A DNA stretch of 64,000 nt from Pseudorhodobacter sp. MZDSW-24AT (GTDB lineage: Bacteria > Pseudomonadota > Alphaproteobacteria > Rhodobacterales > Rhodobacteraceae). Location: the NCBI RefSeq assembly GCF_002794355.1, contig NZ_PGOI01000013.1, positions 124,001 to 188,000 of the forward strand, in the 5' to 3' direction. The notes beneath the pieces were generated by a model. That model did not search any database. It had not been told where the DNA came from and saw only the letters and a program-made list of their open reading frames with translations. Positions 1 through 64,000 of the stretch are shown here, piece after piece; within the stretch, counting starts at the first letter, position 1, and each line of letters starts with the position of its first letter. Position numbers and translations under genes: made by a program.

Positions 1-184
1 CAAGCTGGCCGATCTGGCCGTCTCGGTGATGGCGCCGATCACCACCGAGATGAACCGGCTGATGCAGGACCCGGCCGAGATCGACCGTATATTGGGCGAA
101 GGCGCAGGCCGGGCGGAGGCCATTGCACGGCCCGTTCTGGACCAAGTCTACGACATCGTCGGCATGATCCGCAAAGCACGCTGA
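1..184 (+). CDS. trpS: Tryptophan--tRNA ligase, C-terminal end (partial)
   Basis: Only the last 60 codons are present, read in frame from base 2 to the TGA at 182-184. The tail contains LADLAVSVMAPI, then MNRLMQDPAEIDRILGEGA and a closing YDIVGMIRKAR. This matches the C-terminal helices of bacterial class I tryptophanyl-tRNA synthetase, which charges tRNA-Trp in the cytoplasm. The catalytic HIGH and KMSKS motifs lie outside the window. A GC-rich stem-loop with a short T run follows the stop. The assignment rests on this tail alone but its pattern is characteristic. Confidence 0.8.
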   Translation, partial: KLADLAVSVMAPITTEMNRLMQDPAEIDRILGEGAGRAEAIARPVLDQVYDIVGMIRKAR

Positions 185-188
185 TGCG

Positions 189-215
189 CGGGGGGGCATC
201 TTGCCGCCCCCGTTT
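189..215 (+). terminator. Terminator candidate after trpS
   Basis: A CGGGGG/CCCCCG stem with an 11- to 12-base loop ends in TTT, five bases after the trpS stop. The T run is short, so efficiency is uncertain. Confidence 0.5.
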
Positions 216-266
216 CCCCACGGGGAAAGTTGATGCCCGGACCACCCACTCTGGCAGGGTAACGCG

Positions 267-1319
267 ATGAAACGTCTGGCGCGTCTTGTCTTGTTCTTGC
301 TGTTTGTTGGCTCGGTCGGGCTGACGCTGCGGTCGGCGGCGGAGATAAGCGCATCCCCGGCCCTTCAGCCCGTGATCACCCGCAGTGCTGCCGAGATCGA
401 GGCGGTGACTGATCGCATGATGGCGCGCGCGGCGACGCCAGAGCGGCTGAACACCCTGATCGAGGCGCGGCTGGCCGAGGTGCCGCGCAACTGGGTGGCC
501 TTGCAGGCACTGGCCGAGGTGGTCGAGGCGCAGGGGCATCCGCTGCCCGCCGCCTATGCACAGGCTTGGGACGACGAGTCCGGCCTGATGGCGCTGTCGG
601 GGAACTGTCTGGCCTGTATCTGGGACATCGGCACCTGCTCCCTGTCCACCGCCTTGATCTGCAAGGCACCGATCCTGTTGACCCCGGTCGAGGATCTGCG
701 CGGCGTGGTCAAGGCGGGGGCGGATTACACGTTTGGCAACCCGATTGATCAGCTGGATCTGGGCCTGTCGGTGCTGGGGCTGGGGGCGACGGCGGCCTTT
801 GTGGCGACGGGCGGCACCTCGGCCACCGTGAAGGCCGGCACGGCAACGATCCGGCTGGCGCGCGGGATGGGGCGGCTTTCGCCCGCGCTCGCAGCGCGGA
901 TGGGGGCCGCGGTGACCGATGGCATCCGCTGGGCGGATTTGCCGATGGTGCGCAGTGCCGATGATGCGGCTGCCCTGCTGCGCACCGATGCCTTGCGCCC
1001 GATGATCGACACGGTGGCCGATCTTGGTCGGGTCGCCGATGCCACCGGGCCGGTGCCTGCGCTGCATCTGCTGCCCTTGGTGGATGATGCTTCCGACGCG
1101 CGGCGGCTGGCACACGCCGCCGAGGCTTTGGGGCCAAAGACGGTCTCACGTGCGGAAGTCTTGGGAAAATCGCGGCTTTTGCGCGCCACCTTGCGCTATG
1201 GCGATGAGGCGGTTGCACTGATTGTGGGGATGGTGGGGGCGCTGTTGTCTTTGGCGCTGATGCTGGCCGGAGCGGTGCAAAGCGCAATGCTGCGCTGGCT
1301 GCAGGCCCGTGTCACATGA
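267..1319 (+). CDS. Membrane protein of unknown function
   Basis: 350 residues, family not recognised. The first 22 residues form a basic-then-hydrophobic segment (signal anchor or uncleaved signal). A glycine/alanine-rich hydrophobic stretch lies near 162-182 and a strong transmembrane segment near 313-338, leaving a short cytoplasmic tail. A cysteine cluster (C114, C117, C124, C132) sits in the middle, suggesting disulfides or metal binding if the loop is extracytoplasmic. The start was chosen at the ATG after a GCAGGG-like ribosome site; it stands alone between trpS and a VOC gene and is followed by an excellent terminator. Function cannot be inferred from context. Confidence 0.75.
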   Translation: MKRLARLVLFLLFVGSVGLTLRSAAEISASPALQPVITRSAAEIEAVTDRMMARAATPERLNTLIEARLAEVPRNWVALQALAEVVEAQGHPLPAAYAQAWDDESGLMALSGNCLACIWDIGTCSLSTALICKAPILLTPVEDLRGVVKAGADYTFGNPIDQLDLGLSVLGLGATAAFVATGGTSATVKAGTATIRLARGMGRLSPALAARMGAAVTDGIRWADLPMVRSADDAAALLRTDALRPMIDTVADLGRVADATGPVPALHLLPLVDDASDARRLAHAAEALGPKTVSRAEVLGKSRLLRATLRYGDEAVALIVGMVGALLSLALMLAGAVQSAMLRWLQARVT

Positions 1320-1413
1320 CTGACGCCAATCCGCGCTAAGACAACAGACGGCGGGTCTGTCCCCTCTCTGCTGCTGATCGGGGCGTCCCCTGCCCCGTGG
1401 CGTCCCGCCTTTT

Positions 1414-1450
1414 GCCCCCGGATCGCCTTGGCGACACGGGGGCCTTTTTC
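1414..1450 (+). terminator. Rho-independent terminator
   Basis: GCCCCCG pairs with CGGGGGC, and an inner TCGCC/GGCGA stem extends the hairpin. CTTTTTC follows directly. It closes transcription of the membrane protein gene at 267-1319. Confidence 0.85.
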
Positions 1451-1539
1451 ACACGAGTTGTGCATTCTTGGAGGCTTGGTCGGTGGCAAAAGCCCGGCTA
1501 TCCTGCTGCTGAAAGACTTTCAGCCCAAGGGAGGGCACC

Positions 1540-2022
1540 ATGACCAGTATTCACCCCGGAACCCGCGTCGGCCATGTCCATCTGAAGGTGGCGGATCTGG
1601 ACCGTGCCATTGGGTTTTACTCTGGCTTGCTGGGGTTTGGCGTGACACAGCGCTATGGGCCACAGGCGGCCTTTCTGGCGGCAGGCGGCTATCATCATCA
1701 CATCGGGCTGAACACATGGGAGAGCGCCGGGGGCACACCGCCGCCGCCCGGGCACACCGGGCTGTATCACACCGCCTTTCTGTTCCCCGACCGCAAGGCG
1801 CTGGCGCAAGTGTTCAAGCGGCTGGTCACAGCAGGCTGGCCGATTGACGGCGCGGCCGACCATGGGGTGAGCGAGGCGATCTACCTGCGCGATCCCGACA
1901 ACAATGGGGTCGAGCTTTACGTAGACCGCCCCGAGAGCGACTGGCCGCGCGATGCGCAGGGCACGCTGGCGATGGTGAACAGGCGCTTTGACCTCGCGGC
2001 CCTGTTGTCCGAAGCCGACTGA
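1540..2022 (+). CDS. VOC family protein (glyoxalase/dioxygenase fold)
   Basis: 160 residues with the vicinal-oxygen-chelate beta-alpha-beta-beta-beta layout. It opens with GHVHLKVADLDRAIGFY, contains a His-rich strand (YHHHIGLN), and has a second-module motif DPDNNGVELY whose glutamate is a usual metal ligand in glyoxalase I and extradiol dioxygenase relatives. One His in GHVHLK, one in the HHH run and this Glu could form the metal site. The substrate is unknown. The start follows a strong AAGGGAGGG ribosome site. The gene stands 70 bases before an Hsp70-like gene, on the same strand. Confidence 0.85.
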   Translation: MTSIHPGTRVGHVHLKVADLDRAIGFYSGLLGFGVTQRYGPQAAFLAAGGYHHHIGLNTWESAGGTPPPPGHTGLYHTAFLFPDRKALAQVFKRLVTAGWPIDGAADHGVSEAIYLRDPDNNGVELYVDRPESDWPRDAQGTLAMVNRRFDLAALLSEAD

Positions 2023-2092
2023 CCGCACCCGGCAGGGGTTTACAGAAAGGAGCAAAGCGCTTACCTCCGCCCGCTTGCGATCAGGGGGCATC

Positions 2093-3349
2093 ATGGCACA
2101 GGCACGCGTTTGCGGGGTGGATTTCGGCACCTCAAACTCCACCGTCTCAATTCCCGCCGACAGCGGCGCGCGGCTGATTGCGCTGGAGGGCGCTCATGTC
2201 ACCCTACCCTCGGCAGTGTTCTGGGATGCCGAAGGCGCGCCGCCTCAGTTCGGACGCGCGGCGATGGCGGCCTATATCGAAGGCGATGACGGGCGGCTGA
2301 TGCGCGGTCTGAAATCTGCGCTGGGGTCGGATCTCATTCATGAAAAGACCAAGGTCGGCAACCGGGCGATTGCCTTCACGCAGATCATCGGTCGCTTCTT
2401 TGCGCATCTGCGCACCAAGCTGGAGGCAGAGCAGCCGGACACCGACCATGTGGTGCTGGGCCGTCCGGTGCATTTCGTGGACGATGACCCCGAAGGCGAC
2501 AAGGCGGCGCAGGATGTGCTGGAGACAATCGCGCGCGAACAGGGCTTCCGCCAGATCGGATTTCAGTATGAACCCATCGCGGCGGCGCTGGATTATGAAA
2601 GCCGGGTCAGCGCAGAGGAATTGGTGCTCATCGTCGACATCGGCGGCGGCACCACCGATTTTTCGGTGATCCGCGTGTCACCGGGCGCCGCGCAGCGGGC
2701 CGACAGGGCCGGAGATATTCTTGCCAACCATGGGTTGCGACTGGGAGGCACCGATCTGGACCGGATGCTCAGCCTAGACCACATCATGCCCGATCTGGGG
2801 CTTGGCAGTCTGGTGCATGGCGGCAAGGCCGCGATGCCGCAGCATTATTACCTTGATCTGGCAAGCTGGCACCGCATCAACGCCATGTATGCGCCGGGGG
2901 TGGCGCGCGAGATCAAGGAGCTGCGCCAGCGTGCGATGCAGCCAGAACTGTTGGAGCGGATGCTGTCGGTGCTGGAAAACCGGCAGGGCCACGCGCTTGC
3001 GATGGCGGCAGAGGCGGCCAAGATCGATCTGTCGGATCGCCAGACCACTCAGATCGCGCTTGCCCGGTTGACGGGCGGGCGGGACAGAACATTGTCGCGC
3101 ACAGGCTTTGAGGAAACCGTCGCCCAGTCTGTCCTGCGGCTGACCGGCGGGCTCGCAGAGGTGCTGCGGCGGGCGGGCGTGACCCCTCACGAGATCGGGA
3201 CAGTCTTCATGACCGGGGGCTCTGCCAGCCTGCCGGTGCTGCGCGAGGCAGTGACCCGCTGCCTGCCCGGCACCCCGATCGCCACGGGAGACATGTTTGG
3301 CAGCGTCGGCACCGGGCTCGCCCTTGATGCCGCCCGGCGATTTGCCTGA
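2093..3349 (+). CDS. Hsp70 family protein, YegD-type
   Basis: 418 residues from the ATG at 2093. The actin-like ATPase signatures are visible: phosphate-1 motif VDFGTSNST near the N-terminus, phosphate-2 motif IVDIGGGTTDFSVI near residue 180, and adenosine motif FMTGGSASLP near the C-terminus. At this length the protein lacks the substrate-binding domain of DnaK, as does E. coli YegD. It is therefore an ATPase of the Hsp70 superfamily with an unsettled chaperone role. The frame stays open about 105 bases upstream, but no homologous sequence precedes MAQARVCGV. A universal stress protein follows on the same strand, which suggests a stress setting. Confidence 0.85.
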   Translation: MAQARVCGVDFGTSNSTVSIPADSGARLIALEGAHVTLPSAVFWDAEGAPPQFGRAAMAAYIEGDDGRLMRGLKSALGSDLIHEKTKVGNRAIAFTQIIGRFFAHLRTKLEAEQPDTDHVVLGRPVHFVDDDPEGDKAAQDVLETIAREQGFRQIGFQYEPIAAALDYESRVSAEELVLIVDIGGGTTDFSVIRVSPGAAQRADRAGDILANHGLRLGGTDLDRMLSLDHIMPDLGLGSLVHGGKAAMPQHYYLDLASWHRINAMYAPGVAREIKELRQRAMQPELLERMLSVLENRQGHALAMAAEAAKIDLSDRQTTQIALARLTGGRDRTLSRTGFEETVAQSVLRLTGGLAEVLRRAGVTPHEIGTVFMTGGSASLPVLREAVTRCLPGTPIATGDMFGSVGTGLALDAARRFA

Positions 3350-3416
3350 CGCGCAGGGAAGGCTTGCCAGCCCCCCCGGCCATCCGCCATGATGCCCGCT
3401 CTTGGGGAGATCACAG

Positions 3417-3872
3417 ATGCGGAAGTTTCTTGTCGTGCTGGACGACAGTCGGGAATGCCTCAACGCCATGCGCTTTGCCGCGTTGCGGGCGTCACATACG
3501 GGGGCCGGGGTGACCATCCTCTCGGTCATCCCGCCCGAGGAGTATCAGCACTGGATGGGGGTGGCAGATCTGATGCGGGCCGAAGCCCGCGAGAGGATCG
3601 AGGCGCATTTCGAGGTGTTTGCCAAATGGATGCGGGACAAGCAGGGGGTGAACCCGGATCTGGTCATCCGCGAAGGCGATCCGGTCACAGAAATCTTGAA
3701 GCTGGTGAACGAAGAGCCACAGATCGGCGTTCTGGTGCTGGGCGCAGGCAGCGACAAATCCGGGCCGGGGCCGCTGGTCACACAGATGTCGAAGAATGCC
3801 GGGAACTTGCCCATTCCAATCACCATTGTTCCGGGCGAAATGTCCAAGGAACGGTTGGAAAAGATCACCTGA
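3417..3872 (+). CDS. Universal stress protein (UspA family)
   Basis: 151 residues, one Usp domain. It opens with the usual hydrophobic strand and acidic turn (KFLVVLDDSREC) and contains VLVLGAGSDKSGPGPLV, corresponding to the nucleotide-binding G-x2-G-x9-G(S/T) region, so ATP binding is plausible. Usp proteins are small cytoplasmic proteins that accumulate in growth arrest and stress. The start at 3417 was preferred because GGGGAGA lies a few bases upstream; an in-frame upstream ATG gives only five more residues. It lies 67 bases after the Hsp70-like gene. Confidence 0.9.
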   Translation: MRKFLVVLDDSRECLNAMRFAALRASHTGAGVTILSVIPPEEYQHWMGVADLMRAEARERIEAHFEVFAKWMRDKQGVNPDLVIREGDPVTEILKLVNEEPQIGVLVLGAGSDKSGPGPLVTQMSKNAGNLPIPITIVPGEMSKERLEKIT

Positions 3873-3974
3873 GCCTTGCGCGGGGTGCAGAACGGGGATG
3901 CGAAGGTGAGCCTTTTCCGGCCTTTGCGCAGTGACTAGTTCTCGGTCAGGGCGGAGCAGACTGAAAAGGCACAG

Positions 3975-4190
3975 ATGATGACCGCCCTTCCCAAACCGCA
4001 CAGCTTTCTTGACACCCCGACGCCCGCGATGCGCAACGCGCGCGCCTTGGCGCGGGCCGAGACAGGAACGCTTGACTATTGCACCTCGCTGACATCGGAG
4101 CTGCCCGCAAAACCTGTGCGCGCGCTGACCCCGCTTGAGGCGATGTATGCCTATTTCGGGTCCGATGAGGCCTCGGCCGGAGCCTCTTGA
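3975..4190 (+). CDS. Small conserved protein upstream of nfuA
   Basis: 71 residues, soluble, no signal or membrane segment. It contains HSFLDTPTPAMRNARALAR and ends with ALTPLEAMYAYFGSDE. I recall similar short proteins beside nfuA in other Rhodobacterales, but no function is known to me. An AAAGG motif precedes the ATG by six bases; the next codon is also ATG, so the start may be three bases later. It ends 67 bases before nfuA and may share its transcript. Confidence 0.65.
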   Translation: MMTALPKPHSFLDTPTPAMRNARALARAETGTLDYCTSLTSELPAKPVRALTPLEAMYAYFGSDEASAGAS

Positions 4191-4257
4191 CCCGGGCCCC
4201 AAGGTTGACTTGTTCTCGGCAAAGGCCCATATCCGAGCAGAACTGTCGGAGATAGCC

Positions 4258-4821
4258 ATGTTCATCCAGACCGAGTCGACCCCGAATCCCGCAACGCTGA
4301 AGTTCCTGCCCGGCCAGACCGTGCTGGACTTGGGCACCGCTGATTTCCCGAATGCCGAAGCGGCGAGCAAGTCGCCGCTGGCGCGTCGCATCTTTGCAGC
4401 CGGCGGCGTGACAGGCGTCTTCTTCGGCGCGGACTTCGTGACTGTGACCAAGGCGGATGACACCGATTGGCAACACATCAAGCCAGCCATTCTGGGCGCC
4501 ATCATGGAGCATTACCAATCTGGTGCCCCAGTGATGGAAGGCGAAGCAAAGGCCGCTGGCGGCCATGCCGAGCACACCGGTGAAGATGGCGATATTGTGC
4601 GCCAGATCAAGGAATTGCTTGATACCCGGGTCCGGCCCGCAGTGGCGCAGGATGGCGGCGATATCACGTTCCACGGCTTTGAGCGCGGCGTGGTCTACCT
4701 GCATATGCAAGGCGCCTGCGCGGGCTGCCCGTCTTCGACGCTGACCCTGAAGATGGGGATCGAAAACCTGCTGCGCCATTACATCCCCGAGGTCACCGAG
4801 GTGCGCCCGGTTGCCGCCTGA
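4258..4821 (+). CDS. nfuA: Fe-S cluster carrier, NfuA/NifU-like
   Basis: 187 residues. The N-terminal Nfu domain starts with MFIQTESTPNPATLKFLPG, typical of mitochondrial-type Nfu1. The C-terminal NifU-like domain carries the CxxC cluster site at C154 and C157 (GACAGCPSSTL). Dimers of this protein assemble or carry a [4Fe-4S] cluster for delivery to enzymes such as lipoyl synthase or aconitase. The length is that of full alphaproteobacterial Nfu. The 3' end overlaps the next gene (tsaB), indicating co-translation. Confidence 0.92.
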   Translation: MFIQTESTPNPATLKFLPGQTVLDLGTADFPNAEAASKSPLARRIFAAGGVTGVFFGADFVTVTKADDTDWQHIKPAILGAIMEHYQSGAPVMEGEAKAAGGHAEHTGEDGDIVRQIKELLDTRVRPAVAQDGGDITFHGFERGVVYLHMQGACAGCPSSTLTLKMGIENLLRHYIPEVTEVRPVAA

Positions 4822-5440
4822 CATCGTTTTGGCCTTTGACACATCGGCGGCGCATTGCGCCGCCGCTTTGCTTTTGCCCGATGGATCTTGCCTGATCCGG
4901 CAAGAGGAGATGGCCAAGGGGCAGGCCGAGCGGCTTTTGCCGCTGCTGGACGCGCTTCTTGCCGAGGCGGGGCTTCACTGGGGCGATCTGTCGGGGATCG
5001 GCGTGGGCACGGGGCCGGGAAATTTCACAGGGGTGCGCATCTCTGTCGCTGCGGCACGCGGATTGGCGTTGTCTTTGGGCATCCCCGCCATTGGGGTGAC
5101 ACGGTTGGAGGCCTTGGCGCATGGCCTGCCGCATCCTGTCACCGTGGTCGAGGATGCGCGGCGCGACGAAGCCTATGTCCAATCTTTCCGCGCCGAAGGT
5201 GCCGATCCGGCGCGGTTGGTTGCGTTGGCAGAGCTGAAGGTTGCCGGACCGGTGACAGGCTCGGCGGCGGCGGGTCTGCAAGGCCCGGTGCTGCCTGCGG
5301 CGATGCCACTGGTCGAGGCGACCGCACGGCTGGCGGCACAGCGTTTGAACAGCCCCCAGCCGCGCCCTGCCCCGTTTTACCTGCGCGGCGCGGATGCGGC
5401 TCCACCAAGCGATCCACCGCCGGTGATTCTTGATGACTGA
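4811..5440 (+). CDS. tsaB: tRNA threonylcarbamoyladenosine biosynthesis protein TsaB
   Basis: 209 residues of the ASKHA-fold TsaB family. LAFDTSAAHCAAALL at the N-terminus and GVGTGPGNFTGVRISVAAARGLA near residue 75 are hallmark motifs. TsaB pairs with TsaD and TsaE to put the threonylcarbamoyl group on A37 of ANN-decoding tRNAs. The start appears to be TTG at 4811, inside the last codons of nfuA; no ATG is available before the conserved strand. The last eight bases overlap rimI, giving nfuA-tsaB-rimI tight coupling. Confidence 0.9.
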   Translation: MPPDIVLAFDTSAAHCAAALLLPDGSCLIRQEEMAKGQAERLLPLLDALLAEAGLHWGDLSGIGVGTGPGNFTGVRISVAAARGLALSLGIPAIGVTRLEALAHGLPHPVTVVEDARRDEAYVQSFRAEGADPARLVALAELKVAGPVTGSAAAGLQGPVLPAAMPLVEATARLAAQRLNSPQPRPAPFYLRGADAAPPSDPPPVILDD

Positions 5441-5846
5441 CGCGGCAGACTTGGCGGCGATCCACCAAAGCAGCTTTACCCTGCCCCGGCCATGGTCGAC
5501 CTTGGAAATCAGCGCCTTATTGCAAAGCCCGCATGTTTTCCTCCATGCCGAACCCGGCGGGTTTCTGATCGGACGGGCCGTGGCGGGGGAAGCCGAATTG
5601 CTGACCGTCGCCGTTTTGCCCTCGTCCCGTCGGCAGGGCATTGGCACCCGGCTGGTGCGGCAGTTTATGACCGAATCTCGCAGACGCGCCGCCACAGAGG
5701 CGTTTTTGGAAGTGGCCGCCGATAACAGCGGCGCGCTTGGGCTGTATCAGGCAGAGGGATTCGTGATTGTTGGCCACAGAAGCGGCTATTACACAGGACC
5801 GGATGGTCGGCAGGTCGATGCGCTTGTTCTCTCCTGCGCCTTGTGA
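5433..5846 (+). CDS. rimI: GNAT acetyltransferase, RimI-like
   Basis: 137 residues, a single GNAT domain. The acetyl-CoA pyrophosphate loop is RRQGIGTRLV, preceded by the beta-strand LLTVAVLPS. A typical C-terminal part (NSGALGLYQAEGFVIVGHRSGYY) completes the fold. RimI acetylates the N-terminal alanine of ribosomal protein S18; its standing next to tsaB is the common bacterial arrangement. The ATG at 5433 overlaps the tsaB stop; a TTG directly before it is less likely. Substrate specificity is inferred from position. Confidence 0.85.
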   Translation: MTDAADLAAIHQSSFTLPRPWSTLEISALLQSPHVFLHAEPGGFLIGRAVAGEAELLTVAVLPSSRRQGIGTRLVRQFMTESRRRAATEAFLEVAADNSGALGLYQAEGFVIVGHRSGYYTGPDGRQVDALVLSCAL

Positions 5847-5878
5847 CGCAAGGTCACAGGCGCCGCGAACCGCCTTGG

Positions 5879-5954
5879 TTTTGATCGGAAGATCAAAAGT
5901 CGCGGAGGGGATTTCAAATGGCTCTTGACCCTTTCACGCGACCCTGACCTAAAT
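5879..5954 (+). promoter_or_regulatory. Dyad and promoter candidate before the BMP operon
   Basis: A perfect dyad TTTTGATC-GGAA-GATCAAAA lies at 5879-5898. Downstream, TTGACC (5925-5930) and CTAAAT (5949-5954) are separated by 18 bases and could be -35/-10 elements for the importer operon starting at 6038. A second dyad, TGTGAC-N5-GTCACA, spans the rimI stop at 5842-5858. Recognition by any particular regulator is not known. Confidence 0.35.
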
Positions 5955-6037
5955 TGGCAATGATCCGGGCGCGGCGAAGCGGCGCGTCTTGGGCTAGAAA
6001 AAGCGTAATCGTCGCAATGACAACCGGGAGACTTTCC

Positions 6038-7042
6038 ATGACCATGATGAAGCAGCTTTTGGGCGCAGCGGGCGCGCTGGCCCTGACCGCTGGCGCGGCC
6101 AGTGCGGAACCGGCGCTGATCTACGATCTGGGCGGCAAATTCGACAAATCCTTCAACGAAGCTGCCTACACCGGTGCCGAACGCTGGGCGCAGGAAACGG
6201 GCGGCACCTACAAGGAAATCGAGATGCAGAACGAGGCCCAGCGTGAGCAGGCCCTGCGTCGCTTGGCCGAGGCCGGGTCGAACCCGATCGTCACCACCGG
6301 TTTCGGGATGTCCGACCCGATTGCCACCGTCTCGAAAGACTTCCCCGACACCAAATTCGTCACCATCGACGGTTTTGTCGACCCGGCCGAGCATCCGAAT
6401 GTGCTGAGCATCGGCTTTGCCGAGCATGAAGGGTCGTATCTGGTCGGCATGATGGCCGCCTTGGCCAGCAAGACCGGCACCGTCAGCTTTGTCGGCGGCA
6501 TGGACATTCCGCTGATCCGCAACTTCGCTTGCGGCTACGCACAAGGCGCCAAAGCGGTGAATCCGGACATCACCTTCATCTCGAACATGACTGGCACCAC
6601 GCCTGCGGCTTGGAATGACCCGGTAAAGGGGTCGGAACTGGCCAAGGCACAGAAATCGCAAGGCTCGGACGTGATCTTTGCGGCAGCGGGCGGCACCGGT
6701 CTGGGCGTTCTGCAAGCCGCCGCGGATGAGGGCATCCTGTCGATCGGCGTAGACAGCAACCAGAACCACCTGCACCCCGGATCGGTCCTGACCTCTATGC
6801 TCAAGCGCGTGGACGTGGCCGTCTACAATTCGATGAAAGCAGGTGCCGAGCTTGACACCACCCCTCAGGCGCTGAACCTTGCGTCGGATGGCGTAGGCTA
6901 TGCGATGGACGAAAACAACGCCGAGCTGGTGACCGCAGAAATGCAGGCGACCGTTGACGCCGCCGCCGAAAAGATCAAGTCGGGTGAACTGGTTGTGCAC
7001 GACTACCGCACCGACGACACCTGCCCGGCAGCGACGTTCTGA
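6038..7042 (+). CDS. BMP family ABC transporter substrate-binding protein
   Basis: 334 residues with a cleavable signal peptide (hydrophobic stretch ending AASAEP). The mature part begins LIYDLGGKFDKSFNEAAY, the signature of the Bmp/PnrA family of periplasmic nucleoside-binding proteins. Other family motifs are TGFGMSDPIATV, GFAEHEGSYLVGMMAAL and VIFAAAGGTGLGVL. The ligand is likely a purine nucleoside, consistent with the purine nucleoside phosphorylase gene after this operon. ACCGGGAG precedes the ATG at 6038. The stop overlaps the ATPase start by one base (TGATG). Confidence 0.92.
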   Translation: MTMMKQLLGAAGALALTAGAASAEPALIYDLGGKFDKSFNEAAYTGAERWAQETGGTYKEIEMQNEAQREQALRRLAEAGSNPIVTTGFGMSDPIATVSKDFPDTKFVTIDGFVDPAEHPNVLSIGFAEHEGSYLVGMMAALASKTGTVSFVGGMDIPLIRNFACGYAQGAKAVNPDITFISNMTGTTPAAWNDPVKGSELAKAQKSQGSDVIFAAAGGTGLGVLQAAADEGILSIGVDSNQNHLHPGSVLTSMLKRVDVAVYNSMKAGAELDTTPQALNLASDGVGYAMDENNAELVTAEMQATVDAAAEKIKSGELVVHDYRTDDTCPAATF

Positions 7043-8637
7043 TGGCCGCTTTGGCTGACACCTTGGGGCGGCAGGAAACTGCCGCCCCCTTTGCCATCGA
7101 ACTGAGAGGCATTTCCAAAGCCTTTGGCCCGGTGCAGGCAAACAAAGACATCAACATCGCGGTGCCCAAGGGCACGATCCACGGCATCATCGGAGAGAAC
7201 GGCGCCGGGAAATCGACGCTGATGTCGATCCTTTACGGGTTTTACAAAGCTGACTCGGGGCAGATCCTTGTCGGCGGCCATCCCACGCCGATTCCCGACA
7301 GCCAAAGCGCCATCCGCGCCGGTATCGGGATGGTGTTCCAGCACTTCAAACTGGTGCAGAATTTTACCGTGCTTGAGAACATCGTGCTCGGCGCCGAGGA
7401 AGGCGCCCTGCTGAACACCTCGCTGGGCAAGGCGCGGCAGGTTCTCAAATCCCTTGCGCAGGAATACGGGCTGAACGTCGACCCGGATGCCCTGATCGAA
7501 GATCTGTCGGTCGGGCATCAGCAGAGGGTGGAAATCCTCAAGGCCCTGTATCGTCAGGCCGACATCCTTATTCTGGACGAGCCGACCGGCGTTCTGACGC
7601 CGGATGAGGCTGACCATCTTTTTCGCATCCTGCGCGGGCTGCGCGATCAGGGCAAGACGATCATCCTGATCACCCACAAACTGCGCGAGATCATGGAGGC
7701 CACCGACAACGTGAGCGTCATGCGACGCGGCACCATGGTGGCCACGGTAAAGACAAGCGAGACCAGCCCAGAACAGCTGGCCGAACTGATGGTGGGCCGT
7801 AAGGTCCTGCTGGAGGTGCAAAAGACCCCGCCCGTTCCGGGCAAGGTGGTGCTTTCCGTCGAAAATCTGCGGGTGCGAGACGAAGACGGGGTAGAACGTC
7901 TGCGCGGCGTCAGCCTTGAAATCCGCGCGGGTGAAATCTTGGGCATCGCGGGCGTGGCTGGCAATGGTCAGTCAGAGTTGCTGGCGGCCTTGGGCGGCAT
8001 GGTCAAGGCCAGCGGCGTGGCCTTGCTGAACGGGGCGCCACTGCCCTTGGCCGGACCGGGCGCAGATGGTCAGAGTCGGCGGGAGGCGGGCGTGGCCCAT
8101 GTGCCCGAAGACCGCCACCATCACGGTCTTATCCTTGACTTCGCGGCTTGGGAAAACGTGGCCTTTGGCTATCACAACGACCCGAAGTATCAGAAGTCGG
8201 CCCTCTTCATGGACAATGCCGCGCTGCGTGCGGATACCGAGCGCAAGATGGCCACCTATGATGTGCGCCCGCCGATCCCGACGCTGGAGGCCAAGAACTT
8301 CTCGGGCGGCAACCAGCAGAAGATTGTGGTCGCGCGCGAGGTCGAGCAGAACCCAGACCTTTTGCTGATCGGCCAGCCGACCCGGGGCGTGGACATTGGG
8401 GCCATCGAATTCATTCACAAGCAGCTTGTCGCGCTGCGCGATGCCGGCAAGGCGATCCTGCTGGTGAGTGTGGAACTGGATGAGATCATGTCGCTGTCCG
8501 ACCGGATCGCGGTGATGTTTGATGGTCAGATCATGGGCATGCGCGATCCGGCGCGCACAGATGAACGCGAACTGGGCTTGCTGATGGCAGGGATGACAGG
8601 CGAAAACGCCGGTGCGATGAAGAAAGAGGCCCATTGA
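7042..8637 (+). CDS. Nucleoside ABC transporter, double ATP-binding protein
   Basis: 531 residues with two ABC domains in tandem, as in the YufO/NupO and RbsA-like families. Domain 1 has a Walker A GENGAGKST near residue 52, signature LSVGHQQRVEILKAL and Walker B ILILDEPTGVLTP. Domain 2 has a degenerate Walker A region (GVAGNGQSELL), signature FSGGNQQKIVVAREV and a Walker B-like LLLIGQPTRGVD. The asymmetric second site is normal for this family. It energises import of the BMP ligand at the inner membrane. It is coupled by TGATG overlaps to genes on both sides. Confidence 0.93.
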   Translation: MAALADTLGRQETAAPFAIELRGISKAFGPVQANKDINIAVPKGTIHGIIGENGAGKSTLMSILYGFYKADSGQILVGGHPTPIPDSQSAIRAGIGMVFQHFKLVQNFTVLENIVLGAEEGALLNTSLGKARQVLKSLAQEYGLNVDPDALIEDLSVGHQQRVEILKALYRQADILILDEPTGVLTPDEADHLFRILRGLRDQGKTIILITHKLREIMEATDNVSVMRRGTMVATVKTSETSPEQLAELMVGRKVLLEVQKTPPVPGKVVLSVENLRVRDEDGVERLRGVSLEIRAGEILGIAGVAGNGQSELLAALGGMVKASGVALLNGAPLPLAGPGADGQSRREAGVAHVPEDRHHHGLILDFAAWENVAFGYHNDPKYQKSALFMDNAALRADTERKMATYDVRPPIPTLEAKNFSGGNQQKIVVAREVEQNPDLLLIGQPTRGVDIGAIEFIHKQLVALRDAGKAILLVSVELDEIMSLSDRIAVMFDGQIMGMRDPARTDERELGLLMAGMTGENAGAMKKEAH

Positions 8638-9740
8638 TGGACCGTTTGCCAAGATGGGCCGACCTGACGCTGGTGCCGCTGGTGAGCCTGCTGTTTGCCG
8701 CGATCATCTCTGCACTGGTCTTGCTGGCCATCGGTCAAAGCCCGACCGAAGCGCTCAAGGTGATGGTCGACGGTGCATTGGGTTCGCCCTATGGCTGGGG
8801 GTACACCCTTTATTACGCGACCAGCTTCATCTTTACCGGGCTCGCGGTCACGGTGGCCTTTCACGCGGGATTGTTCAACATTGGCGGCGAAGGCCAAGCC
8901 CAACTGGGCGGGCTGGGCGTCGCATTGGTGTGCCTGTCGTTGCCTTGGCCACATTGGACGGTCGCTTTGCTTGCGGCAACATGCGGAGCCGCGCTGTTTG
9001 GCGCGGCGTGGGCGGCGATTCCGGCCTATCTTCAGGCCAAGCGCGGCAGCCATATCGTGATCACCACGATCATGTTCAACTACATCGCGGCGGCCTTGCT
9101 CGTCTTTGTTCTGGTGGATGTGCTGCGCCCGACCGGCCAGATGGACCCGGCCTCGGCGCGTTTCCCCGTAGGCGCACAACTGCCCGCCTTGAACGACATC
9201 CCCGGCTTCAACCTGATCTTTCAGCGCCCTGTCCCGGCCAATGTGACCCTGCTGATCGCTCTGGCGATGGCGGTGGTGGTCTGGGCGCTGTTGTGGCGCA
9301 CCCGGCTGGGCTATCAGATCCGCGCCTTCGGCAAATCCGAGGCGGCAGCGAAATACGCCGGGATCAACCCCGTGCGCATCACGATCATCGCCATGCTGAT
9401 CTCGGGCGGGCTGGCCGGCATGATGAGCATCAACAACGTCATGGGCGAGGCCGAGCGTCTCTTGCAGAACTCGTCTGAAGGCGCTGGCTTCATCGGGATC
9501 GCCGTCGCGCTGATGGGGCGGAACCATCCGTTTGGTGTGGTGCTTGCGGCGCTCCTCTTCGGCTTTCTCTATCAGGGCGGTGCCGAGCTTGGCCTTTGGA
9601 CCAGCATTCCGATCGAGATGCGCATCGTGGTGCAGGGGCTTGTGATCCTGTTCACCGGCGCGCTTGACATGATGGTGCGTATGCTCTTGGAGCGTGTGTT
9701 TGGCCTGTTCCGATCGGCCAAGGCGGTGAGGGCAGGCTGA
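8637..9740 (+). CDS. Nucleoside ABC transporter permease 1 (YufP-like)
   Basis: 367 residues, about nine predicted membrane helices, branched-chain-type (BPD_transp_2) permease. A family motif GLFNIGGEGQAQLGGLG is visible near residue 80 and AAAKYAGINPVRITIIAMLISGGLAG near residue 240, the cytoplasmic coupling region. It pairs with the next gene to form the channel of the importer. The ATG at 8637 overlaps the ATPase stop by one base; an upstream TTG start is unnecessary. Confidence 0.92.
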   Translation: MDRLPRWADLTLVPLVSLLFAAIISALVLLAIGQSPTEALKVMVDGALGSPYGWGYTLYYATSFIFTGLAVTVAFHAGLFNIGGEGQAQLGGLGVALVCLSLPWPHWTVALLAATCGAALFGAAWAAIPAYLQAKRGSHIVITTIMFNYIAAALLVFVLVDVLRPTGQMDPASARFPVGAQLPALNDIPGFNLIFQRPVPANVTLLIALAMAVVVWALLWRTRLGYQIRAFGKSEAAAKYAGINPVRITIIAMLISGGLAGMMSINNVMGEAERLLQNSSEGAGFIGIAVALMGRNHPFGVVLAALLFGFLYQGGAELGLWTSIPIEMRIVVQGLVILFTGALDMMVRMLLERVFGLFRSAKAVRAG

Positions 9741-10708
9741 TGGATTACGCAACACTTCTTCAGGTGCTTGACACCACCGTGCGCTTGGCCACGCCGCTTT
9801 TGCTGGCCTGTCTTGCCGGGCTTTACTCTGAACGTGCGGGCATCTTTGACATCGGACTGGAAGGCAAGATGCTTTCGGCCGCGATGTCGGCAGGGGCAGT
9901 CGCGGCCTTGACGGGCTCGGCCTGGGCCGGCTTGCTGGCCGGGATCGGGGCCTCGATGCTCTTCGCCCTGCTGCATGGCATTGCCGCGATCACCTTCCGG
10001 GGGAATCAGCTGATCTCGGGGGTCGCTCTGAACTTTCTGGCCTCAGGGCTGACCGTGCTGATCGCGCAGGCGCTGTTCCGCCAAGGCGGGCGCACGCCGC
10101 CGCTCACCGGGGAGGCACGGTTCAACCCGGTCACCCTGCCGGGGGCCGAGGCGCTGCGCGAGGTGCCGCTCATCGGACCGCTGTATTTTGAGGTGATCTC
10201 GGGCCATTCTGTTCTGGTCTACATCGCCTTCCTGATCGTGCCTCTGACATGGTGGGTCTTGTTTCGCACGCGCTTTGGTCTGCGCTTGCGCGCTGTGGGT
10301 GAAAACCCCGCAGCCGTCGACACCGCAGGCGTGTCGGTGATCGGGCTGCGCTTTGCAGCCGTGGCGATCACTGGCGTCCTCTGCGGCTTGGCAGGCGCCT
10401 ATATGGCGACGGCGCTGCAAGCAGGGTTTGGCCGCGAGATGACGGCGGGCCGGGGTTATATCGCGCTCGCCGCACTGATCTTTGCCAAGTGGCGCCCGGT
10501 GGCGGCCATGTGGGCCTGTCTGCTGTTCGGCTTCTTTCAGGCACTCGCCTTGCGCCCCGACGTGGTGCAGGCCGTGGTGCAGGTGAAGGTGCCGGTGCCT
10601 CTTCTGGATGCCCTGCCCTATATTCTGACCGTGCTGGTGCTGGCAGGCTTCGTCGGCAAGGCCATCCCGCCCCGCGCCGGCGGCCAACCCTATGTGAAAG
10701 AACGCTGA
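9740..10708 (+). CDS. Nucleoside ABC transporter permease 2 (YufQ-like)
   Basis: 322 residues, hydrophobic, second BPD_transp_2-type permease. AGIFDIGLEGKMLSAAMSAG near residue 35 corresponds to the NIGxEG motif of the partner, and AVGENPAAVDTAGVSVIGLRFAAV near residue 190 to the ATPase-coupling loop. It starts in a TGATG overlap with the first permease. The operon order (binding protein, double ATPase, two permeases) matches known BMP-type nucleoside importers. Confidence 0.92.
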   Translation: MDYATLLQVLDTTVRLATPLLLACLAGLYSERAGIFDIGLEGKMLSAAMSAGAVAALTGSAWAGLLAGIGASMLFALLHGIAAITFRGNQLISGVALNFLASGLTVLIAQALFRQGGRTPPLTGEARFNPVTLPGAEALREVPLIGPLYFEVISGHSVLVYIAFLIVPLTWWVLFRTRFGLRLRAVGENPAAVDTAGVSVIGLRFAAVAITGVLCGLAGAYMATALQAGFGREMTAGRGYIALAALIFAKWRPVAAMWACLLFGFFQALALRPDVVQAVVQVKVPVPLLDALPYILTVLVLAGFVGKAIPPRAGGQPYVKER

Positions 10709-10712
10709 TCGC

Positions 10713-10740
10713 AGCCCCCGACGCCCCGCAGACGGGGGCT
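10713..10740 (+). terminator. Stem-loop after the importer operon
   Basis: AGCCCCCG pairs with CGGGGGCT (8 bp, 12-base loop) four bases after the last permease stop. There is no T run, so it may be a weak terminator or an mRNA 3'-end stabiliser. Confidence 0.5.
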
Positions 10741-10756
10741 TCACGCCCCCGCCCCC

Positions 10757-10855
10757 TGTGGGATATTTCGATACAGAGGAAGAACGCTTCCATGTGCCCT
10801 TTACCTGGTCCAAATATCCTCTGGGGGTCCGGGGGGCGAAGCGCCCCCGGCGGTG
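10757..10855. repeat. Putative intergenic repeat before punA
   Basis: This segment has GTGGGATATTTCGATACAGA followed by a GGAAGAA run, then TGGTCCAAATATCCTCTGGG and a G/C-only hairpin (CCGGGGGGC-GAA-GCGCCCCCGG). GGATATTT and AAATATCC are inverted copies about 50 bases apart. I recall near-identical AAATATCCTC plus CCGGGGGGC modules scattered between genes in Rhodobacteraceae, so it is probably a dispersed element. The wider frame is open through it, but the content is not protein-like. Confidence 0.5.
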
Positions 10856-10877
10856 CCGCAAGACAAAGGAAAGAAGA

Positions 10878-11681
10878 ATGAGCCTCACGTCCGACGCCCT
10901 CAAAGCGATTCATGACCGCGCAGGCACGGCACCTGTCAGGCTTGGCCTGATCTTGGGCTCAGGCCTCGGCCATCTGGCGCAGGCGGTGGATGGGGTCGCC
11001 ATTCCTTACGCCGATCTGCCCGGCTTTCCCCATGCGGCTGTCTCAGGACACAATCCACACCTGCATATCGGCACGCTCGAAGGCGTGCGGGTGGCCGTTT
11101 TCGGGGCGCGGGAACATTACTATGAAAAGGGCAATCCGGCGGCCATGCGGCGCGCGCTCGACGTTCTCAAACGACTGGGCGCCACCGATCTGATCCTGAC
11201 GAATGCGGCGGGCTCGATGCGGCCTGATGTGCCTCCGGGAGATCTGATGCTGCTGTCCGATCACATCAATTACAGCGGGCTCAACCCTCTGATCGGAGAG
11301 CCGACGGATGCGCGCTTCGTTCCGATGACCGATGCGCATAACCCCGACTTGCGCGCGGCGCTCCGTGCCAGCGCGCAGGCCGTGGGGATCGACATCAAGG
11401 ATGGCGTCTATGCCTGGTATTCCGGCCCCTCGTTCGAAACCCCGGCCGAGATCCGCATGCTGAAGATGCTGGGCGCCGATGCGGTGGGAATGTCGACGGT
11501 GCCCGAGATCATTCTGGCGCGTTTTTTCGGCCTGCGCTGTGCGGCGATTTCCACCATCACCAATATGGCGGCAGGCATGTCAGATGAAAAGATCAGCCAT
11601 GAGCACACCAAGGCCATGGCGCCCTTGGGTGCGGCAAAACTGGAACGCATCCTGCGGCATTTCCTGGCCACGCTCCGATGA
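10878..11681 (+). CDS. punA: Purine nucleoside phosphorylase
   Basis: 267 residues of the trimeric PNP family. Motifs: LGLILGSGLGHLA (phosphate loop), SGHNPHLHIGT, GAREHYYEKG (phosphate-binding His), LTNAAGSM, and GPSFETPAEIRML followed by GADAVGMSTVPE. The enzyme splits purine nucleosides with phosphate into base and (deoxy)ribose-1-phosphate in the cytoplasm. It lies 170 bases after a nucleoside importer, giving an uptake and salvage unit. The ATG at 10878 follows AAAGGAAAGAAG; an in-frame upstream extension through the repeat element is rejected. Confidence 0.92.
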   Translation: MSLTSDALKAIHDRAGTAPVRLGLILGSGLGHLAQAVDGVAIPYADLPGFPHAAVSGHNPHLHIGTLEGVRVAVFGAREHYYEKGNPAAMRRALDVLKRLGATDLILTNAAGSMRPDVPPGDLMLLSDHINYSGLNPLIGEPTDARFVPMTDAHNPDLRAALRASAQAVGIDIKDGVYAWYSGPSFETPAEIRMLKMLGADAVGMSTVPEIILARFFGLRCAAISTITNMAAGMSDEKISHEHTKAMAPLGAAKLERILRHFLATLR

Positions 11682-11760
11682 GGGCGTTCGGGATTTGACA
11701 CCGAGGCCAAAGACGCGCAAGCCTTTGGTCTGACCGCCCTTTCGCCTTCCGGGGCCCGAC

Positions 11761-12681
11761 ATGCAGATCTTTCTCCCCATCGCCGATATCTCGGTCAATC
11801 TTTTCCTTCTTCTGGGGATCGGCGGAGTTGTGGGCTTTCTGTCCGGCCTGTTCGGTGTGGGAGGCGGATTTCTGATCACGCCCTTGCTCTTTTTCATCGG
11901 TATCCCGCCCGCCATCGCGGTCGCCACCGGGGCGAACCAAGTGGTGGCGTCTTCGGTGTCCGGCGTTCTGGCGCAGCTCAAGCGCAAGGCGGTGGATTTC
12001 CCCATGGGCTTTGTGCTGCTGGCGGGGGGGATGGTCGGCTCGGCAAGCGGGGTCTGGGTCTTCGCCCGGTTGACGGCGGCGGGCCAAGTCGATCTGTTCG
12101 TGCAACTGTCTTACGTGCTGTTCCTCGGCCTGATCGGCTTGACCATGTTCTGGGAATCGCTCAATGCGCTGCGGCGGACGCGCAAGGTGGGGGCGCCGAT
12201 CCGGCGGTCTCATACGCATAACTGGGTGCATGGACTGCCCTTCAAGATGAAGTTCCGGGCTTCAGGGCTTTACATCTCCGTCTTGCCGCCTTTGGCAGTG
12301 GGGGCACTGGTCGGCTTTCTGGCGGCGATCATGGGGGTGGGCGGCGGCTTCATCATGGTGCCCGCAATGATCTATTTTCTGGGCATGCCCACCAAGGTGG
12401 TGATTGGCACCTCGCTGTTCCAGATCATTTTCGTCACCGCCTTTACCACCGTGATGCACGCTGTCACCGCCAACACGGTGGATATGATGCTGGCGGTGTT
12501 GCTGATTTTGGGCGGCGTGATCGGGGCGCAGGTGGGCGCGCAGGTGAGCGGCAAGTTGAAGGCCGAGCAATTGCGCATCTTGCTGTCGCTTCTGGTGCTT
12601 GGCGTGGCCTTCAAGATCGCGCTGGATCTGCTGCTGCGCCCTTCCGAGCTTTACACCATCACACCGGGATTGCTGCCATGA
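11761..12681 (+). CDS. TauE/SafE family sulfite exporter-like permease
   Basis: 306 residues, about eight membrane helices in two homologous halves. Each half has the family glycine motif: GFLSGLFGVGGGFLITPLL near residue 25 and GFLAAIMGVGGGFIMVPAM near residue 185. TauE/SafE proteins are proposed to move sulfite, sulfoacetate or related anions across the inner membrane. No sulfonate enzyme lies nearby, so the substrate is unknown. Its stop overlaps the next gene (ATGA), a TIGR02186-type partner. No clear Shine-Dalgarno is seen, only CTTCCGGGG. Confidence 0.88.
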   Translation: MQIFLPIADISVNLFLLLGIGGVVGFLSGLFGVGGGFLITPLLFFIGIPPAIAVATGANQVVASSVSGVLAQLKRKAVDFPMGFVLLAGGMVGSASGVWVFARLTAAGQVDLFVQLSYVLFLGLIGLTMFWESLNALRRTRKVGAPIRRSHTHNWVHGLPFKMKFRASGLYISVLPPLAVGALVGFLAAIMGVGGGFIMVPAMIYFLGMPTKVVIGTSLFQIIFVTAFTTVMHAVTANTVDMMLAVLLILGGVIGAQVGAQVSGKLKAEQLRILLSLLVLGVAFKIALDLLLRPSELYTITPGLLP

Positions 12682-13436
12682 TCCGCGTGCTGCTTTTCTG
12701 GTGCTTGGCGTGCCTGCCCGCCGCTGCCGCAACCGAGGATATTGTCGCGGGGCTGAGCCAGAACCGGGTGTCCATCACCGCAGATTTCGAAGGGTCAGAG
12801 ATCCTGATCTACGGCGCGGTGCGGCGCACGGCTCCGGCACCCGAAGGCCAGCTGCATGTGATCATCACGGTCGAAGGACCTTCGGCACCGATCACCGTGC
12901 GCAAGAAAGACCGGACCGCGGGCATCTGGATCAACCGAGAGTCGGTGCAGATCGCCAGCGCGCCCTCATTCTACGCCATCGCGACCACCGGGCATCTGAA
13001 AGACATTTTGTCCGAAACAGAGAACCTGCGGCATCAGATCACCATTCCACGCGCCATTCGCGCGGTGGGCATTTCACAGCAGGCCGGAAATGCGCCGGAG
13101 TTTCTGGAAGCGCTGATCCGCGTGCGCGAGAGCGAGGACAAATACCGGCTGAGCGAACGCTCGGTGCAGTTCACGCAAGCCACGCTGTTCCGATCGGATG
13201 TGGTGCTGCCTGCGAACCTCACCGAAGGGCTTTACCGGGTGCGGATCTTCCTCACCCGCGACGGGCAGGTGGTGGACCGCATCGAACGGCAAATCAATGT
13301 GCGCAAGGAAGGGTTGGAACGCTTTCTGTTCAACCTTTCGCGCGACCAGCCGCTGATCTATGGTTTTTTGTCGCTGCTGATCGCAGTGGTGGCAGGCTAT
13401 GCAGCCTCGGCCGGCTTTAGATTGTTCAAGCGCTAA
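12678..13436 (+). CDS. TIGR02186-type transmembrane protein, TauE partner
   Basis: 252 residues. A short signal peptide (CLACLPAAAATEDI) precedes an extracytoplasmic beta-rich domain (LSQNRVSITADFEGSEILIYGAV) and one C-terminal membrane helix (near 228-246) with a short basic tail. This matches the family of unknown function called TIGR02186, which accompanies TauE/SafE genes in alphaproteobacteria. The ATGA overlap with the permease gene suggests a stoichiometric complex with a periplasmic accessory domain; that role is inference. Confidence 0.8.
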   Translation: MIRVLLFWCLACLPAAAATEDIVAGLSQNRVSITADFEGSEILIYGAVRRTAPAPEGQLHVIITVEGPSAPITVRKKDRTAGIWINRESVQIASAPSFYAIATTGHLKDILSETENLRHQITIPRAIRAVGISQQAGNAPEFLEALIRVRESEDKYRLSERSVQFTQATLFRSDVVLPANLTEGLYRVRIFLTRDGQVVDRIERQINVRKEGLERFLFNLSRDQPLIYGFLSLLIAVVAGYAASAGFRLFKR

Positions 13437-13451
13437 GGCAGAGAGATCTGT

Positions 13452-13967
13452 TCACTCTCCGGATGCGCCCAAGGCTGGGGGCATCAGGAAGTGCCCGGTG
13501 CCTTGCGCAAAAAGCCGGGATCGGTTGTCCTGCCACGCCTCGACATGCACCGAGGCATAGCGCCGCCCCGACCGATTGATGCGGGCCCGCGCATAGGCAT
13601 CACGCGGGAGGCCAGAGCGCAGATAGTCGACTGTGAAGTCGATGGTCTTGGGAAGGCGCACCTTCCCCATATCCGCGACCGGATCGACCCGGCCCGCTTC
13701 CATCTCGTCCCACATGCTGCCCCAGGCAAGTTCGATGATGGCCGCCACTTCCAGAAATGCAGCGGTGACGCCGCCATGCAGCGCAGGCAAAGCGGGGTTG
13801 CCGATCAGCTTTTCGTCAAAGGGCAGGATCGCCGTCAACTCATCGCCGCGCCGGTCGAACTGGATGCCCAGATAGGCGATGTAGGGCACGCCAGACAGCA
13901 GGCCGCGCAGCGCGGCATCTCGGCGGTGCTTGACCACCTGAACGGGTTCTGGGCGAGACGGGTTCAT
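13452..13967 (-). CDS. PaaI-type hotdog thioesterase A
   Basis: 171 residues with a single hotdog fold. The family core is visible as NPALPALHGGVTAAFLEVAA, where HGG and the following helix form the acyl-CoA pocket, and IDFTVDYLRSGLPRDAYARA for the central strand. These enzymes hydrolyse small or aromatic acyl-CoA thioesters. It overlaps the neighbouring thioesterase by ATGA and converges on the TIGR02186 gene with 15 bases between them. The two enzymes are paralogous in layout but differ clearly in sequence, so they may form a heteromer or serve different substrates. Confidence 0.85.
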   Translation of the reverse strand: MNPSRPEPVQVVKHRRDAALRGLLSGVPYIAYLGIQFDRRGDELTAILPFDEKLIGNPALPALHGGVTAAFLEVAAIIELAWGSMWDEMEAGRVDPVADMGKVRLPKTIDFTVDYLRSGLPRDAYARARINRSGRRYASVHVEAWQDNRSRLFAQGTGHFLMPPALGASGE

Positions 13968-14398
13968 GCGGTCTCCTTGCGTGGCCGGTCGAGCGTGAAG
14001 GCACCGGTCGCTGCGGCCACGGGCCGTGCCGCATCCTCATCGGTGGCCGTGACCCGGACAAAGGCCACGGAACGGGTCACATGATAGCATTCGGCCCTGG
14101 CGGTGATGGCCTGCCCCGGCGTTGCCGCACGGAAGTAGTCGATCCGCAAATCGAGGGTCGCCGTCGAGGTGGGCCCGGTCGGGTGGCACATGACGGCGGC
14201 CCCCGATGCGGTGTCCATCAGTGCGGACACAGCACCGCCATGAATAACACCCGTCGCGGGATCACCCACAAAGCGCGGATCATAAGGCATGGAAATCACA
14301 GCCTTGCCATCTCCGAGGCTTTCAAAGGCCATGCCGAGTGCACGGGCATGAGGGATGGCCTCGATGAATTGGCGGGCGATGCGGATGATGTCGGTCAT
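13964..14398 (-). CDS. PaaI-type hotdog thioesterase B
   Basis: 144 residues, hotdog fold. The core motif is ATGVIHGGAVSALMDTASGAAV, the standard PaaI signature with HGG and a conserved acidic residue in the helix, followed by LDLRIDYFRAATPGQAITARAE. The ATG at 14398 has AAGGAG seven bases upstream, so the longer open frame to 14476 is not used. It is the first gene of a two-gene minus-strand operon and is divergent from a MerR regulator that begins 117 bases away. Proximity to the beta-oxidation cluster suggests an acyl-CoA role. Confidence 0.88.
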   Translation of the reverse strand: MTDIIRIARQFIEAIPHARALGMAFESLGDGKAVISMPYDPRFVGDPATGVIHGGAVSALMDTASGAAVMCHPTGPTSTATLDLRIDYFRAATPGQAITARAECYHVTRSVAFVRVTATDEDAARPVAAATGAFTLDRPRKETA

Positions 14399-14514
14399 GA
14401 TGGCTCCTTGGCGACATAATCGCCGCTTCCCGCGCCGCCGCAAGTCGGGAAATGCATCCGCAGACGTTGCACCCAAGGTGAAGCGCGCTTACTCTTGAAG
14501 GACGGAGGATCAGA

Positions 14515-14895
14515 ATGACCGATACCAGCCGCCTCAGCTTTAAGGAAATGTGCGCGCGGTTCGACGTCACGCCGCGCACGCTCCGCTATTACGAATACAT
14601 CGAACTCCTTTCACCGGAAAAGGAAGGGCGTGCACGGTTTTACGGTCCGCGTGAACTGGCGCGCATGACCTTGATCCTGCGGGGGCGGCGTTTCGGCTTT
14701 AGTCTGGAAGAAATCCGGCAATGGCTTTTGATGTATCGCCAGCAGGGCAGCCGTCCGCAGTATGAGACCTTTCTTGGTCTTGCCGACCGCCAGTTGGAGG
14801 CGCTGGAACGCCAAAAAGCCGAGTTGGATGCCACCATCGAAGACCTGCGCGCGCTGCGGGCGACCACGGTGGAGACATTGGACAAGTTGGACTGA
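14515..14895 (+). CDS. MerR family regulator (1)
   Basis: 126 residues. An N-terminal winged helix (SFKEMCARFDVTPRTLRYYEYIELLSP) is followed by a long dimerisation helix rich in Gln and Glu (LADRQLEALERQKAELDATIEDL). No metal-binding cysteines are present, so it is probably not a metal sensor. The start follows GGACGGAGG. It shares organisation and sequence with the second MerR gene 120 bases downstream, and both precede the acyl-CoA dehydrogenase cluster; regulation of fatty-acid or branched-chain acyl-CoA breakdown is inferred. Confidence 0.85.
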   Translation: MTDTSRLSFKEMCARFDVTPRTLRYYEYIELLSPEKEGRARFYGPRELARMTLILRGRRFGFSLEEIRQWLLMYRQQGSRPQYETFLGLADRQLEALERQKAELDATIEDLRALRATTVETLDKLD

Positions 14896-14935
14896 CCTGA
14901 CATCACGTCACCCGGTTCTCTGACGTGACGTTACA

Positions 14936-14951
14936 TTTACGTTAACGTCAA
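14936..14951. promoter_or_regulatory. MerR-type operator candidate
   Basis: TTTACGTTAACGTCAA is a near-perfect 16-base palindrome (one mismatched pair) in the gap between the two MerR genes. ACGTTAACGT-type dyads are typical of LiuR-like MerR regulators of acyl-CoA catabolism in proteobacteria. Extra half sites (TGACGTGACG, CATCACGTCA) lie just upstream at 14899-14930. Confidence 0.6.
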
Positions 14952-15015
14952 GCACTCTAGTATGCTCTGAAGAAAGCACACATCTGCCTGTCAGAACGTG
15001 TGTGTCCGAAAGTGC

Positions 15016-15414
15016 ATGACGATGACAAATGACCTGATGACCATTCGCCAGATGTGTGACGCCTTTGATGTCACGCCGCGCACCCTGCGGTTCTATGAGG
15101 CGAAGGAACTGCTGTTCCCGCAGCGCGATGGCACCCGTCGCCTGTTCACCCGCAGCGACCGGGCGCGTCTGAAGCTGATCCTGCGGGGCAAGCGGTTTGG
15201 CTTCAGCCTAGAGGACATTCGCCAGATCCTGGACCTGTATGACCGGGATGGGTCTAATCATGCGCAAACGCTGCGCACCTATGATCTGGCGCGTCAACGT
15301 CTGGCGCAAATGGAAGCGCAGCGGGCCGAGCTTGACGAGGCCATCACCGAATTGAAAGCCGAACTTGACGCAGGCGAAGCGATGATCGCTGGCCTGCGCC
15401 GCGCGGCGGAATGA
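15016..15414 (+). CDS. MerR family regulator (2)
   Basis: 132 residues from the ATG at 15016 (an ATG at 15022 is equally possible). The DNA-binding part MCDAFDVTPRTLRFYEAKELLFPQ resembles that of the upstream MerR protein, as does RARLKLILRGKRFGFSLEDIRQIL. A coiled-coil follows (QRLAQMEAQRAELDEAITELKAEL). The two genes look like a tandem duplication. It lies 30 bases before the acyl-CoA dehydrogenase gene, making it a likely local regulator, with the dyad at 14936 as its candidate operator. Confidence 0.85.
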   Translation: MTMTNDLMTIRQMCDAFDVTPRTLRFYEAKELLFPQRDGTRRLFTRSDRARLKLILRGKRFGFSLEDIRQILDLYDRDGSNHAQTLRTYDLARQRLAQMEAQRAELDEAITELKAELDAGEAMIAGLRRAAE

Positions 15415-15444
15415 ACCAGACACCGACCAAGGGAGAGAGCCAAG

Positions 15445-17220
15445 ATGCCGACCTACACCGCCCCCGTTAAGGACATGCAATTCCTGCTGCACAAGGTCCT
15501 GAAGGTCACGACAGCGGACACACCCGGCTATGCCGAATTGGACGAAGGCTTTACCGCCGCTGTGCTTGAAGAGGCGGGAAAGGTGGCGACAGATGTGCTT
15601 GCGCCGCTGAACGCGGTGGGCGACCGTGAAGGCTGCGTTCTGGAAAATGGCGTCGTGCGCACCCCCAAGGGGTTTGACGCAGCTTTCAAGGCCATGAAAG
15701 ACGGCGGCTGGACCGCGCTGGACTGCGATCCCGATTACGGCGGTCAAGGCCTTCCCTATCTCATGGGGTCTGCCGTGGGTGAAATCTTCGTTTCGGCGAA
15801 TATGGCGTTCAACATGTATCAGGGCCTGACGCATGGGGCCTATTCCGCGATCCATACCCATGGCACGGCCGATCAGAAGGCGAAGTATCTGCCCAAGATG
15901 GTGTCCTGTGACTGGACCGGCACCATGAACCTGACTGAACCGCATTGCGGCACGGATCTGGGTCTGATGCGCACCAAGGCCGAGCCTCAGGAGGACGGCA
16001 GCTATCTGATCACCGGCCAAAAGATCTTTATTTCGGCTGGCGAGCATGATCTGGCGGAAAACATCATCCATCTGGTGCTTGCCAAGGCCCCCGGTGGCGG
16101 CGAGGGCACCAAAGGCATCTCGCTCTTTATCGTGCCGAAGTTTCTTGTGAATGAAGACGGCTCCTTGGGCGCACGCAACAGCTTGTCGTGCGGCAAGATC
16201 GAAGAAAAGATGGGCATTCATGGCAATGCCACCTGCGTGATGAACTATGACGGCGCCACTGGCTGGCTGCTGGGCGACCTGCATAAGGGCATGCGGGCGA
16301 TGTTCACCATGATGAACGAAGCGCGTCTGGGGGTGGGGCTGCAAGGCTATGCACAGGCCGCCGCCGCCTATGAAAACGCTCTGGCCTATGCCAAGGACCG
16401 TTTGCAAGGCCGCGACGTGACGGGGGCGAAGAACCCGAATGGGCCAGCCGATCCGCTGATCGTGCATCCCGACATCCGCCGCAACCTGATGGAACAAAAA
16501 AGCTTTGTCGAAGGCGCACGCGCGCTGACCTTCTGGGCCGCGCATCTGATTGACCGTTCGGTCCGCCAGAAGGATGCCGCCGCCGAAGGGTTGGTCAGCC
16601 TGATGATCCCGGTCATCAAGGGCTTCCAGACCGACAAGGGTTTCGACATGGCCGTGCAGGCTCAGCAAGTGTTTGGTGGGCACGGTTACATTGAAGAATG
16701 GGGCATGTCGCAATTCGCACGCGATGCACGGATCGCCATGATCTATGAAGGTGCGAATGGCGTGCAGGCGCTGGATTTGGTGGGGCGCAAGCTGGCACAG
16801 GATGGCGGCAAGCATGTGATGGCCTTCTTCGAAATGGTGAAGGCCGAGTGCAAGGCGCATGACGGAGACGAGCGCATGAAAGGCTTCACCGAAGCCTTGA
16901 AAGTGGCGTCCAAACAGTTGCAGCAGGCAGGCATGTTCTTCATGCAAAACGGCATGAAGAACCCCAATGCGGCGCTCTCGGGAAGCTACGACTTCATGCA
17001 CCTGATGGGCCATGTCTGCTTGGGCCTGATGTGGACCCGGATGGCGAAGGCCGCCTATGAGGCCTTGGACGCCGGGGACGGCGACCGCGACTATCTGGAA
17101 GCCAAGATTGCCACCGGGCGTTTTTACATGGCGCGGCAATTGCCGGCCTGCAGCATGCACCTTGCGCGGATTGAAAGCGGCGCAGAGACGGTGATGGCCT
17201 TGCCCGCCGAGGCGTTCTAA
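15445..17220 (+). CDS. Acyl-CoA dehydrogenase (DmdC-like long form)
   Basis: 591 residues, longer than the classic 380-residue enzyme because of an extra C-terminal domain, as in the DmdC/AcdA-type subfamily. FAD-site motifs [13 protein letters not shown] and [16 protein letters not shown] are present, and the catalytic base is E435 in [15 protein letters not shown]. It oxidises an acyl-CoA to the enoyl-CoA. DmdC itself acts on methylmercaptopropionyl-CoA, but several paralogues in this order act on fatty acyl-CoAs, and the thiolase/FadJ genes downstream favour that. GGGAGAG precedes the ATG. Confidence 0.88.
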
Positions 17221-17232
17221 GCTGGGCACCTG

Positions 17233-17265
17233 CGGCGCAGAGCTTTCTGCGAAAGATCTGCGCCG
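17233..17265 (+). other. Intercistronic stem-loop
   Basis: CGGCGCAGA pairs with TCTGCGCCG, and after one mismatch CTTTC pairs with GAAAG across a TGC loop: 14 pairs in 33 bases. There is no T run, so RNA processing or protection of the acyl-CoA dehydrogenase mRNA is more likely than termination. Confidence 0.6.
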
Positions 17266-17285
17266 ATCCAAGCCGGAGACCCCCG

Positions 17286-17498
17286 ATGCCAAAACGCTTT
17301 CGCCTGACTCGCCGCTTCCCTGTCGCCATGACCGAGGACGGGTATCGAAGGCTCAAACGTTTTGCCGCCGAGGCTGGGCTGGACGAAGGCGAGGCGCTGT
17401 CGTTCCTGTTTGAACATTTCGACAGCGTCACCCACAGCGAAAACCTTGGCCACAGGTTACGGCTGTTCAACTCGGAACTTGAAGACCGCAAGCGCTGA
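17286..17498 (+). CDS. Small conserved protein in the beta-oxidation cluster
   Basis: 70 residues, basic, soluble, with no recognised domain. RLTRRFPVAMTEDGYRRLKRFA followed by LDEGEALSFLFEHFDSV resembles a ribbon-helix-helix layout (a short strand then two helices), so DNA binding is possible but unproven. The ATG follows CCGGAG. It lies between a large stem-loop and the GST gene on the same strand. Confidence 0.6.
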   Translation: MPKRFRLTRRFPVAMTEDGYRRLKRFAAEAGLDEGEALSFLFEHFDSVTHSENLGHRLRLFNSELEDRKR

Positions 17499-17603
17499 CG
17501 CAGAGGACCCAGCGGCCTTCTTCTGTTCCCCAATGCCCTCCGGCGAACCGGAGGGAAAACTTTCCCGGCGCATCCGCCGGGCGCAACGCGGGAGGACGGG
17601 GCG

Positions 17604-18239
17604 ATGACGGCTGAGCTTTACTGCTTTGGCGAAAGCGGAAATGCCTATAAATGCGCTTTGGCGCTGAGCTTGACAGGGCAGCCATGGCACCCGCGTTTCG
17701 TCGATTTTTTCAACGGCGAAACGCGCACTGCCGCGTTTCGCGCGATCAACCCGATGGGCGAAGTGCCTGTGCTGGTCGACGGCACCCAGACCCTGACGCA
17801 ATCGGGGACCATCTTGCTTCACATCACGGCGCGCAGCGGCCAATTGGGCGGGAAGTCCGCAGCCGAGACAGCGGAAATCCTTCGCTGGCTTTTCTGGGAC
17901 AATCACAAGCTTTCCACCCAGATCGGCACCGTCCGATTTTTGATGAACTTTCTGCCCGAGGCCAAGCGGCCACCGGGTGTGGTTCCTTTCCTGCAAGGTC
18001 GCCTGAAGGCGGCCTATGATGTGCTCAATGATCATCTGGCCGTGCGCGACTGGATGGTTGGGGATGGTCCGACCATCGCCGACCTGTCCTGCTGCGGCTA
18101 TCTTTATTACCCCGAACCCTTTGGCTTTGACCGCAAGGACTGGCCGCATATCGACGCTTGGCTGGATCGCATCAGCGCTCTGCCGGGCTGGAAACACCCC
18201 TATGAATTGATGCCCGGCAATCCTTCGGACCGGGCATAA
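17604..18239 (+). CDS. Glutathione S-transferase family protein
   Basis: 211 residues. A thioredoxin-like N-terminal domain (ELYCFGESGNAYKCALALSLTG) includes the glutathione-site region GEVPVLVDGTQTLTQSGTILLHI with the conserved cis-Pro and Ser. A helical C-terminal domain follows (MVGDGPTIADLSCCGYLYY, the N-capping box). It conjugates glutathione to electrophiles or acts as an isomerase; the substrate is unknown. GGGAGGACGG precedes the ATG. It is embedded in a fatty-acid catabolic operon and stands 12 bases before the thiolase. Confidence 0.88.
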   Translation: MTAELYCFGESGNAYKCALALSLTGQPWHPRFVDFFNGETRTAAFRAINPMGEVPVLVDGTQTLTQSGTILLHITARSGQLGGKSAAETAEILRWLFWDNHKLSTQIGTVRFLMNFLPEAKRPPGVVPFLQGRLKAAYDVLNDHLAVRDWMVGDGPTIADLSCCGYLYYPEPFGFDRKDWPHIDAWLDRISALPGWKHPYELMPGNPSDRA

Positions 18240-18251
18240 GGAGAGGACACC

Positions 18252-19463
18252 ATGCAAGACGCTTATATCTATGACGCCGTTCGCAGCCCGCGTGGCAAAG
18301 GCCGCCCCGATGGCAGCCTGCACGAGCTGAGCTCGGTCGCCCTGTCGGCAAAGATCCTGAATGCGGTGAAAGAGCGCAACGGGTTGAACGGTCATGCCGT
18401 CGAGGATGTGATTTGGGGCAACGTGACCCAAGTGGGCGAGCAAGGGGGCTGCCTCGCACGCTCGGCCGTTTTGTTGTCTGATCTGGATGAATCCATTCCG
18501 GGGCTGGCCATCAACCGTTTCTGCGCAAGCGGGATGGAAGCGGTGAACCTTGCCGCCAATCAGGTCAAGGCGGGTGCGGGCCAAGCCTATATCGCGGGCG
18601 GCGTCGAGATGATGGGCCGCGTGGCCATGGGCAGTGATGGCGCCGCGATTGCGGTTGATCCTTCGCTCGCGATGAAAACATATTTTGTGCCGCAGGGCAT
18701 CTCGGCCGATATCATCGCCACGGAATACGGCTTTACCCGTGACATGGCAGACGCTTTGGCGATGGAGTCGCAGCGCCGCGCCGCTGCGGCGTGGAAGGAC
18801 AACCGGTTTGAAAAATCGGTCGTCACCATCCGGGATCAGAACGGCCTGCCGATCCTGAGCCATGACGAATACATGCGCCCCGGCACCGACATGCAGGCCC
18901 TTGGATCCTTGAAACCCGCGTTCAAGGACATGGGCGAGGTGATGCCGGGCTTCGACAAGATCGCCTTGATGAAATACCCGCATCTGGAGCGGATCAACCA
19001 CATTCACCACGCCGGAAACTCGTCGGGGATCGTCGATGGTGCGGCGGCGGTGCTGATCGGCTCGAAGGAATTCGGCGAAGCCCATGGGCTGAAGCCGCGC
19101 GCGCGCATCCGGGCGACGGCCAAAATTGGCACCGACCCCACCATCATGCTGACCGGCCCGGTCCCGGTGACCGAGAAGATCCTGAAGGACAGCGGCATGA
19201 GCATCAGCGACATCGACCTCTTCGAGGTGAATGAAGCCTTTGCCAGTGTGGTCCTGCGGTTCATGCAGGCGTTCAACGTCGACTCGGACCGGGTGAACGT
19301 GAATGGCGGCTCAATCGCCATGGGCCACCCCTTGGGCGCCACCGGGGCCATCATCATCGGCACCTTGCTGGATGAACTGGAGCGGTCGGGCAAAGGGGTT
19401 GGTCTTGCCACGCTGTGTATCGCCTCTGGCATGGGTGCCGCCACGATCATCGAGCGGATCTGA
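18252..19463 (+). CDS. fadA: Acetyl-CoA C-acyltransferase (thiolase)
   Basis: 403 residues, full thiolase length. The nucleophilic Cys is C91 (NRFCASGMEAVN), the catalytic His H359 (SIAMGHPLGATGA) and the acid/base Cys C389 (CIASGMGAAT). It cleaves 3-ketoacyl-CoA with CoA in the last step of beta-oxidation. AAGGAGAGG precedes the ATG. Its place three bases before a small gene and then the FadJ-type enzyme supports a degradative FadA role over biosynthetic acetoacetyl-CoA formation, although the paralogue type cannot be fixed from sequence alone. Confidence 0.9.
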   Translation: MQDAYIYDAVRSPRGKGRPDGSLHELSSVALSAKILNAVKERNGLNGHAVEDVIWGNVTQVGEQGGCLARSAVLLSDLDESIPGLAINRFCASGMEAVNLAANQVKAGAGQAYIAGGVEMMGRVAMGSDGAAIAVDPSLAMKTYFVPQGISADIIATEYGFTRDMADALAMESQRRAAAAWKDNRFEKSVVTIRDQNGLPILSHDEYMRPGTDMQALGSLKPAFKDMGEVMPGFDKIALMKYPHLERINHIHHAGNSSGIVDGAAAVLIGSKEFGEAHGLKPRARIRATAKIGTDPTIMLTGPVPVTEKILKDSGMSISDIDLFEVNEAFASVVLRFMQAFNVDSDRVNVNGGSIAMGHPLGATGAIIIGTLLDELERSGKGVGLATLCIASGMGAATIIERI

Positions 19464-19466
19464 TCC

Positions 19467-19916
19467 ATGCAGTCGGGCACCATCCTGCAAACCTATCTTG
19501 ATGAGATTGCCAAGGCCGTCATGGCGGGCGATTTTGCATCCTATCAGGCCGGGGTGGCATTGCCCTTTCATCTGGTGACCCACAGCGCAAACCTGACAAT
19601 CACCACGGAAGCGGCGTTGCGCGAAGGTTTTGAGGCCTTTCGCGCGATGCTGCAGACCCGTCGGGTGACGGATTACATCCGGCTTGTCGAAATCTCTCAG
19701 TTTCTTGACCCGGAGCTGATGACCGGCCGCTACGTCACCCATCTGATTTCTGGCGGAATGCGCGTGCTCGACCCGTTTCAGTCCCAGATCACACTCCGCC
19801 TTGTCGAAGGCCGCTGGCGTGCGGCCTCGATCACCAACGCTCTCGCCAATTCTCGCTGGCCGTTCCTGATCTCCAGCTCTGGCATGACCGCCCCATCTAA
19901 AGGACCGGAAGAATGA
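19467..19916 (+). CDS. NTF2-like protein of unknown function
   Basis: 149 residues. An N-terminal helix pair (ILQTYLDEIAKAVMAGDFASYQAGVALPF) followed by alternating strands ending LVEGRWRAASITN is the pattern of SnoaL/NTF2-like alpha+beta barrels. No catalytic residues can be assigned. It lies three bases after the thiolase stop and overlaps the FadJ gene by ATGA, so it is translated with the beta-oxidation enzymes and may be an accessory or isomerase-like subunit; that is inference. Confidence 0.7.
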   Translation: MQSGTILQTYLDEIAKAVMAGDFASYQAGVALPFHLVTHSANLTITTEAALREGFEAFRAMLQTRRVTDYIRLVEISQFLDPELMTGRYVTHLISGGMRVLDPFQSQITLRLVEGRWRAASITNALANSRWPFLISSSGMTAPSKGPEE

Positions 19917-22099
19917 CCGATTTCACCATGAAGATTGACGCCGATGGCGTCGCCACCATCACCTGGGATGTGCCGGGAAAGTCGATGAACGTGATGTCCC
20001 TCGCGGGCTTTGCGGAACTGAACAGTCACATCGATGCCGCCCTTGCCGATAGCGGGGTGAAGGGCATCATCATCACCAGCGGCAAGAAGGATTTTGCCGG
20101 GGGGATGGACCTGAACGTGATCGCCAAGATGCGCGACGAAGGCGGGGCCGAGGGGATTTTCAACGGCGTGATGGAGATGCACGCCATTCTGCGCAAGATC
20201 GAACGTGCAGGCATGGACCCCAAGACGCTGAAAGGCGGCAAGCCGATCGTGGCCGCCCTGCCCGGCACCGCGCTTGGCATCGGGCTGGAAGTGCCGCTGT
20301 CGTGCCATCGCATCATCGCAGCCGACAACCCCAAGGCCAAGATCGGTCTGCCGGAAATCATGGTCGGGATCTTCCCCGGCGCGGGCGGCACCACGCGGCT
20401 TGTGCGCAAGATGGGCGCGATGATGGCGGCTCCCTATCTGCTGGAAGGAAAACTGTCGGACCCCAAGGGCGCCAAGGCAGGCGGGCTGATCGATGAGGTC
20501 GTGGCCCCCGAAGAACTGCTGGACCGCGCCAAGGCGTGGGTGCTTGCAGCCAAGGAAGCCGATCTGGTCAAGCCTTGGGATGCCAAAGGCTACAAGATGC
20601 CGGGCGGCACGCCCTATCATCCCGCAGGGTTCATGACCTTTGTCGGTGCGTCCGCCATGGTGCATGGCAAGACGATGGGGGTTTACCCGGCGGCCAAGGC
20701 GCTGTTGAGCGCGGTCTACGAAGGCGCCTTGGTGCCCTTCGACACCGCGCTGAAGATCGAGGCGCGCAACTTTACGTCCGTGCTGATGAACCCGTCCTCC
20801 AGTGCGATGATCCGCAGTCTGTTCATCAACAAGGAAGCCTTGGAGAAAGGCGCGAACCGACCGCAGGCGCCAGACCAGACCGTCAAGAAAGTGGGCATTC
20901 TGGGCGCAGGCATGATGGGCGCAGGCATCGCCTATGTCTCGGCCAATGCGGGGATCGAGGTGGTGCTGATCGATGCGGCCCAAGAGGCTGCCGATCGTGG
21001 CAAGGCTTATTCTGAAGGCATTCTGGACAAGGGGATTTCCCGCCGCAAGGTGACGGCCGAAAAGAAGGCCGAAGTGCTGGGCCGGATCACGGCGACGACC
21101 GATTATGCCGCTCTGTCAGGCTGCGATCTGATCGTCGAAGCCGTGTTCGAGGATATGAAAGTCAAGGCCGAGGTGACCGCCAAGGTCGAGGCTGTGGTCG
21201 GTGCGGATTGCATCTTTGCCTCCAACACCTCGACCCTGCCGATTTCGGAACTCGCCAAAGCCAGCCAGCGGCCTGCGCAGTTCATCGGCATCCACTTCTT
21301 CTCGCCCGTCGACAAGATGATGCTTGTGGAAATCATCCGCGGCAAGGAAACCGGGGATGTGGCGGTGGCCAAGGCGCTGGATTACGTGCGCCAAATCCGC
21401 AAGACGCCCATCGTGGTCAATGACGCGCGGTTCTTCTACGCGAACCGCTGCATCATTCCCTACATCAACGAAGGCATCCGGATGGTGGCCGAAGGCGTGG
21501 AACCTGCGCTGGTCGAGAATGCCGCCAAGCTGGTCGGAATGCCTTTGGGGCCGCTGCAACTGGTGGATGAAACCTCGATCGATCTGGGCGTCAAGATCGC
21601 CAAGGCGACCAAACTGGCGATGGGCGACGCCTATCCTGATGGCGCGGTGGATGACGTGCTGTTCTGGATGGCCGATCAAGGCCGCATGGGCAAAAAGGCA
21701 AATGCCGGGTTTTACACCTATGATGCGGCAGGCAAGCGGGAAGGCCTGTGGGCAGGTTTGGCCGAGCAGTATCCGGTCGCCGACACGCAACCCGACCTGA
21801 CGCATGTCCAGCATCGGCTGCTGATGGCACAGGTGCTGGAAGCGGTGCGCGCTTTGGAAGATGGTGTCCTCACCGATATCCGCGAAGGCGATGTCGGCGC
21901 CATCCTTGGCTGGGGTTTCGCGCCATGGTCGGGCGGCCCCTTCGGCTGGCTGGACATCATCGGGGCGGCGCGCGCGGTCGAAATCTGCGACGCGCTTACA
22001 GCACGCGAAGGCACCCGTTTTGCGACAACCGACCTGCTGCGTGAGATGGCCCGTGAAGGCACAACCTTCTACGGCGCATCGGCCCGCAAAGCCGCCTAA
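19913..22099 (+). CDS. fadJ: Multifunctional fatty-acid oxidation enzyme (enoyl-CoA hydratase / 3-hydroxyacyl-CoA dehydrogenase)
   Basis: 728 residues. The N-terminal crotonase domain (about 1-200) has oxyanion-hole segments TSGKKDFAGGMDL and LPGTALGIGLEVPL, and the acidic residue region GIFPGAGGTTRLV. The central NAD-binding domain starts at VGILGAGMMGAGIAYVSA near residue 326, with the catalytic His in GIHFFSPVDKMMLVEII. The C-terminal 3HCDH helical domains end at AREGTTFYGA. It converts enoyl-CoA to 3-ketoacyl-CoA for the thiolase two genes upstream. It is ATGA-coupled to the preceding gene. Confidence 0.93.
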   Translation: MTDFTMKIDADGVATITWDVPGKSMNVMSLAGFAELNSHIDAALADSGVKGIIITSGKKDFAGGMDLNVIAKMRDEGGAEGIFNGVMEMHAILRKIERAGMDPKTLKGGKPIVAALPGTALGIGLEVPLSCHRIIAADNPKAKIGLPEIMVGIFPGAGGTTRLVRKMGAMMAAPYLLEGKLSDPKGAKAGGLIDEVVAPEELLDRAKAWVLAAKEADLVKPWDAKGYKMPGGTPYHPAGFMTFVGASAMVHGKTMGVYPAAKALLSAVYEGALVPFDTALKIEARNFTSVLMNPSSSAMIRSLFINKEALEKGANRPQAPDQTVKKVGILGAGMMGAGIAYVSANAGIEVVLIDAAQEAADRGKAYSEGILDKGISRRKVTAEKKAEVLGRITATTDYAALSGCDLIVEAVFEDMKVKAEVTAKVEAVVGADCIFASNTSTLPISELAKASQRPAQFIGIHFFSPVDKMMLVEIIRGKETGDVAVAKALDYVRQIRKTPIVVNDARFFYANRCIIPYINEGIRMVAEGVEPALVENAAKLVGMPLGPLQLVDETSIDLGVKIAKATKLAMGDAYPDGAVDDVLFWMADQGRMGKKANAGFYTYDAAGKREGLWAGLAEQYPVADTQPDLTHVQHRLLMAQVLEAVRALEDGVLTDIREGDVGAILGWGFAPWSGGPFGWLDIIGAARAVEICDALTAREGTRFATTDLLREMAREGTTFYGASARKAA

Positions 22100-22713
22100 G
22101 CCGGGAAGCCGGACCGGCGCTGCTCTGCCTTGCGCAGGGCAGCGCCCGCTTCTTCTGCCATCAAACAAAAGACCAGATGCCGCGCCTGCGTCAAACTACA
22201 GGCACTGTAATCCTGCGGTGCCGCCATATCCTCTGACAGCGCATCCCCCGGACAGGACAGCAGGAGGCCCCGGCTGGCATAGACCAATTGGTGTCGCGCA
22301 AACTGCAACTGCACCGTGACCAGATGCGGCGGCGGCCGAAACCGCTCTATGCCGCGCCACCCCTCCAGCGCCCGCGCGGGAATGAGCGCGAAGGGATCGC
22401 CAAACAGGTCTTCGGCACAATCCGCCTCGATCAACAGTTTCTGATCGGGCAAGAGCATCACCTCTGCGCGATTGTCCAATGCACCGCATGGCACGCGCAG
22501 CGGCCAAAAGTCTGGCGGGGCTGACTCCAGTGGCAGCTTCAGCGCATGGATCAACCTCTGGATGCCGCCATCGAAGGTGACCACCTGCATGCCAACGCTC
22601 AGATCGCCTGCACAACACCAGCCATCGGGTGTGGCAATCGGCGTGGTGGCGACGATTCCTTCGGCAACAAGGATGGGGCCCTCCCCTGCCCTCTCGGGCG
22701 GTGACCAGATCAT
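22096..22713 (-). CDS. Hint-domain protein
   Basis: 205 residues. The first half matches the Hedgehog/intein (Hint) module in bacterial stand-alone form: TPIATPDGWCCAGDLSVGMQVVTFDGGIQRLI, then VMLLPDQKLLI and later strands. In self-splicing Hint domains the module opens with a nucleophilic Cys; here the aligned region reads GIVATTPIAT with no Cys, so autoprocessing looks unlikely. Such proteins are frequent in Rhodobacteraceae; their role is unknown. It converges on fadJ with a four-base overlap. Confidence 0.75.
   Translation of the reverse strand: MIWSPPERAGEGPILVAEGIVATTPIATPDGWCCAGDLSVGMQVVTFDGGIQRLIHALKLPLESAPPDFWPLRVPCGALDNRAEVMLLPDQKLLIEADCAEDLFGDPFALIPARALEGWRGIERFRPPPHLVTVQLQFARHQLVYASRGLLLSCPGDALSEDMAAPQDYSACSLTQARHLVFCLMAEEAGAALRKAEQRRSGFPA
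22117..22145 (+). terminator. Stem-loop after fadJ
   Basis: A 12-base stem (GCGCTGCTCTGC with GCAGGGCAGCGC, one G-U pair) with a five-base loop lies 18 bases after the fadJ stop, inside the 3' end of the convergent Hint gene. CTTCTTCT follows. It may serve as terminator for the fad operon. Confidence 0.5.
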
Positions 22714-22800
22714 CTTCTATACCCCATCCGCACTCCGTTTTCTGACCCCGCCACAAGTGTCTTCAGACCTGCGGCGCGGGCAAGACCCTTCCAAGGCGGG

Positions 22801-22819
22801 GCCTCGGCAAAACCGAGGC
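22801..22819 (-). terminator. Hairpin downstream of the 2-hydroxyacid dehydrogenase
   Basis: GCCTCGG-CAAAA-CCGAGGC forms a perfect seven-base stem 63 bases past the dehydrogenase stop and 88 bases before the Hint start, both on the minus strand. There is no strong T run; it is a candidate boundary between the two units. Confidence 0.35.
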
Positions 22820-22881
22820 AGATTGTTGGGAACAGAGCAATCCGCGCCCAGCCAGAACCGGATCGGCAGGGCGCGGAGGCT

Positions 22882-23829
22882 TCAGACAGGGTTTGGCAAG
22901 GCTTTGCCGTCTGCAAAGGCGATCAGGTTCTCCACCGCCATCATGCCCATATTGCTGCGCACCTCCAGCGCGGCAGTGCCCAGATGCGGCAGCAAGGTGA
23001 CGTTCTCGAGCGTCATGAGCGCCGGATTGATCTGCGGCTCGAACTCATAGACATCAAGCCCGGCACCGGCGATGTGCCCACGGATCAGCGCGGCAGCAAG
23101 CGCCGCCTCATCCACGACATCGCCGCGGCTGATGTTGATCAGAATGGCATGGGGGCGCATATGCGCCAAGGTGGTTGCGTTCACCAGATGATGCGTCTCC
23201 TTGCCGCCGGGCACGGCCAACACAACCACGTCCGCCCCCATGGCTTCGGCAAGACTGACCTGCCGCGCCGGAACGCCTGCATCGGCCACGGGCGAGCGGT
23301 TGAAGAACACCACCTCCATGCCAAAACCCGCCTGAGCGCGCCGGGCAATCGCCTTGCCGATCCGCCCCATCCCAATGATGCCGACGCGTTTTCCCGAGAC
23401 ATGCATGCCAAGCATCTGGGTTGGGTGCCAGCCTTCCCAAGCACCCGCGCGCACCATCCGCTCCCCTTCGCCCGCGCGCCGGGCTGTCATCAGCATCAGG
23501 GTCATTGCGATATCGGCAGTGGCATCCGTGACGGCACCGGGCGTGTTCGACACCTGAAGCCCGGCCGCGCGGGCCGCACCGACGTCGATATGATTGTAGC
23601 CCACACCAAAATTGGCCAGCATCCGTGCGCGCGGATTGGGCACGTCGGCAAAGACATCGGCTTGGTATCGATCGCCCAAAGTGGGCAGCACAAGATCGAA
23701 GTCACGCAGGCTGGCGCGCATCTCGTCGCCCGACATCGGGCGCGTGCTGTCTCGTGCTGTGACATCAAATCGGGCCGATGCCGCTTGAACCACAGACTCG
23801 GGCAAGGGGCGGGTGATCAACAGTTTCAT
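22882..23829 (-). CDS. D-2-hydroxyacid dehydrogenase (glyoxylate/hydroxypyruvate reductase type)
   Basis: 315 residues. The NAD(P)-binding fingerprint GIIGMGRIGKAIA is followed by FFNRS, whose Arg suggests NADPH preference. Catalytic residues are visible: Arg in INISRGDVVDE, Glu in GAGLDVYEFEP and His in LLPHLGTAA. Enzymes of this type reduce glyoxylate or hydroxypyruvate, or act as D-glycerate dehydrogenases. The ATG at 23829 overlaps the stop of the CsaA-like gene by one base; an upstream TTG is unlikely. It is the last gene of a four-gene minus-strand run. Confidence 0.9.
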   Translation of the reverse strand: MKLLITRPLPESVVQAASARFDVTARDSTRPMSGDEMRASLRDFDLVLPTLGDRYQADVFADVPNPRARMLANFGVGYNHIDVGAARAAGLQVSNTPGAVTDATADIAMTLMLMTARRAGEGERMVRAGAWEGWHPTQMLGMHVSGKRVGIIGMGRIGKAIARRAQAGFGMEVVFFNRSPVADAGVPARQVSLAEAMGADVVVLAVPGGKETHHLVNATTLAHMRPHAILINISRGDVVDEAALAAALIRGHIAGAGLDVYEFEPQINPALMTLENVTLLPHLGTAALEVRSNMGMMAVENLIAFADGKALPNPV

Positions 23830-24161
23830 CAAAACATCCTTCCGCCCGCGGGCACTTTCTGGTCGGGGGTCAGCAACACCACCTCACCGTCTTCATCTGG
23901 CACGCCCAGAACAAGCACTTCGGACAGCACCTTGCCAATCTGTCGGGGCGGAAAATTGACCACCGCCATCACGTGCCGGCCGATCAGTGCCTCTGGCGTA
24001 TAATGCCGGGTCAGCTGTGCGCTCGAGCGTTTTTCTCCGATGTCGCTGCCAAAATCCACCCAAAGCTTGATGGCTGGTTTGCGGGCTTCGGGAAAAGCTT
24101 CGGCACGCGTGACCACACCCACCCGTATGTCCACCTTCTGAAAATCGTCATAGCTGATCAT
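23829..24161 (-). CDS. CsaA-like tRNA-binding domain protein
   Basis: 110 residues, one tRNA-binding OB fold of the EMAP-II/CsaA type. It begins FQKVDIRVGVVTRAEAFPEARKPAIKLWVDFG, the family hallmark, and contains HVMAVVNFPPRQIG and the closing VLLTPDQKVPAGGRMF. CsaA is a dimeric tRNA-binding protein with chaperone-like activity linked to protein export in Bacillus. It is coupled by ATGA to proC upstream and TGATG to the dehydrogenase downstream. Confidence 0.88.
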   Translation of the reverse strand: MISYDDFQKVDIRVGVVTRAEAFPEARKPAIKLWVDFGSDIGEKRSSAQLTRHYTPEALIGRHVMAVVNFPPRQIGKVLSEVLVLGVPDEDGEVVLLTPDQKVPAGGRMF

Positions 24162-24979
24162 TTGCCCAACTCCCGCCCCCGATCCGCCGCTGCCTTCACC
24201 GCCCGCTGCAACAAGGCGGGAAAGCCGCTGTCAGGGTCCATCAGCACCGAGAGCGCCGCCGCTGTTGTGCCTCCGGGAGAGGTGACATTGACCCGCAGCT
24301 GTGCGGCAGTCTCGGGCGCGCGGTGCGCCAGCTCTCCGGCGCCAGTCACGGTAGCGCGCGCCAGTTGCATGGCGAGATCCGACGGCAACCCTTCGGCCTC
24401 GCCCGCGGCGGCGAGGGCTTCGATCAGGTGAAAGACATAGGCCGGGCCAGAGCCCGAAACCGCGGTGACGGCATCCATCTGATGCTCGCCCTCCAGCCGA
24501 ACCACTTGCCCGACGGCCGAAAGCAAATCTTCGGCAAGATCGAGATCGGCCGCCGTGCTGGCCGCGTTGCCGATGAGTGCGCTGATGCCACGCCCAACCG
24601 CTGCGGGCGTGTTCGGCATTGCGCGAACAATATGCGTCGTGGCCCCGAATGCCGCCTCATAACTGGCCAGCGTGGTTCCGGCGGCAACAGTCACGATCAG
24701 CGTGTCACCGCCGCCGAACTTCGCAATCTGCGGCAAGGCAGCGCCCATCATCTGCGGCTTTACGGCGATCAGCACCACGGCAGGAGACTCTGGCATCCCC
24801 GCGTTTAACTGTAGCCCCTTCTGGGCAAGGCTCTTGACCCAATCCGAGGGGTTCGGGTCGATCACCCATGTGGCCTGCGGCAAAAGCCCCTGCCCCAGCC
24901 AGCCTTCCAGCATGGCCGACCCCATCTTGCCGCAGCCCAGAAGCACCAGACCCCGGCGGTTGATCATATCCAAGTTCAT
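24158..24979 (-). CDS. proC: Pyrroline-5-carboxylate reductase
   Basis: 273 residues. The Rossmann fingerprint LLGCGKMGSAMLEGWL is N-terminal, VVLIAVKPQMM follows, and RAMPNTPAAVGRGISAL and the C-terminal SGSGPAYVFHLIEALA with VTSPGGTTAAAL form the dimer and substrate site. It makes L-proline from pyrroline-5-carboxylate with NAD(P)H. The ATG at 24979 is preferred over a GTG three bases earlier and a later ATG because GGGGAA stands before it. That ribosome site is part of a hairpin (24986-25001). Confidence 0.92.
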   Translation of the reverse strand: MNLDMINRRGLVLLGCGKMGSAMLEGWLGQGLLPQATWVIDPNPSDWVKSLAQKGLQLNAGMPESPAVVLIAVKPQMMGAALPQIAKFGGGDTLIVTVAAGTTLASYEAAFGATTHIVRAMPNTPAAVGRGISALIGNAASTAADLDLAEDLLSAVGQVVRLEGEHQMDAVTAVSGSGPAYVFHLIEALAAAGEAEGLPSDLAMQLARATVTGAGELAHRAPETAAQLRVNVTSPGGTTAAALSVLMDPDSGFPALLQRAVKAAADRGRELGK

Positions 24980-24985
24980 CACATT

Positions 24986-25001
24986 CCCCGTCTTGACGGG
25001 G
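24986..25001 (-). promoter_or_regulatory. Hairpin overlapping the proC ribosome site
   Basis: CCCCGTC-AA-GACGGGG (minus strand) folds into a seven-base stem whose 3' arm is the purine run that serves as the proC Shine-Dalgarno. It lies between the ybjN-like stop and the proC start, and could reduce initiation unless translation or a factor opens it. Confidence 0.45.
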
Positions 25002-25006
25002 CAAGG

Positions 25007-25510
25007 TTAGGCGCGACCGTAAGCCTCGGCAATGGCAACCTTCATCGCGTCGGCAGGTGCTTTGTCGCCCCAGCCAACCAGCTGAAATGCCGGATAGAAG
25101 CGCTCTGCCGCCATCACCGCGCTGGAGATCAGCCGATCAATCTGCTCGGGCCCCGCCATCTGCCCGCCGGCAAGCACAAGACCATAGCGCCAGACCATCA
25201 GCTTTTGCTCGGTCCAATAGGTAAAGGCTCCGGTCCAGACCATATCATTGCAGCGGTTCAGCACATCCAGCAGCCCGGGCAACTTGCCTTCTGGCGGCTC
25301 CATCTCAAAGGTGCAGATCAGACGCAATGTCTCATCCTGTGCCGACCATGCCAGCGTCAGCGAATAGGTGCGCCACTGACCTTCGACCGCCATGGCGATC
25401 TGATCATCGGTGACCCTGTCAAACTCCCAAGCATGGTGTTCGGCCAGCGTTTCAACGATGTCGATCGGATGCGTGTCGTCTGTGCTGAGAAAATCTTCCG
25501 TAAGTGACAT
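25007..25510 (-). CDS. YbjN domain-containing protein
   Basis: 167 residues from the ATG at 25510, which has GAGGTCGGGC upstream; the frame open to 25546 is not needed. The YbjN/type III chaperone-like fold is suggested by DIVETLAEHHAWEFDRVTDDQIAMAVEGQW, then alternating strands TYSLTLAWSAQDETLRLICTF. It ends MKVAIAEAYGR. The family is of unknown role, with links to stress and motility in enterobacteria. It is the first gene of the run ybjN-like, proC, csaA-like, hydroxyacid dehydrogenase. Confidence 0.82.
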   Translation of the reverse strand: MSLTEDFLSTDDTHPIDIVETLAEHHAWEFDRVTDDQIAMAVEGQWRTYSLTLAWSAQDETLRLICTFEMEPPEGKLPGLLDVLNRCNDMVWTGAFTYWTEQKLMVWRYGLVLAGGQMAGPEQIDRLISSAVMAAERFYPAFQLVGWGDKAPADAMKVAIAEAYGRA

Positions 25511-25970
25511 GCCCGACCTCTTGATGATGCCCGCCGCGGGGGCCAACCCACGACATGCTGAGCGTCTGGCAAGGCTCTGCGATTACCCGACGACACCATA
25601 CTAAATATGGTGTTGCAGAAGCGAAACCCTGTAAAGCGATTTCTGAACAAATCTCTTGTGGACAACCTTGGATGCGTCTTTCCACACGGGCATCCGTGGC
25701 ATGTTGCCAGCTTTAGGCGGGGCATTTCACCAGCCACCCCCAGCCTTTACCTGCATTCTGGCAAGACCGGACACGTCAAGGTGCTTCTCCGCGATCCGGG
25801 CCGGGGGTGCAAGCCCTGTGGCGGCCAACGTCCGCGACATCCGCAGTGCAAAGCGCTACAGAGGGTGACGCACGTTCAAAAAAATCGGATTGGGACCAAA
25901 GGACGGCGCGGCAAGCCGCCTTCCGCCCCGCTCAGGCAAAGCGCCTGAAGTTTGACCCAAGGTCTGCTGC
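25511..25970. other. 460-base non-coding gap
   Basis: No protein-like frame fits here. It holds a perfect dyad ACACCATA-CTAAA-TATGGTGT at 25593-25613, about 85 bases upstream of the ybjN-like start and so a candidate operator. TTGTGGACAA (about 25658-25668) and CTTTCCACA resemble DnaA sites but are isolated. A run of seven A at about 25879-25886 (T on the minus strand) follows GC-rich dyads on the side of the cyclase gene and may end its transcript. Confidence 0.4.
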
Positions 25971-26972
25971 TCAGCACATGCTGACGGTTGCTTCGGCCTT
26001 CGCCTCGCAACGGTTACGCCCTTTGGCCTTGGCCTGATACAGCATGGCGTCCGCGACGCTGACCCACGCATCGACATCCTTTATGGCCGTAGTGCGCGAC
26101 GAGACGCCAAAGCTTGCAGTGACCGAGAGCGCGACGCCGTTTACCGTGATTGGCGTGTCGGCGATCTGGCGGCGCAGGCGTTCCGCAAAGTTCAAGGCTC
26201 CGACGGCATCGGTGGAGGGCAGCAAGATCGCGAATTCTTCCCCACCAACCCTGCCAAGGCTGTCTGCGTCGCGCAGCGTTTCGGCGCAGCGCTGCACGAC
26301 AGCACGCAAGACTTCGTCGCCCGCAGGATGGCCATGCGTGTCGTTGATGCGTTTGAAATGGTCAATGTCAAACAGGATTAGCGAGGCTGGCGCGCCATAG
26401 CGCAGGCTGCGCTCGAATTCGCTTTCGCAGGCCTCCATCCACTTGCGCCGTGTCATGGCGCCTGTCAGGCCGTCCGTGTTGGCGATCTGCCGCAACTCCA
26501 GCTCATTCAACACCAGCTTTGCGAAGCTTGACAGAATGGCAATCTCATTCGGGGAAAAGTCCCGTGGCTTGAAGTCTATCGCGCAAAGTGCGCCAAGGTT
26601 GTAACCATCAGGCGTTTCCAGCGGGATGCCCAGATAACTCCGAACGAAGGGTTCCCCTGTCACCATCGGATTTTTGGCAAAGCGAAGGTCCAATGTTGCG
26701 TCGGGAACGACCATCGGCTCGCGGCGCTGGATGGCATGCGCGCAGAAAGAAAGATCCCGCGACATCTCGCAGGCTTCCAAACCAGAGATCGATTTGAACC
26801 ACTGCCGCTTTTCATCAATCAAGCTGACGGCTGCGATCGGCACCGAAAGCACCTTGCGCACCAGCTCGGTCAGCCGGTCGAAAGGTTCTTCTGGCGGCGT
26901 ATCAAGCACATCATACCGACGCAAAGCCGCAAGGCGCCCGTCTTCATCTTTCAGTTGCCGCTCAGTTCTCAT
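25971..26972 (-). CDS. GAF-domain diguanylate cyclase
   Basis: 333 residues, no membrane segment. An N-terminal GAF sensor (about 20-160) has features of the free-methionine/redox type GAF (LIDEKRQWFKSISGL, SFCAHAI, GIPLETPDGYNLGALCAID). The GGDEF domain (about 165-330) has an intact active site G243-GEEF-247, metal-binding FDIDHFK, and an RxxD inhibitory site R234-D237 five residues before it. It should convert two GTP to c-di-GMP with product inhibition. The GTP-site and I-site are both present. Its start overlaps the 95-residue gene upstream by 11 bases. Confidence 0.92.
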   Translation of the reverse strand: MRTERQLKDEDGRLAALRRYDVLDTPPEEPFDRLTELVRKVLSVPIAAVSLIDEKRQWFKSISGLEACEMSRDLSFCAHAIQRREPMVVPDATLDLRFAKNPMVTGEPFVRSYLGIPLETPDGYNLGALCAIDFKPRDFSPNEIAILSSFAKLVLNELELRQIANTDGLTGAMTRRKWMEACESEFERSLRYGAPASLILFDIDHFKRINDTHGHPAGDEVLRAVVQRCAETLRDADSLGRVGGEEFAILLPSTDAVGALNFAERLRRQIADTPITVNGVALSVTASFGVSSRTTAIKDVDAWVSVADAMLYQAKAKGRNRCEAKAEATVSMC

Positions 26973-27249
26973 TTTGCTCCCTCAAGGCGAGGATCGTGGC
27001 TGTCAATTCATCCCGATACGACGCACAGGCATGGTCGACAATGGACCGCACTTGGCTTTCGTCCATGCCCGAGTCCAGAAGCGCAATGGCAAGGCCCATC
27101 AGCTTTTCGCTCTGCCGCTGGATGTTGGCGCGCAACACCTGCGGCACGTCGAACTCGGCAATCGGCCGCATCGCTGCGGCGACGACATTCTCTGGAAGAC
27201 TTCCGACCATCTCTGGGCTTTCGCTGCGCTGCACTTTCCGGCACGCCAT
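26962..27249 (-). CDS. Small protein co-transcribed with a diguanylate cyclase
   Basis: 95 residues from the ATG at 27249, not recognised. Helical: PENVVAAAMRPIAEFDVPQVLRANIQRQ, then LLDSGMDESQVRSIVDHACASYRDEL. The frame is open to 27444, but that stretch is AT-rich with promoter-like TTAAAG and TTAATC, so the shorter start is preferred; no strong ribosome site is seen. The C-terminus overlaps the GAF-GGDEF gene by 11 bases, which suggests a partner or regulator of that cyclase. Confidence 0.6.
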   Translation of the reverse strand: MACRKVQRSESPEMVGSLPENVVAAAMRPIAEFDVPQVLRANIQRQSEKLMGLAIALLDSGMDESQVRSIVDHACASYRDELTATILALREQNEN

Positions 27250-27450
27250 GTTGGAGGGCGGCCCCGAAGCCTCTGCCTGCGGGTGACTCGTTTGATCAAA
27301 GCACTCGTAACACTTGATTAACCAAACTTTAACACCCTGACTGACAGTCGATTGCGGCATTTTCAGGGCATCGCCCGGACACCGGGCGAAGGATCGGCAA
27401 AGGCCGCCACGCGCAGGCAGGAAAAGGCCCGGCTGGTTTTGCAAGCTGAG

Positions 27451-27477
27451 AAAAAGGGCGATCGAAATCGATCGCCC
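27451..27477 (-). terminator. Rho-independent terminator of the membrane cyclase gene
   Basis: On the minus strand GGGCGATCG-ATTT-CGATCGCCC (nine pairs) is followed directly by TTTTT. It lies 27 bases after the stop of the 7TM diguanylate cyclase and separates it from the small gene and GAF cyclase. Confidence 0.88.
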
Positions 27478-27503
27478 TCATCACACCGGCTTGGCTCTGC
27501 CGA

Positions 27504-29114
27504 TCAGGCCGACTTTGTTGACGGCACAAGGCTCAGGATCGCTGTCTTGGTGCCAATGGTCCGGTCACGGCCTCTTGTCTTGGCGATATACAAACGCTTG
27601 TCCGCGACATCATAGGCCTCATCAAAGGCGTCTTGCTCACCGTTCCATGCCGAGACACCGGCAGAGAACTTGATCGCAATCGGCGTGCTGTTGCCCAGTT
27701 CATGGCGGATCAGGTCGAGACGGACATTCAGTTCAATCTCGCTCATCCCGGGCAGCATCACCAGAAACTCCTCTCCCCCGGTGCGGAAAATGAGGTCAGA
27801 GCTGCGGAAGTGGCGCATCGCCGCCTCGGCAAAGCGCCGCAACACGGCATCGCCCGCGCTGTGCCCGTGCTGATCGTTGATCATCTTGAAATGGTCAATG
27901 TCCAGCACCGCAAGCAGGATCTCTTGTTCCCGCGCGTTTGCATCGCGTCTGAAGCTGGCCAGCCAGTTTTCCAAGGCACGGCGGTTCGACAGGCCGGTCA
28001 ATGTGTCGGTGGTGGCTTGCGTGCGCAGTTCATCCAGCAATGTCGCGGCGGCGCTGCGCCGTCTTTCGCTGTGGCGCAGCGCATATTCCAGATGCAGCGC
28101 TTGAAGCTTCAGGGCCGTCACATCCTTGAGCAGGATCATCCAGCCAGCAGGTTCGCCCGATGTCGAGAAAGGCGCCTCCAGCACGGCCACCTGCGCCTCA
28201 TAATGATGTGACGCGATGGGCAAGACTTTTGTCGCATCGCCCATGTTCTGAATCTTCGGCAGCTGCGCCAGAAGTTCGGGATGCCACTGGCTCTCGCCGG
28301 ACTCACCGATCAGCCGCAACTTGTCGGCCGCTGGGTTTGCGTTGACGATCTGGCCGCCTGCGCCGACGAACAACACGGGCTCCTGCAGCCGCTCCATCAG
28401 AACGCGGTTTCCAATCGGCAACAGGCTGAACATCTGATCCGAGAGCAAAAGCCAAGAAAAAGCCGCCGAAGCCAGCAGAAAGGCAAGCGGGGTTGCATCC
28501 AAGCCGAAGAACCGCACACCAAAGACCACATAGGAAATATGGGTGATGACCGGCAGCAGTGTCAAAGCCAGCATCGCCCTGAACCGGGTGCGATGCAGTC
28601 GCGTCGCAAACAAGGCCCCCTGCGTCATGATGGCCGTGCTGCAAGCCATGACGCCGTACAAATACCCCACGCAAAGGACGAAGAGCCAGCCCATGTCTTG
28701 CACGTCGCGTGGAAGCAAGGGGGCGCCACTCACTTCTACAGCCGGTCCGGCAAAGGACAGATGCAACGGGTGGGTCGCCGCAGCAGACAGCACGACGATG
28801 GGAACCAAGGTCAGCGCCACGCCTTCGGGCCAGCGGATCTCGCCACGGATGTTGTTGATGTAGCGGTAGATGAACAGGCTCCACGCTGTCGGCGTGACAA
28901 CGATGGCCAGCCAAGACAGGTTTGACCACAGCGTGCGCAGTTCCGGCGTCTGCGCGACCATGCCAGCGATCACCGCAAGAACCCAAGCTGTGCCGCCCAC
29001 CTGCGTCAGGATCAGGAACGGCTTGCCGTGAAACTCCGACATGCGCCCGACCACAATCGCCAGTGCCACAGATGCCACGCAAAACACCGCCAAGATAAGG
29101 ATCGTCATCGTCAT
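27504..29114 (-). CDS. Membrane diguanylate cyclase (7TM sensor, PAS, GGDEF)
   Basis: 536 residues from the ATG at 29114. Seven hydrophobic segments occupy about 1-225, in the layout of the 7TM histidine-kinase-type sensor. A PAS-like region follows (about 240-335: VLMERLQEPVLFVGAGGQIVNANPAADKL), then a short coiled coil and the GGDEF domain (about 365-536). The active site is G446-GEEF-450, with VLDIDHFKMIND for metal and an RSSD I-site at 437-440. It is expected to make c-di-GMP in response to a membrane signal. It lies on the same strand as the cellulose genes, 549 bases downstream of them. Confidence 0.92.
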   Translation of the reverse strand: MTMTILILAVFCVASVALAIVVGRMSEFHGKPFLILTQVGGTAWVLAVIAGMVAQTPELRTLWSNLSWLAIVVTPTAWSLFIYRYINNIRGEIRWPEGVALTLVPIVVLSAAATHPLHLSFAGPAVEVSGAPLLPRDVQDMGWLFVLCVGYLYGVMACSTAIMTQGALFATRLHRTRFRAMLALTLLPVITHISYVVFGVRFFGLDATPLAFLLASAAFSWLLLSDQMFSLLPIGNRVLMERLQEPVLFVGAGGQIVNANPAADKLRLIGESGESQWHPELLAQLPKIQNMGDATKVLPIASHHYEAQVAVLEAPFSTSGEPAGWMILLKDVTALKLQALHLEYALRHSERRRSAAATLLDELRTQATTDTLTGLSNRRALENWLASFRRDANAREQEILLAVLDIDHFKMINDQHGHSAGDAVLRRFAEAAMRHFRSSDLIFRTGGEEFLVMLPGMSEIELNVRLDLIRHELGNSTPIAIKFSAGVSAWNGEQDAFDEAYDVADKRLYIAKTRGRDRTIGTKTAILSLVPSTKSA

Positions 29115-29663
29115 CTGCCGACACCTGCCAAGTTGAGTGTGCGCAGCACCGGGCTGCTTTCCGTCTTTCACCCCTGCCCGTCAGGACCGAGATTCCTCTT
29201 GATGTGGCAGGGATTAGTGGCGGGATCATGGCAAACCCATGCCTTGATCGGGACAGCATTTCATGGACGAAAAACCTTAACGTCCAGCACGCGGCAACTG
29301 TGGGCCCGCGCCAACCGGATCGGCCACGCCGCCCCCACCCGTGCGGCGGCCAGCATCTGCCCGGTCAAACATCACCGGGCCTGCATCACGCGGTTTCTTG
29401 CACAGACGCACACAACGGGCTGCACTTGCCCGCAAAGGTGAATGGACCGTCTCCCATGTGGTCACGACCGGCCAAGGCCATCATGCCATCACGGCAGTGC
29501 TTGCAAAAAGCGCCGATGACATCGGATCGCAACAGGCGATCACGCGGCCATGGCAGGCCGGATAGAGAACGGCCTGCGCCTGTCCATGCCAAGCGCAGGC
29601 CGCCATGCCGCCCGATCGACAGTGTAGATTTGCGCCGACGTCGATGCGCGGCGCGGGCGCTCC
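29115..29663. other. 549-base gap between cyclase and cellulose operon
   Basis: No recognised gene. Near the operon end, GGCCTGCGC pairs with GCGCAGGCC (29571-29601, loop 13), a plausible terminator for the cellulose operon though without a strong T run. A minus-strand frame of 68 codons (29386-29592) with a CKHC pair and two more Cys is open, but has no convincing start or homologue in memory. The part next to the cyclase start is likely its promoter. Confidence 0.4.
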
Positions 29664-31154
29664 TTACCGCGAGGCGTCGAGCGCCATGTTGGTTTCCGTG
29701 GTTGCAAGCTGATCGTGCAAGTCCTGAAACAGGCTCCGCGCTTTTGCTCGGTTGCCCGAGTTCAGGTAAGAATAGCCACGCAGAATGGCCAGATCCCGCC
29801 GCAACTTGCCGGAAATCTGCTCCAGCGCATCGAAATAGCCAATGGCCTTGCGGTATTGCTTTTTCTTGTAGGCCAACACACCGCGTTGATCGAGGATGAT
29901 CGACTCTGTATCCACCCGCTGCTGATGGGTCAGCTGCGTGGTTGCGGCAATGCGGGCGGCTTCTTCTGTCATGTTCATCTTGAGATAGGACAGCGCCATC
30001 CCAAACCGCGCATCGCGCCGCTGATCGCCCGACAGGCGTGCCTCTGCACTTTGGAAGGCGGCCAAGGCATCCATCGGACGGTCCAGATTATAGGCGCACC
30101 AGCCACGCTCGGCCAAGCGCGACGGGGATGTGGCCCCATTCGTGGCCGCAAGGCATTGCGCACCGCTGCCCCCCGAGGAGCCGCCCCCAGTGTTCGCTGG
30201 CGGCGGCGGCGGAGGCGCCTCGCGCATCACCTCGACCACCACCGGGGCGCTTGCCACCCGCGCGGGGGGGGCCGCTGGGGCGGGCGCGGGGACTGGGGCC
30301 GGGGCTTGGGTCGCGGCCGGGGCCACGGCATTTGTGTCCGCAGTCTCGCGGGAACGTGGCCGCACGCTGGGCTCAGAGGCAATCGCAATGTCGCCGGTCT
30401 GCAATCCCCGGCCTGCCATGAGCCGCGCCTTCAAGGCCTCCAGATCTTCGGTTGAGTCCGGGAAACGCGAAGCGGCAACCGCAAACAACTCGTCCAACTC
30501 CCCTTGCGAGGCGACGGCATCAGACTTTTCCAGCGTGGCGACGATGTTCGCAAATCCGGTGCACGCCCGGACAATGGCGCTATAGGTGCCCAAGGCAGCA
30601 GAAGACGCCTGCTGCGCCGCCTGAGCCTCTGCAATCCGCCACGCATTGTTGACCCGATCACAGCGCAACAAACCGTCGGTGTTGCTGGCGATCTCCAGCG
30701 CCTCTGCTGCATTCCCGGCGTCCAGCGCCTTGTCCAGCAGGATCTGACCTTCTGCGGTCTCCAGCAGGCGGATCATATCGGCGGGCGGCACCCAATTCAT
30801 ATAGGCCGCTTGCGTGCTGCGAATGGTTTCGCGCGCTTCGGCCAATTGGCCCGCCGCAATCTGCCGATACACCGTGTCAATCTCGGTGGAGGGTTGAGTG
30901 ATGCTGAGGGTCCGCAGATCTTCCGGCGGCACCCATTCAGGGAATTTTGTTCTCAGCCGACGCAGCTCTGCCTCGACAGAAACCTGATCATTCTGCTGAA
31001 GATAGAAGTTGAGGGCCTGAACATCGGTGTAGCTGGGCGTCGCAGCGGCTGTCGGCGCCGGAGCTGGGGCCGCGCTCCCTTCCGGGGCGGTCTGCGCAAA
31101 CAGCGGCGGCGCCGCAAAGGTCAATGCCAAGGCAAGATATGCGTATCGGATCAT
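29664..31154 (-). CDS. TPR protein of the cellulose operon (periplasmic)
   Basis: 496 residues from the ATG at 31154, set by an ATGA overlap with bcsZ. A signal peptide (LALTFAAPPLFAQ) leads to helical repeats of TPR/SEL1 character (AGQLAEARETIRSTQAAYMNW; GQILLDKALDAGNAAEALEIA). A Pro/Ala-rich linker at about 260-330 precedes a second repeat block (YNLDRPMDALAAFQSAEARL, LRGYSYLNSGNRAKARSLF). It takes the place of the TPR part of BcsC, or BcsK, but has no C-terminal beta-barrel. It probably guides the glucan or holds the complex in the periplasm. Confidence 0.82.
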   Translation of the reverse strand: MIRYAYLALALTFAAPPLFAQTAPEGSAAPAPAPTAAATPSYTDVQALNFYLQQNDQVSVEAELRRLRTKFPEWVPPEDLRTLSITQPSTEIDTVYRQIAAGQLAEARETIRSTQAAYMNWVPPADMIRLLETAEGQILLDKALDAGNAAEALEIASNTDGLLRCDRVNNAWRIAEAQAAQQASSAALGTYSAIVRACTGFANIVATLEKSDAVASQGELDELFAVAASRFPDSTEDLEALKARLMAGRGLQTGDIAIASEPSVRPRSRETADTNAVAPAATQAPAPVPAPAPAAPPARVASAPVVVEVMREAPPPPPPANTGGGSSGGSGAQCLAATNGATSPSRLAERGWCAYNLDRPMDALAAFQSAEARLSGDQRRDARFGMALSYLKMNMTEEAARIAATTQLTHQQRVDTESIILDQRGVLAYKKKQYRKAIGYFDALEQISGKLRRDLAILRGYSYLNSGNRAKARSLFQDLHDQLATTETNMALDASR

Positions 31155-32245
31155 ATGGGCACACATTGAGGATAGATTTCTGCCTGAGCGACAAGCGCCA
31201 TGAGATGCAAAGTCGCGGGATAGTAGGGCTGTTCTGTCGTGAATGCGGGCATCGCTGCGCCCACATTACCCGAAGCGGCACAAGCCACCAAGCCTGCAAC
31301 CGCCTGATAGCCGCGATGCGGGCTGCGTTCGAGCGAAACACCAGAGGCACGCTCGAAGATGGTCGTTGCGTCTTCGGCGGGTTCCAACTCGGTGGCGGTG
31401 ACAAAGCGGCTGACGGCAAGATGGTCAGGCGTTCCCGACCAGACCGCAAAAAGTGGGACGCGGACGGCTTCATAGCCCGCGTTGAACGAAAAACGCTCGG
31501 GCGGCGGTCCCCATCCATCGGCGCGGATCGTCACCCAATCCGGGACAAGCCCCGCCTCGGCGATCTGCCCCATCAGGGTCACCCCATCATCGGCAAGACG
31601 TTGCAAGGCCGCATTGCCGGTTGCTGCCGCCAGTTCACGCATGGCGCGCGGCATGTAATAGGACGGATTGATGACAAGTCCCTCATCCGAGATGAAACCC
31701 TGCTGCGCGGGCAGCAACAGCATCAGACCGCTGCCATTGGGATGCGGCACACTGCACAGGCGCACCAGATCCTGCGCGATGGCCCGGGCACGGTCCAGAA
31801 GGGCTGGCCGTTGATAGCGTTCCGCCATCGCCGCCAAGGCCCAAGCGTAGAACAGATCGCCGTCGCTTGCATTGTTGTAATCGGGCACATGCGGACGCTG
31901 GTCATGCCGCCAACGCCACGCCAGAAGCGCATCGTCCCTTATGGCGAGATTTTCCTCGGTCCAGACGCGAATGCTTTCAAAAGCCTCGCGGTCGTCAAAC
32001 ACGGCTGCGAGTGTCAGCCCGTAGCTCTGGCTTTCCGAATGGCTGTCCGCATTCTGGAACCCGTCGATCACCCGCCCTTCCGGCGTCAGGCACAGCGCTT
32101 TCCAAGCACGCCAAGACTCTTGCAAAGGGTGATCGGCGGGGATCACCCCGGCAATCGACTGCGCCTGCTGCGACCAAGCCTTTGAGGCAAAGGTCAAGGC
32201 CGAACAGGCCGCAGCCATGGTTGCGACAAACTGGCGACGATTCAT
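31151..32245 (-). CDS. bcsZ: Endo-1,4-beta-glucanase, GH8 (cellulose operon)
   Basis: 364 residues from the ATG at 32245, with GGGAGC upstream. The N-terminus MNRRQFVATMAAACS is a Tat-like signal ending at KAWSQQ. GH8 catalytic regions are seen: Glu in ADSHSESQSYGLTLA and Asp in YNNASDGDLFYAWALA. BcsZ trims nascent cellulose in the periplasm and is required for normal fibre formation. It is coupled by ATGA to bcsB before it and to the TPR gene after it. Length is typical for BcsZ. Confidence 0.9.
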   Translation of the reverse strand: MNRRQFVATMAAACSALTFASKAWSQQAQSIAGVIPADHPLQESWRAWKALCLTPEGRVIDGFQNADSHSESQSYGLTLAAVFDDREAFESIRVWTEENLAIRDDALLAWRWRHDQRPHVPDYNNASDGDLFYAWALAAMAERYQRPALLDRARAIAQDLVRLCSVPHPNGSGLMLLLPAQQGFISDEGLVINPSYYMPRAMRELAAATGNAALQRLADDGVTLMGQIAEAGLVPDWVTIRADGWGPPPERFSFNAGYEAVRVPLFAVWSGTPDHLAVSRFVTATELEPAEDATTIFERASGVSLERSPHRGYQAVAGLVACAASGNVGAAMPAFTTEQPYYPATLHLMALVAQAEIYPQCVPI

Positions 32246-34608
32246 GTTCTGCTCCCTGAACGGCGGGTCATCAGCACAAAGAGCAGTGCCGGAATGATGG
32301 AAAGCAGCGCCAAGATCAAAGTCAGCGCTGTAAATGTCAAAGGCGACCAAGACGCGTAATTCCCAAGCACCGTGCGCATGTTGCGCAGGGACAGTGGCTC
32401 AAGCAACTCGGGACGCCGCATTTCTGACCAAGTGATCCAAGTGCGATCTGCCTGAAGCAATGCGGCCTGCACATGCGTATCGCTGCGCGCACTGCGGCGG
32501 AACGTGTCGACTTGCCGTGCAAGATCGGTCATCGCGATATTCGGCCCGGCAATCAGCCAAATGTCATTGGGTGTGTCCGGATCAAGCTGCAACAGCAAGG
32601 CCTCACCACTCTTGCCTTCCAGCCATTCTTCCAGACTGACCGCGCCCGGCAGCATAAAGGCGCGCAACTCCGCCAATTTCTGCGACACCCATGATCCCGC
32701 ACCACCCAGCGCGCGATCTGCCGCCGCAGAGGCAGGTGCCGGCGCGGCAGGCGCCGGGCTTGCAGCTTGGCCGCCCGCTGCGGGCGCCAGTCTGAAGCCC
32801 GGAGACGCGGGCACGGGCTCCGCCACAGAAGGCAAAGCACCGGAACTTGCCAGCGACGGATACACCGCATCCTGCAACATGCGCCGCGTGACCTCTGTCT
32901 GCCCGGTTGGAACCAAGCCCACGGTGTCAAGGCTCACGATGTTCAGCTGTGCGGTCACGTCATCTGCGACCAAGGGCTGCAGCAGCGCGCCGAAAGCCAG
33001 CAGGGCCGATGACGACGCCGAAGCATTCGGAACCACGACACTGGCGCCCCCCACGCGCGACAGACCGCGCAGCATATCGGCCTGCTGCATCTTGGGCGAT
33101 GGGGGCACGTTCAGGTTGCTGTCCGCCAACACCACAAGCATATCGGTCGTCCGCGGGGTGCAAGGCAAATCCGGCGGATCGCCGGGCACTGTCATCTCAA
33201 GGGTCAAGGTATTGATCCCCGGGTTCAGCAAATTCGCTCGGAAGCTGATGGACAGGGGCGGCAGAATCTCGCCGCCATCGCGGTCCAGCGGCAGCAGCCG
33301 GATCGTTTCGCCATTGATCTTCACAAGAAGCAGCGCGCCTTGTGCCAAACCAGCCGAAAACCCGTAGTGGATGTTGAATTCCGCTTTCTGGGATGCCAGC
33401 AGCAACCAGTCATCGGGCAAGCGAAAATCGATATCGCGCCTGAAGTAATGGGTATTGGCAAGAATGTCTGCGCTCCCCAAGGCCTGAAGCGTGGTCACTT
33501 CTCCGGGCGCAAGCATCGGAACATTGGGCGCATTCAGGCTGTCGGGAAGCATGGCAGAAATGTCAGGGCCGGTGTCCCCGACATGCTCGACCTGCAACAC
33601 GACAGCGCCGCCGGCCCCACGCCGCACCGAGGCCCGGGGCTCATCCGCGCTGATCAGGGCAATGCGCGCGCGCGCCTCTGGACCGGACTGCATGGCATAA
33701 AACGGGATCACCTCCAGTCGCGGCGCGCCCCCCAACAGATGCGTGACCCGGCTCGCAACTTCGCGGATCAGGCCTGCATCGGTGGTCTCGTCGGCAACGA
33801 TCTCGACAGCGCCACCGCGCGCCACCTGTGCCTTCATCGCAGCCAGAAAACCGTCTGCATTCAAGGGAATTGTCGCGGGATCAATCAGGATGCCGCTGTT
33901 GCCAAGGTCGACCTCGGTCCAGACCGCAAAGGAGGCATCCGGACCGCAAAAGATGCGATGCGCTTGAACAGCGCGCAGGGTGATGCTGTTCACACCGGGA
34001 ACAAGCGCCGTGGTCTCAATGACTTTCTCGGAGAAATCTCCGAAGCCGTCCAAGGTGATGACACCGGCGTCGGTTCCGTTGATCTGCACCGCCAAGGTGG
34101 ATGTATCGGGCAGGACGTTCACGCTTGATCGCAGCGAAAGTCGCAGTTCTGTCGGCGGGGGCGCCCCTTCCGGCAAAGTCAGCGAAAACGCGGCATCGGC
34201 CTCTTCCCCGCTCAAACGAAAGACGCGCGGCGTCGGCATGCTGCCACCAATGCGCACTTCGGTGGGGATATTCTGAGCCGACGGCGAAAGCGCCACAAGC
34301 CAGCCCTCTGGCGGCAGCGACGCGGCTGCGGTCTCGCCGGGCAGACCCGGCCCAGCCCCATCCCTGTCCAAGGGTTCCGGCGGAGCCACGGCCGCAGGCT
34401 GTCCTTCGCCAGCGGTCATCGGAGCCAGATCGATCCGGGGGGCCTCGCCCGTGTCTTCGGACGCTTCGGAGGCTGTTTGCGGGGCGGACGGTGACACCGG
34501 TGCCGACGGCGTCATCGGGGCAAGCTGGATCGTGGGATTGTCTGTGTCCTGCGCAAAGGCACCGGAGGGCATCAGCAGGGCAATGGCGAATGCACGAACG
34601 GCCTTCAT
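32242..34608 (-). CDS. bcsB: Cellulose synthase periplasmic subunit BcsB
   Basis: 788 residues. A signal peptide (AIALLMPSGAFAQ) is followed by a Pro/Ala-rich spacer, then paired carbohydrate-binding and flavodoxin-like beta domains (RIGGSMPTPRVFRLSGEEADAAFSL; DTSTLAVQINGTDAGVI; FYAMQSGPEARARIALIS). A C-terminal membrane anchor lies at about 752-782 (LTFTALTLILALLSIIPALLF). BcsB binds the glucan in the periplasm and its anchor is needed for BcsA activity. Start-stop overlaps of ATGA type join it to bcsA and bcsZ. Confidence 0.92.
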   Translation of the reverse strand: MKAVRAFAIALLMPSGAFAQDTDNPTIQLAPMTPSAPVSPSAPQTASEASEDTGEAPRIDLAPMTAGEGQPAAVAPPEPLDRDGAGPGLPGETAAASLPPEGWLVALSPSAQNIPTEVRIGGSMPTPRVFRLSGEEADAAFSLTLPEGAPPPTELRLSLRSSVNVLPDTSTLAVQINGTDAGVITLDGFGDFSEKVIETTALVPGVNSITLRAVQAHRIFCGPDASFAVWTEVDLGNSGILIDPATIPLNADGFLAAMKAQVARGGAVEIVADETTDAGLIREVASRVTHLLGGAPRLEVIPFYAMQSGPEARARIALISADEPRASVRRGAGGAVVLQVEHVGDTGPDISAMLPDSLNAPNVPMLAPGEVTTLQALGSADILANTHYFRRDIDFRLPDDWLLLASQKAEFNIHYGFSAGLAQGALLLVKINGETIRLLPLDRDGGEILPPLSISFRANLLNPGINTLTLEMTVPGDPPDLPCTPRTTDMLVVLADSNLNVPPSPKMQQADMLRGLSRVGGASVVVPNASASSSALLAFGALLQPLVADDVTAQLNIVSLDTVGLVPTGQTEVTRRMLQDAVYPSLASSGALPSVAEPVPASPGFRLAPAAGGQAASPAPAAPAPASAAADRALGGAGSWVSQKLAELRAFMLPGAVSLEEWLEGKSGEALLLQLDPDTPNDIWLIAGPNIAMTDLARQVDTFRRSARSDTHVQAALLQADRTWITWSEMRRPELLEPLSLRNMRTVLGNYASWSPLTFTALTLILALLSIIPALLFVLMTRRSGSRT

Positions 34609-36926
34609 CGCGGATCTCCGCCGATAAATGCTGCGCTTTTGAAGGTCGCCGGATCTTCAGACGGCAGGTCTTCTTGGAAATCGGCACCGAATGCAACCAG
34701 ATGGGCCGCTTTCCGTTGATGACCGGCAGTCTGTGCCGCCCGCCGACGACGATCGGGTTCTTTCAGAAAATCTACGATCGTGCGCGGCAAGGACGAAAGG
34801 CTGAGCCAGACCACATAGCAGATCCCGGCAATCAGCCCTTTCTTGGCGCGGGTCGCCTCGCGCAGCTTCAGCCAGTTCTCACTGGACCCGAAGATCAGGA
34901 AAGACACGGTCTCGCGCACTTCCATCGGCTGATCGGGAAGGAACAGCAGACCAAGCACCGGCCCGCTGGGCGTTTCGGTGATCATGCGGACCACCGCTTT
35001 CACGGGGCGCTCCAGATGTGGCGCATCCGAGAAGATGGGCCTGAATTGGACGGTTTCCCCCTTTGTCACCATCCGCGCGCCTTGCTTGCCCGAGGTCACC
35101 CGAATGCGGGCGCCACTTGTGGACGCATCCAGAACGATCCCATCAAGCGGGGTCTCCCCCGACCCCTCCCACCATAGGGTCGTCGGCGCTTCCATCTCCA
35201 CGCGCGGAGAACTGCGGCGTTGCTGCTTTTCCGCCACCGCGCGCAACGACAAGGACACGAGCAAGAAGTTGATCACGGCCCATGTGCCCACCACGCCCAA
35301 AACACTGCGGTCGCCCGGGAAGACAATCCAGCGCGTAACCAGCGCCACCATGCCCGCAACCATCAACGCAAAAAGAACCAGCAAGGGCGCGTAGATCGGC
35401 GAGATGTAATCATTCGCCAGCGTTTCGTCTTTTGCCGTCACGTTGAACTTTGCGCCGCGCGGCTTCAGGATGGTGCGGAAGATCGCCATGGCGAGATAGG
35501 GCGCTTGGGCGACCTCGTAGACCTCTGAAATCAAGGGCCATCGATAGCGTGCAAACAGGGCGTTTTGGATCAGGAAGCTCACCGCCATGTAGCTCAGGGT
35601 GTAGACCATCGCATCCTGGAAGGTAGAGACGAAAATCTCGACCCCGAAGAAAAGATAGGTCAGCGGCGCGAGCAGATAGACCAGCCGGATGATCGGGAAC
35701 AGCCAGAAGGACATCGAGTTGATGTAACAAAGCCGCTGCAAAAAGTGCAGACCGCTGCGGAACAGCGGGTTCTTCAACATCAGCATCTGCATCATGCCAG
35801 CCGCCCACCGGCCGCGTTGCTGGATGAACGAAGCGAATGTCTCTGGCTGAAGTCCGGCGATCATCGCCCGATCAAGGTAAAGACTGCGCCAACCGTTGGA
35901 ATGGATTTCAAGAGCCGTTTCGGCATCTTCGGTGATCGTCTCACCCGCAAATCCACCCACCGAGTCCAAGGCCTTGCGGCGCAGAACGGCCGCCGAGCCG
36001 CAAAAGAACGCCCCGCCCCACCGATCCAGCCCCCGGTGGATCATGGAATAGAACATCTCGTTTTCCGGCGGACATTTCAGGCCAAGGTTCCGCTCGATCG
36101 GGTCCTTGTTGATGAAAAAGTGGGGTGTCTGAACCAGAAAAAGCTTGGGGTCATCCACAAAGTAACCCACGGTGCGCGCGAGAAAATCACGCGAAGGCAC
36201 ATGGTCCGCGTCGAAAACGACCACAAGATCACCGTCGAGCTTGGCCAAGGCCGCACTCATGTTGCCGGCCTTTGCATGTTCGTTGCGCGCGCGGGTGGAA
36301 TACATGACGCCAAGATCGCTGCACAGCTTTTGCAGCTCGGCCCGCCGTTCTTGGGATTTGCGCGCCAATTCCGGGTCGGGCGAATTGCAGCGCTGATCGG
36401 TGCCGCCGTCGTCGCAGAGCACCACCACACGCTTGTCGCGCGGGTAGATCATGTTCTTCGCCGCCGACAAGGTGACGGCGAGCATCTCCGGCGGCTCGTT
36501 GTAGGACGGCACAAGCACATTGACCGTGGGCAGCTTGTCCAACGCGACCTTCGGCGGCAATGCGCGTTGGGTGGGGTCCGCTGTGATCACGGTGTTCAGG
36601 AAAAAGACCATGATCGAATAGGTTTCGATCACAAACAGGATGATTGCCAGAACAAAGGACGGGGTCAGGCCCGGCTCTGGCAGGGTGTCGGTCAACCGCC
36701 ACATCCAGTAGCGCATGACGATCACGCTCGACACCGCCATCAGCGCGAAGCGTGCAAGTGTATTGGTGGCAAAAGGCTTGAGTAGAACGACAATGACAAT
36801 GGCCACAATGCCCAACAGGCCCTGCGCGGCGGTGGAGGACGGCACCGACGCCAGAACAATCGTGGGGGCGATCAGCAAGGCCCAGATCAGAAGCAGGCCA
36901 AGCCCGCTGAGACGGCGCTGTTTCAC
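34605..36926 (-). CDS. bcsA: Cellulose synthase catalytic subunit BcsA with PilZ domain
   Basis: 773 residues starting at GTG 36926 with AAGGAG nine bases upstream. GT2 motifs: D172-D173 in VLCDDGGTD, D239-A-D241-H, TED at 332-334, and QxxRW at 370-374. The gating loop FNVTAKDET lies at 494-502. Membrane helices flank the GT domain on both sides. The C-terminal PilZ domain has the RxxxR switch at about R571-R575 and DASTSG at 600-605, so c-di-GMP should open the gate. It polymerises UDP-glucose into cellulose and passes it through the inner membrane. Confidence 0.95.
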   Translation of the reverse strand: MKQRRLSGLGLLLIWALLIAPTIVLASVPSSTAAQGLLGIVAIVIVVLLKPFATNTLARFALMAVSSVIVMRYWMWRLTDTLPEPGLTPSFVLAIILFVIETYSIMVFFLNTVITADPTQRALPPKVALDKLPTVNVLVPSYNEPPEMLAVTLSAAKNMIYPRDKRVVVLCDDGGTDQRCNSPDPELARKSQERRAELQKLCSDLGVMYSTRARNEHAKAGNMSAALAKLDGDLVVVFDADHVPSRDFLARTVGYFVDDPKLFLVQTPHFFINKDPIERNLGLKCPPENEMFYSMIHRGLDRWGGAFFCGSAAVLRRKALDSVGGFAGETITEDAETALEIHSNGWRSLYLDRAMIAGLQPETFASFIQQRGRWAAGMMQMLMLKNPLFRSGLHFLQRLCYINSMSFWLFPIIRLVYLLAPLTYLFFGVEIFVSTFQDAMVYTLSYMAVSFLIQNALFARYRWPLISEVYEVAQAPYLAMAIFRTILKPRGAKFNVTAKDETLANDYISPIYAPLLVLFALMVAGMVALVTRWIVFPGDRSVLGVVGTWAVINFLLVSLSLRAVAEKQQRRSSPRVEMEAPTTLWWEGSGETPLDGIVLDASTSGARIRVTSGKQGARMVTKGETVQFRPIFSDAPHLERPVKAVVRMITETPSGPVLGLLFLPDQPMEVRETVSFLIFGSSENWLKLREATRAKKGLIAGICYVVWLSLSSLPRTIVDFLKEPDRRRRAAQTAGHQRKAAHLVAFGADFQEDLPSEDPATFKSAAFIGGDPR

Positions 36927-36990
36927 CGAGTCTCACTCCTTGAAAATAGATCGAAGACGCACTCGGAAAATACCAGCTTAAAAATCAGTT

Positions 36991-37674
36991 TCATCGCGGC
37001 GTCGGGCCTGCCAAGGGGGACAGCATCTCGATTCTTCCCCGCGTCTCCGCCGCACCAACCCCGGACACATAGCCGATGCTGCTGGCCAACAATGGTGCCA
37101 GCGCCTGTTCGGCGTCGCCGTTCACACAGTTGCGCAGCATCACATCCATGACGTTGGTGTTGCCGGGCATCTGGCGAAAGCCGGTGCCAAGGCGGCGCAG
37201 GCCCAGCACGCACACCGTGTTCGCGCCCAGACGGCTTTCCCCCCAGAAATAGGTGCCAAGCTCATCTTCGCCCGTCAAAAGATCGCCCGCCTGCAAAGTG
37301 GTGAACGGCTCGGGCAGGCCACCGATGCGGCGCAGGAACTCCTCATAACGGAAGCGCCCTTCTTGCTGGCCCTGTGCAACCCGCGCCCGCAAGGTCATGA
37401 CGTTGTCGCCGCTGACGGTGGTCCGGTTCGCAAGACCGATCCGCTGCTCGCGGCTGTTGACCAGGCCCCGCTCGGTGACCAGCACCGCCTCGGGCACATT
37501 CACCCATGCCCGAGACAAGGGCACCGTCGCGAAAGCTGTCGTTTCTTCGACTTCGTCGAGCATCGGAGACAGTTGCGGTGGCACCACATTGCAAGCGGCA
37601 AGCGCCAGGGCAGCCAGCAAGACTGCGAGGCGGCGGGCAATAGAACAATTGAACATTTGATTCTTGCTTCGCAT
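36991..37674 (-). CDS. bcsN: Cellulose biosynthesis lipoprotein BcsN
   Basis: 227 residues. A lipobox LALAAC with C28 follows a hydrophobic signal. The rest (SRAWVNVPEAVLVTERGLVNSREQRIGLANRT; YFWGESRLGANTVCVLGLRRLG) matches the alphaproteobacterial BcsN family found with bcsA. It is presumably an outer- or inner-membrane lipoprotein aiding secretion; its molecular role is not known. AGGA stands seven bases before the ATG at 37674. It lies 64 bases upstream of bcsA on the same strand, so is likely the first gene of the operon. Confidence 0.75.
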   Translation of the reverse strand: MRSKNQMFNCSIARRLAVLLAALALAACNVVPPQLSPMLDEVEETTAFATVPLSRAWVNVPEAVLVTERGLVNSREQRIGLANRTTVSGDNVMTLRARVAQGQQEGRFRYEEFLRRIGGLPEPFTTLQAGDLLTGEDELGTYFWGESRLGANTVCVLGLRRLGTGFRQMPGNTNVMDVMLRNCVNGDAEQALAPLLASSIGYVSGVGAAETRGRIEMLSPLAGPTPR

Positions 37675-37788
37675 CTCGGATCCTGTTGTCAGCAGACTAG
37701 CTGATGGATTGCGGACAAGCTCAATTCATAAACAAATTCTGACCTCGACTGAACCGTCAAGCGTGCGCAAAAAGCCACAACTTAAGGG

Positions 37789-39105
37789 TCAAGAGAGCAA
37801 CTTTTCAAACATCTCACGAAAAGGACGGGGTTCAGAAATGAGATATCCTTGCACTTTTTGAACACCAAGGTCACGCAAGGTGGCCAAAATTTCGGCGCTG
37901 TCCACATGTTCCGCAACAACCGTCAGCCTCAGGTCGCGGGCGACCTGCACGATGGCACGGACGATCGCGCGATCCTTGCTTTCCGGGTCGGTAACATGCG
38001 CGACGAAGGCCCCGTCAATTTTGATGCAATCGACCGGGAATGTGCGCAGATAGACAAAGCTCGACAAACCAGACCCAAAATCATCCAAGGCCACCTTGCA
38101 GCCCATGGCGCGCACGGATTGCACGAACTTCATCGCGGCCGGCATGTTGCTGATGGCCGAGGTTTCGGTGATTTCAAACTGAATGCGGGAGGCGGCCACA
38201 TCGGACTGCGCAAAAAGCCCCGACACATAGGGCCATAAGCCCGGGTCCGACAGCGACATGCCCGAGAGATTGAGCGAAAGGGTCACATTCGGATGACGGC
38301 GCAGCAGATCGGCATGATCAACAAGCGCCGCCTTTACCACCCACCGATCCAGCCCCCGGATGAACCCATGTCGTTCCGCCGCAGGAATGATCGCAGAGGG
38401 CGGGAATTCCCGCCCGTCCACGTCGATCATATGCACCAGCAATTCGAACTCCAGAACGTCGCCCGCCGATGGATCAAGGCTAAAAATCTCTTGCGCATAA
38501 AGCCGGAGCCGATCTGCACTCACCGCCGACTGCAGCCCGGTCATGATGCGCGCATCGGCACGATGGCGATCCAGCGCCCCGTTGGTGTCGTCCGAGGTCA
38601 GGATGGTGCCGGGACGAATGTCTTTCGCAGCACAGCAGGCGATCATCGCGGCATGAAGCGCATTTGCGGGTGGCGCGCCCTGCCGCACTGCAGCAAGACC
38701 AGCGCAAGCGGTAAAGCTGAACGCCTGATCCTCCCAATCCAGGCGATAGGCGGCCAGCGCTTCCATCAGCGCCGCCGCATCCTTGCGCGCCGTGGGCATA
38801 TCCGCCCCGGGGAACAACACCGAGAATTCATCATCGCCAGTGCGCGCCATCAATCCGCCCGGACCAAGATGCGCGTGCAAAACCTCCGCGATTTGCCCAA
38901 GCGCAATATCCGCCACCCGGTTTCCAACCGCCGCGTTGAGAAACCTGAACTTGTCGATGTCCAACACGCACAGGACGGCATCGCATTTTTCCCTTTGCAG
39001 ATGCGCGACGACATCCCGAAGAAACTGGCTGCGCCAAGACAAGCCGTCCGCAGAACCGCCCTCTTCGCTCACGGTACAGAGCGATGCTGTCGTGGTGGCG
39101 CACAT
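37789..39105 (-). CDS. EAL phosphodiesterase with degenerate GGDEF domain
   Basis: 438 residues, soluble. The N-terminal GGDEF domain (about 35-165) has VLDIDKFRFLN, but the active loop is T89-GDDEF-94, one glycine replaced by Asp, so cyclase activity is doubtful. The EAL domain (about 180-438) reads FELLVH for the EAL motif; metal and catalytic residues are kept: LNLSGMSL, FEITETS, ALDDFGSG, CIKIDGAF, VVAEHVDS, VQGYLIS. It should hydrolyse c-di-GMP. It lies 114 bases upstream of bcsN, same strand. Confidence 0.9.
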   Translation of the reverse strand: MCATTTASLCTVSEEGGSADGLSWRSQFLRDVVAHLQREKCDAVLCVLDIDKFRFLNAAVGNRVADIALGQIAEVLHAHLGPGGLMARTGDDEFSVLFPGADMPTARKDAAALMEALAAYRLDWEDQAFSFTACAGLAAVRQGAPPANALHAAMIACCAAKDIRPGTILTSDDTNGALDRHRADARIMTGLQSAVSADRLRLYAQEIFSLDPSAGDVLEFELLVHMIDVDGREFPPSAIIPAAERHGFIRGLDRWVVKAALVDHADLLRRHPNVTLSLNLSGMSLSDPGLWPYVSGLFAQSDVAASRIQFEITETSAISNMPAAMKFVQSVRAMGCKVALDDFGSGLSSFVYLRTFPVDCIKIDGAFVAHVTDPESKDRAIVRAIVQVARDLRLTVVAEHVDSAEILATLRDLGVQKVQGYLISEPRPFREMFEKLLS

Positions 39106-39284
39106 CTAAAGCCCTAAGTCTCCCAGTTGCAGGAATATGAAGAAGTCATTCGCCGCGCTATGTCCACAAAAAACCCGCAGCGGGGAATTTTCTTTTCAGC
39201 ACAAATGCATAGGGAAGATGGTCCCCCTCTGACAAGAGCGGCGGCAGGGATTGGGATGCAAAACACGGCTTGCCGTAACGGAAC

Positions 39285-39303
39285 CCGCCGCATCCTGCGG
39301 CGG
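39285..39303 (-). terminator. Stem-loop after the LysR gene
   Basis: CCGCCGCA-TCC-TGCGGCGG makes an eight-pair stem about 90 bases past the LysR stop, between it and the EAL gene start. No clear T run. The remainder of this 290-base gap shows nothing else. Confidence 0.4.
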
Positions 39304-39395
39304 CGGCATCGTCACCGGCCACGCATCTGAAAGCTGTTGGTCCTTACCTTGCCCCTGCCGCCTTTGGCGCGCAGCCCAGCGCCCTCCGACCGCAG

Positions 39396-40274
39396 TCAGG
39401 CGCTCATTTCAAGCAAGGGGGCCAACAGCGCGTTGGGAAAGCGCCTTTCCCGCGTCACGGCGAAAAAGGACTCGGCCAAACCGTCCAGTTTTGCGGCCTC
39501 AATCAGAATGCCGCGAGCAAGTTCGTCCTGCACGACGATGGGCGGGATGACAGCCAACCCCGCATCCTCACGCGCCAAAAGGCGCAACATCGCCATATCG
39601 TCAACCTCTGCCGCAAACGAGGGCAAGATCCCAAGACGGCTGACCAACGCATCAAATCCGTCGCGCAAGGCTGTTTCGCGCGTCGGCAGCACAATCGGCT
39701 CCCGCGCCAGCAGATCTTTCAGATGCCACGGGCCGGTGCCAAGCCGGGACGGCGTGCCGATCAGGCTGACGGGCTGCTCAGACAGGCGGTGCACCAACCA
39801 AGGGCTGGCGGCATCCCGGGGGGGCGCAAGATTGGTAAGGACAACATCCAGCGCCGTCGCCGACAAGCCACGCAACAGCTCTGCCTGACTGCCCGACCGC
39901 AAAACGACCTCCACATCGGCCCGCCCGATCAGCGGCTGCAAGAATCGCAGCTGGAAGTTGCGTGACAGCGTTGCAAGCGCGCCGACCCGCAACACCTGCC
40001 TGCTGCGCCCGGTTTCGCGCAGTGTCGCACTCAGATCCTCGGCGGTGCGAAAGATGGCCTCGGCATGGTCAAGGGCAATGCGACCCGCCTCGGTCAACAC
40101 CAAAACCCGCCCCCGGCGCTCAAACAAATCATGGCCAAGTGTTTGTTCCAACGTGCGAATCTGCGTCGACAACGCAGACTGCGACAGGTTGAGCCGCCGC
40201 GCGGCGGCGGTAAGCGACTCCTCCGTCGCCACGGCGCGAAACAGACGCAAGTGATGCAGGTTGATCTGAGCCAT
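39396..40274 (-). CDS. LysR family regulator beside dabBA
   Basis: 292 residues. An N-terminal winged helix (HHLRLFRAVATEESLTAAARRLNLSQSALSTQIRTLE) is followed by the two-lobed periplasmic-binding-like effector domain. It is divergently transcribed from the DAB inorganic-carbon transporter genes across a 102-base gap, the usual arrangement of a LysR protein and its target. LysR-type regulators (for example CbbR, CcmR) govern CO2-responsive genes in many autotrophs; control of dabBA here is inferred from position only. Confidence 0.9.
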   Translation of the reverse strand: MAQINLHHLRLFRAVATEESLTAAARRLNLSQSALSTQIRTLEQTLGHDLFERRGRVLVLTEAGRIALDHAEAIFRTAEDLSATLRETGRSRQVLRVGALATLSRNFQLRFLQPLIGRADVEVVLRSGSQAELLRGLSATALDVVLTNLAPPRDAASPWLVHRLSEQPVSLIGTPSRLGTGPWHLKDLLAREPIVLPTRETALRDGFDALVSRLGILPSFAAEVDDMAMLRLLAREDAGLAVIPPIVVQDELARGILIEAAKLDGLAESFFAVTRERRFPNALLAPLLEMSA

Positions 40275-40376
40275 CGTTCTATTTTATCAAAGTTATTCGC
40301 AGATAATATGTATTTTTCTGATTTCACGCCAGCGACTATCTCCTCCTCAGCCCCCTGTTCTGATGCGGAGATGATC
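40275..40376. promoter_or_regulatory. Divergent lysR-dabB promoter region
   Basis: This AT-rich gap contains TTAT-TCGCAG-ATAA at 40293-40306, a T-N-A type dyad close to the LysR start as expected for LysR binding. GGAG at 40367-40370 is the dabB ribosome site. Confidence 0.5.
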
Positions 40377-41927
40377 ATGGACCCTCTGTCGCTGGCCCCC
40401 TTGCCGCTTACCGCGGCTGCTGCCTTTGCCGCGCTGCGGCCCGGCCGCCGACCGCAGGCCGTTCCCCTGCTGGCCGAGGCTGCGGCCCTGTCGGCACTGG
40501 CCCTCTCTGTGGCCGCCGCTGTCTGGCTGATCCTGACCGGCCCTTCCACGTTGACCTTGGGCACCGGCCCTCTGCTCTTGGCGCTCCGCCTTGATGCGGT
40601 CAGCGCGGCCATGGGCCTTTTGGTCAGCTTTATCGGATGGATCGTGCTGCGCTACGCGCGCCGGTATATCGATGGGGAGGCCCGCGAGGGCCGGTTCCAT
40701 GCGCTGATGCTGGCGACATTGGCGGCCGTTCTGGTGCTGGTCCAATCGGCAAGCCTTGCCATGCTGGTGCTGAGCTTTCTGACCACCGGCCTGTGTCTGC
40801 GCCAGCTTCTTCTGTTTTACCCCGAGCGGCCGCAAGCGCAGCGCGCCGCGCGCAAGTTTACGCTGGTTTGGGGCGCAGGCGATGCGGCGCTTGCGGGGGC
40901 GGCTTTGCTGCTCTGGTTTGCGTTCGGCACAGCCGATGTGCAGGCCATCCAGACGGCAGCCGCCGCTGGCCTGCCACCGCTTGCTCAGGGTGCGGCGGCG
41001 CTTCTGGTTCTTGCGGCCATTCTCAAGACTGCGGCCTTTCCGGTGCATGGCTGGCTCACCGAGGTGATGGAAGCGCCCACCCCCGTGTCGGCCGTGCTGC
41101 ATGCCGGGGTTATCAACGCCGGTGGATTGCTGTTGATCCGGATGGCCGATGTGGTTCAGTCAAGCCCCGGTGCGATGGCGGCGCTTGTGATGATCGGCGG
41201 GCTTACCGCCCTGTTTGGTGCGGTCGTCATGCTGACGCAATCCGCGGTCAAAACAGCGCTCGCTTGGTCGACCGTGTCGCAGATGGGCTTTTTGCTGCTG
41301 CAATGCGGCCTCGGCCTCTGGGCCTTGGCGCTGCTCCACATCGTGGCGCATGCGCTGTACAAGGCCCACGCCTTCCTCTCGTCGGGCAGCGCGATCCAAA
41401 GGATCGCGGCGGCGCGCAAGGCGGGGCCTGTTGCTGTGCCCGGGCTCCGGGCCGTCGCTCTGGCGTTCCTGTTTGCCATTCTGCTTTTCACGGGCGTGGC
41501 CACCGCATTCATCGCGATGGGCGGCGAGAAATCTTTGCAAGCCCTCGCGCTGGGCATGATCCTCGTGTTCGGTGTTGCCTATCTGGTGGCGCAGGGCCTT
41601 GCGGACACCGCCCCCTTGGCCTTGACCTTGCGCACCGCTGCCGCCTCTGTCGGCGCTGCCACTGCCTATTTCACCTTCCACACGCTCGCAGCCGCGCTTT
41701 GGGGCCATGCAGTGCCCCCGGCACCCAGCGTCGGACCTTTGGAGTGGGCGCTTCTCGTGCTGGCCCTTTTGTCCTTCGGGGCTGTGGCGGTCGCACAATC
41801 ATTGCTCCCGCACTGGGCGCACCATCCTGCGGTGGCAGGGCTGCGGGTGCATCTGGCAAATGGGCTGTATCTGAACGCGCTGTTTGACCGGCTGATCCAC
41901 AGCCCGAACACGAACAAATCCCTTTAA
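40377..41927 (+). CDS. dabB: Inorganic-carbon transporter membrane subunit DabB (NuoL-like)
   Basis: 516 residues, about 14 hydrophobic segments, related to proton-pumping subunits NuoL/MrpA. The proton-channel part keeps VWGAGDAALAGAALLLW, KTAAFPVHGWLTEVMEAPTPVSAVLHAGVINAGG and a conserved Lys in AVKTALAWSTVSQMG. DabB couples ion flow to the cytoplasmic-facing DabA for CO2 hydration and bicarbonate accumulation. The ATG at 40377 has GGAG six bases upstream; the wider open frame and an ATG at 40371 are not favoured. It ends 24 bases before dabA. Confidence 0.88.
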   Translation: MDPLSLAPLPLTAAAAFAALRPGRRPQAVPLLAEAAALSALALSVAAAVWLILTGPSTLTLGTGPLLLALRLDAVSAAMGLLVSFIGWIVLRYARRYIDGEAREGRFHALMLATLAAVLVLVQSASLAMLVLSFLTTGLCLRQLLLFYPERPQAQRAARKFTLVWGAGDAALAGAALLLWFAFGTADVQAIQTAAAAGLPPLAQGAAALLVLAAILKTAAFPVHGWLTEVMEAPTPVSAVLHAGVINAGGLLLIRMADVVQSSPGAMAALVMIGGLTALFGAVVMLTQSAVKTALAWSTVSQMGFLLLQCGLGLWALALLHIVAHALYKAHAFLSSGSAIQRIAAARKAGPVAVPGLRAVALAFLFAILLFTGVATAFIAMGGEKSLQALALGMILVFGVAYLVAQGLADTAPLALTLRTAAASVGAATAYFTFHTLAAALWGHAVPPAPSVGPLEWALLVLALLSFGAVAVAQSLLPHWAHHPAVAGLRVHLANGLYLNALFDRLIHSPNTNKSL

Positions 41928-41951
41928 TCCCCCCAGCCCCGGAGATCTTCC

Positions 41952-44357
41952 ATGTTTCATGCACCGATCACCATTGCCCCTGCCCGGATCGCGGGTCTGC
42001 TGAAGGCCGCCACATCTGCCGCGCGCGCCATCCCCCCTGCCTTCCCTCTCACCGCGACCGTCGCCGTCAACCCTTTCCTTGGGCAGACCGATGAAGATCT
42101 GGCCACCGCCGCCGCGCGCCTTGAACGGGTCGCGGGCGCAAGGCTGACACGGCCACGCCCGGCGGTCGCATCTGACGTTTTGGCAGGAAAGATCAGCGAT
42201 GACGATCTGGCCACCGCCCTTCTGGCCAGCCGCGCGCCGCTCAAGCCGCGTGATCTTGCCTTGCTCAAGGCGAAACTGGCCACAGACGCGCCGCCGCCCA
42301 AGTCGCTGCCCACAGTGGCGGATCTGGCAGCCCGGGCCACCGGCACGGACTGGCCCGACCTGATCGAGCGCAGCTTCGGGCTTTGGGCGGCCGCTTACTT
42401 TGATCTTGGTCAGGCCTTCTGGACCCCTGCCCCGCGGCAAGGTGCCCTTGCCGCTTGGCGCGACTGGGCGGCGCATGATCTGTCGCCCGAGATCGCAGGG
42501 CTTCACGGTTTTTGCGCCTCTGCCGCCGCCTCTCCCGACAACGCGCAAGGCGTTATCCTGCGCGCGGCAGAAACCTTGCAGATCACCGAAGCGGCGGCTC
42601 CCACGCTGTTTCACCGGCTTTACATGGAAATGGGCGGCTGGGCGCAGCACGCGCGCTGGCTTTTGTGGGAAGCCGAGCGCAAGGGCAGCAGTGACACAAC
42701 CCTGCTTGATCTGCTTGCGATCCGCCTGATCTGGGAAGAGGCGCTCCTGCAACATGCCCCGCAAGTGACCGCGAAATGGGCTGAAACACGCGCCCGGCAC
42801 ACGGCCCCCGTCGCCCCGACAGCGGATCATGTGCTTGATGCGATTTTGCAGGAGGCGTCAGAACGGGCCCATCAGCGCTGGCTCTCCGGGCAGGTCGCAC
42901 GGCCAAAGGCCGAGACGGGCCGCCCGCTCCTTCAGGCCGCATTCTGCATCGATGTGCGCTCCGAGGTGTTTCGCCGCGCCCTCGAGACCGTAGACCCACG
43001 CATCGCCACCATTGGCTTTGCGGGCTTCTTTGGCCTGCCGCTGGCCCATCGGGCCCATGGGTCTGCCGAAGTCACAGCACATTTGCCGGTCCTTCTGGCG
43101 CCGAGCCTGACCTCCTCCAACCAAGCCTCCCCCGCAGTCGAGGACGCCACACGCATCGTGGCACGCGCAACCCGGGCTTGGGGGCGCTTCCGGCAAGCCG
43201 CCGTCTCCTCCTTTGCTTTCGTCGAGGCGGCTGGACCCGTTTACGGGATGAAGCTGATGAAAGATGCGCTGGGGCGGCACGAAAAGGCGCAACCCACACC
43301 CGCGCCGCGCTTTGACACAGCATGGTCGCCCGAGGCCAAGGTGGCCACCGCGGCGGCGATCCTCAAGGCCATGAGCATGACGACAGGTCATGCCCGGCTT
43401 GTGCTGCTGCTCGGGCATGGCGCCACGGCGCGGAATAACCCCCATGAAAGCGCCTATCATTGCGGCGCTTGCGGCGGGCAAACGGGTGAGGTTTCGGCAC
43501 GCCTACTGGCAACCTTGCTGAACGATCCCGAAACGCGGGCCGGACTGCCTGCGCATGGGATTGTGCTGCCCGCAGATACGGTTTTCCTTGCTGGCTTGCA
43601 CGACACAACCACCGACCACATCACCCTTCATGAAGACGGTCTCGGGGCGGACCATGCGGCCGACCTGCAGGCGGCGCAAAAGATGCTGGCGCGCGCGGCG
43701 GAATTGGCGCGGGCGGAACGGGCCTTCCGGCTCCCGGGTGCGACGGCTCAAACCGTCGCCAAACGCGCGCATGACTGGGCCGAGGTGCGCCCGGAATGGG
43801 GGCTTGCTGGCTGTTCCGCCTTTATCGCCGCGCCGCGCGCGATCACGGCAGGGTCAGATTTGCAAGGCCGCGCCTTTCTTCACAGCTATGACTGGCAGAC
43901 AGACACCGATTTCTCCACGCTCAATCTGATCCTCACCGCGCCCGTGGTGGTCGCAAGCTGGATCAGCCTGCAATACTACGCCTCGACCGTCGCGCCGGAA
44001 ACCTTTGGGGGCGGCAACAAGCTGCTCCACAATGTCGTGGGCGGGATCGGCGTGGTGCAAGGCAATGGCGGGATGTTGCGCGCGGGCCTGCCATGGCAAA
44101 GCGTTCATGACGGCATGCAGCCCGTCCATGACCCGCTGCGCCTGTCTGTCCTGATCGAAGCGCCAACGGCCGCCATGTCCGATATTTTGGCGCGCCACAA
44201 CGAGCTGCGCCACCTGTTCGACAATGGTTGGCTGCATCTTCTGGCCTTGGAGGACGGAAAAATCGTTGCCCGCTACCGCCCGGGACTTGTGTGGGAGCCA
44301 GAAAGACCGGCGGCGCTGGCGGAGGAAGCGCCGCGCACACTGCCCTTTGTCGCCTGA
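41952..44357 (+). CDS. dabA: Inorganic-carbon transporter subunit DabA (DUF2309)
   Basis: 801 residues of the DUF2309 family. The zinc site resembling beta-carbonic anhydrase is intact: C332 and D334 in AAFCIDVRSE, H489 in LLGHGATARNNPHESA and C504 in HCGACGG; the 15-residue spacing of His and second Cys equals that in Halothiobacillus DabA. The protein is a soluble, membrane-bound partner of DabB that hydrates CO2 unidirectionally. Neither RuBisCO nor carboxysome genes are in the window, so the carbon may feed carboxylases of heterotrophic or phototrophic metabolism. Confidence 0.93.
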   Translation: MFHAPITIAPARIAGLLKAATSAARAIPPAFPLTATVAVNPFLGQTDEDLATAAARLERVAGARLTRPRPAVASDVLAGKISDDDLATALLASRAPLKPRDLALLKAKLATDAPPPKSLPTVADLAARATGTDWPDLIERSFGLWAAAYFDLGQAFWTPAPRQGALAAWRDWAAHDLSPEIAGLHGFCASAAASPDNAQGVILRAAETLQITEAAAPTLFHRLYMEMGGWAQHARWLLWEAERKGSSDTTLLDLLAIRLIWEEALLQHAPQVTAKWAETRARHTAPVAPTADHVLDAILQEASERAHQRWLSGQVARPKAETGRPLLQAAFCIDVRSEVFRRALETVDPRIATIGFAGFFGLPLAHRAHGSAEVTAHLPVLLAPSLTSSNQASPAVEDATRIVARATRAWGRFRQAAVSSFAFVEAAGPVYGMKLMKDALGRHEKAQPTPAPRFDTAWSPEAKVATAAAILKAMSMTTGHARLVLLLGHGATARNNPHESAYHCGACGGQTGEVSARLLATLLNDPETRAGLPAHGIVLPADTVFLAGLHDTTTDHITLHEDGLGADHAADLQAAQKMLARAAELARAERAFRLPGATAQTVAKRAHDWAEVRPEWGLAGCSAFIAAPRAITAGSDLQGRAFLHSYDWQTDTDFSTLNLILTAPVVVASWISLQYYASTVAPETFGGGNKLLHNVVGGIGVVQGNGGMLRAGLPWQSVHDGMQPVHDPLRLSVLIEAPTAAMSDILARHNELRHLFDNGWLHLLALEDGKIVARYRPGLVWEPERPAALAEEAPRTLPFVA

Positions 44358-44669
44358 CGTCACGGCGCGCATGCCCGCTCTTGGCAGGCTTGCGCGCCCT
44401 GAGCACTCTTGTGGGTGCCAACGCTTCGCCGTTCAGATCTTCCGGCGCTCCCCTTCCCTGCAAGCGTGCTTCGGACTCATCCGCCAAAGCGCGGGTTTTT
44501 GCACCGCTTGCGGACCTTCGCCGCAAATACTGCCTTGCGCGGGCATCAGGCCTGATGCCCGCACTCTGCCCCTGACGTCTCATCAGCGGATGCGCCCACG
44601 TCGCAGGACCCACGGAACCAATCCCGCCCCCATGGATTGGTTCAGCACCCCAAGTGACAGGAGCATCCC
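44358..44669. other. 312-base gap with a perfect palindrome
   Basis: No credible gene. Besides the dabA stem-loop it contains a perfect 24-base palindrome at 44539-44562 (12-base arms beginning GCGGGCATCAGG, no spacer), which could be an operator or a transcript end. The segment before 44670 ends in CAGGAGC, the ribosome site of the next gene. Confidence 0.5.
44364..44398 (+). terminator. Stem-loop after dabA
   Basis: GGCGCGCA pairs with TGCGCGCC, with an inner TGCC/GGCA, seven bases after the dabA stop. It lacks a T run but is a probable transcript end. Confidence 0.5.
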
Positions 44670-44924
44670 ATGGCTGAACGTGACAAAACAACCGTGCCTT
44701 CCGAAACCACGCGGCCAGAAGATGAGCAGGTGCCTGTGTTTGACCGAGCGCAAGATGATCTTCCTTGGCCGCAGGAAGACACGCTCAATGCCGACAGCGA
44801 AGGCAATGTGCTGCCCGGCAACGATCCTCTGGACGAAGACCCGACCGACAATGGCGATCAAGAGCAATTCGATCCGGAAGACATCGCCCGCAAACGCGCT
44901 TTGGGCTCACCTCTCAAACCCTAA
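44670..44924 (+). CDS. Small acidic disordered protein
   Basis: 84 residues, strongly acidic and probably disordered: PEDEQVPVFDRAQDDLPWPQED, then LPGNDPLDEDPTDNGDQEQF. No Cys, no membrane segment, no known domain. The ATG follows ACAGGAGCATCCC, a good ribosome site. It stands alone between dabA and a convergent ABC permease. Its role is unknown. Confidence 0.6.
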   Translation: MAERDKTTVPSETTRPEDEQVPVFDRAQDDLPWPQEDTLNADSEGNVLPGNDPLDEDPTDNGDQEQFDPEDIARKRALGSPLKP

Positions 44925-45024
44925 GCGTCGGGTCTTGTCGCCACGCGCGCGCAGCCCCGTCGTCGGGCGTTTCGGTGGACCGGAGGGACACCCGGCAAGC
45001 GCCGAAATCCCGCCATGCACAACA

Positions 45025-45054
45025 GCCCGAGGCCCGCTCAAAAGCGCCTCGGGC
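45025..45054 (-). terminator. Stem-loop overlapping the end of the export operon
   Basis: GCCCGAGGC pairs with GCCTCGGGC around the last codons of the ABC-2 permease gene on the minus strand (loop 12). It is a possible end for the HlyD/permease transcript. Confidence 0.4.
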
Positions 45055-46153
45055 GCTCCGTCAACAACGCGATACAGGCAAAGCACGCTGTGAGCCCCCA
45101 AAGGTGCCACAGGCCGCTTTGCAGATCCGCCAACGATGCCCCCATCTGGGTCACACGCACCAAGGCATCAATCGCAGGCGTTGACGGAATGACTTGCGCC
45201 ACAAGGTTCAGACCGGGCGGAATCGCCTCCACCGGCCATGCAAAGCCGGACAGGAAAAAGAACGGCAGCCCCACCGCCAGCAGCACCACCTGCACCACTT
45301 CGCCGCGCCGGAAAATCGCCGCAACGATTTGCGCCAAAAGCCCTGTCGCAAGCACAAATGGCAAACCCAAAAACAGCACAGACGCCGTCTCACCCAGATG
45401 CGGCAAACCGTAGACCCAAGGCAGCACGATCAAATAGACGGGAAGGATCCCTGCATAGGCGATCGTCCATGCCAGCATTCGCCCTATCAGCCGCCAGATC
45501 GGATGCATGTCGCTTGGCCCGCGCCGTGTTGCCACCAAGGCCAGTCCCATCAGCATGGTTTGCTGCAAGATCAGCACGAATGCCGCAGGCAAGACATAGG
45601 TGGCATATCCCGCCACCGGGTTGAACAGCGGCACTTCCACCTGCGAGACGGGGCTCACCTGCGCCAAGGCCACCTCGGGCGCCGTGCCTTGTCCGATCAA
45701 CCGACCGATTTCCACCTCGGCCCCCATCTGGCGCAGCGGCACGCCCGCGCCCTGCATGACGCGCTGATACATCAAAAAATAGCTGGCATCGCCATAAAGC
45801 GCGACCGGGCTTTGGTTGCCGCGCAGCAGCGCGCGTTCAAAGCCTTCGGGGATCACCATGACCCCATAGGCCTTGCGCGCCTGCACAAGACGCGTGGCCA
45901 CGACCATATCGGGCGCATCTTCGGTCAGCGCCACCGCTTCCGAAGCGTCAACCCGCCGCGCAAGCTCGGCCGAAGAGGTCGAGCGGTCCAGATCCACCAG
46001 AACCACCGGAACGTCGCGCAACACTTCAGCGCGATACGGCAATGGGTAGATCAAGGCATAGATGACCAGCGACAGAAGCAGGATCAACCGCACCTGCGGA
46101 TCTGCGAACATGCCGCGCCATTCCGCGCGAAAAGATGCCAGAACCGCCTTCAT
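45038..46153 (-). CDS. ABC-2 type permease (second)
   Basis: 371 residues from the ATG at 46153 (ATGA overlap with the first permease). A first helix (ILLLSLVIYALIYPLP) is followed by a large extracytoplasmic domain with VVLVDLDRSTSSAELARRV and VMVIPEGFERALLRGNQSPVALYGDASY. Five more membrane segments follow (about 190-365), including FFFLSGFAWPVEAIP, the usual ABC-2 loop. Relatives are YhhJ/YbhS/YbhR. It probably pairs with the preceding paralogue and a HlyD protein to export a substrate. No ATP-binding gene is present nearby. Confidence 0.88.
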   Translation of the reverse strand: MKAVLASFRAEWRGMFADPQVRLILLLSLVIYALIYPLPYRAEVLRDVPVVLVDLDRSTSSAELARRVDASEAVALTEDAPDMVVATRLVQARKAYGVMVIPEGFERALLRGNQSPVALYGDASYFLMYQRVMQGAGVPLRQMGAEVEIGRLIGQGTAPEVALAQVSPVSQVEVPLFNPVAGYATYVLPAAFVLILQQTMLMGLALVATRRGPSDMHPIWRLIGRMLAWTIAYAGILPVYLIVLPWVYGLPHLGETASVLFLGLPFVLATGLLAQIVAAIFRRGEVVQVVLLAVGLPFFFLSGFAWPVEAIPPGLNLVAQVIPSTPAIDALVRVTQMGASLADLQSGLWHLWGLTACFACIALLTERPRRF

Positions 46154-47304
46154 GAGGACGCCATGGCTGTATCGCGCAGCCCTTTCAGACGGGCAAGCAC
46201 GGCAAGCCCCAACACCAAGGCAAGGATCGCCAACCAGACGACAGACCACACCGAAATGTCCAAAGGCGTGGCCCGCAACGACTGGTCAATCCGCAACTGC
46301 ACATACCATGTGCCCGGGATCAACGCGCCCCAACCTTGCGCCAGTTGCGACATTGCCTCACGCGGGAACCCAAGCCCCATGAAGCCGAAGGCGGGCGCTG
46401 TCACGATCGCGATCAGGCTTGCCGCACGGCCCATGTCGCGCGTCATCACAAAGGCCAAAGCGCCAATCAACTGAACGCTCAGAATGAACAACACAGCGCC
46501 CGTCGCCATCAACAGAAAAGACCCGCGCAACGGCACGCCAAGCCAACCATACAGCACCAGATCGGATACCGCCAAGATCGTCAGGAAAATCAAGGTATAA
46601 GGCAGGATCTTCCCCAGCATCGCCGGCAAAAGGCCACCGGCCATCCTTGCCAACACGCGCGGATGGCGGCCAAGGCCGAAATCCAGCGAAATCGCATAGG
46701 CGGTCGCGGCCGCCGCGATGATCTGCAACACCGTCGGAACCAGTGCCGCCAGCAGGAAATGCACATAATCGAAAGCCGGATTGAACAGGGCATGCGCCTG
46801 CAGCGGAATGGGCTGAATGCGGACAAGCGCCTGAACCGATGCCTCGCCCTGCCCCTGCCGGATCGACAGCCGCAGCCCCGCCAGCGCGGTGTCGATGGCG
46901 TTGCGCGCCCCACGCGCCACCATAGACCCTGCGCTCATGTGCTGGTTGTCATAAAAGGTCACGATCTCGGGGCGGGCGCCGCGCAAAACGTCGCGCTCCA
47001 GCCCCTGCGGCAAATAGACAGCGCCGCGCACCGCTCCTTGGACAATCAGGGCACGCGCGGCGCTCAGGCTCAACGCCTGCTCCCGCACCACGATCTCGGG
47101 TGTGGCATCCAGCATCCGCGTGATAGACCGCGACAGATCCGAACGGTCCAGATCCACCACCACCATGGCCATCCCGGTGGGAATGCCCGCGCGGAAAATC
47201 CCGATCATGATCAGCAGCAGCATCAGCGGCAGAACCAGCGCCAGCCCGGCCAACGCGGGGCGTCGCAAGAACAGCCGGAATTCGCGCAGCATGACCGCCA
47301 ACAT
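46150..47304 (-). CDS. ABC-2 type permease (first)
   Basis: 384 residues, same design as its neighbour: an N-terminal helix (LAGLALVLPLMLLLIMIGIF), a periplasmic domain with MVVVDLDRSDLSRSITRML and AVYLPQGLERDVLRG, and C-terminal helices with the motif PAFGFMGLGFPREAM. The start could also be the ATG 12 bases later. It lies three bases downstream of the HlyD stop and overlaps the second permease by ATGA. The pair likely forms a heterodimeric exporter. Confidence 0.88.
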   Translation of the reverse strand: MLAVMLREFRLFLRRPALAGLALVLPLMLLLIMIGIFRAGIPTGMAMVVVDLDRSDLSRSITRMLDATPEIVVREQALSLSAARALIVQGAVRGAVYLPQGLERDVLRGARPEIVTFYDNQHMSAGSMVARGARNAIDTALAGLRLSIRQGQGEASVQALVRIQPIPLQAHALFNPAFDYVHFLLAALVPTVLQIIAAAATAYAISLDFGLGRHPRVLARMAGGLLPAMLGKILPYTLIFLTILAVSDLVLYGWLGVPLRGSFLLMATGAVLFILSVQLIGALAFVMTRDMGRAASLIAIVTAPAFGFMGLGFPREAMSQLAQGWGALIPGTWYVQLRIDQSLRATPLDISVWSVVWLAILALVLGLAVLARLKGLRDTAMASS

Positions 47305-47307
47305 CGC

Positions 47308-48300
47308 TTATCTGTCCAGCGAAATCAGCGCAGACATTCCCGGGCGCAGGCCGGAAACCGGCGCCACCGGGCGCGCCCGAACCTCAAAGCTGCGCAAGTC
47401 AAAATCACCCGTCGCACGGGTGGCGCGCCAGCTTGCGAATTGTCCTTGCACATTGATCAGCGTGATCTCCGCCTCCAGATCCCGCGCCAGCGCCGGCACA
47501 TGCACGGAAAGCGTCGTCCCGACCTCCAGCCCCGTCAGCAGATCCTCGCGCAAGTTGAAGGTGAACCACGCCTGTTCCAGATCAACAATCGTGAACAGGG
47601 GCGCACCCGGACCGATGTTCTCTCCCAGTTCGATCAGTCGCGCGGAAATCTCGCCGCTCAAGGGTGCAAAAATGGTCAGCTCGTCCAGATCGGCCTGACG
47701 CTGCGCAAGCGCCGCTTCCGCCTGCGCCACTTGCGCGGCCGCCACTTCGCGTTCCTCCTCCGACGCGCCGGCACGGGCAAGGTCAAGCTGCGCCTGCGCC
47801 GCCTCGACCCGGCGCGCGGCGGTGTCGACGTTCCGCGTGGTCTGATCGATCACCGCCTGTGGCCGCAGGCCTTGCCCGGCCAAAGCCGTGTCGCGTGCGA
47901 CCTGTTCTTCGGCAAGGCGCAAATCGGCTGCCGCTGCCGCCAGTTCCGCCTCCCGTGCGCGGATGACCTCGGGCCTTGTCGCCCCGGCAGCGGCCTCCGA
48001 GGCCCGTGCCACCTCCAGCCCGGATGCCGCCGCCGCATGGGCGGTCACCAGTTGCGGGTTGGAGAGCCGTGTCAGGACCTGCCCGGCCTCGATCCGGCCA
48101 CCCAAATCCGCCGCCAGTTCCGTCACGCGACCCGACGCCCGCGCCGAGACATCGACCCGCGGTGCCGCGACCTCCCCTTGAATCAACAAGGGCCCCGGTC
48201 GGCTGACCCACCAGACCGCTCCGGCAATGAACGCGACGATAAGAAGGAACAGCACCACTGGGGCTGCGGATGTTTTGGTCAGGCGTTGCTGAGTTGGCAT
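47308..48300 (-). CDS. HlyD family membrane fusion/adaptor protein
   Basis: 330 residues. One N-terminal membrane helix (VVLFLLIVAFIAGAVWWV) precedes a lipoyl/barrel-sandwich half (VDVSARASGRVTELAADLGGRIEAGQVLTRL), a long Ala/Glu-rich coiled coil (about 95-200), the second lipoyl half (LTIFAPLSGEISARLIELGENIG) and a beta-barrel domain. It links inner-membrane transporters to an outer-membrane channel. AGGAAAGCC precedes the ATG. It heads a three-gene operon. Confidence 0.9.
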   Translation of the reverse strand: MPTQQRLTKTSAAPVVLFLLIVAFIAGAVWWVSRPGPLLIQGEVAAPRVDVSARASGRVTELAADLGGRIEAGQVLTRLSNPQLVTAHAAAASGLEVARASEAAAGATRPEVIRAREAELAAAAADLRLAEEQVARDTALAGQGLRPQAVIDQTTRNVDTAARRVEAAQAQLDLARAGASEEEREVAAAQVAQAEAALAQRQADLDELTIFAPLSGEISARLIELGENIGPGAPLFTIVDLEQAWFTFNLREDLLTGLEVGTTLSVHVPALARDLEAEITLINVQGQFASWRATRATGDFDLRSFEVRARPVAPVSGLRPGMSALISLDR

Positions 48301-48492
48301 CGGTCAGGCTTTCCTGAAAGTGAAATCGCGAATCCTACAATTGACCTACGGGCCGCACGAAAGGATGACAATCAGCGCGGCGCGTATCTTCACGTCAGAC
48401 AACGCAGTTTGCACAGACCATGTCGCCCCGCCCTCCCCGATGGAACGGTTCTCGGAATGCCGCGTTGCCAAGGGCAGCGCAAAGAGGACAAC

Positions 48493-49869
48493 ATGTCAAC
48501 ATTCAAAACCGTCAATCCGGCCACCGGCAAAGACCTGCAGACGTATCACCTGATGTCGCGGAACGAAGCGATGGAGCGCGTGGAGGCCTGCCATGCGGCC
48601 TTCGAGGATTGGCGGGGGCTGACGCATCTTGAACGGGCGGCCCATCTGAAACAGATCGCCCAAACCTTGCGGGACCATGCGGATGAGCTGGCGACATTGA
48701 TGACGCAGGAAACCGGCAAGCTGCTGAAAGACGGCAAGACCGAAGTCGAGATCTGCGCGCAGATCTGCGATTACACGGCCCAGCACGGCCCTGACCTTTT
48801 GGCAGATGAAGACCGCACCTACGGCCCCGACCAGAAAAGAAGCGTGGTCAGCTATCAGCCAGTCGGTGTGATTTATTCGATCCAGCCTTGGAATTTTCCG
48901 CTCTACCAGCCGATCCGCGTGCTGGCGGCCAATTTGATGGCAGGCAACGGATGCGTGCTTAAACATGCCAGCATCTGCACCGGCACCGGCCTGCGTCTGC
49001 GCGAATTGTGTATCAAGGCGGGGCTGCCAGAAGACCTGTTTCAGGTAATCCTGATCGATCACGACACAAGTGACGCATTGATCGCCCATCCCAAGGTGCG
49101 GGGCGTCACGCTCACCGGCAGTGACGCTGCCGGACGGCACGTCGGCGCGGTGGCCGGAAAGGCTTTGAAAAAGACGGTGCTCGAACTCGGCTCCAATGAT
49201 GCCTACCTTGTCCTTGAAGACGCCGACATCGAAACCGCCGTCAAGTTTTCGGTCATGGGGCGGCTTTACAACAACGGTGAAACCTGTGTTTCGGCGAAGC
49301 GCTTCATCGTGACGGAAAAAGTCTACGATGATTTCGTCGCGGCGTTTGTCGCGCAAATGCAGGCAATCCGCATGGGCGATCCCACCGATGCCGACACGCA
49401 ACTTGGGCCGCTGTCCAGCACGGATCAGTTCGAGACCGTCAAGAAGCAGGTCGAAGACAGCGTGGCGCGCGGCGCCAAAATCCTGTGTGGCGGCAACCCT
49501 GCAAAGGATGCCGGAGCCTATTACCCCGCCACCGTTCTGGCCGACCTTGCCCCCGGAATGCCTGCCTATGACGACGAGATCTTTGGTCCTGTCGCCTCGG
49601 TCATCCGCGCCAAAGACGATGACAATGCCATGCGCCTCGCCAACGAAAGCCGCTATGGCTTGGGGGGCGGTATCTTCACGCAAGATCAGGATCGCGCCTT
49701 TGCCTTGGCGCGCGATCATTTCGATACCGGCATGGTCCGCATCAACTCCTTCGGCGCGATGGACCCAAACATGCCTTTCGGTGGCGTCAAGGATTCGGGC
49801 TATGGCCGCGAACATGGCGGTTTCGGGATGAAGGAATTCGTAAACGTGAAGGCGATCTTCTTGCCCTAA
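48493..49869 (+). CDS. NAD(P)-dependent succinate-semialdehyde-type aldehyde dehydrogenase
   Basis: 458 residues from the ATG at 48493 (AGAGGACAAC upstream). The frame is open for two kilobases before this, but that part is antisense to the export genes. ALDH motifs: PWNFPLYQPIRVLAANLMAGN, the catalytic Glu in LELGSNDAYLV and nucleophile Cys in NNGETCVSAKRFI. Compared with GabD it has LELGSND in place of LELGGNAP, typical of the Sad/YneI group that oxidises succinate semialdehyde. The gene is followed by two strong hairpins. Confidence 0.88.
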   Translation: MSTFKTVNPATGKDLQTYHLMSRNEAMERVEACHAAFEDWRGLTHLERAAHLKQIAQTLRDHADELATLMTQETGKLLKDGKTEVEICAQICDYTAQHGPDLLADEDRTYGPDQKRSVVSYQPVGVIYSIQPWNFPLYQPIRVLAANLMAGNGCVLKHASICTGTGLRLRELCIKAGLPEDLFQVILIDHDTSDALIAHPKVRGVTLTGSDAAGRHVGAVAGKALKKTVLELGSNDAYLVLEDADIETAVKFSVMGRLYNNGETCVSAKRFIVTEKVYDDFVAAFVAQMQAIRMGDPTDADTQLGPLSSTDQFETVKKQVEDSVARGAKILCGGNPAKDAGAYYPATVLADLAPGMPAYDDEIFGPVASVIRAKDDDNAMRLANESRYGLGGGIFTQDQDRAFALARDHFDTGMVRINSFGAMDPNMPFGGVKDSGYGREHGGFGMKEFVNVKAIFLP

Positions 49870-49875
49870 GCCGCA

Positions 49876-49898
49876 AGGCCTGCCATCGGGGCAGGCCT
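49876..49898 (+). terminator. Stem-loop after the aldehyde dehydrogenase
   Basis: AGGCCTGCC pairs with GGCAGGCCT (nine pairs, five-base loop) seven bases after the stop. Confidence 0.6.
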
Positions 49899-49902
49899 CG
49901 CT

Positions 49903-49940
49903 GAGTGCACGCCACGGAAACGTGGCGTGCTCAATCATTT
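49903..49940 (+). terminator. Second hairpin, GAAA tetraloop
   Basis: CACGCCACG-GAAA-CGTGGCGTG, extended by GAG/CTC across a TG bulge, then AATCATTT. A second terminator candidate between the dehydrogenase and the next gene. Confidence 0.6.
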
Positions 49941-49971
49941 GAACCCTATGTGACGCAAAGGACCGCAGATC

Positions 49972-51003
49972 ATGCCCTCCCCTGACACCGTCAACCGCAA
50001 ATTCGTTCTTGCACAGCGCCCGAAGGGCGAGCCTGACGATCAGACGCTGCGCCTTGAGACAGAGGCCGTCCCGACCCCGTCCCATGGGCAGATGCTGCTG
50101 CGCAACGAATATCTCTCGCTTGATCCCTATATGCGCGGCCGCATGAGCGATGCGCCGTCCTACGCCGCACCGGTCGAGATCGGCGCCGTCATGGTGGGCG
50201 GCACAGTGGCGCAAGTCGTGTCGTCCGATGTCAATGGCTTTGCCCCGGGCGATTGGGTGCAGGCTTTCGGCGGCTGGCAGGATTACGCGCTTTCCGATGG
50301 CAAGGGCGTGGTGAACATGGGCAAGTCCCCTGACCATCCTTCTTGGGCGCTTGGGGTCTTGGGAATGCCGGGGCTGACAGCCTGGACAGGGCTCACCCAG
50401 ATCGGGGAACCCAAGGCAGGCGAGACGCTGGTCGTGGCGGGCGCTAGCGGGCCGGTGGGGGCCACGGTCGGACAGATTGGCAAAATCTTGGGCCTTCGCG
50501 TCGTGGGCATCGCAGGGGGCAGCGAGAAATGCGCCCATGTCGTTGACACGCTCGGCTTTGATGCCTGCATCGATTACAAGTCAGCCCGCTTTGCCGAAGC
50601 TCTCAAGGCCGCCGTTCCCGATGGCATCGACATCTATTTTGAAAACGTTGGCGGCGCCGTCTTTGATGCCGTGATGCCGCTTCTGAACACGCGCGCGCGC
50701 TTGCCGATCTGCGGCCTGATCTCACAATATAACGCGACCGCTTTGCCCGAGGGGCCGGATCGTCTGAACCAGCTGCTCGGCCTTATCCTGCGCAAGCGCC
50801 TGACGGTGCGGGGCTTCATCGTCTATGATGATTTTGGCCATCTCTATCCCGAATTTGCCCGGCAGATGGGCGCTTGGGTTTCCGAGGGAAAGATCCAGTA
50901 TCGCGAAGAGATGATCCACGGGCTGGAGCAAGCGCCAGCGGCCTTTCGCGGCCTGCTTCGCGGCGAAGCCTTTGGCAAGCGCGTGGTCAAACTGCGGCCC
51001 TGA
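49972..51003 (+). CDS. NADP-dependent oxidoreductase (CurA/leukotriene B4 dehydrogenase-like MDR)
   Basis: 343 residues of the zinc-free medium-chain dehydrogenase family. N-terminal GroES-like part contains LLRNEYLSLDPYMRGRMSD, typical of prostaglandin/alkenal reductases and CurA. The Rossmann part has TLVVAGASGPVGATVGQIGKILG, with IAGGSEKC suited for NADPH, and IYFENVGGAVFDAVMPLL. These enzymes reduce the double bond of alpha,beta-unsaturated ketones and aldehydes. No partner genes are adjacent. Confidence 0.9.
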   Translation: MPSPDTVNRKFVLAQRPKGEPDDQTLRLETEAVPTPSHGQMLLRNEYLSLDPYMRGRMSDAPSYAAPVEIGAVMVGGTVAQVVSSDVNGFAPGDWVQAFGGWQDYALSDGKGVVNMGKSPDHPSWALGVLGMPGLTAWTGLTQIGEPKAGETLVVAGASGPVGATVGQIGKILGLRVVGIAGGSEKCAHVVDTLGFDACIDYKSARFAEALKAAVPDGIDIYFENVGGAVFDAVMPLLNTRARLPICGLISQYNATALPEGPDRLNQLLGLILRKRLTVRGFIVYDDFGHLYPEFARQMGAWVSEGKIQYREEMIHGLEQAPAAFRGLLRGEAFGKRVVKLRP

Positions 51004-51017
51004 CCACCGCACCCAGA

Positions 51018-51052
51018 CCACCGGCGCGCTTTTTCCAAAGGCGCGCCGGTGG
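51018..51052 (+). terminator. Strong stem-loop after the oxidoreductase
   Basis: CCACCGGCGCGC pairs perfectly with GCGCGCCGGTGG (12 pairs) across a loop that contains TTTTT, 15 bases after the stop. Confidence 0.6.
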
Positions 51053-51128
51053 GACCGCCGCACCAAAGCCACCGAATTTCACGCTTTTGTGACGTCAGAT
51101 CACGGCCACCCTCTGTTAAGAAACAAAT

Positions 51129-51151
51129 CATGAACATACACTCTGTTCATG
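51129..51151. promoter_or_regulatory. Dyad overlapping the radical-SAM start codon
   Basis: CATGAACA-N7-TGTTCATG is a perfect 23-base dyad whose last three bases are the ATG of the radical-SAM gene. A repressor bound here would block initiation. Alphaproteobacterial LexA sites use GAAC/GTTC units, but their canonical spacing and orientation differ, so identity of the regulator is open. Confidence 0.55.
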
Positions 51152-52378
51152 GCACAGAAAACTCTTCAGCAAAAACTGGCGATTCTCGCCGATGCGGCGA
51201 AATACGATGCCTCTTGCGCGTCTTCGGGCGGGGAAAAGCGGAACTCGCGCGATGGCAAGGGTCTGGGGTCGTCGGGCGGGTCCGGGATCTGCCACGCCTA
51301 TGCGCCAGACGGGCGGTGTATTTCCCTGCTCAAGATCCTGATGACGAATTTCTGCATTTACGATTGCGTGTATTGCGTCAACCGGGTCTCAAGTCACGTG
51401 CAACGCGCGCGCTTTACCGTCGACGAAGTCGTGCAGCTGACGGTGGAATTTTACCGGCGAAATTACATAGAAGGCCTGTTTCTGTCGTCGGGCATCATCC
51501 GCTCACCCGATGACACGATGGCCGATATGGTCCGCATCGCGCAGACACTGCGCGAAAGGGAAAACTTTCGGGGGTATATACACCTCAAAACCATTCCGGA
51601 CGCAGCGCCCGAGTTGATTGAAGCGGCCGGAAAATGGGCGGACCGCCTGTCGATCAATGTCGAACTGCCGACGGAACAAGCCCTGACAACGCTCGCGCCC
51701 GAAAAATCGGCGCAGACCATCCGCCGCGCGATGGCCGATGTGCGCAGCCGCCGCGAAGCCTCACAGGATGTCAGCCTGCGGGGAAAGCGGCCCACGCGTT
51801 TTGCCCCTGCGGGCCAGTCCACGCAGATGATCGTCGGGGCAGACAGCGCCACCGATGGCCAGATCCTCGGCACGGCGTCGCAACTCTATGGCTCTTACAA
51901 ACTGGGAAGGGTCTATTATTCTGCCTTTTCTCCCATCCCAGACAGTTCGCGCCTGCTGCCCCTGATCCGCCCCCCCTTGATGCGCGAGCACCGCTTGTAT
52001 CAGGCCGATTGGATGATGCGGTTCTACGGATTCTCGCATGATGAGATTGCCCCGAAGTCGGGCATGCTCGATCTGGCGATCGATCCCAAATTGGCTTGGG
52101 CCTTGGCCAACCGGCAGCATTTCCCGGTGGATGTGAACACGGCCCCGAAAGAAATGCTCTTGCGTGTTCCCGGGTTTGGGCCGCGCTCGGTGCAACGCAT
52201 GCTGACCGCACGGAAGCATCGCACCTTGCGTTATGAAGATCTGGTTCCGCTCGGCTGCGTCTTGCGCAGCGCCCGCCCTTTCATCTCCCTGCCCGGTTGG
52301 TCGCCGCGCGGCATGGTCGACGATGTCAATCTGCGCGCGCGCTTCGCGCCGCCGCCCGAGCAACTGTCTTTGTTCTGA
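51149..52378 (+). CDS. Radical SAM protein linked to uracil-DNA glycosylase
   Basis: 409 residues. The [4Fe-4S]-SAM motif is C69-x3-C73-x2-C76 in FCIYDCVYCVN. After the TIM-barrel part (LFLSSGIIRSPDDTMADMV; SINVELPTE) comes a C-terminal helix-hairpin-helix segment PVDVNTAPKEMLLRVPGFGPRSVQRML, a DNA-binding unit. This is the TIGR03916-type 'DNA modification/repair radical SAM' family, found next to the UDG-domain gene downstream, with which it overlaps by TGATG. The reaction catalysed is not established. Confidence 0.88.
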   Translation: MAQKTLQQKLAILADAAKYDASCASSGGEKRNSRDGKGLGSSGGSGICHAYAPDGRCISLLKILMTNFCIYDCVYCVNRVSSHVQRARFTVDEVVQLTVEFYRRNYIEGLFLSSGIIRSPDDTMADMVRIAQTLRERENFRGYIHLKTIPDAAPELIEAAGKWADRLSINVELPTEQALTTLAPEKSAQTIRRAMADVRSRREASQDVSLRGKRPTRFAPAGQSTQMIVGADSATDGQILGTASQLYGSYKLGRVYYSAFSPIPDSSRLLPLIRPPLMREHRLYQADWMMRFYGFSHDEIAPKSGMLDLAIDPKLAWALANRQHFPVDVNTAPKEMLLRVPGFGPRSVQRMLTARKHRTLRYEDLVPLGCVLRSARPFISLPGWSPRGMVDDVNLRARFAPPPEQLSLF

Positions 52379-53850
52379 TGCAGCAGATCCAGTTGCCAAA
52401 AATCGGAACCGTGGCTGCGTGGCGGTCACATGTGCGCAGGCTTGCGGCCGCGGGAACCCCCGCAGACCATGTTCTGTGGCAGGTAGGGACCGAAGGGACC
52501 GATCTTTTCACCGAAGCGGCGCCCGCGCCTGCACAGCCTCCGTCCGCGCGGCCCTCTGCGCCGCTCACGCTGTCACGCGACGCGCTGGTGGCAATCGAGA
52601 CGGCGCTGTGCCACTCTGACCCGCAGCGATTTGCACGCGCCTATGCCTTGGTTCTGCGGCTGTGGCAGGGTGAAATCCGCTGGGGCGATCGCTCCGATCC
52701 CGCTTTGCGCCGCCTGCTGGAGCAGGAAAAGGCGGTCCGGCGGGACATTCACAAGATGCACGCCTTTGTGCGCTTTCGCGAAGTGTCCCCCCCGGGGGCG
52801 GCGCGCCGCGCCTTTGCCGCGTGGTTTGAACCGGATCATCCGATCGTCGAGGCCGCGACGCCCTTTTTCGCAAAACGGTTTGGTGACATGGATTGGGTGA
52901 TCGCCACGCCAACCCTCACCGCGCGTTTCGAGGACGGCGCGCTCACCTTTCAGGAAACTGCAGATCGCGCTCCGCCGCCGGACGATACGACAGAAGCGCT
53001 TTGGTGCACGTATTTCTCCAGCATTTTCAACCCCGCGCGATTGATGGTCTCGGCCATGACCTCCGAGATGCCGCGCAAATACTGGAAAAACCTGCCCGAA
53101 GCCGCCTTGATCCCCGATCTCATCCGCACGGCGCCAACCCGCGCCAAGGCCATGCAGGACGCGATGCCCACGATCGCATCAGACCATGTCGCGCGCCTGC
53201 GCCCGCAACGCCCAGCTCTGGCGGCCGACATCGGCCTTGCGGATCTGAAACCAGCCCTTGATGCCTGCAGGCGGTGCCCGATCGGCGCCTGCGCCACCCA
53301 AGGCGTTGCCGGAGAAGGTCCACGCGGCGCGGCCTTGATGATTGTCGGAGAGCAGCCCGGCGACTCCGAAGATCTCGCCGGTCGGCCCTTGGTTGGTCCT
53401 GCGGGGCAGGTGTTCGACCGCTGCGCCCGCTCGGCCGGGCTCGACCGAAGCCTGTGCTACATCACCAATGCCGTCAAACATTTCAAATTCACCCCGCGCG
53501 GAAAAAAGCGCCTGCACCAGCGTCCAAACCAAGGCGAAGTTTCAGCCTGCAAATGGTGGCTTGATCTGGAACGCCGCGAAGTTGCGCCCAAGCTTCTGGT
53601 CGCGCTGGGCGCCACAGCGGCAGGGGCGCTGACGGGTTCAGATGGCCATCTTCTGGCCCGACGCGGCACCGTTGAAACCACCGCCGAAGGCCAACCCGTT
53701 CTGATCACGCTGCATCCCTCCTACATCCTGCGCCTGCCAGATCCGGTCGCCCGTGCGCGCGCCGAAGACTTTCTTGTGCAGGATCTGCGGCGCGCGCGAG
53801 AGCTCATCGCCCACCCGCCAGACGCGCAAGAGCATCCCACGGCGCGATAA
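52378..53850 (+). CDS. udgX: UdgX-type uracil-DNA glycosylase fused to DUF4130 domain
   Basis: 490 residues from the ATG at 52378. The N-terminal part (about 45-250) is the DUF4130 domain paired with radical-SAM genes. The C-terminal family-4/UdgX domain (about 285-480) has MIVGEQPGDSEDLAGRPLVGPAGQ, Cys residues around ACRRCPIGAC for an Fe-S cluster, and HPSYILRLPD. The UdgX-specific insertion is VKHFKFTPRGKKRLHQRP; H380 corresponds to the His that bonds covalently to uracil-excised DNA. It likely marks or seals uracil sites together with the radical-SAM partner. Confidence 0.88.
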   Translation: MQQIQLPKIGTVAAWRSHVRRLAAAGTPADHVLWQVGTEGTDLFTEAAPAPAQPPSARPSAPLTLSRDALVAIETALCHSDPQRFARAYALVLRLWQGEIRWGDRSDPALRRLLEQEKAVRRDIHKMHAFVRFREVSPPGAARRAFAAWFEPDHPIVEAATPFFAKRFGDMDWVIATPTLTARFEDGALTFQETADRAPPPDDTTEALWCTYFSSIFNPARLMVSAMTSEMPRKYWKNLPEAALIPDLIRTAPTRAKAMQDAMPTIASDHVARLRPQRPALAADIGLADLKPALDACRRCPIGACATQGVAGEGPRGAALMIVGEQPGDSEDLAGRPLVGPAGQVFDRCARSAGLDRSLCYITNAVKHFKFTPRGKKRLHQRPNQGEVSACKWWLDLERREVAPKLLVALGATAAGALTGSDGHLLARRGTVETTAEGQPVLITLHPSYILRLPDPVARARAEDFLVQDLRRARELIAHPPDAQEHPTAR

Positions 53851-54037
53851 AAGCCAGCGCGTCGCCGTTTGTCAGACACGCCTCTGGAAGGGTGCCCCGC
53901 CACGACCGCCCCCAACCAAGGGGGCCAACACAGCGCGCTAAGCGTTTTGCCTGCGCTCATTCCGCCAATGGCCAGAGCGGCGTCTTTCGGCTATGCCTCC
54001 AACCCAACCGTCTTCCTGCCCCCAGATGGAGAGCCAG

Positions 54038-54949
54038 ATGCCTGTCATGCCGACCCGCCGCGCCTTCCTTGCCACATCGTTTCTGATGGCTGTTGCCCCC
54101 ATGCTGCTGAACACCCCGGTCTTGGCGCATGAAAGCGATCCGTCAGGCTGGCTGATCGAAGCCAAAACGGCGCATGGCCTTTTGGAAAAGGGCGCGCTGC
54201 TGCTCGACACCCGGGCAGAGGCTCTGCGAAATGCGCCTCCCCTGCCCGGAGCGATCCCGGTCACATGGCAGGAGTTTTCTCACCCAGACCTCCCGGAAAA
54301 GGGCCATTTGCTGAAGGATGACGCGGTCTTGACGGCAAAGCTCCGCGCCTTGGGCGTGTCCGCAGCGGTCCCGGTGATTGTTGTTGCCGATCCTGCCCAA
54401 AGCTGGGGGGAAGACGGGCGCATCGTATGGACCCTGCGCGCGCTCGGCCACAGGCAGACCTATCTGGTCAATGGCGGCGTCGCGGCTTTGTTGGCAGAAG
54501 GAGAGCTTCCAGAACGCAGCGCAGTCGGCCCCGGGGATTTCACCGTCACCCGGACACCAGCGTTCGAGATCGAAAAGGAAGAGCTTGCCGCCCTCATCGG
54601 ACAGCCCGATGTGGTCATCCTCGACACGCGCGAGCCGCGCGAATTCTCAGGGGCGACACCTTACGGCGAAACCCGCGGCGGCCATGTGCCGGGCGCAAAG
54701 CATGTCTATTTCAAAGACCTGATCGGCGCGGACGGCCGGGCATTGGAAGGCGCGGCCCTGCAGGCCCGGCTCGACAGCCTCGGCATCACCGCCCAGACGC
54801 AAGTGGTGTCCTATTGCACCGCCGGAATCCGGTCAGGATTAGTGACAGCCATTCTGCAATCTGCGGGCGTGAACGCGCGCAATTACGCAGGGTCGATGTG
54901 GGAATGGTCTGCCGCCGATCCCGCAACCTATCCGCTGGTCACAGAGTAG
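54038..54949 (+). CDS. Periplasmic sulfurtransferase with two rhodanese domains
   Basis: 303 residues from the ATG at 54038 (GGAG six bases upstream). The signal peptide MPTRRAFLATSFLMA... carries twin Arg and ends at VLAHE, so Tat export is possible. The first rhodanese domain (LLLDTRAEALRNAPPLPGAIPV) lacks an active Cys; the second (DTREPREFSG ... VSYCTAGIRSG) has the active-site Cys in the loop CTAGIRS. It resembles thiosulfate:cyanide sulfurtransferases. A sulfate-importer ATPase remnant (cysA) lies downstream, but on the other strand. Confidence 0.88.
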   Translation: MPVMPTRRAFLATSFLMAVAPMLLNTPVLAHESDPSGWLIEAKTAHGLLEKGALLLDTRAEALRNAPPLPGAIPVTWQEFSHPDLPEKGHLLKDDAVLTAKLRALGVSAAVPVIVVADPAQSWGEDGRIVWTLRALGHRQTYLVNGGVAALLAEGELPERSAVGPGDFTVTRTPAFEIEKEELAALIGQPDVVILDTREPREFSGATPYGETRGGHVPGAKHVYFKDLIGADGRALEGAALQARLDSLGITAQTQVVSYCTAGIRSGLVTAILQSAGVNARNYAGSMWEWSAADPATYPLVTE

Positions 54950-55243
54950 CACCCGCCACCTCAGCCTGGCGTCACCGACCTGTCACGCGCGCCGAGAGCC
55001 CTATCGCACCGCCCCCGCCCTCAGCGATCAGACGCGGCAGGTCAGGTCCTGATCGCGTGGCGGGATGTCCGGAAGAAGCGATCCGCACGGCGCAAGGGAT
55101 GGCCCATCCAAGGGCCACCCCGCCCACCGGCCTTGGTCCAAAGCCGGCGGCCGTGCAGCCGGATCGGGCGGATGCGTGAACGGCCCCGCGTTTGCCAGCC
55201 CGCAAGGGGCGCAGATCCGCACGCGTTGGACCAGCAGCGCCCT

Positions 55244-55519
55244 TCATGCGCTGACAAACGCGCGCACGAAGGGGGTGGAGGGCCTTGCGCGGATGTCTGG
55301 GGGTTTGCCGATCTGCTCGATCCGCCCCATCGACACGACCACCATCAGATCTGCGAGTTCAATCGCCTCTTCCTGACCATGGGTCACAAAGACCGTCGTC
55401 AGCCCCGTAGTGTCGTGAATATCGCGCAGGCCTTGGCGCAGTTCCTTACGGACCCTGGCATCCAGCGCACCAAAGGGCTCGTCCAGCAGCCGCATGCGCG
55501 GCTCGATTGCCAGCGCACG
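55244..55519 (-). pseudogene. cysA remnant (sulfate ABC transporter ATPase)
   Basis: About 92 codons are left. The reading frame, from [27 protein letters not shown] through [22 protein letters not shown] to [22 protein letters not shown], covers Walker B, D-loop and H-loop of a CysA-type ATPase. The Walker A half and the signature motif are missing, replaced at about 55519 by a recombinase fragment on the opposite strand. The tail diverges from CysA after STPFV. It cannot make a functional ATPase. Confidence 0.75.
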
Positions 55520-56130
55520 GGAAAGATCGCCGAGGCGCTGAACTTTGACAAAGTCCCCGGCCCACGTGGCGGCTTGTGGGGCACTTCCACCAGTCTTCGT
55601 AACCGCAACGACGAGACCGGCATCTTGAACACGAGCTCTATGTGGGCCGCCTCGTCTGGAACCGACTTCATTTCAGCAAGGATCCGGATACCGGGAAGCA
55701 GCACGCGCGGCTGAACCCGGAAGACCGCGTCACCAAGGGGCCAATGGCACATCCGCGGATCATCGACGACACCCTCTGGGACCAAATGAAGGCGCGCCAG
55801 GGCGCGATGGAGACCAAGGACACAGATGTGCCGATGAGGGACCGGCGCCGACCAAAGTTTCTCTTCTTCGGCCTGATGGCCTGCTGTTGCTGCGGCGGCA
55901 GGTTCTCAAACGTGCCCAAGGACGGCTTCGCCTGCTCCACCGCCCGGAAGAAGGCCAGAGCGGTCTGCACCAACGTGGCAGTGATCAAGCAGGCCAAATT
56001 GGAAGCCCGGGTGCTGCTTGCGCTGGAACATCATCTGATGGACGAAGAGGCGGTGCAGATCTTATGCGAGGAATATGCGGTCAGACCCGACGCCTGCGCT
56101 CGGCCTGCGGATTGCCAGTGCATGCTGTGA
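55520..56130 (+). pseudogene. Large serine recombinase fragment, frameshifted
   Basis: The central and C-terminal parts of a resolvase/recombinase-domain protein are readable: [18 protein letters not shown] and [11 protein letters not shown] in one frame, then [19 protein letters not shown], a zinc ribbon (ACCCCGGRF, CSTARKKARAVC) and LLALEHHLMDEE in the next. A single missing base near 55634 (AACACGAG for the expected AACAACGAG) breaks the frame. The N-terminal catalytic serine domain is absent. It joins the cysA remnant directly, suggesting deletion after integration. Confidence 0.8.
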
Positions 56131-56375
56131 TCGACTCATCGGTCCGAACCCAAAATGCCTCGCGGGGAGCGGGGCGTAGAGGGCAAACAGTTTGCATTCA
56201 GCGGACGATGAGTTTCAAGGCATTAATATGTATGACGAAATATTTCTTTGGCTGCAGGGGCATGCAACCGCCGCAGCCTACCTGAACTCCGCTGCACTGT
56301 GCAATTTGCGAAGCTCGACGAATGCTTACAATCGCCGCAAGGCTGGTTCGATCCCTTCATAACCTAAGACTGTTA

Positions 56376-57225
56376 GGTTCCAGACTCATTGATTTTCATC
56401 GCCACAAGAGTACGTTGGCCGCATGAGCGATGGCTGAGAGGAACAGCGTCGGGCACCTTTAATAGCGCGTTGCGACGCGCCACAAGACCCTTAACTTGGC
56501 GAACATGATATCGATGCGACTGCGCCGTTCATAGCAGCGCTTGTCGTAGCCGATCGCCGTGCCGCGTGACTTCCGACCCAAAATACAGGCGTATATTCCC
56601 TTGTTTTTCAATGCGTCTCTGAACCAATCCGCATCATAGCCCCACTCGGCGATAGTCCAGTCGGAAACTGCCAGGCTGCTCAGCATGGCCGCGGCCCCAG
56701 TGTCGTCGCTGACCGCGCCTGCCGACATAAAGAGCCGGATGGGCCGCCCTGTGGCATCTGTTAAAGCGCACAACTTGGTGTTGAGCCCGGCCTTCGTCCG
56801 GCCGATCAGGCGCCTACGCCCCCCTTTTTGACCCGCAGGCTCGAGGCCGTGGGGTGGGCTTTCAGATGGGTGGCATCGATTATGATGGCCTTCTGCTCGG
56901 TGCCTTCGATAGCCAGGCCTTCCATCATCCGGGCGAAGATCCCCATGTCGCTCCACCGCTTCCAACGATTGTAGAGCGCCTTCGGCGGGCCATATCCCCT
57001 CGGCGCGTCACATCAACGCAACCCATTACGTTTGATTAAAATTACCCCACTCAACAGGCGCCGTTCGTCAGCCCTTGGCTTGCCGTGGGACCTGGGAAAG
57101 AACGACCGACGCCGGTCCGTCTGCACGTCGGTCAGCCAGAAAAGATTGCTCATCATTGCCCCCACAGTTCGGAAGCGTGATCCATGCAGCCAGCGCAACC
57201 GCAAACGGATTAATGGGTCCTAACC
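56376..57225 (-). mobile_element. Decayed IS5-family (IS427-like) insertion sequence
   Basis: A transposase pseudogene is bounded by imperfect inverted ends: GGTTCCAGACTCATTGAT at 56376 and, on the other strand from 57225, GGTTAGGACCCATTAAT. The length of about 850 bases fits the group. Boundaries are approximate; no clear target duplication was found. The gap before it (56131-56375) shows no gene. Confidence 0.65.
56396..57156 (-). pseudogene. IS5-family transposase, two-ORF type with nonsense mutations
   Basis: The first part, from MSNLFWLTDVQTDRRRSFF through GKPRADERRLLSGV, is cut by TGA where related proteins have Trp (LRWRDAP). It resumes as GPPKALYNRWKRW ... IIIDATHLKAHPTASSLRVKKGG. 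The second part is shifted at an AAAAAGGGGGG stretch, the usual programmed frameshift place: LIGRTKAGLNTKLCALTDATGRP ... RGTAIGYDKRCYERRSRIDIMF. It then meets TAA in VATRY*RCP. It is probably inactive. Confidence 0.8.
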
Positions 57226-57374
57226 CTTAGGACTTTAACTGTATCGCTCATGGGATGGCCAAGCTGGCGGGAACCCGTCTGCCGGGTTGAACATCGCCGG
57301 CGCCCGCGGCATGTGAATGGGCCGGGTGCCACCAGTACCTCGCGCCTCACGACCCAAACAGGCAAAGACGCCAG

Positions 57375-57590
57375 ATGAGACTCCTTTTGGTAGAAACGAA
57401 CCCTGGCTTGCAGAGTCGCTGAGGGCGGTTCTTTAGCGCGAACGGTTCATCGTGGATCATGCGGGCAGTCTGGAGGCAGCACGGGACGCTGCCATGCTGG
57501 GGGCCTTTGATCTGGTCCTGCTTGACAGGTCTTTGCCAGATGGCGGAGGCCTGTCGCTGCTTCCGACGTTAAGGGCGCAAAGGCGGCAGA
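57375..57590 (+). pseudogene. Response regulator receiver-domain remnant
   Basis: MRLLLVETNPG begins in one frame, then LAESLRAVL follows in another, a TAG at 57434-57436, then RERFIVDHAGSLEAARDAAM and FDLVLLDRSLPDGGGLSLLPTLR. This is the N-terminal half of an OmpR/TctD-type receiver domain with the phospho-acceptor in VLLDRSLPD. It has one frameshift and one nonsense codon and stops near 57590, where a protease remnant from the opposite strand begins. No output domain remains. Confidence 0.75.
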
Positions 57591-58276
57591 GTCCAGCGCA
57601 GAGCTTAGACTGTGAAGCCCGTTATAGACGCCATGCAAAACGACACAGGGTCAAACCGACCCTGTCGCCCGAAACAAAAGGCTCACGATCAGGCCCATAG
57701 GGGTTGCAAGCAGCTGAATGAGTCCAGCTGATGGACGATCCCGAATATCAGCGCGCTCAGGCCGACACCCGCCCAGAGGCCATATTTGTTCAGCGCATTC
57801 GCGATCACGCCTCGGAACAGAAAATCTTCGCCGATCGGGGTCAAGATTGCTCCGCCAACAAAGGCAAGGGCAAAGGGAAAAATTCCTGACTGCATGGCGA
57901 CATGCAGCACCGCTTGAGTGTCCGCTTCCGAGAAACCGAAAACATTCCTGTATAGGTCCTGAATAAGGATGCTTGCGCCAAAGCCCCCGGCACCTAAGCC
58001 CACCGCAAGGAAAAGCCATGGCGCTGGCACGCGCCGAAGGCCAAGCGCGGCAAGGCTTCGGCCGCTGGTCAGATACACCGTGGCAAAGCCTGAAAGACCC
58101 GCCACCGCGCCGCCATAGGATGCCAAGATGCTTTGCAAAACCGCACGATCGCTGCCGACAGAGCCGACCACGAGCGCAGCCCAAAGAAGGGCGATGTGAA
58201 ATGCGGCCAAGCCAACGGCTATTGCGGAGAGGGTTGGCGGTTTGCTTGGCCTGAAGACTGGGGTGCTGGTGTACAT
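57590..58276 (-). pseudogene. CPBP intramembrane protease gene, frameshifted and interrupted
   Basis: From the ATG at 58276 (AGGA upstream) the frame encodes a helical membrane protein with the CPBP/Abi motifs IGEDFLFRGVIANALNKYG and ALIFGIVHQLD, including the Glu and His metal ligands. A one-base loss after HQLDS shifts the frame; the lost part continues as LLATPMGLIVSLLFRATGSV, stops at TGA where Trp is expected, then PCVVLHGVYNGLHSL. The first frame itself ends at 57689 (195 residues), so a shortened protein may still be made. Confidence 0.75.
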
Positions 58277-58538
58277 TGTGACATTCCTGATCTTGGCCGA
58301 CAGCACGCATCCACGATGGCAGGCGCGCCGGGGCCAACGCGTGCGCTGTGCAAGATGCCCCGCGGGAGGGCGGGCCATGGTTTGCTGGAACAGGCAGGTC
58401 ATCGGCGTGGATGTGACCGTGCCCATTCCAAGCGGTTTACGAAGATGATCCAGATTTATCGGAGCTTTGCCTTTACAGGTTCCGGCCTGTCAGCCCCAAA
58501 ACGCCGGCCGTCTGGATCAAATGGCAACCCAAAGCCAG

Positions 58539-58763
58539 TCAGCATTCCCTGCGGCTTGGGTCGCGGTCGCAACGCTGTGCGCGGGCGCGGTCAGAGATGA
58601 TCTGGGCATTGAGCGCGGTCTCGCTGGTGAGGTTTTGCAGTTGTGCCCGTTCCAGCGCAGAGCGATCGTCCTGCACGCAGCCGGCCAAAACGCCCATGAC
58701 GGCCACGAGCCCAAGAATGTGGGTCGTCGTTCGCGACCCCTGCGACACCGAGGTATTGTCCAT
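58539..58763 (-). CDS. Small lipoprotein of unknown function
   Basis: 74 residues from the ATG at 58763, with AAAGGAAAATCAA as ribosome site. The lipobox GVLAGC places the acylated cysteine at C29 after a hydrophobic segment (ILGLVAVMGV). The mature part (about 46 residues, LERAQLQNLTSETALNAQ) is helical, with a basic Cys-containing tail. Family not recognised. No neighbours on the strand seem coupled. Confidence 0.65.
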   Translation of the reverse strand: MDNTSVSQGSRTTTHILGLVAVMGVLAGCVQDDRSALERAQLQNLTSETALNAQIISDRARAQRCDRDPSRREC

Positions 58764-58942
58764 TTGATTTTCCTTTCGAAGGACTGAATGCCTGCTTGCG
58801 GCGGCGGGCCGCATGGCTGCGACCCTCCGTCGCCGTGCAAAGAGCCGACGAAGATTGCGTGAACATGGCGCGGACAAAAGAATTCAACCCGCTGCCGACG
58901 CTCTGTCAGGCATATCGCGGGGCGGCGCTGCCCTGAAACGTG

Positions 58943-59875
58943 TCAGGCGCGTTCCATGTCTTGGTTTTTGCGGTGACGGTCCGCCCATGCCCCCGGCGCA
59001 AGCCCCTCGTGGCGGGCGAAAGCCGTGGCAAAGGCGCTGACCGAACCATAACCGACACGGTGCGCTATTTCGGCAGTGGTCAGATCACGGCGCAACAGCA
59101 AGTCGCGCGCGACCGCCATGCGCCATGACCTTGCATATTCCATCGGCGCAGAGCCAAGCGCCTCTTTGAAACGTTCAAAGAAGATTGAGCGTGACAAACC
59201 CGCCTCGCGGGCCAATGTCGCCACCGACAGGCCAGTCTCTGTGGCGTTGTGAATCTGGTAGAGTGCGGCACGAAGTTTTGGGTCCGTCAACCCGCGCAAA
59301 AGACCGGGCAGACAGGTGTCACCTTTGTAGGATCGCAACGCCTCTATCATCAGCACTTCGAGCAGCCGCTCCAGCATCATGCCTCGGGCGGGCCGATCTT
59401 CGCGGGTCTCCTCATGCACCATCTTCACGAGCGCCAGCAGCCGTTCTTGGCCCGAGACATGGATCATCTGCGGAAGCAGCGACAGCAGCAGGGTCTTGTC
59501 CGGCGCGTCAAATCGCCAGTGCCCGACCAGTGCCTCCATCTTTAGTGGCCCGTCTGACGGACCAAGGCGAAACAGGCCGGGTCCGGTTTCAAACGGCGGC
59601 CGGAGCGCAGCTTTCGGGGGCGGGTCCTCGCTTGTCATCGTAAAATGGTTCGCGGCTGGCACCATGATAAAATCGCCAGCAGAGAGCATGACAGTCGGTT
59701 GATCCTGCACGGTGATGACCGCGCGGCCCGTGACGATCGCGGCATAGAACGGATTTGCCATGTCGCGGCGTTCCACGTGCCAGCGCCCTCTGGCCACGAC
59801 CGCCTTTGCAATATCCGGGCGTGGTTTCAGCAAGGCGATAACGCTGGACAAAGGGTCTTGCGGGGCGTCAGGCAT
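58943..59875 (-). CDS. AraC family regulator (cupin-type)
   Basis: 310 residues. An N-terminal cupin domain of the AraC-6 type (ERRDMANPFYAAIVTGRAVITVQDQPTVMLSAGDFIMVPAANHFTM) is followed by a double helix-turn-helix: TGLSVATLAREAGLSRSIFFERFKEALG and LTTAEIAHRVGYGSVSAFATAFARHEGLAPG. Such regulators often control the gene next to them. It is divergent from the SDR gene at 59971, with 95 bases between the starts. Confidence 0.9.
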   Translation of the reverse strand: MPDAPQDPLSSVIALLKPRPDIAKAVVARGRWHVERRDMANPFYAAIVTGRAVITVQDQPTVMLSAGDFIMVPAANHFTMTSEDPPPKAALRPPFETGPGLFRLGPSDGPLKMEALVGHWRFDAPDKTLLLSLLPQMIHVSGQERLLALVKMVHEETREDRPARGMMLERLLEVLMIEALRSYKGDTCLPGLLRGLTDPKLRAALYQIHNATETGLSVATLAREAGLSRSIFFERFKEALGSAPMEYARSWRMAVARDLLLRRDLTTAEIAHRVGYGSVSAFATAFARHEGLAPGAWADRHRKNQDMERA

Positions 59876-59970
59876 GATCCGGACTTTTGATGAATTTTAT
59901 CGGATTTACGAATATAGATCATCCGCGACGTCGGGTCTACCTCTCTGCCACACAGACAAGGAGAGTTCAT

Positions 59971-60729
59971 TTGCCCCGTATTCTTATCACCGGCTGTTCG
60001 TCTGGATTTGGCCAAGCCATCGCCGCCCATTTTCTTGATGAAGGTTGGGAGGTCATCGCCACAATGCGGTCCCCTGCGCAAAGCCGTTTGCCGGACTCGG
60101 CACGGCTGCGCATCCTGTCGCTGGACGTGACAGACCCGCTGAGCATCCAGACTGCGCTGGCAGAGGCCGGACCACTTGATGCGCTGGTCAACAATGCCGG
60201 AGTGGGGATGTTGAACGTGCTTGAAGGCGCCAGTATCGAGAAGGCGCGCGCGCTGTTCGAGATTAACGTTCTTGGCACTCTGGCAGTGACGCAGGCTGCG
60301 ATGCCTGCGATGCGACAGCGCAAAAAGGGTGTGATCGTGAACATCGGTTCCAGCGTCACCCTGCGCGCCTTTCCGGCCCTGTCGATTTACACCGCCAGCA
60401 AGGCGGCCATAAACGCCTTTACCCAGAGCTTTGCCCTTGAAGCGGCAGAGTTTGGGGTGCGGGCGCATGTTGTGCTGCCGGGCAGCGCGCCGGAGACGTC
60501 TTTTGGCAAGAACGCGGTGGCGCGCATGGGGATGGATGTGCCGGATGCCTATGGTCCGTTTGTGAACGGATATTTGCAATCCCTTCGGAATGGCACCGAA
60601 AAGACATCCGCACGCGATGTGGCACAAGCGGTCTGGCGCGCCGTCACCGATGCCAATGCCCCGATGATGCTGCCAGCCGGGCCGGATGCAGAAGCCTTGT
60701 TCCAAAGCGTCAATCGCCACGCGGCGTGA
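59971..60729 (+). CDS. SDR family oxidoreductase
   Basis: 252 residues from TTG at 59971, supported by AAGGAGAG five bases upstream; an earlier ATG at 59887 would add non-conserved residues. The cofactor motif is TGCSSGFGQAIA, followed by NNAGVG, and the catalytic Ser-Tyr-Lys is IGSSVTLRAFPALSIYTASKAA. The Arg in ATMRSP suggests NADPH. Substrate unknown. The divergent AraC gene is a likely regulator. Confidence 0.9.
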   Translation: MPRILITGCSSGFGQAIAAHFLDEGWEVIATMRSPAQSRLPDSARLRILSLDVTDPLSIQTALAEAGPLDALVNNAGVGMLNVLEGASIEKARALFEINVLGTLAVTQAAMPAMRQRKKGVIVNIGSSVTLRAFPALSIYTASKAAINAFTQSFALEAAEFGVRAHVVLPGSAPETSFGKNAVARMGMDVPDAYGPFVNGYLQSLRNGTEKTSARDVAQAVWRAVTDANAPMMLPAGPDAEALFQSVNRHAA

Positions 60730-60749
60730 TCCGCGCACGTCGCCATACC

Positions 60750-60773
60750 CCACGGCAGGCCCCCCTGCCGTGG
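60750..60773 (+). terminator. Hairpin between SDR and hydrolase genes
   Basis: CCACGGCAGG-CCCC-CCTGCCGTGG forms ten perfect pairs 20 bases after the SDR stop, followed only by TT. The next gene may therefore have a separate or reduced transcript. Confidence 0.55.
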
Positions 60774-60793
60774 TTCATCCAAGGACCCCATAC

Positions 60794-61738
60794 ATGAACC
60801 GTTTGATTGATCTTGCCCGGCACGTGCCGACGTCAGAGGCCGCTTTGACGATCGCCTATACACCGATCCGGCTGACGCTGCCGAACCGTCAGGCTCTGGA
60901 GCTTCGGCTGACCGCACCGGCCTTTGGCCGTGATCTTCCCATCCTTTTGTTTTCGCATGGCTATGGTCCGTCGCTCTCTCTTCCGTCCAAGGATGGCTAT
61001 GCGCCGCTTGTCCAGTTTTGGGCAGAGCGGGGCTTTGCCGTCATCCAGTCGACCCATGCCAGTTCCCGGATCGGCGGGTTGGGGCAGGATGGTGCTGACG
61101 CGCCCTTTTACTGGCGCGAAAGAGTGGCAGAGATGCGCGCGATCCTTGATCGGCTGCACGAGGTGGAGGTGCAGGCCCCTGCGGTGGCGGGACGCCTGAA
61201 CCATGACCGGATCGCGGTGGCGGGGCATTCGTTCGGCGGGCACACAGCCGCGCTTTTGCTTGGGGCCCGGTTGGGTGGAGAGGATTTTTCCGATCCGCGG
61301 ATCAGGGGAGCCGTGCTGTTGGCCGCACCGGGGCGGGGCGGGAAAGACCTGACACCGGAAAGTGCTGCGAGCTTTCCGTTTTTTGATGTGGACTTCAGCC
61401 CCATCAAAAATCCGATCCTTGTGGTCTGCGGTGCCACCGACAATCCTCATTTCACGGCGCGCGGTCCCGAGTGGCATGCGGATGCGTTTACCGATGCGCC
61501 GGGGGCAAATGCCCTTCTGACGATTGCGAGCGTGGGTCATGGCCTTGGGGGCATCGCCGGACTGGATGCAAAAGAGACAGAGGCCGAAATTCCCGACGCG
61601 CTTGAGGCGACGCGACGTCTGTCGCTGGCATGGCTTTACAAAACCTTGGGCTTTGACACAGGCCTGTGGGAAACAGCACGTTCTGTCCTGAATGGTGTTG
61701 GGGCCGATTTGGCTGTTCTGGTGGAAAAGGCGAAATAG
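60794..61738 (+). CDS. Alpha/beta hydrolase, platelet-activating-factor-acetylhydrolase/dienelactone-like
   Basis: 314 residues from the ATG at 60794. Oxyanion region LLFSHGYGPS and the nucleophile elbow AVAGHSFGGHTAALLLG are clear; Asp in VVCGATDNPH and His in ASVGHGLGG are candidates for the triad. No signal peptide, so likely cytoplasmic. Substrate unknown; the fold fits esters or lactones. It follows the SDR gene across a hairpin. Confidence 0.85.
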   Translation: MNRLIDLARHVPTSEAALTIAYTPIRLTLPNRQALELRLTAPAFGRDLPILLFSHGYGPSLSLPSKDGYAPLVQFWAERGFAVIQSTHASSRIGGLGQDGADAPFYWRERVAEMRAILDRLHEVEVQAPAVAGRLNHDRIAVAGHSFGGHTAALLLGARLGGEDFSDPRIRGAVLLAAPGRGGKDLTPESAASFPFFDVDFSPIKNPILVVCGATDNPHFTARGPEWHADAFTDAPGANALLTIASVGHGLGGIAGLDAKETEAEIPDALEATRRLSLAWLYKTLGFDTGLWETARSVLNGVGADLAVLVEKAK

Positions 61739-61803
61739 CCGGCCCCCCCTAGATTGGCACGTCCCCGCGCAGAGTGCCGACACCAGCACCGAGGAGAACA
61801 CCG

Positions 61804-62949
61804 ATGGCCCTTAACGTGATGCGCGCCCGTGGCGACGGGAAAGGCCCTGTCCGTCGTCGGCGTGCAGCCGAACTCTTGCCGGTCATGCGGCGGAGCATCG
61901 GCAAGATCGTGCGGATTCTGGTTGCCCTGTGCCTCACCACTTTGACTTCGCAGGTCAGCGCCCAAACAAAGGGGGCGACGGAAACAGAGGGGAGACAGGT
62001 CTTGCAGGAAGAACTGACAGCTTCGGGTCCGGCAGGCGCACTCAAGGGCACCCTGACCCTTCCTGATGACGGGGAAACGCTTCGCGGGAACACGCCGGCC
62101 TTCCTGATCGTGCCCGGCTCTGGGCCGACGGATCGCGATGGCAATTCGCCGCTGGGCATCGCGGCCGCGCCCTATAAACTGCTTGCCGAAGCCCTCGCCA
62201 GCCGGGGCTTTCCTTCGCTGCGCATCGACAAACGCGGTATGTTCGGGTCCAAAGACGCGGTTTCCAATCCGAATGATGTGACGATTGACCGTTATGGCGA
62301 TGATCTTGTTGCGTGGGCATCCGCGATACAGGCGCGGCTTCCTGCCGGGACGGGCGCACGCTGCATCATTCCCATCGGCCACAGCGAAGGCGGCCTTGTC
62401 GCGCTTGCCGCGGTGGGGCGTCTTCCAAATGCCTGTGGGATCATCTTGATCGCCAGCATTGGCCGACCCATGGATCAGGTGATTTCAGAGCAGTTGCGCG
62501 CCAATCCCGCGAACGCCCCCTTCCTTGCAGAAGCCGAAGCAGCCCTTGCAACGCTGAAGCAGGGCGAACGGGTTGACCAAAGCACCCTAAGCCCAGCGCT
62601 GCTGCCGCTGTTCGCGACAGAGGTTCAGGGCTTTTTGGTGGACACGATGTCTTATGACCCGGTGGAACTGGCCGCCACAACACAGGTGCCGATGCTGATT
62701 GTGCAAGGCCTGCGCGATATCCAAGTCACGCAGAAAGACGCGAGGATGCTTGCTGCGGCGGCACCCAAGGCCCAGCTTGCCCTGATCCCTGACGTCAATC
62801 ACGCGCTGAAGGTGGTGGAGACTGACGAGCTTTCCGCCAATCTGTCGACCTATGCCAACCCTGCCCTTCCGATCTCTTCCGCCGTTGTCGAGGTGATCGA
62901 ACGGTTCACGGCAGAGGTGATGGGGCGGCAGGCGAAGGAAATCGACTAA
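61804..62949 (+). CDS. Exported alpha/beta hydrolase
   Basis: 381 residues from the ATG at 61804 (GAGGAG upstream); a later ATG at 61885 would give a cleaner signal peptide. The hydrophobic stretch IVRILVALCLTTLTSQVSAQ is a signal peptide, so the enzyme is periplasmic or secreted. Motifs: IVPGSGPTDRDGN (oxyanion), IGHSEGGLVALAAV (nucleophile Ser) and PDVNHALK (His). It resembles the YqiA/BD-FAE-type esterases. A TetR gene converges on its end. Confidence 0.85.
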   Translation: MALNVMRARGDGKGPVRRRRAAELLPVMRRSIGKIVRILVALCLTTLTSQVSAQTKGATETEGRQVLQEELTASGPAGALKGTLTLPDDGETLRGNTPAFLIVPGSGPTDRDGNSPLGIAAAPYKLLAEALASRGFPSLRIDKRGMFGSKDAVSNPNDVTIDRYGDDLVAWASAIQARLPAGTGARCIIPIGHSEGGLVALAAVGRLPNACGIILIASIGRPMDQVISEQLRANPANAPFLAEAEAALATLKQGERVDQSTLSPALLPLFATEVQGFLVDTMSYDPVELAATTQVPMLIVQGLRDIQVTQKDARMLAAAAPKAQLALIPDVNHALKVVETDELSANLSTYANPALPISSAVVEVIERFTAEVMGRQAKEID

Positions 62950-62977
62950 GCGAGGCACAGGCCCTTTTCGCCAGAGC

Positions 62978-63601
62978 TTACCCAGCGGGAGCGGCGGCCT
63001 TCAAAGCCGCGACGATTGCGGCCGCTTCTGCCGCAAGGTGCCGTCGCGTCGGGGTGATCCCCAAAACCACCATGCGCCAGTACAGCGGTGCTGGCAGCAG
63101 ATCCAGCGCTAAGTCACGATCAAGGCTGTGCCCCAATTCCCCGCGCTGGATCGCACGGTCAAGGATGATCTGCGCCCGTTCCCTGCGCGCAAGAGCCACC
63201 TGCGTGTTGAGATCGCGCATCGGCGCGGAGCGCGCGGCCTCGGCATGCAGGTCTGGCAGGATGCGCCGGATCAGGGGGTGGCGGAACACAGCGCGCAAGC
63301 GCATCAGGAACGCCAGAACATCGGCCTCTAGGCTTCCATGATCTTCGGGCATGGCAATCGTCAGACCAAGCTCTGATACTGCCGCTTTTGCAAAATCATG
63401 ATGTGACGAAAAGCGACGATATATCGCCGCCTTGCCTGCTCCGGCCCGCGAGGCGACCCTTTCCAGACTGATGGCGGCGAAGCCCCGCTCCGCCCATTCG
63501 TCAAAAAAGGCGCGATAAAGGGCTTCGGTCAATTTGGCACTTGGCACGGCTGCGCCGGATGGCTTTCGTCCGGAATTTTGGATGGAACGGTTGCGTTTCA
63601 A
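62978..63601 (-). CDS. TetR/AcrR family regulator
   Basis: 207 residues. N-terminal helix-turn-helix: LYRAFFDEWAERGFAAISLERVASRAGAGKAAIYRRFSSHHDF, then a helical ligand domain. The start seems to be TTG at 63601, with AAGGG upstream on the minus strand; no ATG is near. It is divergent from an NTF2-like gene at 63658, across a palindrome at 63615-63646 that fits a TetR operator, implying autoregulation and control of the neighbour. Confidence 0.88.
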   Translation of the reverse strand: MKRNRSIQNSGRKPSGAAVPSAKLTEALYRAFFDEWAERGFAAISLERVASRAGAGKAAIYRRFSSHHDFAKAAVSELGLTIAMPEDHGSLEADVLAFLMRLRAVFRHPLIRRILPDLHAEAARSAPMRDLNTQVALARRERAQIILDRAIQRGELGHSLDRDLALDLLPAPLYWRMVVLGITPTRRHLAAEAAAIVAALKAAAPAG

Positions 63602-63614
63602 CGATTGCGCCCTT

Positions 63615-63646
63615 ATATGGTCGATACGTTACCGTATCATCCATAT
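63615..63646. promoter_or_regulatory. TetR operator-like palindrome
   Basis: A 32-base palindrome (13 of 16 pairs match): ATATGG and GATACG on the left, CGTATC and CCATAT on the right around a TTAC centre. It fills the gap between the TetR and NTF2-like starts. Confidence 0.65.
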
Positions 63647-63657
63647 GAGGTTTCACT

Positions 63658-64000
63658 ATGGCTGACAAGTTCGATCACTTTTCTGACCTTCTCTGCGCCG
63701 CTCTGGGTGAGCGGCTGCACCCCGCAGACAGCCTGCTTGGCATGTTTGCAGAGGATGTCATTTTCGAATTTCCCTATGCGCCCGATGGGCTTCCCAAACG
63801 ACTGGACGGGAGAGCGGCGCTTGCGGCGCACCTAGAGCGAATTGGCCCCTTGCTCAGCTTTGGCACGATGGAACTGGGCGATGTTCATGCGGCAGGCGAA
63901 ACGGTGATCTTTGAATTTGCCTGCGCAGGCGCGGGCGCCAAGACACGCGAGCCTTACAATCAAAGCTATATTTCCGTGGTCACGCTGCGCGACGGTCGTA
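63658..64000 (+). CDS. NTF2-like/SnoaL-like protein (partial, cut by window end)
   Basis: 114 codons are present from the ATG at 63658 (GAGG ten bases upstream); the gene continues past the window. The sequence MADKFDHFSDLLCAALGERL, then MFAEDVIFEFPYAPDGLPKRLDGRAALAAHL and SYISVVTLRDGR fits the nuclear-transport-factor-2-like fold used by small isomerases, cyclases and limonene-epoxide-hydrolase relatives. The promoter carries a TetR-type operator. Confidence 0.75.
   Translation, partial: MADKFDHFSDLLCAALGERLHPADSLLGMFAEDVIFEFPYAPDGLPKRLDGRAALAAHLERIGPLLSFGTMELGDVHAAGETVIFEFACAGAGAKTREPYNQSYISVVTLRDGR

Follow-up and report, generated by a model that had tools for sequence, protein, structure and literature searches.

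The gene pair at positions 51149-53850 of the window (the whole stretch of DNA that was analysed, 64,000 nucleotides of Pseudorhodobacter sp. MZDSW-24AT) very probably belongs to a damage-response module, in which a radical-SAM (rSAM) protein and a DUF4130 protein form the core and a UdgX domain acts as an optional covalent anchor on uracil-DNA. This reading draws on what the sequences themselves offer, namely the architecture of the pair, its co-occurrence across genomes, the conserved active sites, the LexA boxes of relatives and the optional presence of UdgX.

All features described here lie on the forward strand. The first gene (51149-52378) is an open ORF for a 409-residue rSAM/HhH protein of family TIGR03916, and the second (52378-53850), open from the ATG at 52378, encodes a 490-residue DUF4130-UdgX fusion protein. 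The A of the first stop codon (TGA) doubles as the A of the second ATG, and the one-base overlap claimed in the original prediction is borne out by the ORF coordinates. The first protein matched TIGR03916 by whole-protein score (576.4 bits, curated cut-off 343.5), the sole NCBIfam family at E ≤ 1e-3, together with Pfam Radical_SAM (35.6 bits). The Cys triad predicted for it was found as C69-X3-C73-X2-C76 (codons 51353-51376). The predicted HhH unit (residues 326-357, 52124-52219) holds as a domain call, weak by Pfam alone because HHH_3 scored 20.7 bits (E 4e-4), under the gathering score of 27. The second protein carries, as had been predicted, an N-terminal DUF4130 part (residues 1-243, 52378-53106; TIGR03915 183.3 bits over residues 10-242, cut-off 112.25; PF13566 120.8 against 27 bits) followed by a UdgX part (residues 244-472, 53107-53793; TIGR03914 295.4 bits, cut-off 189.95). 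All three models of the NCBIfam linked families (rSAM_link_UDG, SAM_7_link_chp and UdgX) were matched far over cut-off and in identical order; the domain make-up is no different from theirs, whereas the Pseudorhodobacter copy has an altered LexA-type site. COG4277 was taken to be the same rSAM family as TIGR03916. The pair had been introduced as one of uncertain chemistry, and that description holds; it is not unclassified, being covered by these families and by papers on SOS regulons.

Co-occurrence in other genomes, a check named beforehand, was analysed in 249 Pseudomonadota genomes by NCBIfam profile search with curated cut-offs, which were exceeded by TIGR03916 in 56, by TIGR03915 in 59 and by TIGR03914 in 55 genomes. 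DUF4130 was present in 56/56 rSAM genomes (Fisher p 1.2e-52 over the 249 genomes, a value that ignores shared ancestry), in agreement with the proposed pairing, and occurred without rSAM in 3 of its 59 genomes. UdgX accompanied rSAM in 43 of the 56 genomes and was missing from 13, and 12 of the 249 had UdgX and no rSAM. Gene order was examined in a set of 136 loci, composed of 55 loci from these genomes, 80 GTDB species loci and the Pseudorhodobacter locus; the GTDB loci were the best 80 of 585 confirmed matches, and all those with a class in the title were Pseudomonadota. A same-strand DUF4130 gene lay 3' of the rSAM gene in 136/136 loci (best 80 of 585 included), mostly directly next to it, and in a few loci genes were inserted between the two. 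Across the same 136 loci, again with the best 80 of 585, UdgX was seen in 113 and absent in 22, and one locus (L052) ends at a contig edge; four further loci (L173, L174, L203 and L204) likewise have rSAM and DUF4130 without UdgX. Absence was scored from ORFs that end at most 57 residues past DUF4130, from 3 to 7 kb of sequence inspected beyond them, and from the lack of a downstream best hit. The UdgX query rows used in tblastn included DUF4130 sequence, and the matches therefore fall on DUF4130.

A tree of 140 rSAM rows (the 136 loci and the four further ones) was built by a quick method, with a long-branch warning for L174, L203, L204 and L031. With L052 scored UdgX-free despite its contig end, the UdgX label takes 13 gains or losses; starred branches force 12 of them, and shuffled labels take about 25. 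UdgX is thus a module repeatedly acquired and lost around a stable core; judged by sequence, rSAM and DUF4130 are that core and UdgX is an optional add-on. The original prediction took it for granted that the radical chemistry depends on a covalent trap for uracil. That premise was not upheld, since UdgX is missing from 13/56 rSAM genomes and 22/136 loci, and because of those 13 genomes and the 13 changes on the tree the radical step is independent of the trap. The same counts bear on the proposal that the rSAM protein resolves the UdgX-DNA adduct, the trap being freed when a radical attacks the sugar joined to H380. A covalent DNA-protein link needs removing, and UdgX is fused to DUF4130, the obligate rSAM partner, in 43/56 rSAM genomes or loci; yet UdgX-free members (13/56 genomes; 22/136 loci, the best 80 of 585 among them) keep the same conserved rSAM residues as fused ones, and UdgX stands without rSAM in the 12 genomes given above. 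Adduct resolution is most improbable and, given the UdgX-free rSAM members, cannot be the ancestral or sole role.

Coverage outside the sampled phylum consisted of control genomes and of L174, L203 and L204. Control genomes with an rSAM match were Caulobacter, Bacteroides ihuae and Thermotoga, two of the three over cut-off, and those with a DUF4130 match were Caulobacter and Bacteroides ihuae. Family-1 Ung, counted in 130 genomes (127 over cut-off and three with long matches under it), was present in 26/43 rSAM genomes with UdgX and in 12/13 without (Fisher p 0.042). A role of UdgX as substitute for a missing family-1 Ung was set aside, the trend being confounded with lineage and genome G164 having neither.

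The predicted covalent-link His, H380 (53515-53517), was compared with solved UdgX chains, a failure to align having been named in advance as grounds for refuting the claim. The His of GKKRLH falls on that of GKRRIH in the chains of M. smegmatis UdgX (E ~1e-46), as predicted. The fusion protein and M. smegmatis UdgX share a GEQPG motif A, the R-loop Arg and His, and an HPS..LR motif B, here GEQPGD at residues 324-329 (53347-53364), R378 with H380, and HPSYILR at 446-452; the M. smegmatis protein differs in being stand-alone, with ~209-229 residues in the structures, whereas the Pseudorhodobacter domain shares one protein with DUF4130 and has an rSAM partner. Among the 113 UdgX rows (including those from the best 80 of 585 loci), K367 and R378 are kept in all, H380 in 112 and Q326 in 110; the H380 exception (L127) has motifs A and B changed too. 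Q326 corresponds to UdgX Q53, and complex formation by the Q53A mutant of MsmUdgX is described as unaltered (PMC10359453). In two Paracoccus loci (L112 and L118) motif A reads GEAPG, the form of family 4, and the His is retained. At least one of the Fe-S ligands C297, C300 and C391 is missing in 15 UdgX rows, two of them doubtful (L045, with UdgX in a separate frame, and L158, with its end changed), and H380 is kept in 15/15; the trap residue therefore seems to be under tighter conservation than the Fe-S ligands. Ligand state takes 5 changes on the rSAM tree, in a version with L204 in the wrong frame. The fusion protein is predicted to lock onto uracil in DNA through H380.

In the rSAM alignment (140 rows), C48, C57, C69, C73 and C76 are Cys in every row; C23 is Cys in 139 rows, the remaining row having a gap there, and H49, H145, K147, R166, N170 and E172 are kept in 140/140. 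The six conserved cysteines would allow two Fe-S clusters. Three of them lie upstream of the triad (51215-51319) with the spacing C23-X24-C48-X8-C57. Matches to solved structures by sequence were weak (ThiH, E 0.002). A model with mean pLDDT 76.9, poor at residues ~20-60, had HydE, lipoyl synthase, BioB and HydG as its closest folds (Z 16.6-17.6 over 214-226 residues). The top rows, HydE, lipoyl synthase and biotin synthase (Z 17.6, 17.3 and 17.0), share 11-17% identity with the protein and have unrelated substrates, and most rows stop short of the HhH region past residue 293. These folds and the three extra conserved cysteines could fit a non-repair radical enzyme that modifies DNA or nucleotides, for example by sulfur insertion with an auxiliary cluster on C23/C48/C57. 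The auxiliary-cluster motif of lipoyl synthase is an N-terminal CX4CX5C, which is not present here and which the X24, X8 spacing does not resemble; model confidence in the C23-C57 region is low, and the SOS boxes and repair neighbours described below favour repair, so that a modifying enzyme is very unlikely.

In spore photoproduct lyase (SPL) the cysteine that serves as H donor is conserved and lies downstream of the triad. In the 140 rSAM rows a conserved Cys in that position was absent: the first Cys column past C76 is 106, Cys in 15/140 rows, and no later column is higher. The protein resembles SplB in being a radical-SAM enzyme with a CX3CX2C motif and a presumed DNA substrate, and differs in having three conserved cysteines upstream of the triad and none downstream. 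SPL was not named among the matches listed for the rSAM fold, which is no evidence of its absence. These points weigh on the proposal of an SPL-type enzyme that directly reverses a UV photoproduct, UdgX merely clearing deaminated cytosines at the same sites. The upstream SOS boxes and an HhH of DNA-binding type agree with it, and the rSAM protein is called SplB-like in PMC3765255, where DUF4130 is noted beside SplB-like rSAM proteins and UDGs; against it, besides the missing downstream Cys, TIGR03916 alone was matched in NCBIfam (E ≤ 1e-3), and SplB (COG1533) is kept apart from the COG1573-COG4277 pair in PMC8565304. We regard direct reversal of this type as rather unlikely.

The DUF4130 model (pLDDT 86.0) had no Foldseek match at E ≤ 0.001, the best being a DHH-type PAP phosphatase (E 2.1e-3). 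In a second structural comparison 48/50 rows were DHH or DHHA1 proteins, as judged from titles, with Z 4.2-8.0, a range for which the tool warns of a merely common arrangement; they comprised RecJ, Cdc45, NrnA, family-II pyrophosphatases and AlaRS C-Ala. The model thus bears a tentative likeness to the DHH-DHHA1 phosphoesterases (RecJ, Cdc45, NrnA); their sequence signature was not detected: neither the Pseudorhodobacter DUF4130 nor four other DUF4130 proteins had a Pfam DHH match up to E 10, and hhalign against a RecJ profile of only 9 rows gave Prob <1%. Homology of DUF4130 to DHH by sequence was accordingly dropped, with no support from Pfam or profile comparison. The DHH motif is D-x-D-x-D-G. 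After the first strand of DUF4130, D-G-[ST]-[YF]-E-G was found in L174 and L203, D-K-S-F-D-G in L204 and D-G-S-M-V-G in L173, which could be remnants of that motif and are taken as a lead, not as DHH membership; a D-G-[ST]-type motif is missing from the Pseudorhodobacter DUF4130. The domain likely lacks an active site.

Upstream regions were searched for LexA-type boxes in the 136 loci (including the best 80 of 585). GAACN7GAAC or GTTCN7GTTC was present within 110 bp in 108 loci and CTGTN8 followed by ACAG, AAAG or CCAG in 14 more, giving 122/136 with any box and 14, the Pseudorhodobacter locus included, with neither. By hand count, the GAAC/GTTC type occurred in 108/112 alphaproteobacterial loci and the CTGT type in 14/24 others. 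A control restricted to the strict motifs found them in 0.3-1.1% of random stretches, each 290 bp long, taken from these loci. In relatives the box frequently lies 26 bp ahead of the aligned start. At the Pseudorhodobacter locus an intact box is absent, and its place is occupied by GAACATACACTCTGTTC (51132-51148), directly 5' of the start codon, with the GAAC half kept and the second half changed. Intact boxes were found in two loci of the same genus (L230 and L231) and in a Thioclava copy, 79% identical (L175), and recA of the same Pseudorhodobacter genome has GAACACTACGCGAACA upstream. DNA damage probably switches the pair on in most relatives; SOS control of the Pseudorhodobacter copy is doubtful because one half of its LexA site is disrupted. 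Published work describes the COG1573-COG4277 UDG operon as SOS-controlled in Bacteroidetes and cites such control also for Verrucomicrobia and Alphaproteobacteria (Caulobacter) (PMC8565304), gives probable LexA control for the Clostridium rSAM pair CAC3343-CAC3344 (PMC3828012), and reports the rSAM gene of Acinetobacter Tol 5 as up on desiccation (PMC13130816).

Neighbours vary, the largest neighbour cluster spanning 12/136 loci (best 80 of 585 included). In the same set DnaE2 adjoins the pair in 11/136 loci and a ligase-associated exonuclease in 6/136, counts that come from 17 loci scanned, drawn from the neighbour clusters; three DnaE2 and one exonuclease among them were confirmed by NCBIfam. 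The DnaE2 neighbours would also suit a system for base excision of uracil or of misincorporated nucleotides left by error-prone polymerases, the rSAM protein modifying or correcting the base or sugar after excision, and a UDG-based excision system in the SOS response is proposed in PMC8565304. UdgX, however, does not turn over (PMC10359453) and is absent from the 22 of 136 loci (best 80 of 585 included) noted above, and such a system is quite unlikely. The constant rSAM-DUF4130 pairing, the kept UdgX residues H380 and R378, the LexA boxes, the DnaE2 and exonuclease neighbours, the published SOS control and the desiccation response in Acinetobacter would together speak for a repair module; the half-broken LexA site of the Pseudorhodobacter copy, the middling DHH Z-scores, the 3/59 DUF4130 genomes without rSAM, the unfixed neighbours and the sub-cut-off HhH count against it.

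For the damage-response module a full mechanism can be put forward, to which we give slightly less than even credence. The core would be a two-part enzyme whose rSAM/HhH subunit applies radical chemistry to a damaged DNA pyrimidine, while DUF4130, likely a non-catalytic DHH-like DNA-holding domain of the RecJ/Cdc45 type, would present the lesion. UdgX, fused to DUF4130 in most proteobacterial members including that of Pseudorhodobacter, would find and excise uracil (deaminated C, also within photodimers) and then stay bonded to the abasic sugar through H380. The bonded UdgX, we infer, may anchor the module and protect the AP site until the core, recombination or translesion synthesis has done its work. 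SRAP/HMCES proteins form a covalent cover over AP sites in the damage response, with a Cys linked to the AP aldehyde. Shielding by a covalent cover is the proposed likeness to UdgX; the domains are unrelated, and the link would be made by His to C1' in UdgX as against Cys in SRAP. A bolder version, which we think rather doubtful, would place an auxiliary Fe-S cluster on C23/C48/C57, make DUF4130 a RecJ/Cdc45-like non-catalytic DNA clamp, and set the two apart from SPL as a radical DNA-repair class of their own, with UdgX as a repeatedly gained and lost suicide anchor and AP-site shield.

To our knowledge few radical-SAM enzymes act on DNA lesions, SPL being the textbook case. The present family is linked to damage and was found in 56/249 sampled Pseudomonadota genomes, with a match in Bacteroides ihuae. 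The assignment of rSAM and DUF4130 to the core, with UdgX optional, tells which complex to purify first, and members lacking UdgX offer a built-in control for the contribution of the covalent trap. Both the family and its connection with SOS are already known from the NCBIfam linked families and from the SOS-regulon papers (PMC8565304, PMC3828012), and the TIGR accessions are mentioned in PMC13212565. Added here are UdgX as an optional part, the retention of H380 where Fe-S ligands are lost, the extra rSAM cysteines and the DHH-like DUF4130 model, none of which was met in the literature consulted. Searches of the literature turned up neither biochemical work on the rSAM or DUF4130 parts nor a paper joining UdgX with radical SAM.

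Neither protein matched a PADLOC family (E ≤ 1e-3), and an anti-phage defence system was rejected on this ground. The rSAM protein matched 10 of 50,697 phage records and two IMG/VR loci, and the Pseudorhodobacter DUF4130 part had no match among the phage records. Four phage records were opened: L173 has bacterial neighbours, among them glyS, glyQ and aroE, and three are unannotated faecal contigs. A phage gene was rejected given the few matches and the bacterial surroundings of L173. In L174 a helicase (Helicase_C_2, DEAD_2) follows DUF4130, and in L051, L053, L057 and L163 a hemerythrin-domain protein is encoded between rSAM and DUF4130.

Relatives of the radical-SAM protein (TIGR03916) were detected in 158 of the 72,556 records of the plasmid collection, 58 of them assigned to Phaeobacter, and in Rhodobacterales the module is often carried on plasmids. 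Within the genus of the window, presence of the module is patchy: TIGR03916 was matched in 3 of 16 genomes, six of the 16 being less than 90% complete or more than 5% contaminated. Fragments of mobile-element genes were observed 3′ of the pair in the window, namely a serine recombinase at 55642-56127 (+; PF13408, PF07508) and a DDE transposase at 56459-56962 (−), the PF01609 match of the latter falling slightly under the cut-off.

DUF4130 genes were also found in three genomes with no radical-SAM match (L086, L087 and L088 in G174, G185 and G233, respectively); these loci, two of which have UdgX, are exceptions to obligate pairing of the radical-SAM and DUF4130 genes. The UdgX domains of two Paracoccus loci (L112 and L118) carry a family-4-like motif A, GEAPG, despite which the R-loop His is retained. 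Family-1 Ung (TIGR00628) gave no match in the genome of the window.

A TCTCA-N5-TGAGA palindrome precedes the radical-SAM start at four loci (L054, L055, L149 and L162, the last two from Xanthomonas), all of which have neither a CTGT nor a GAAC box upstream of this gene, and the palindrome perhaps represents another LexA specificity. Immediately 5′ of the radical-SAM and DUF4130 genes of L203, a locus lacking UdgX, a LexA-like protein is encoded (L203:303-929), which scored 69.7 bits against TIGR00498, under the cut-off of 110.95.

At four further loci, the radical-SAM and DUF4130-UdgX genes are separated by a gene whose product has a hemerythrin HHE domain (PF01814; L051:6425-6970, L053:3932-4585, L057:8085-8528 and L163:9288-9797), and this protein may connect the radical enzyme with oxygen or iron.
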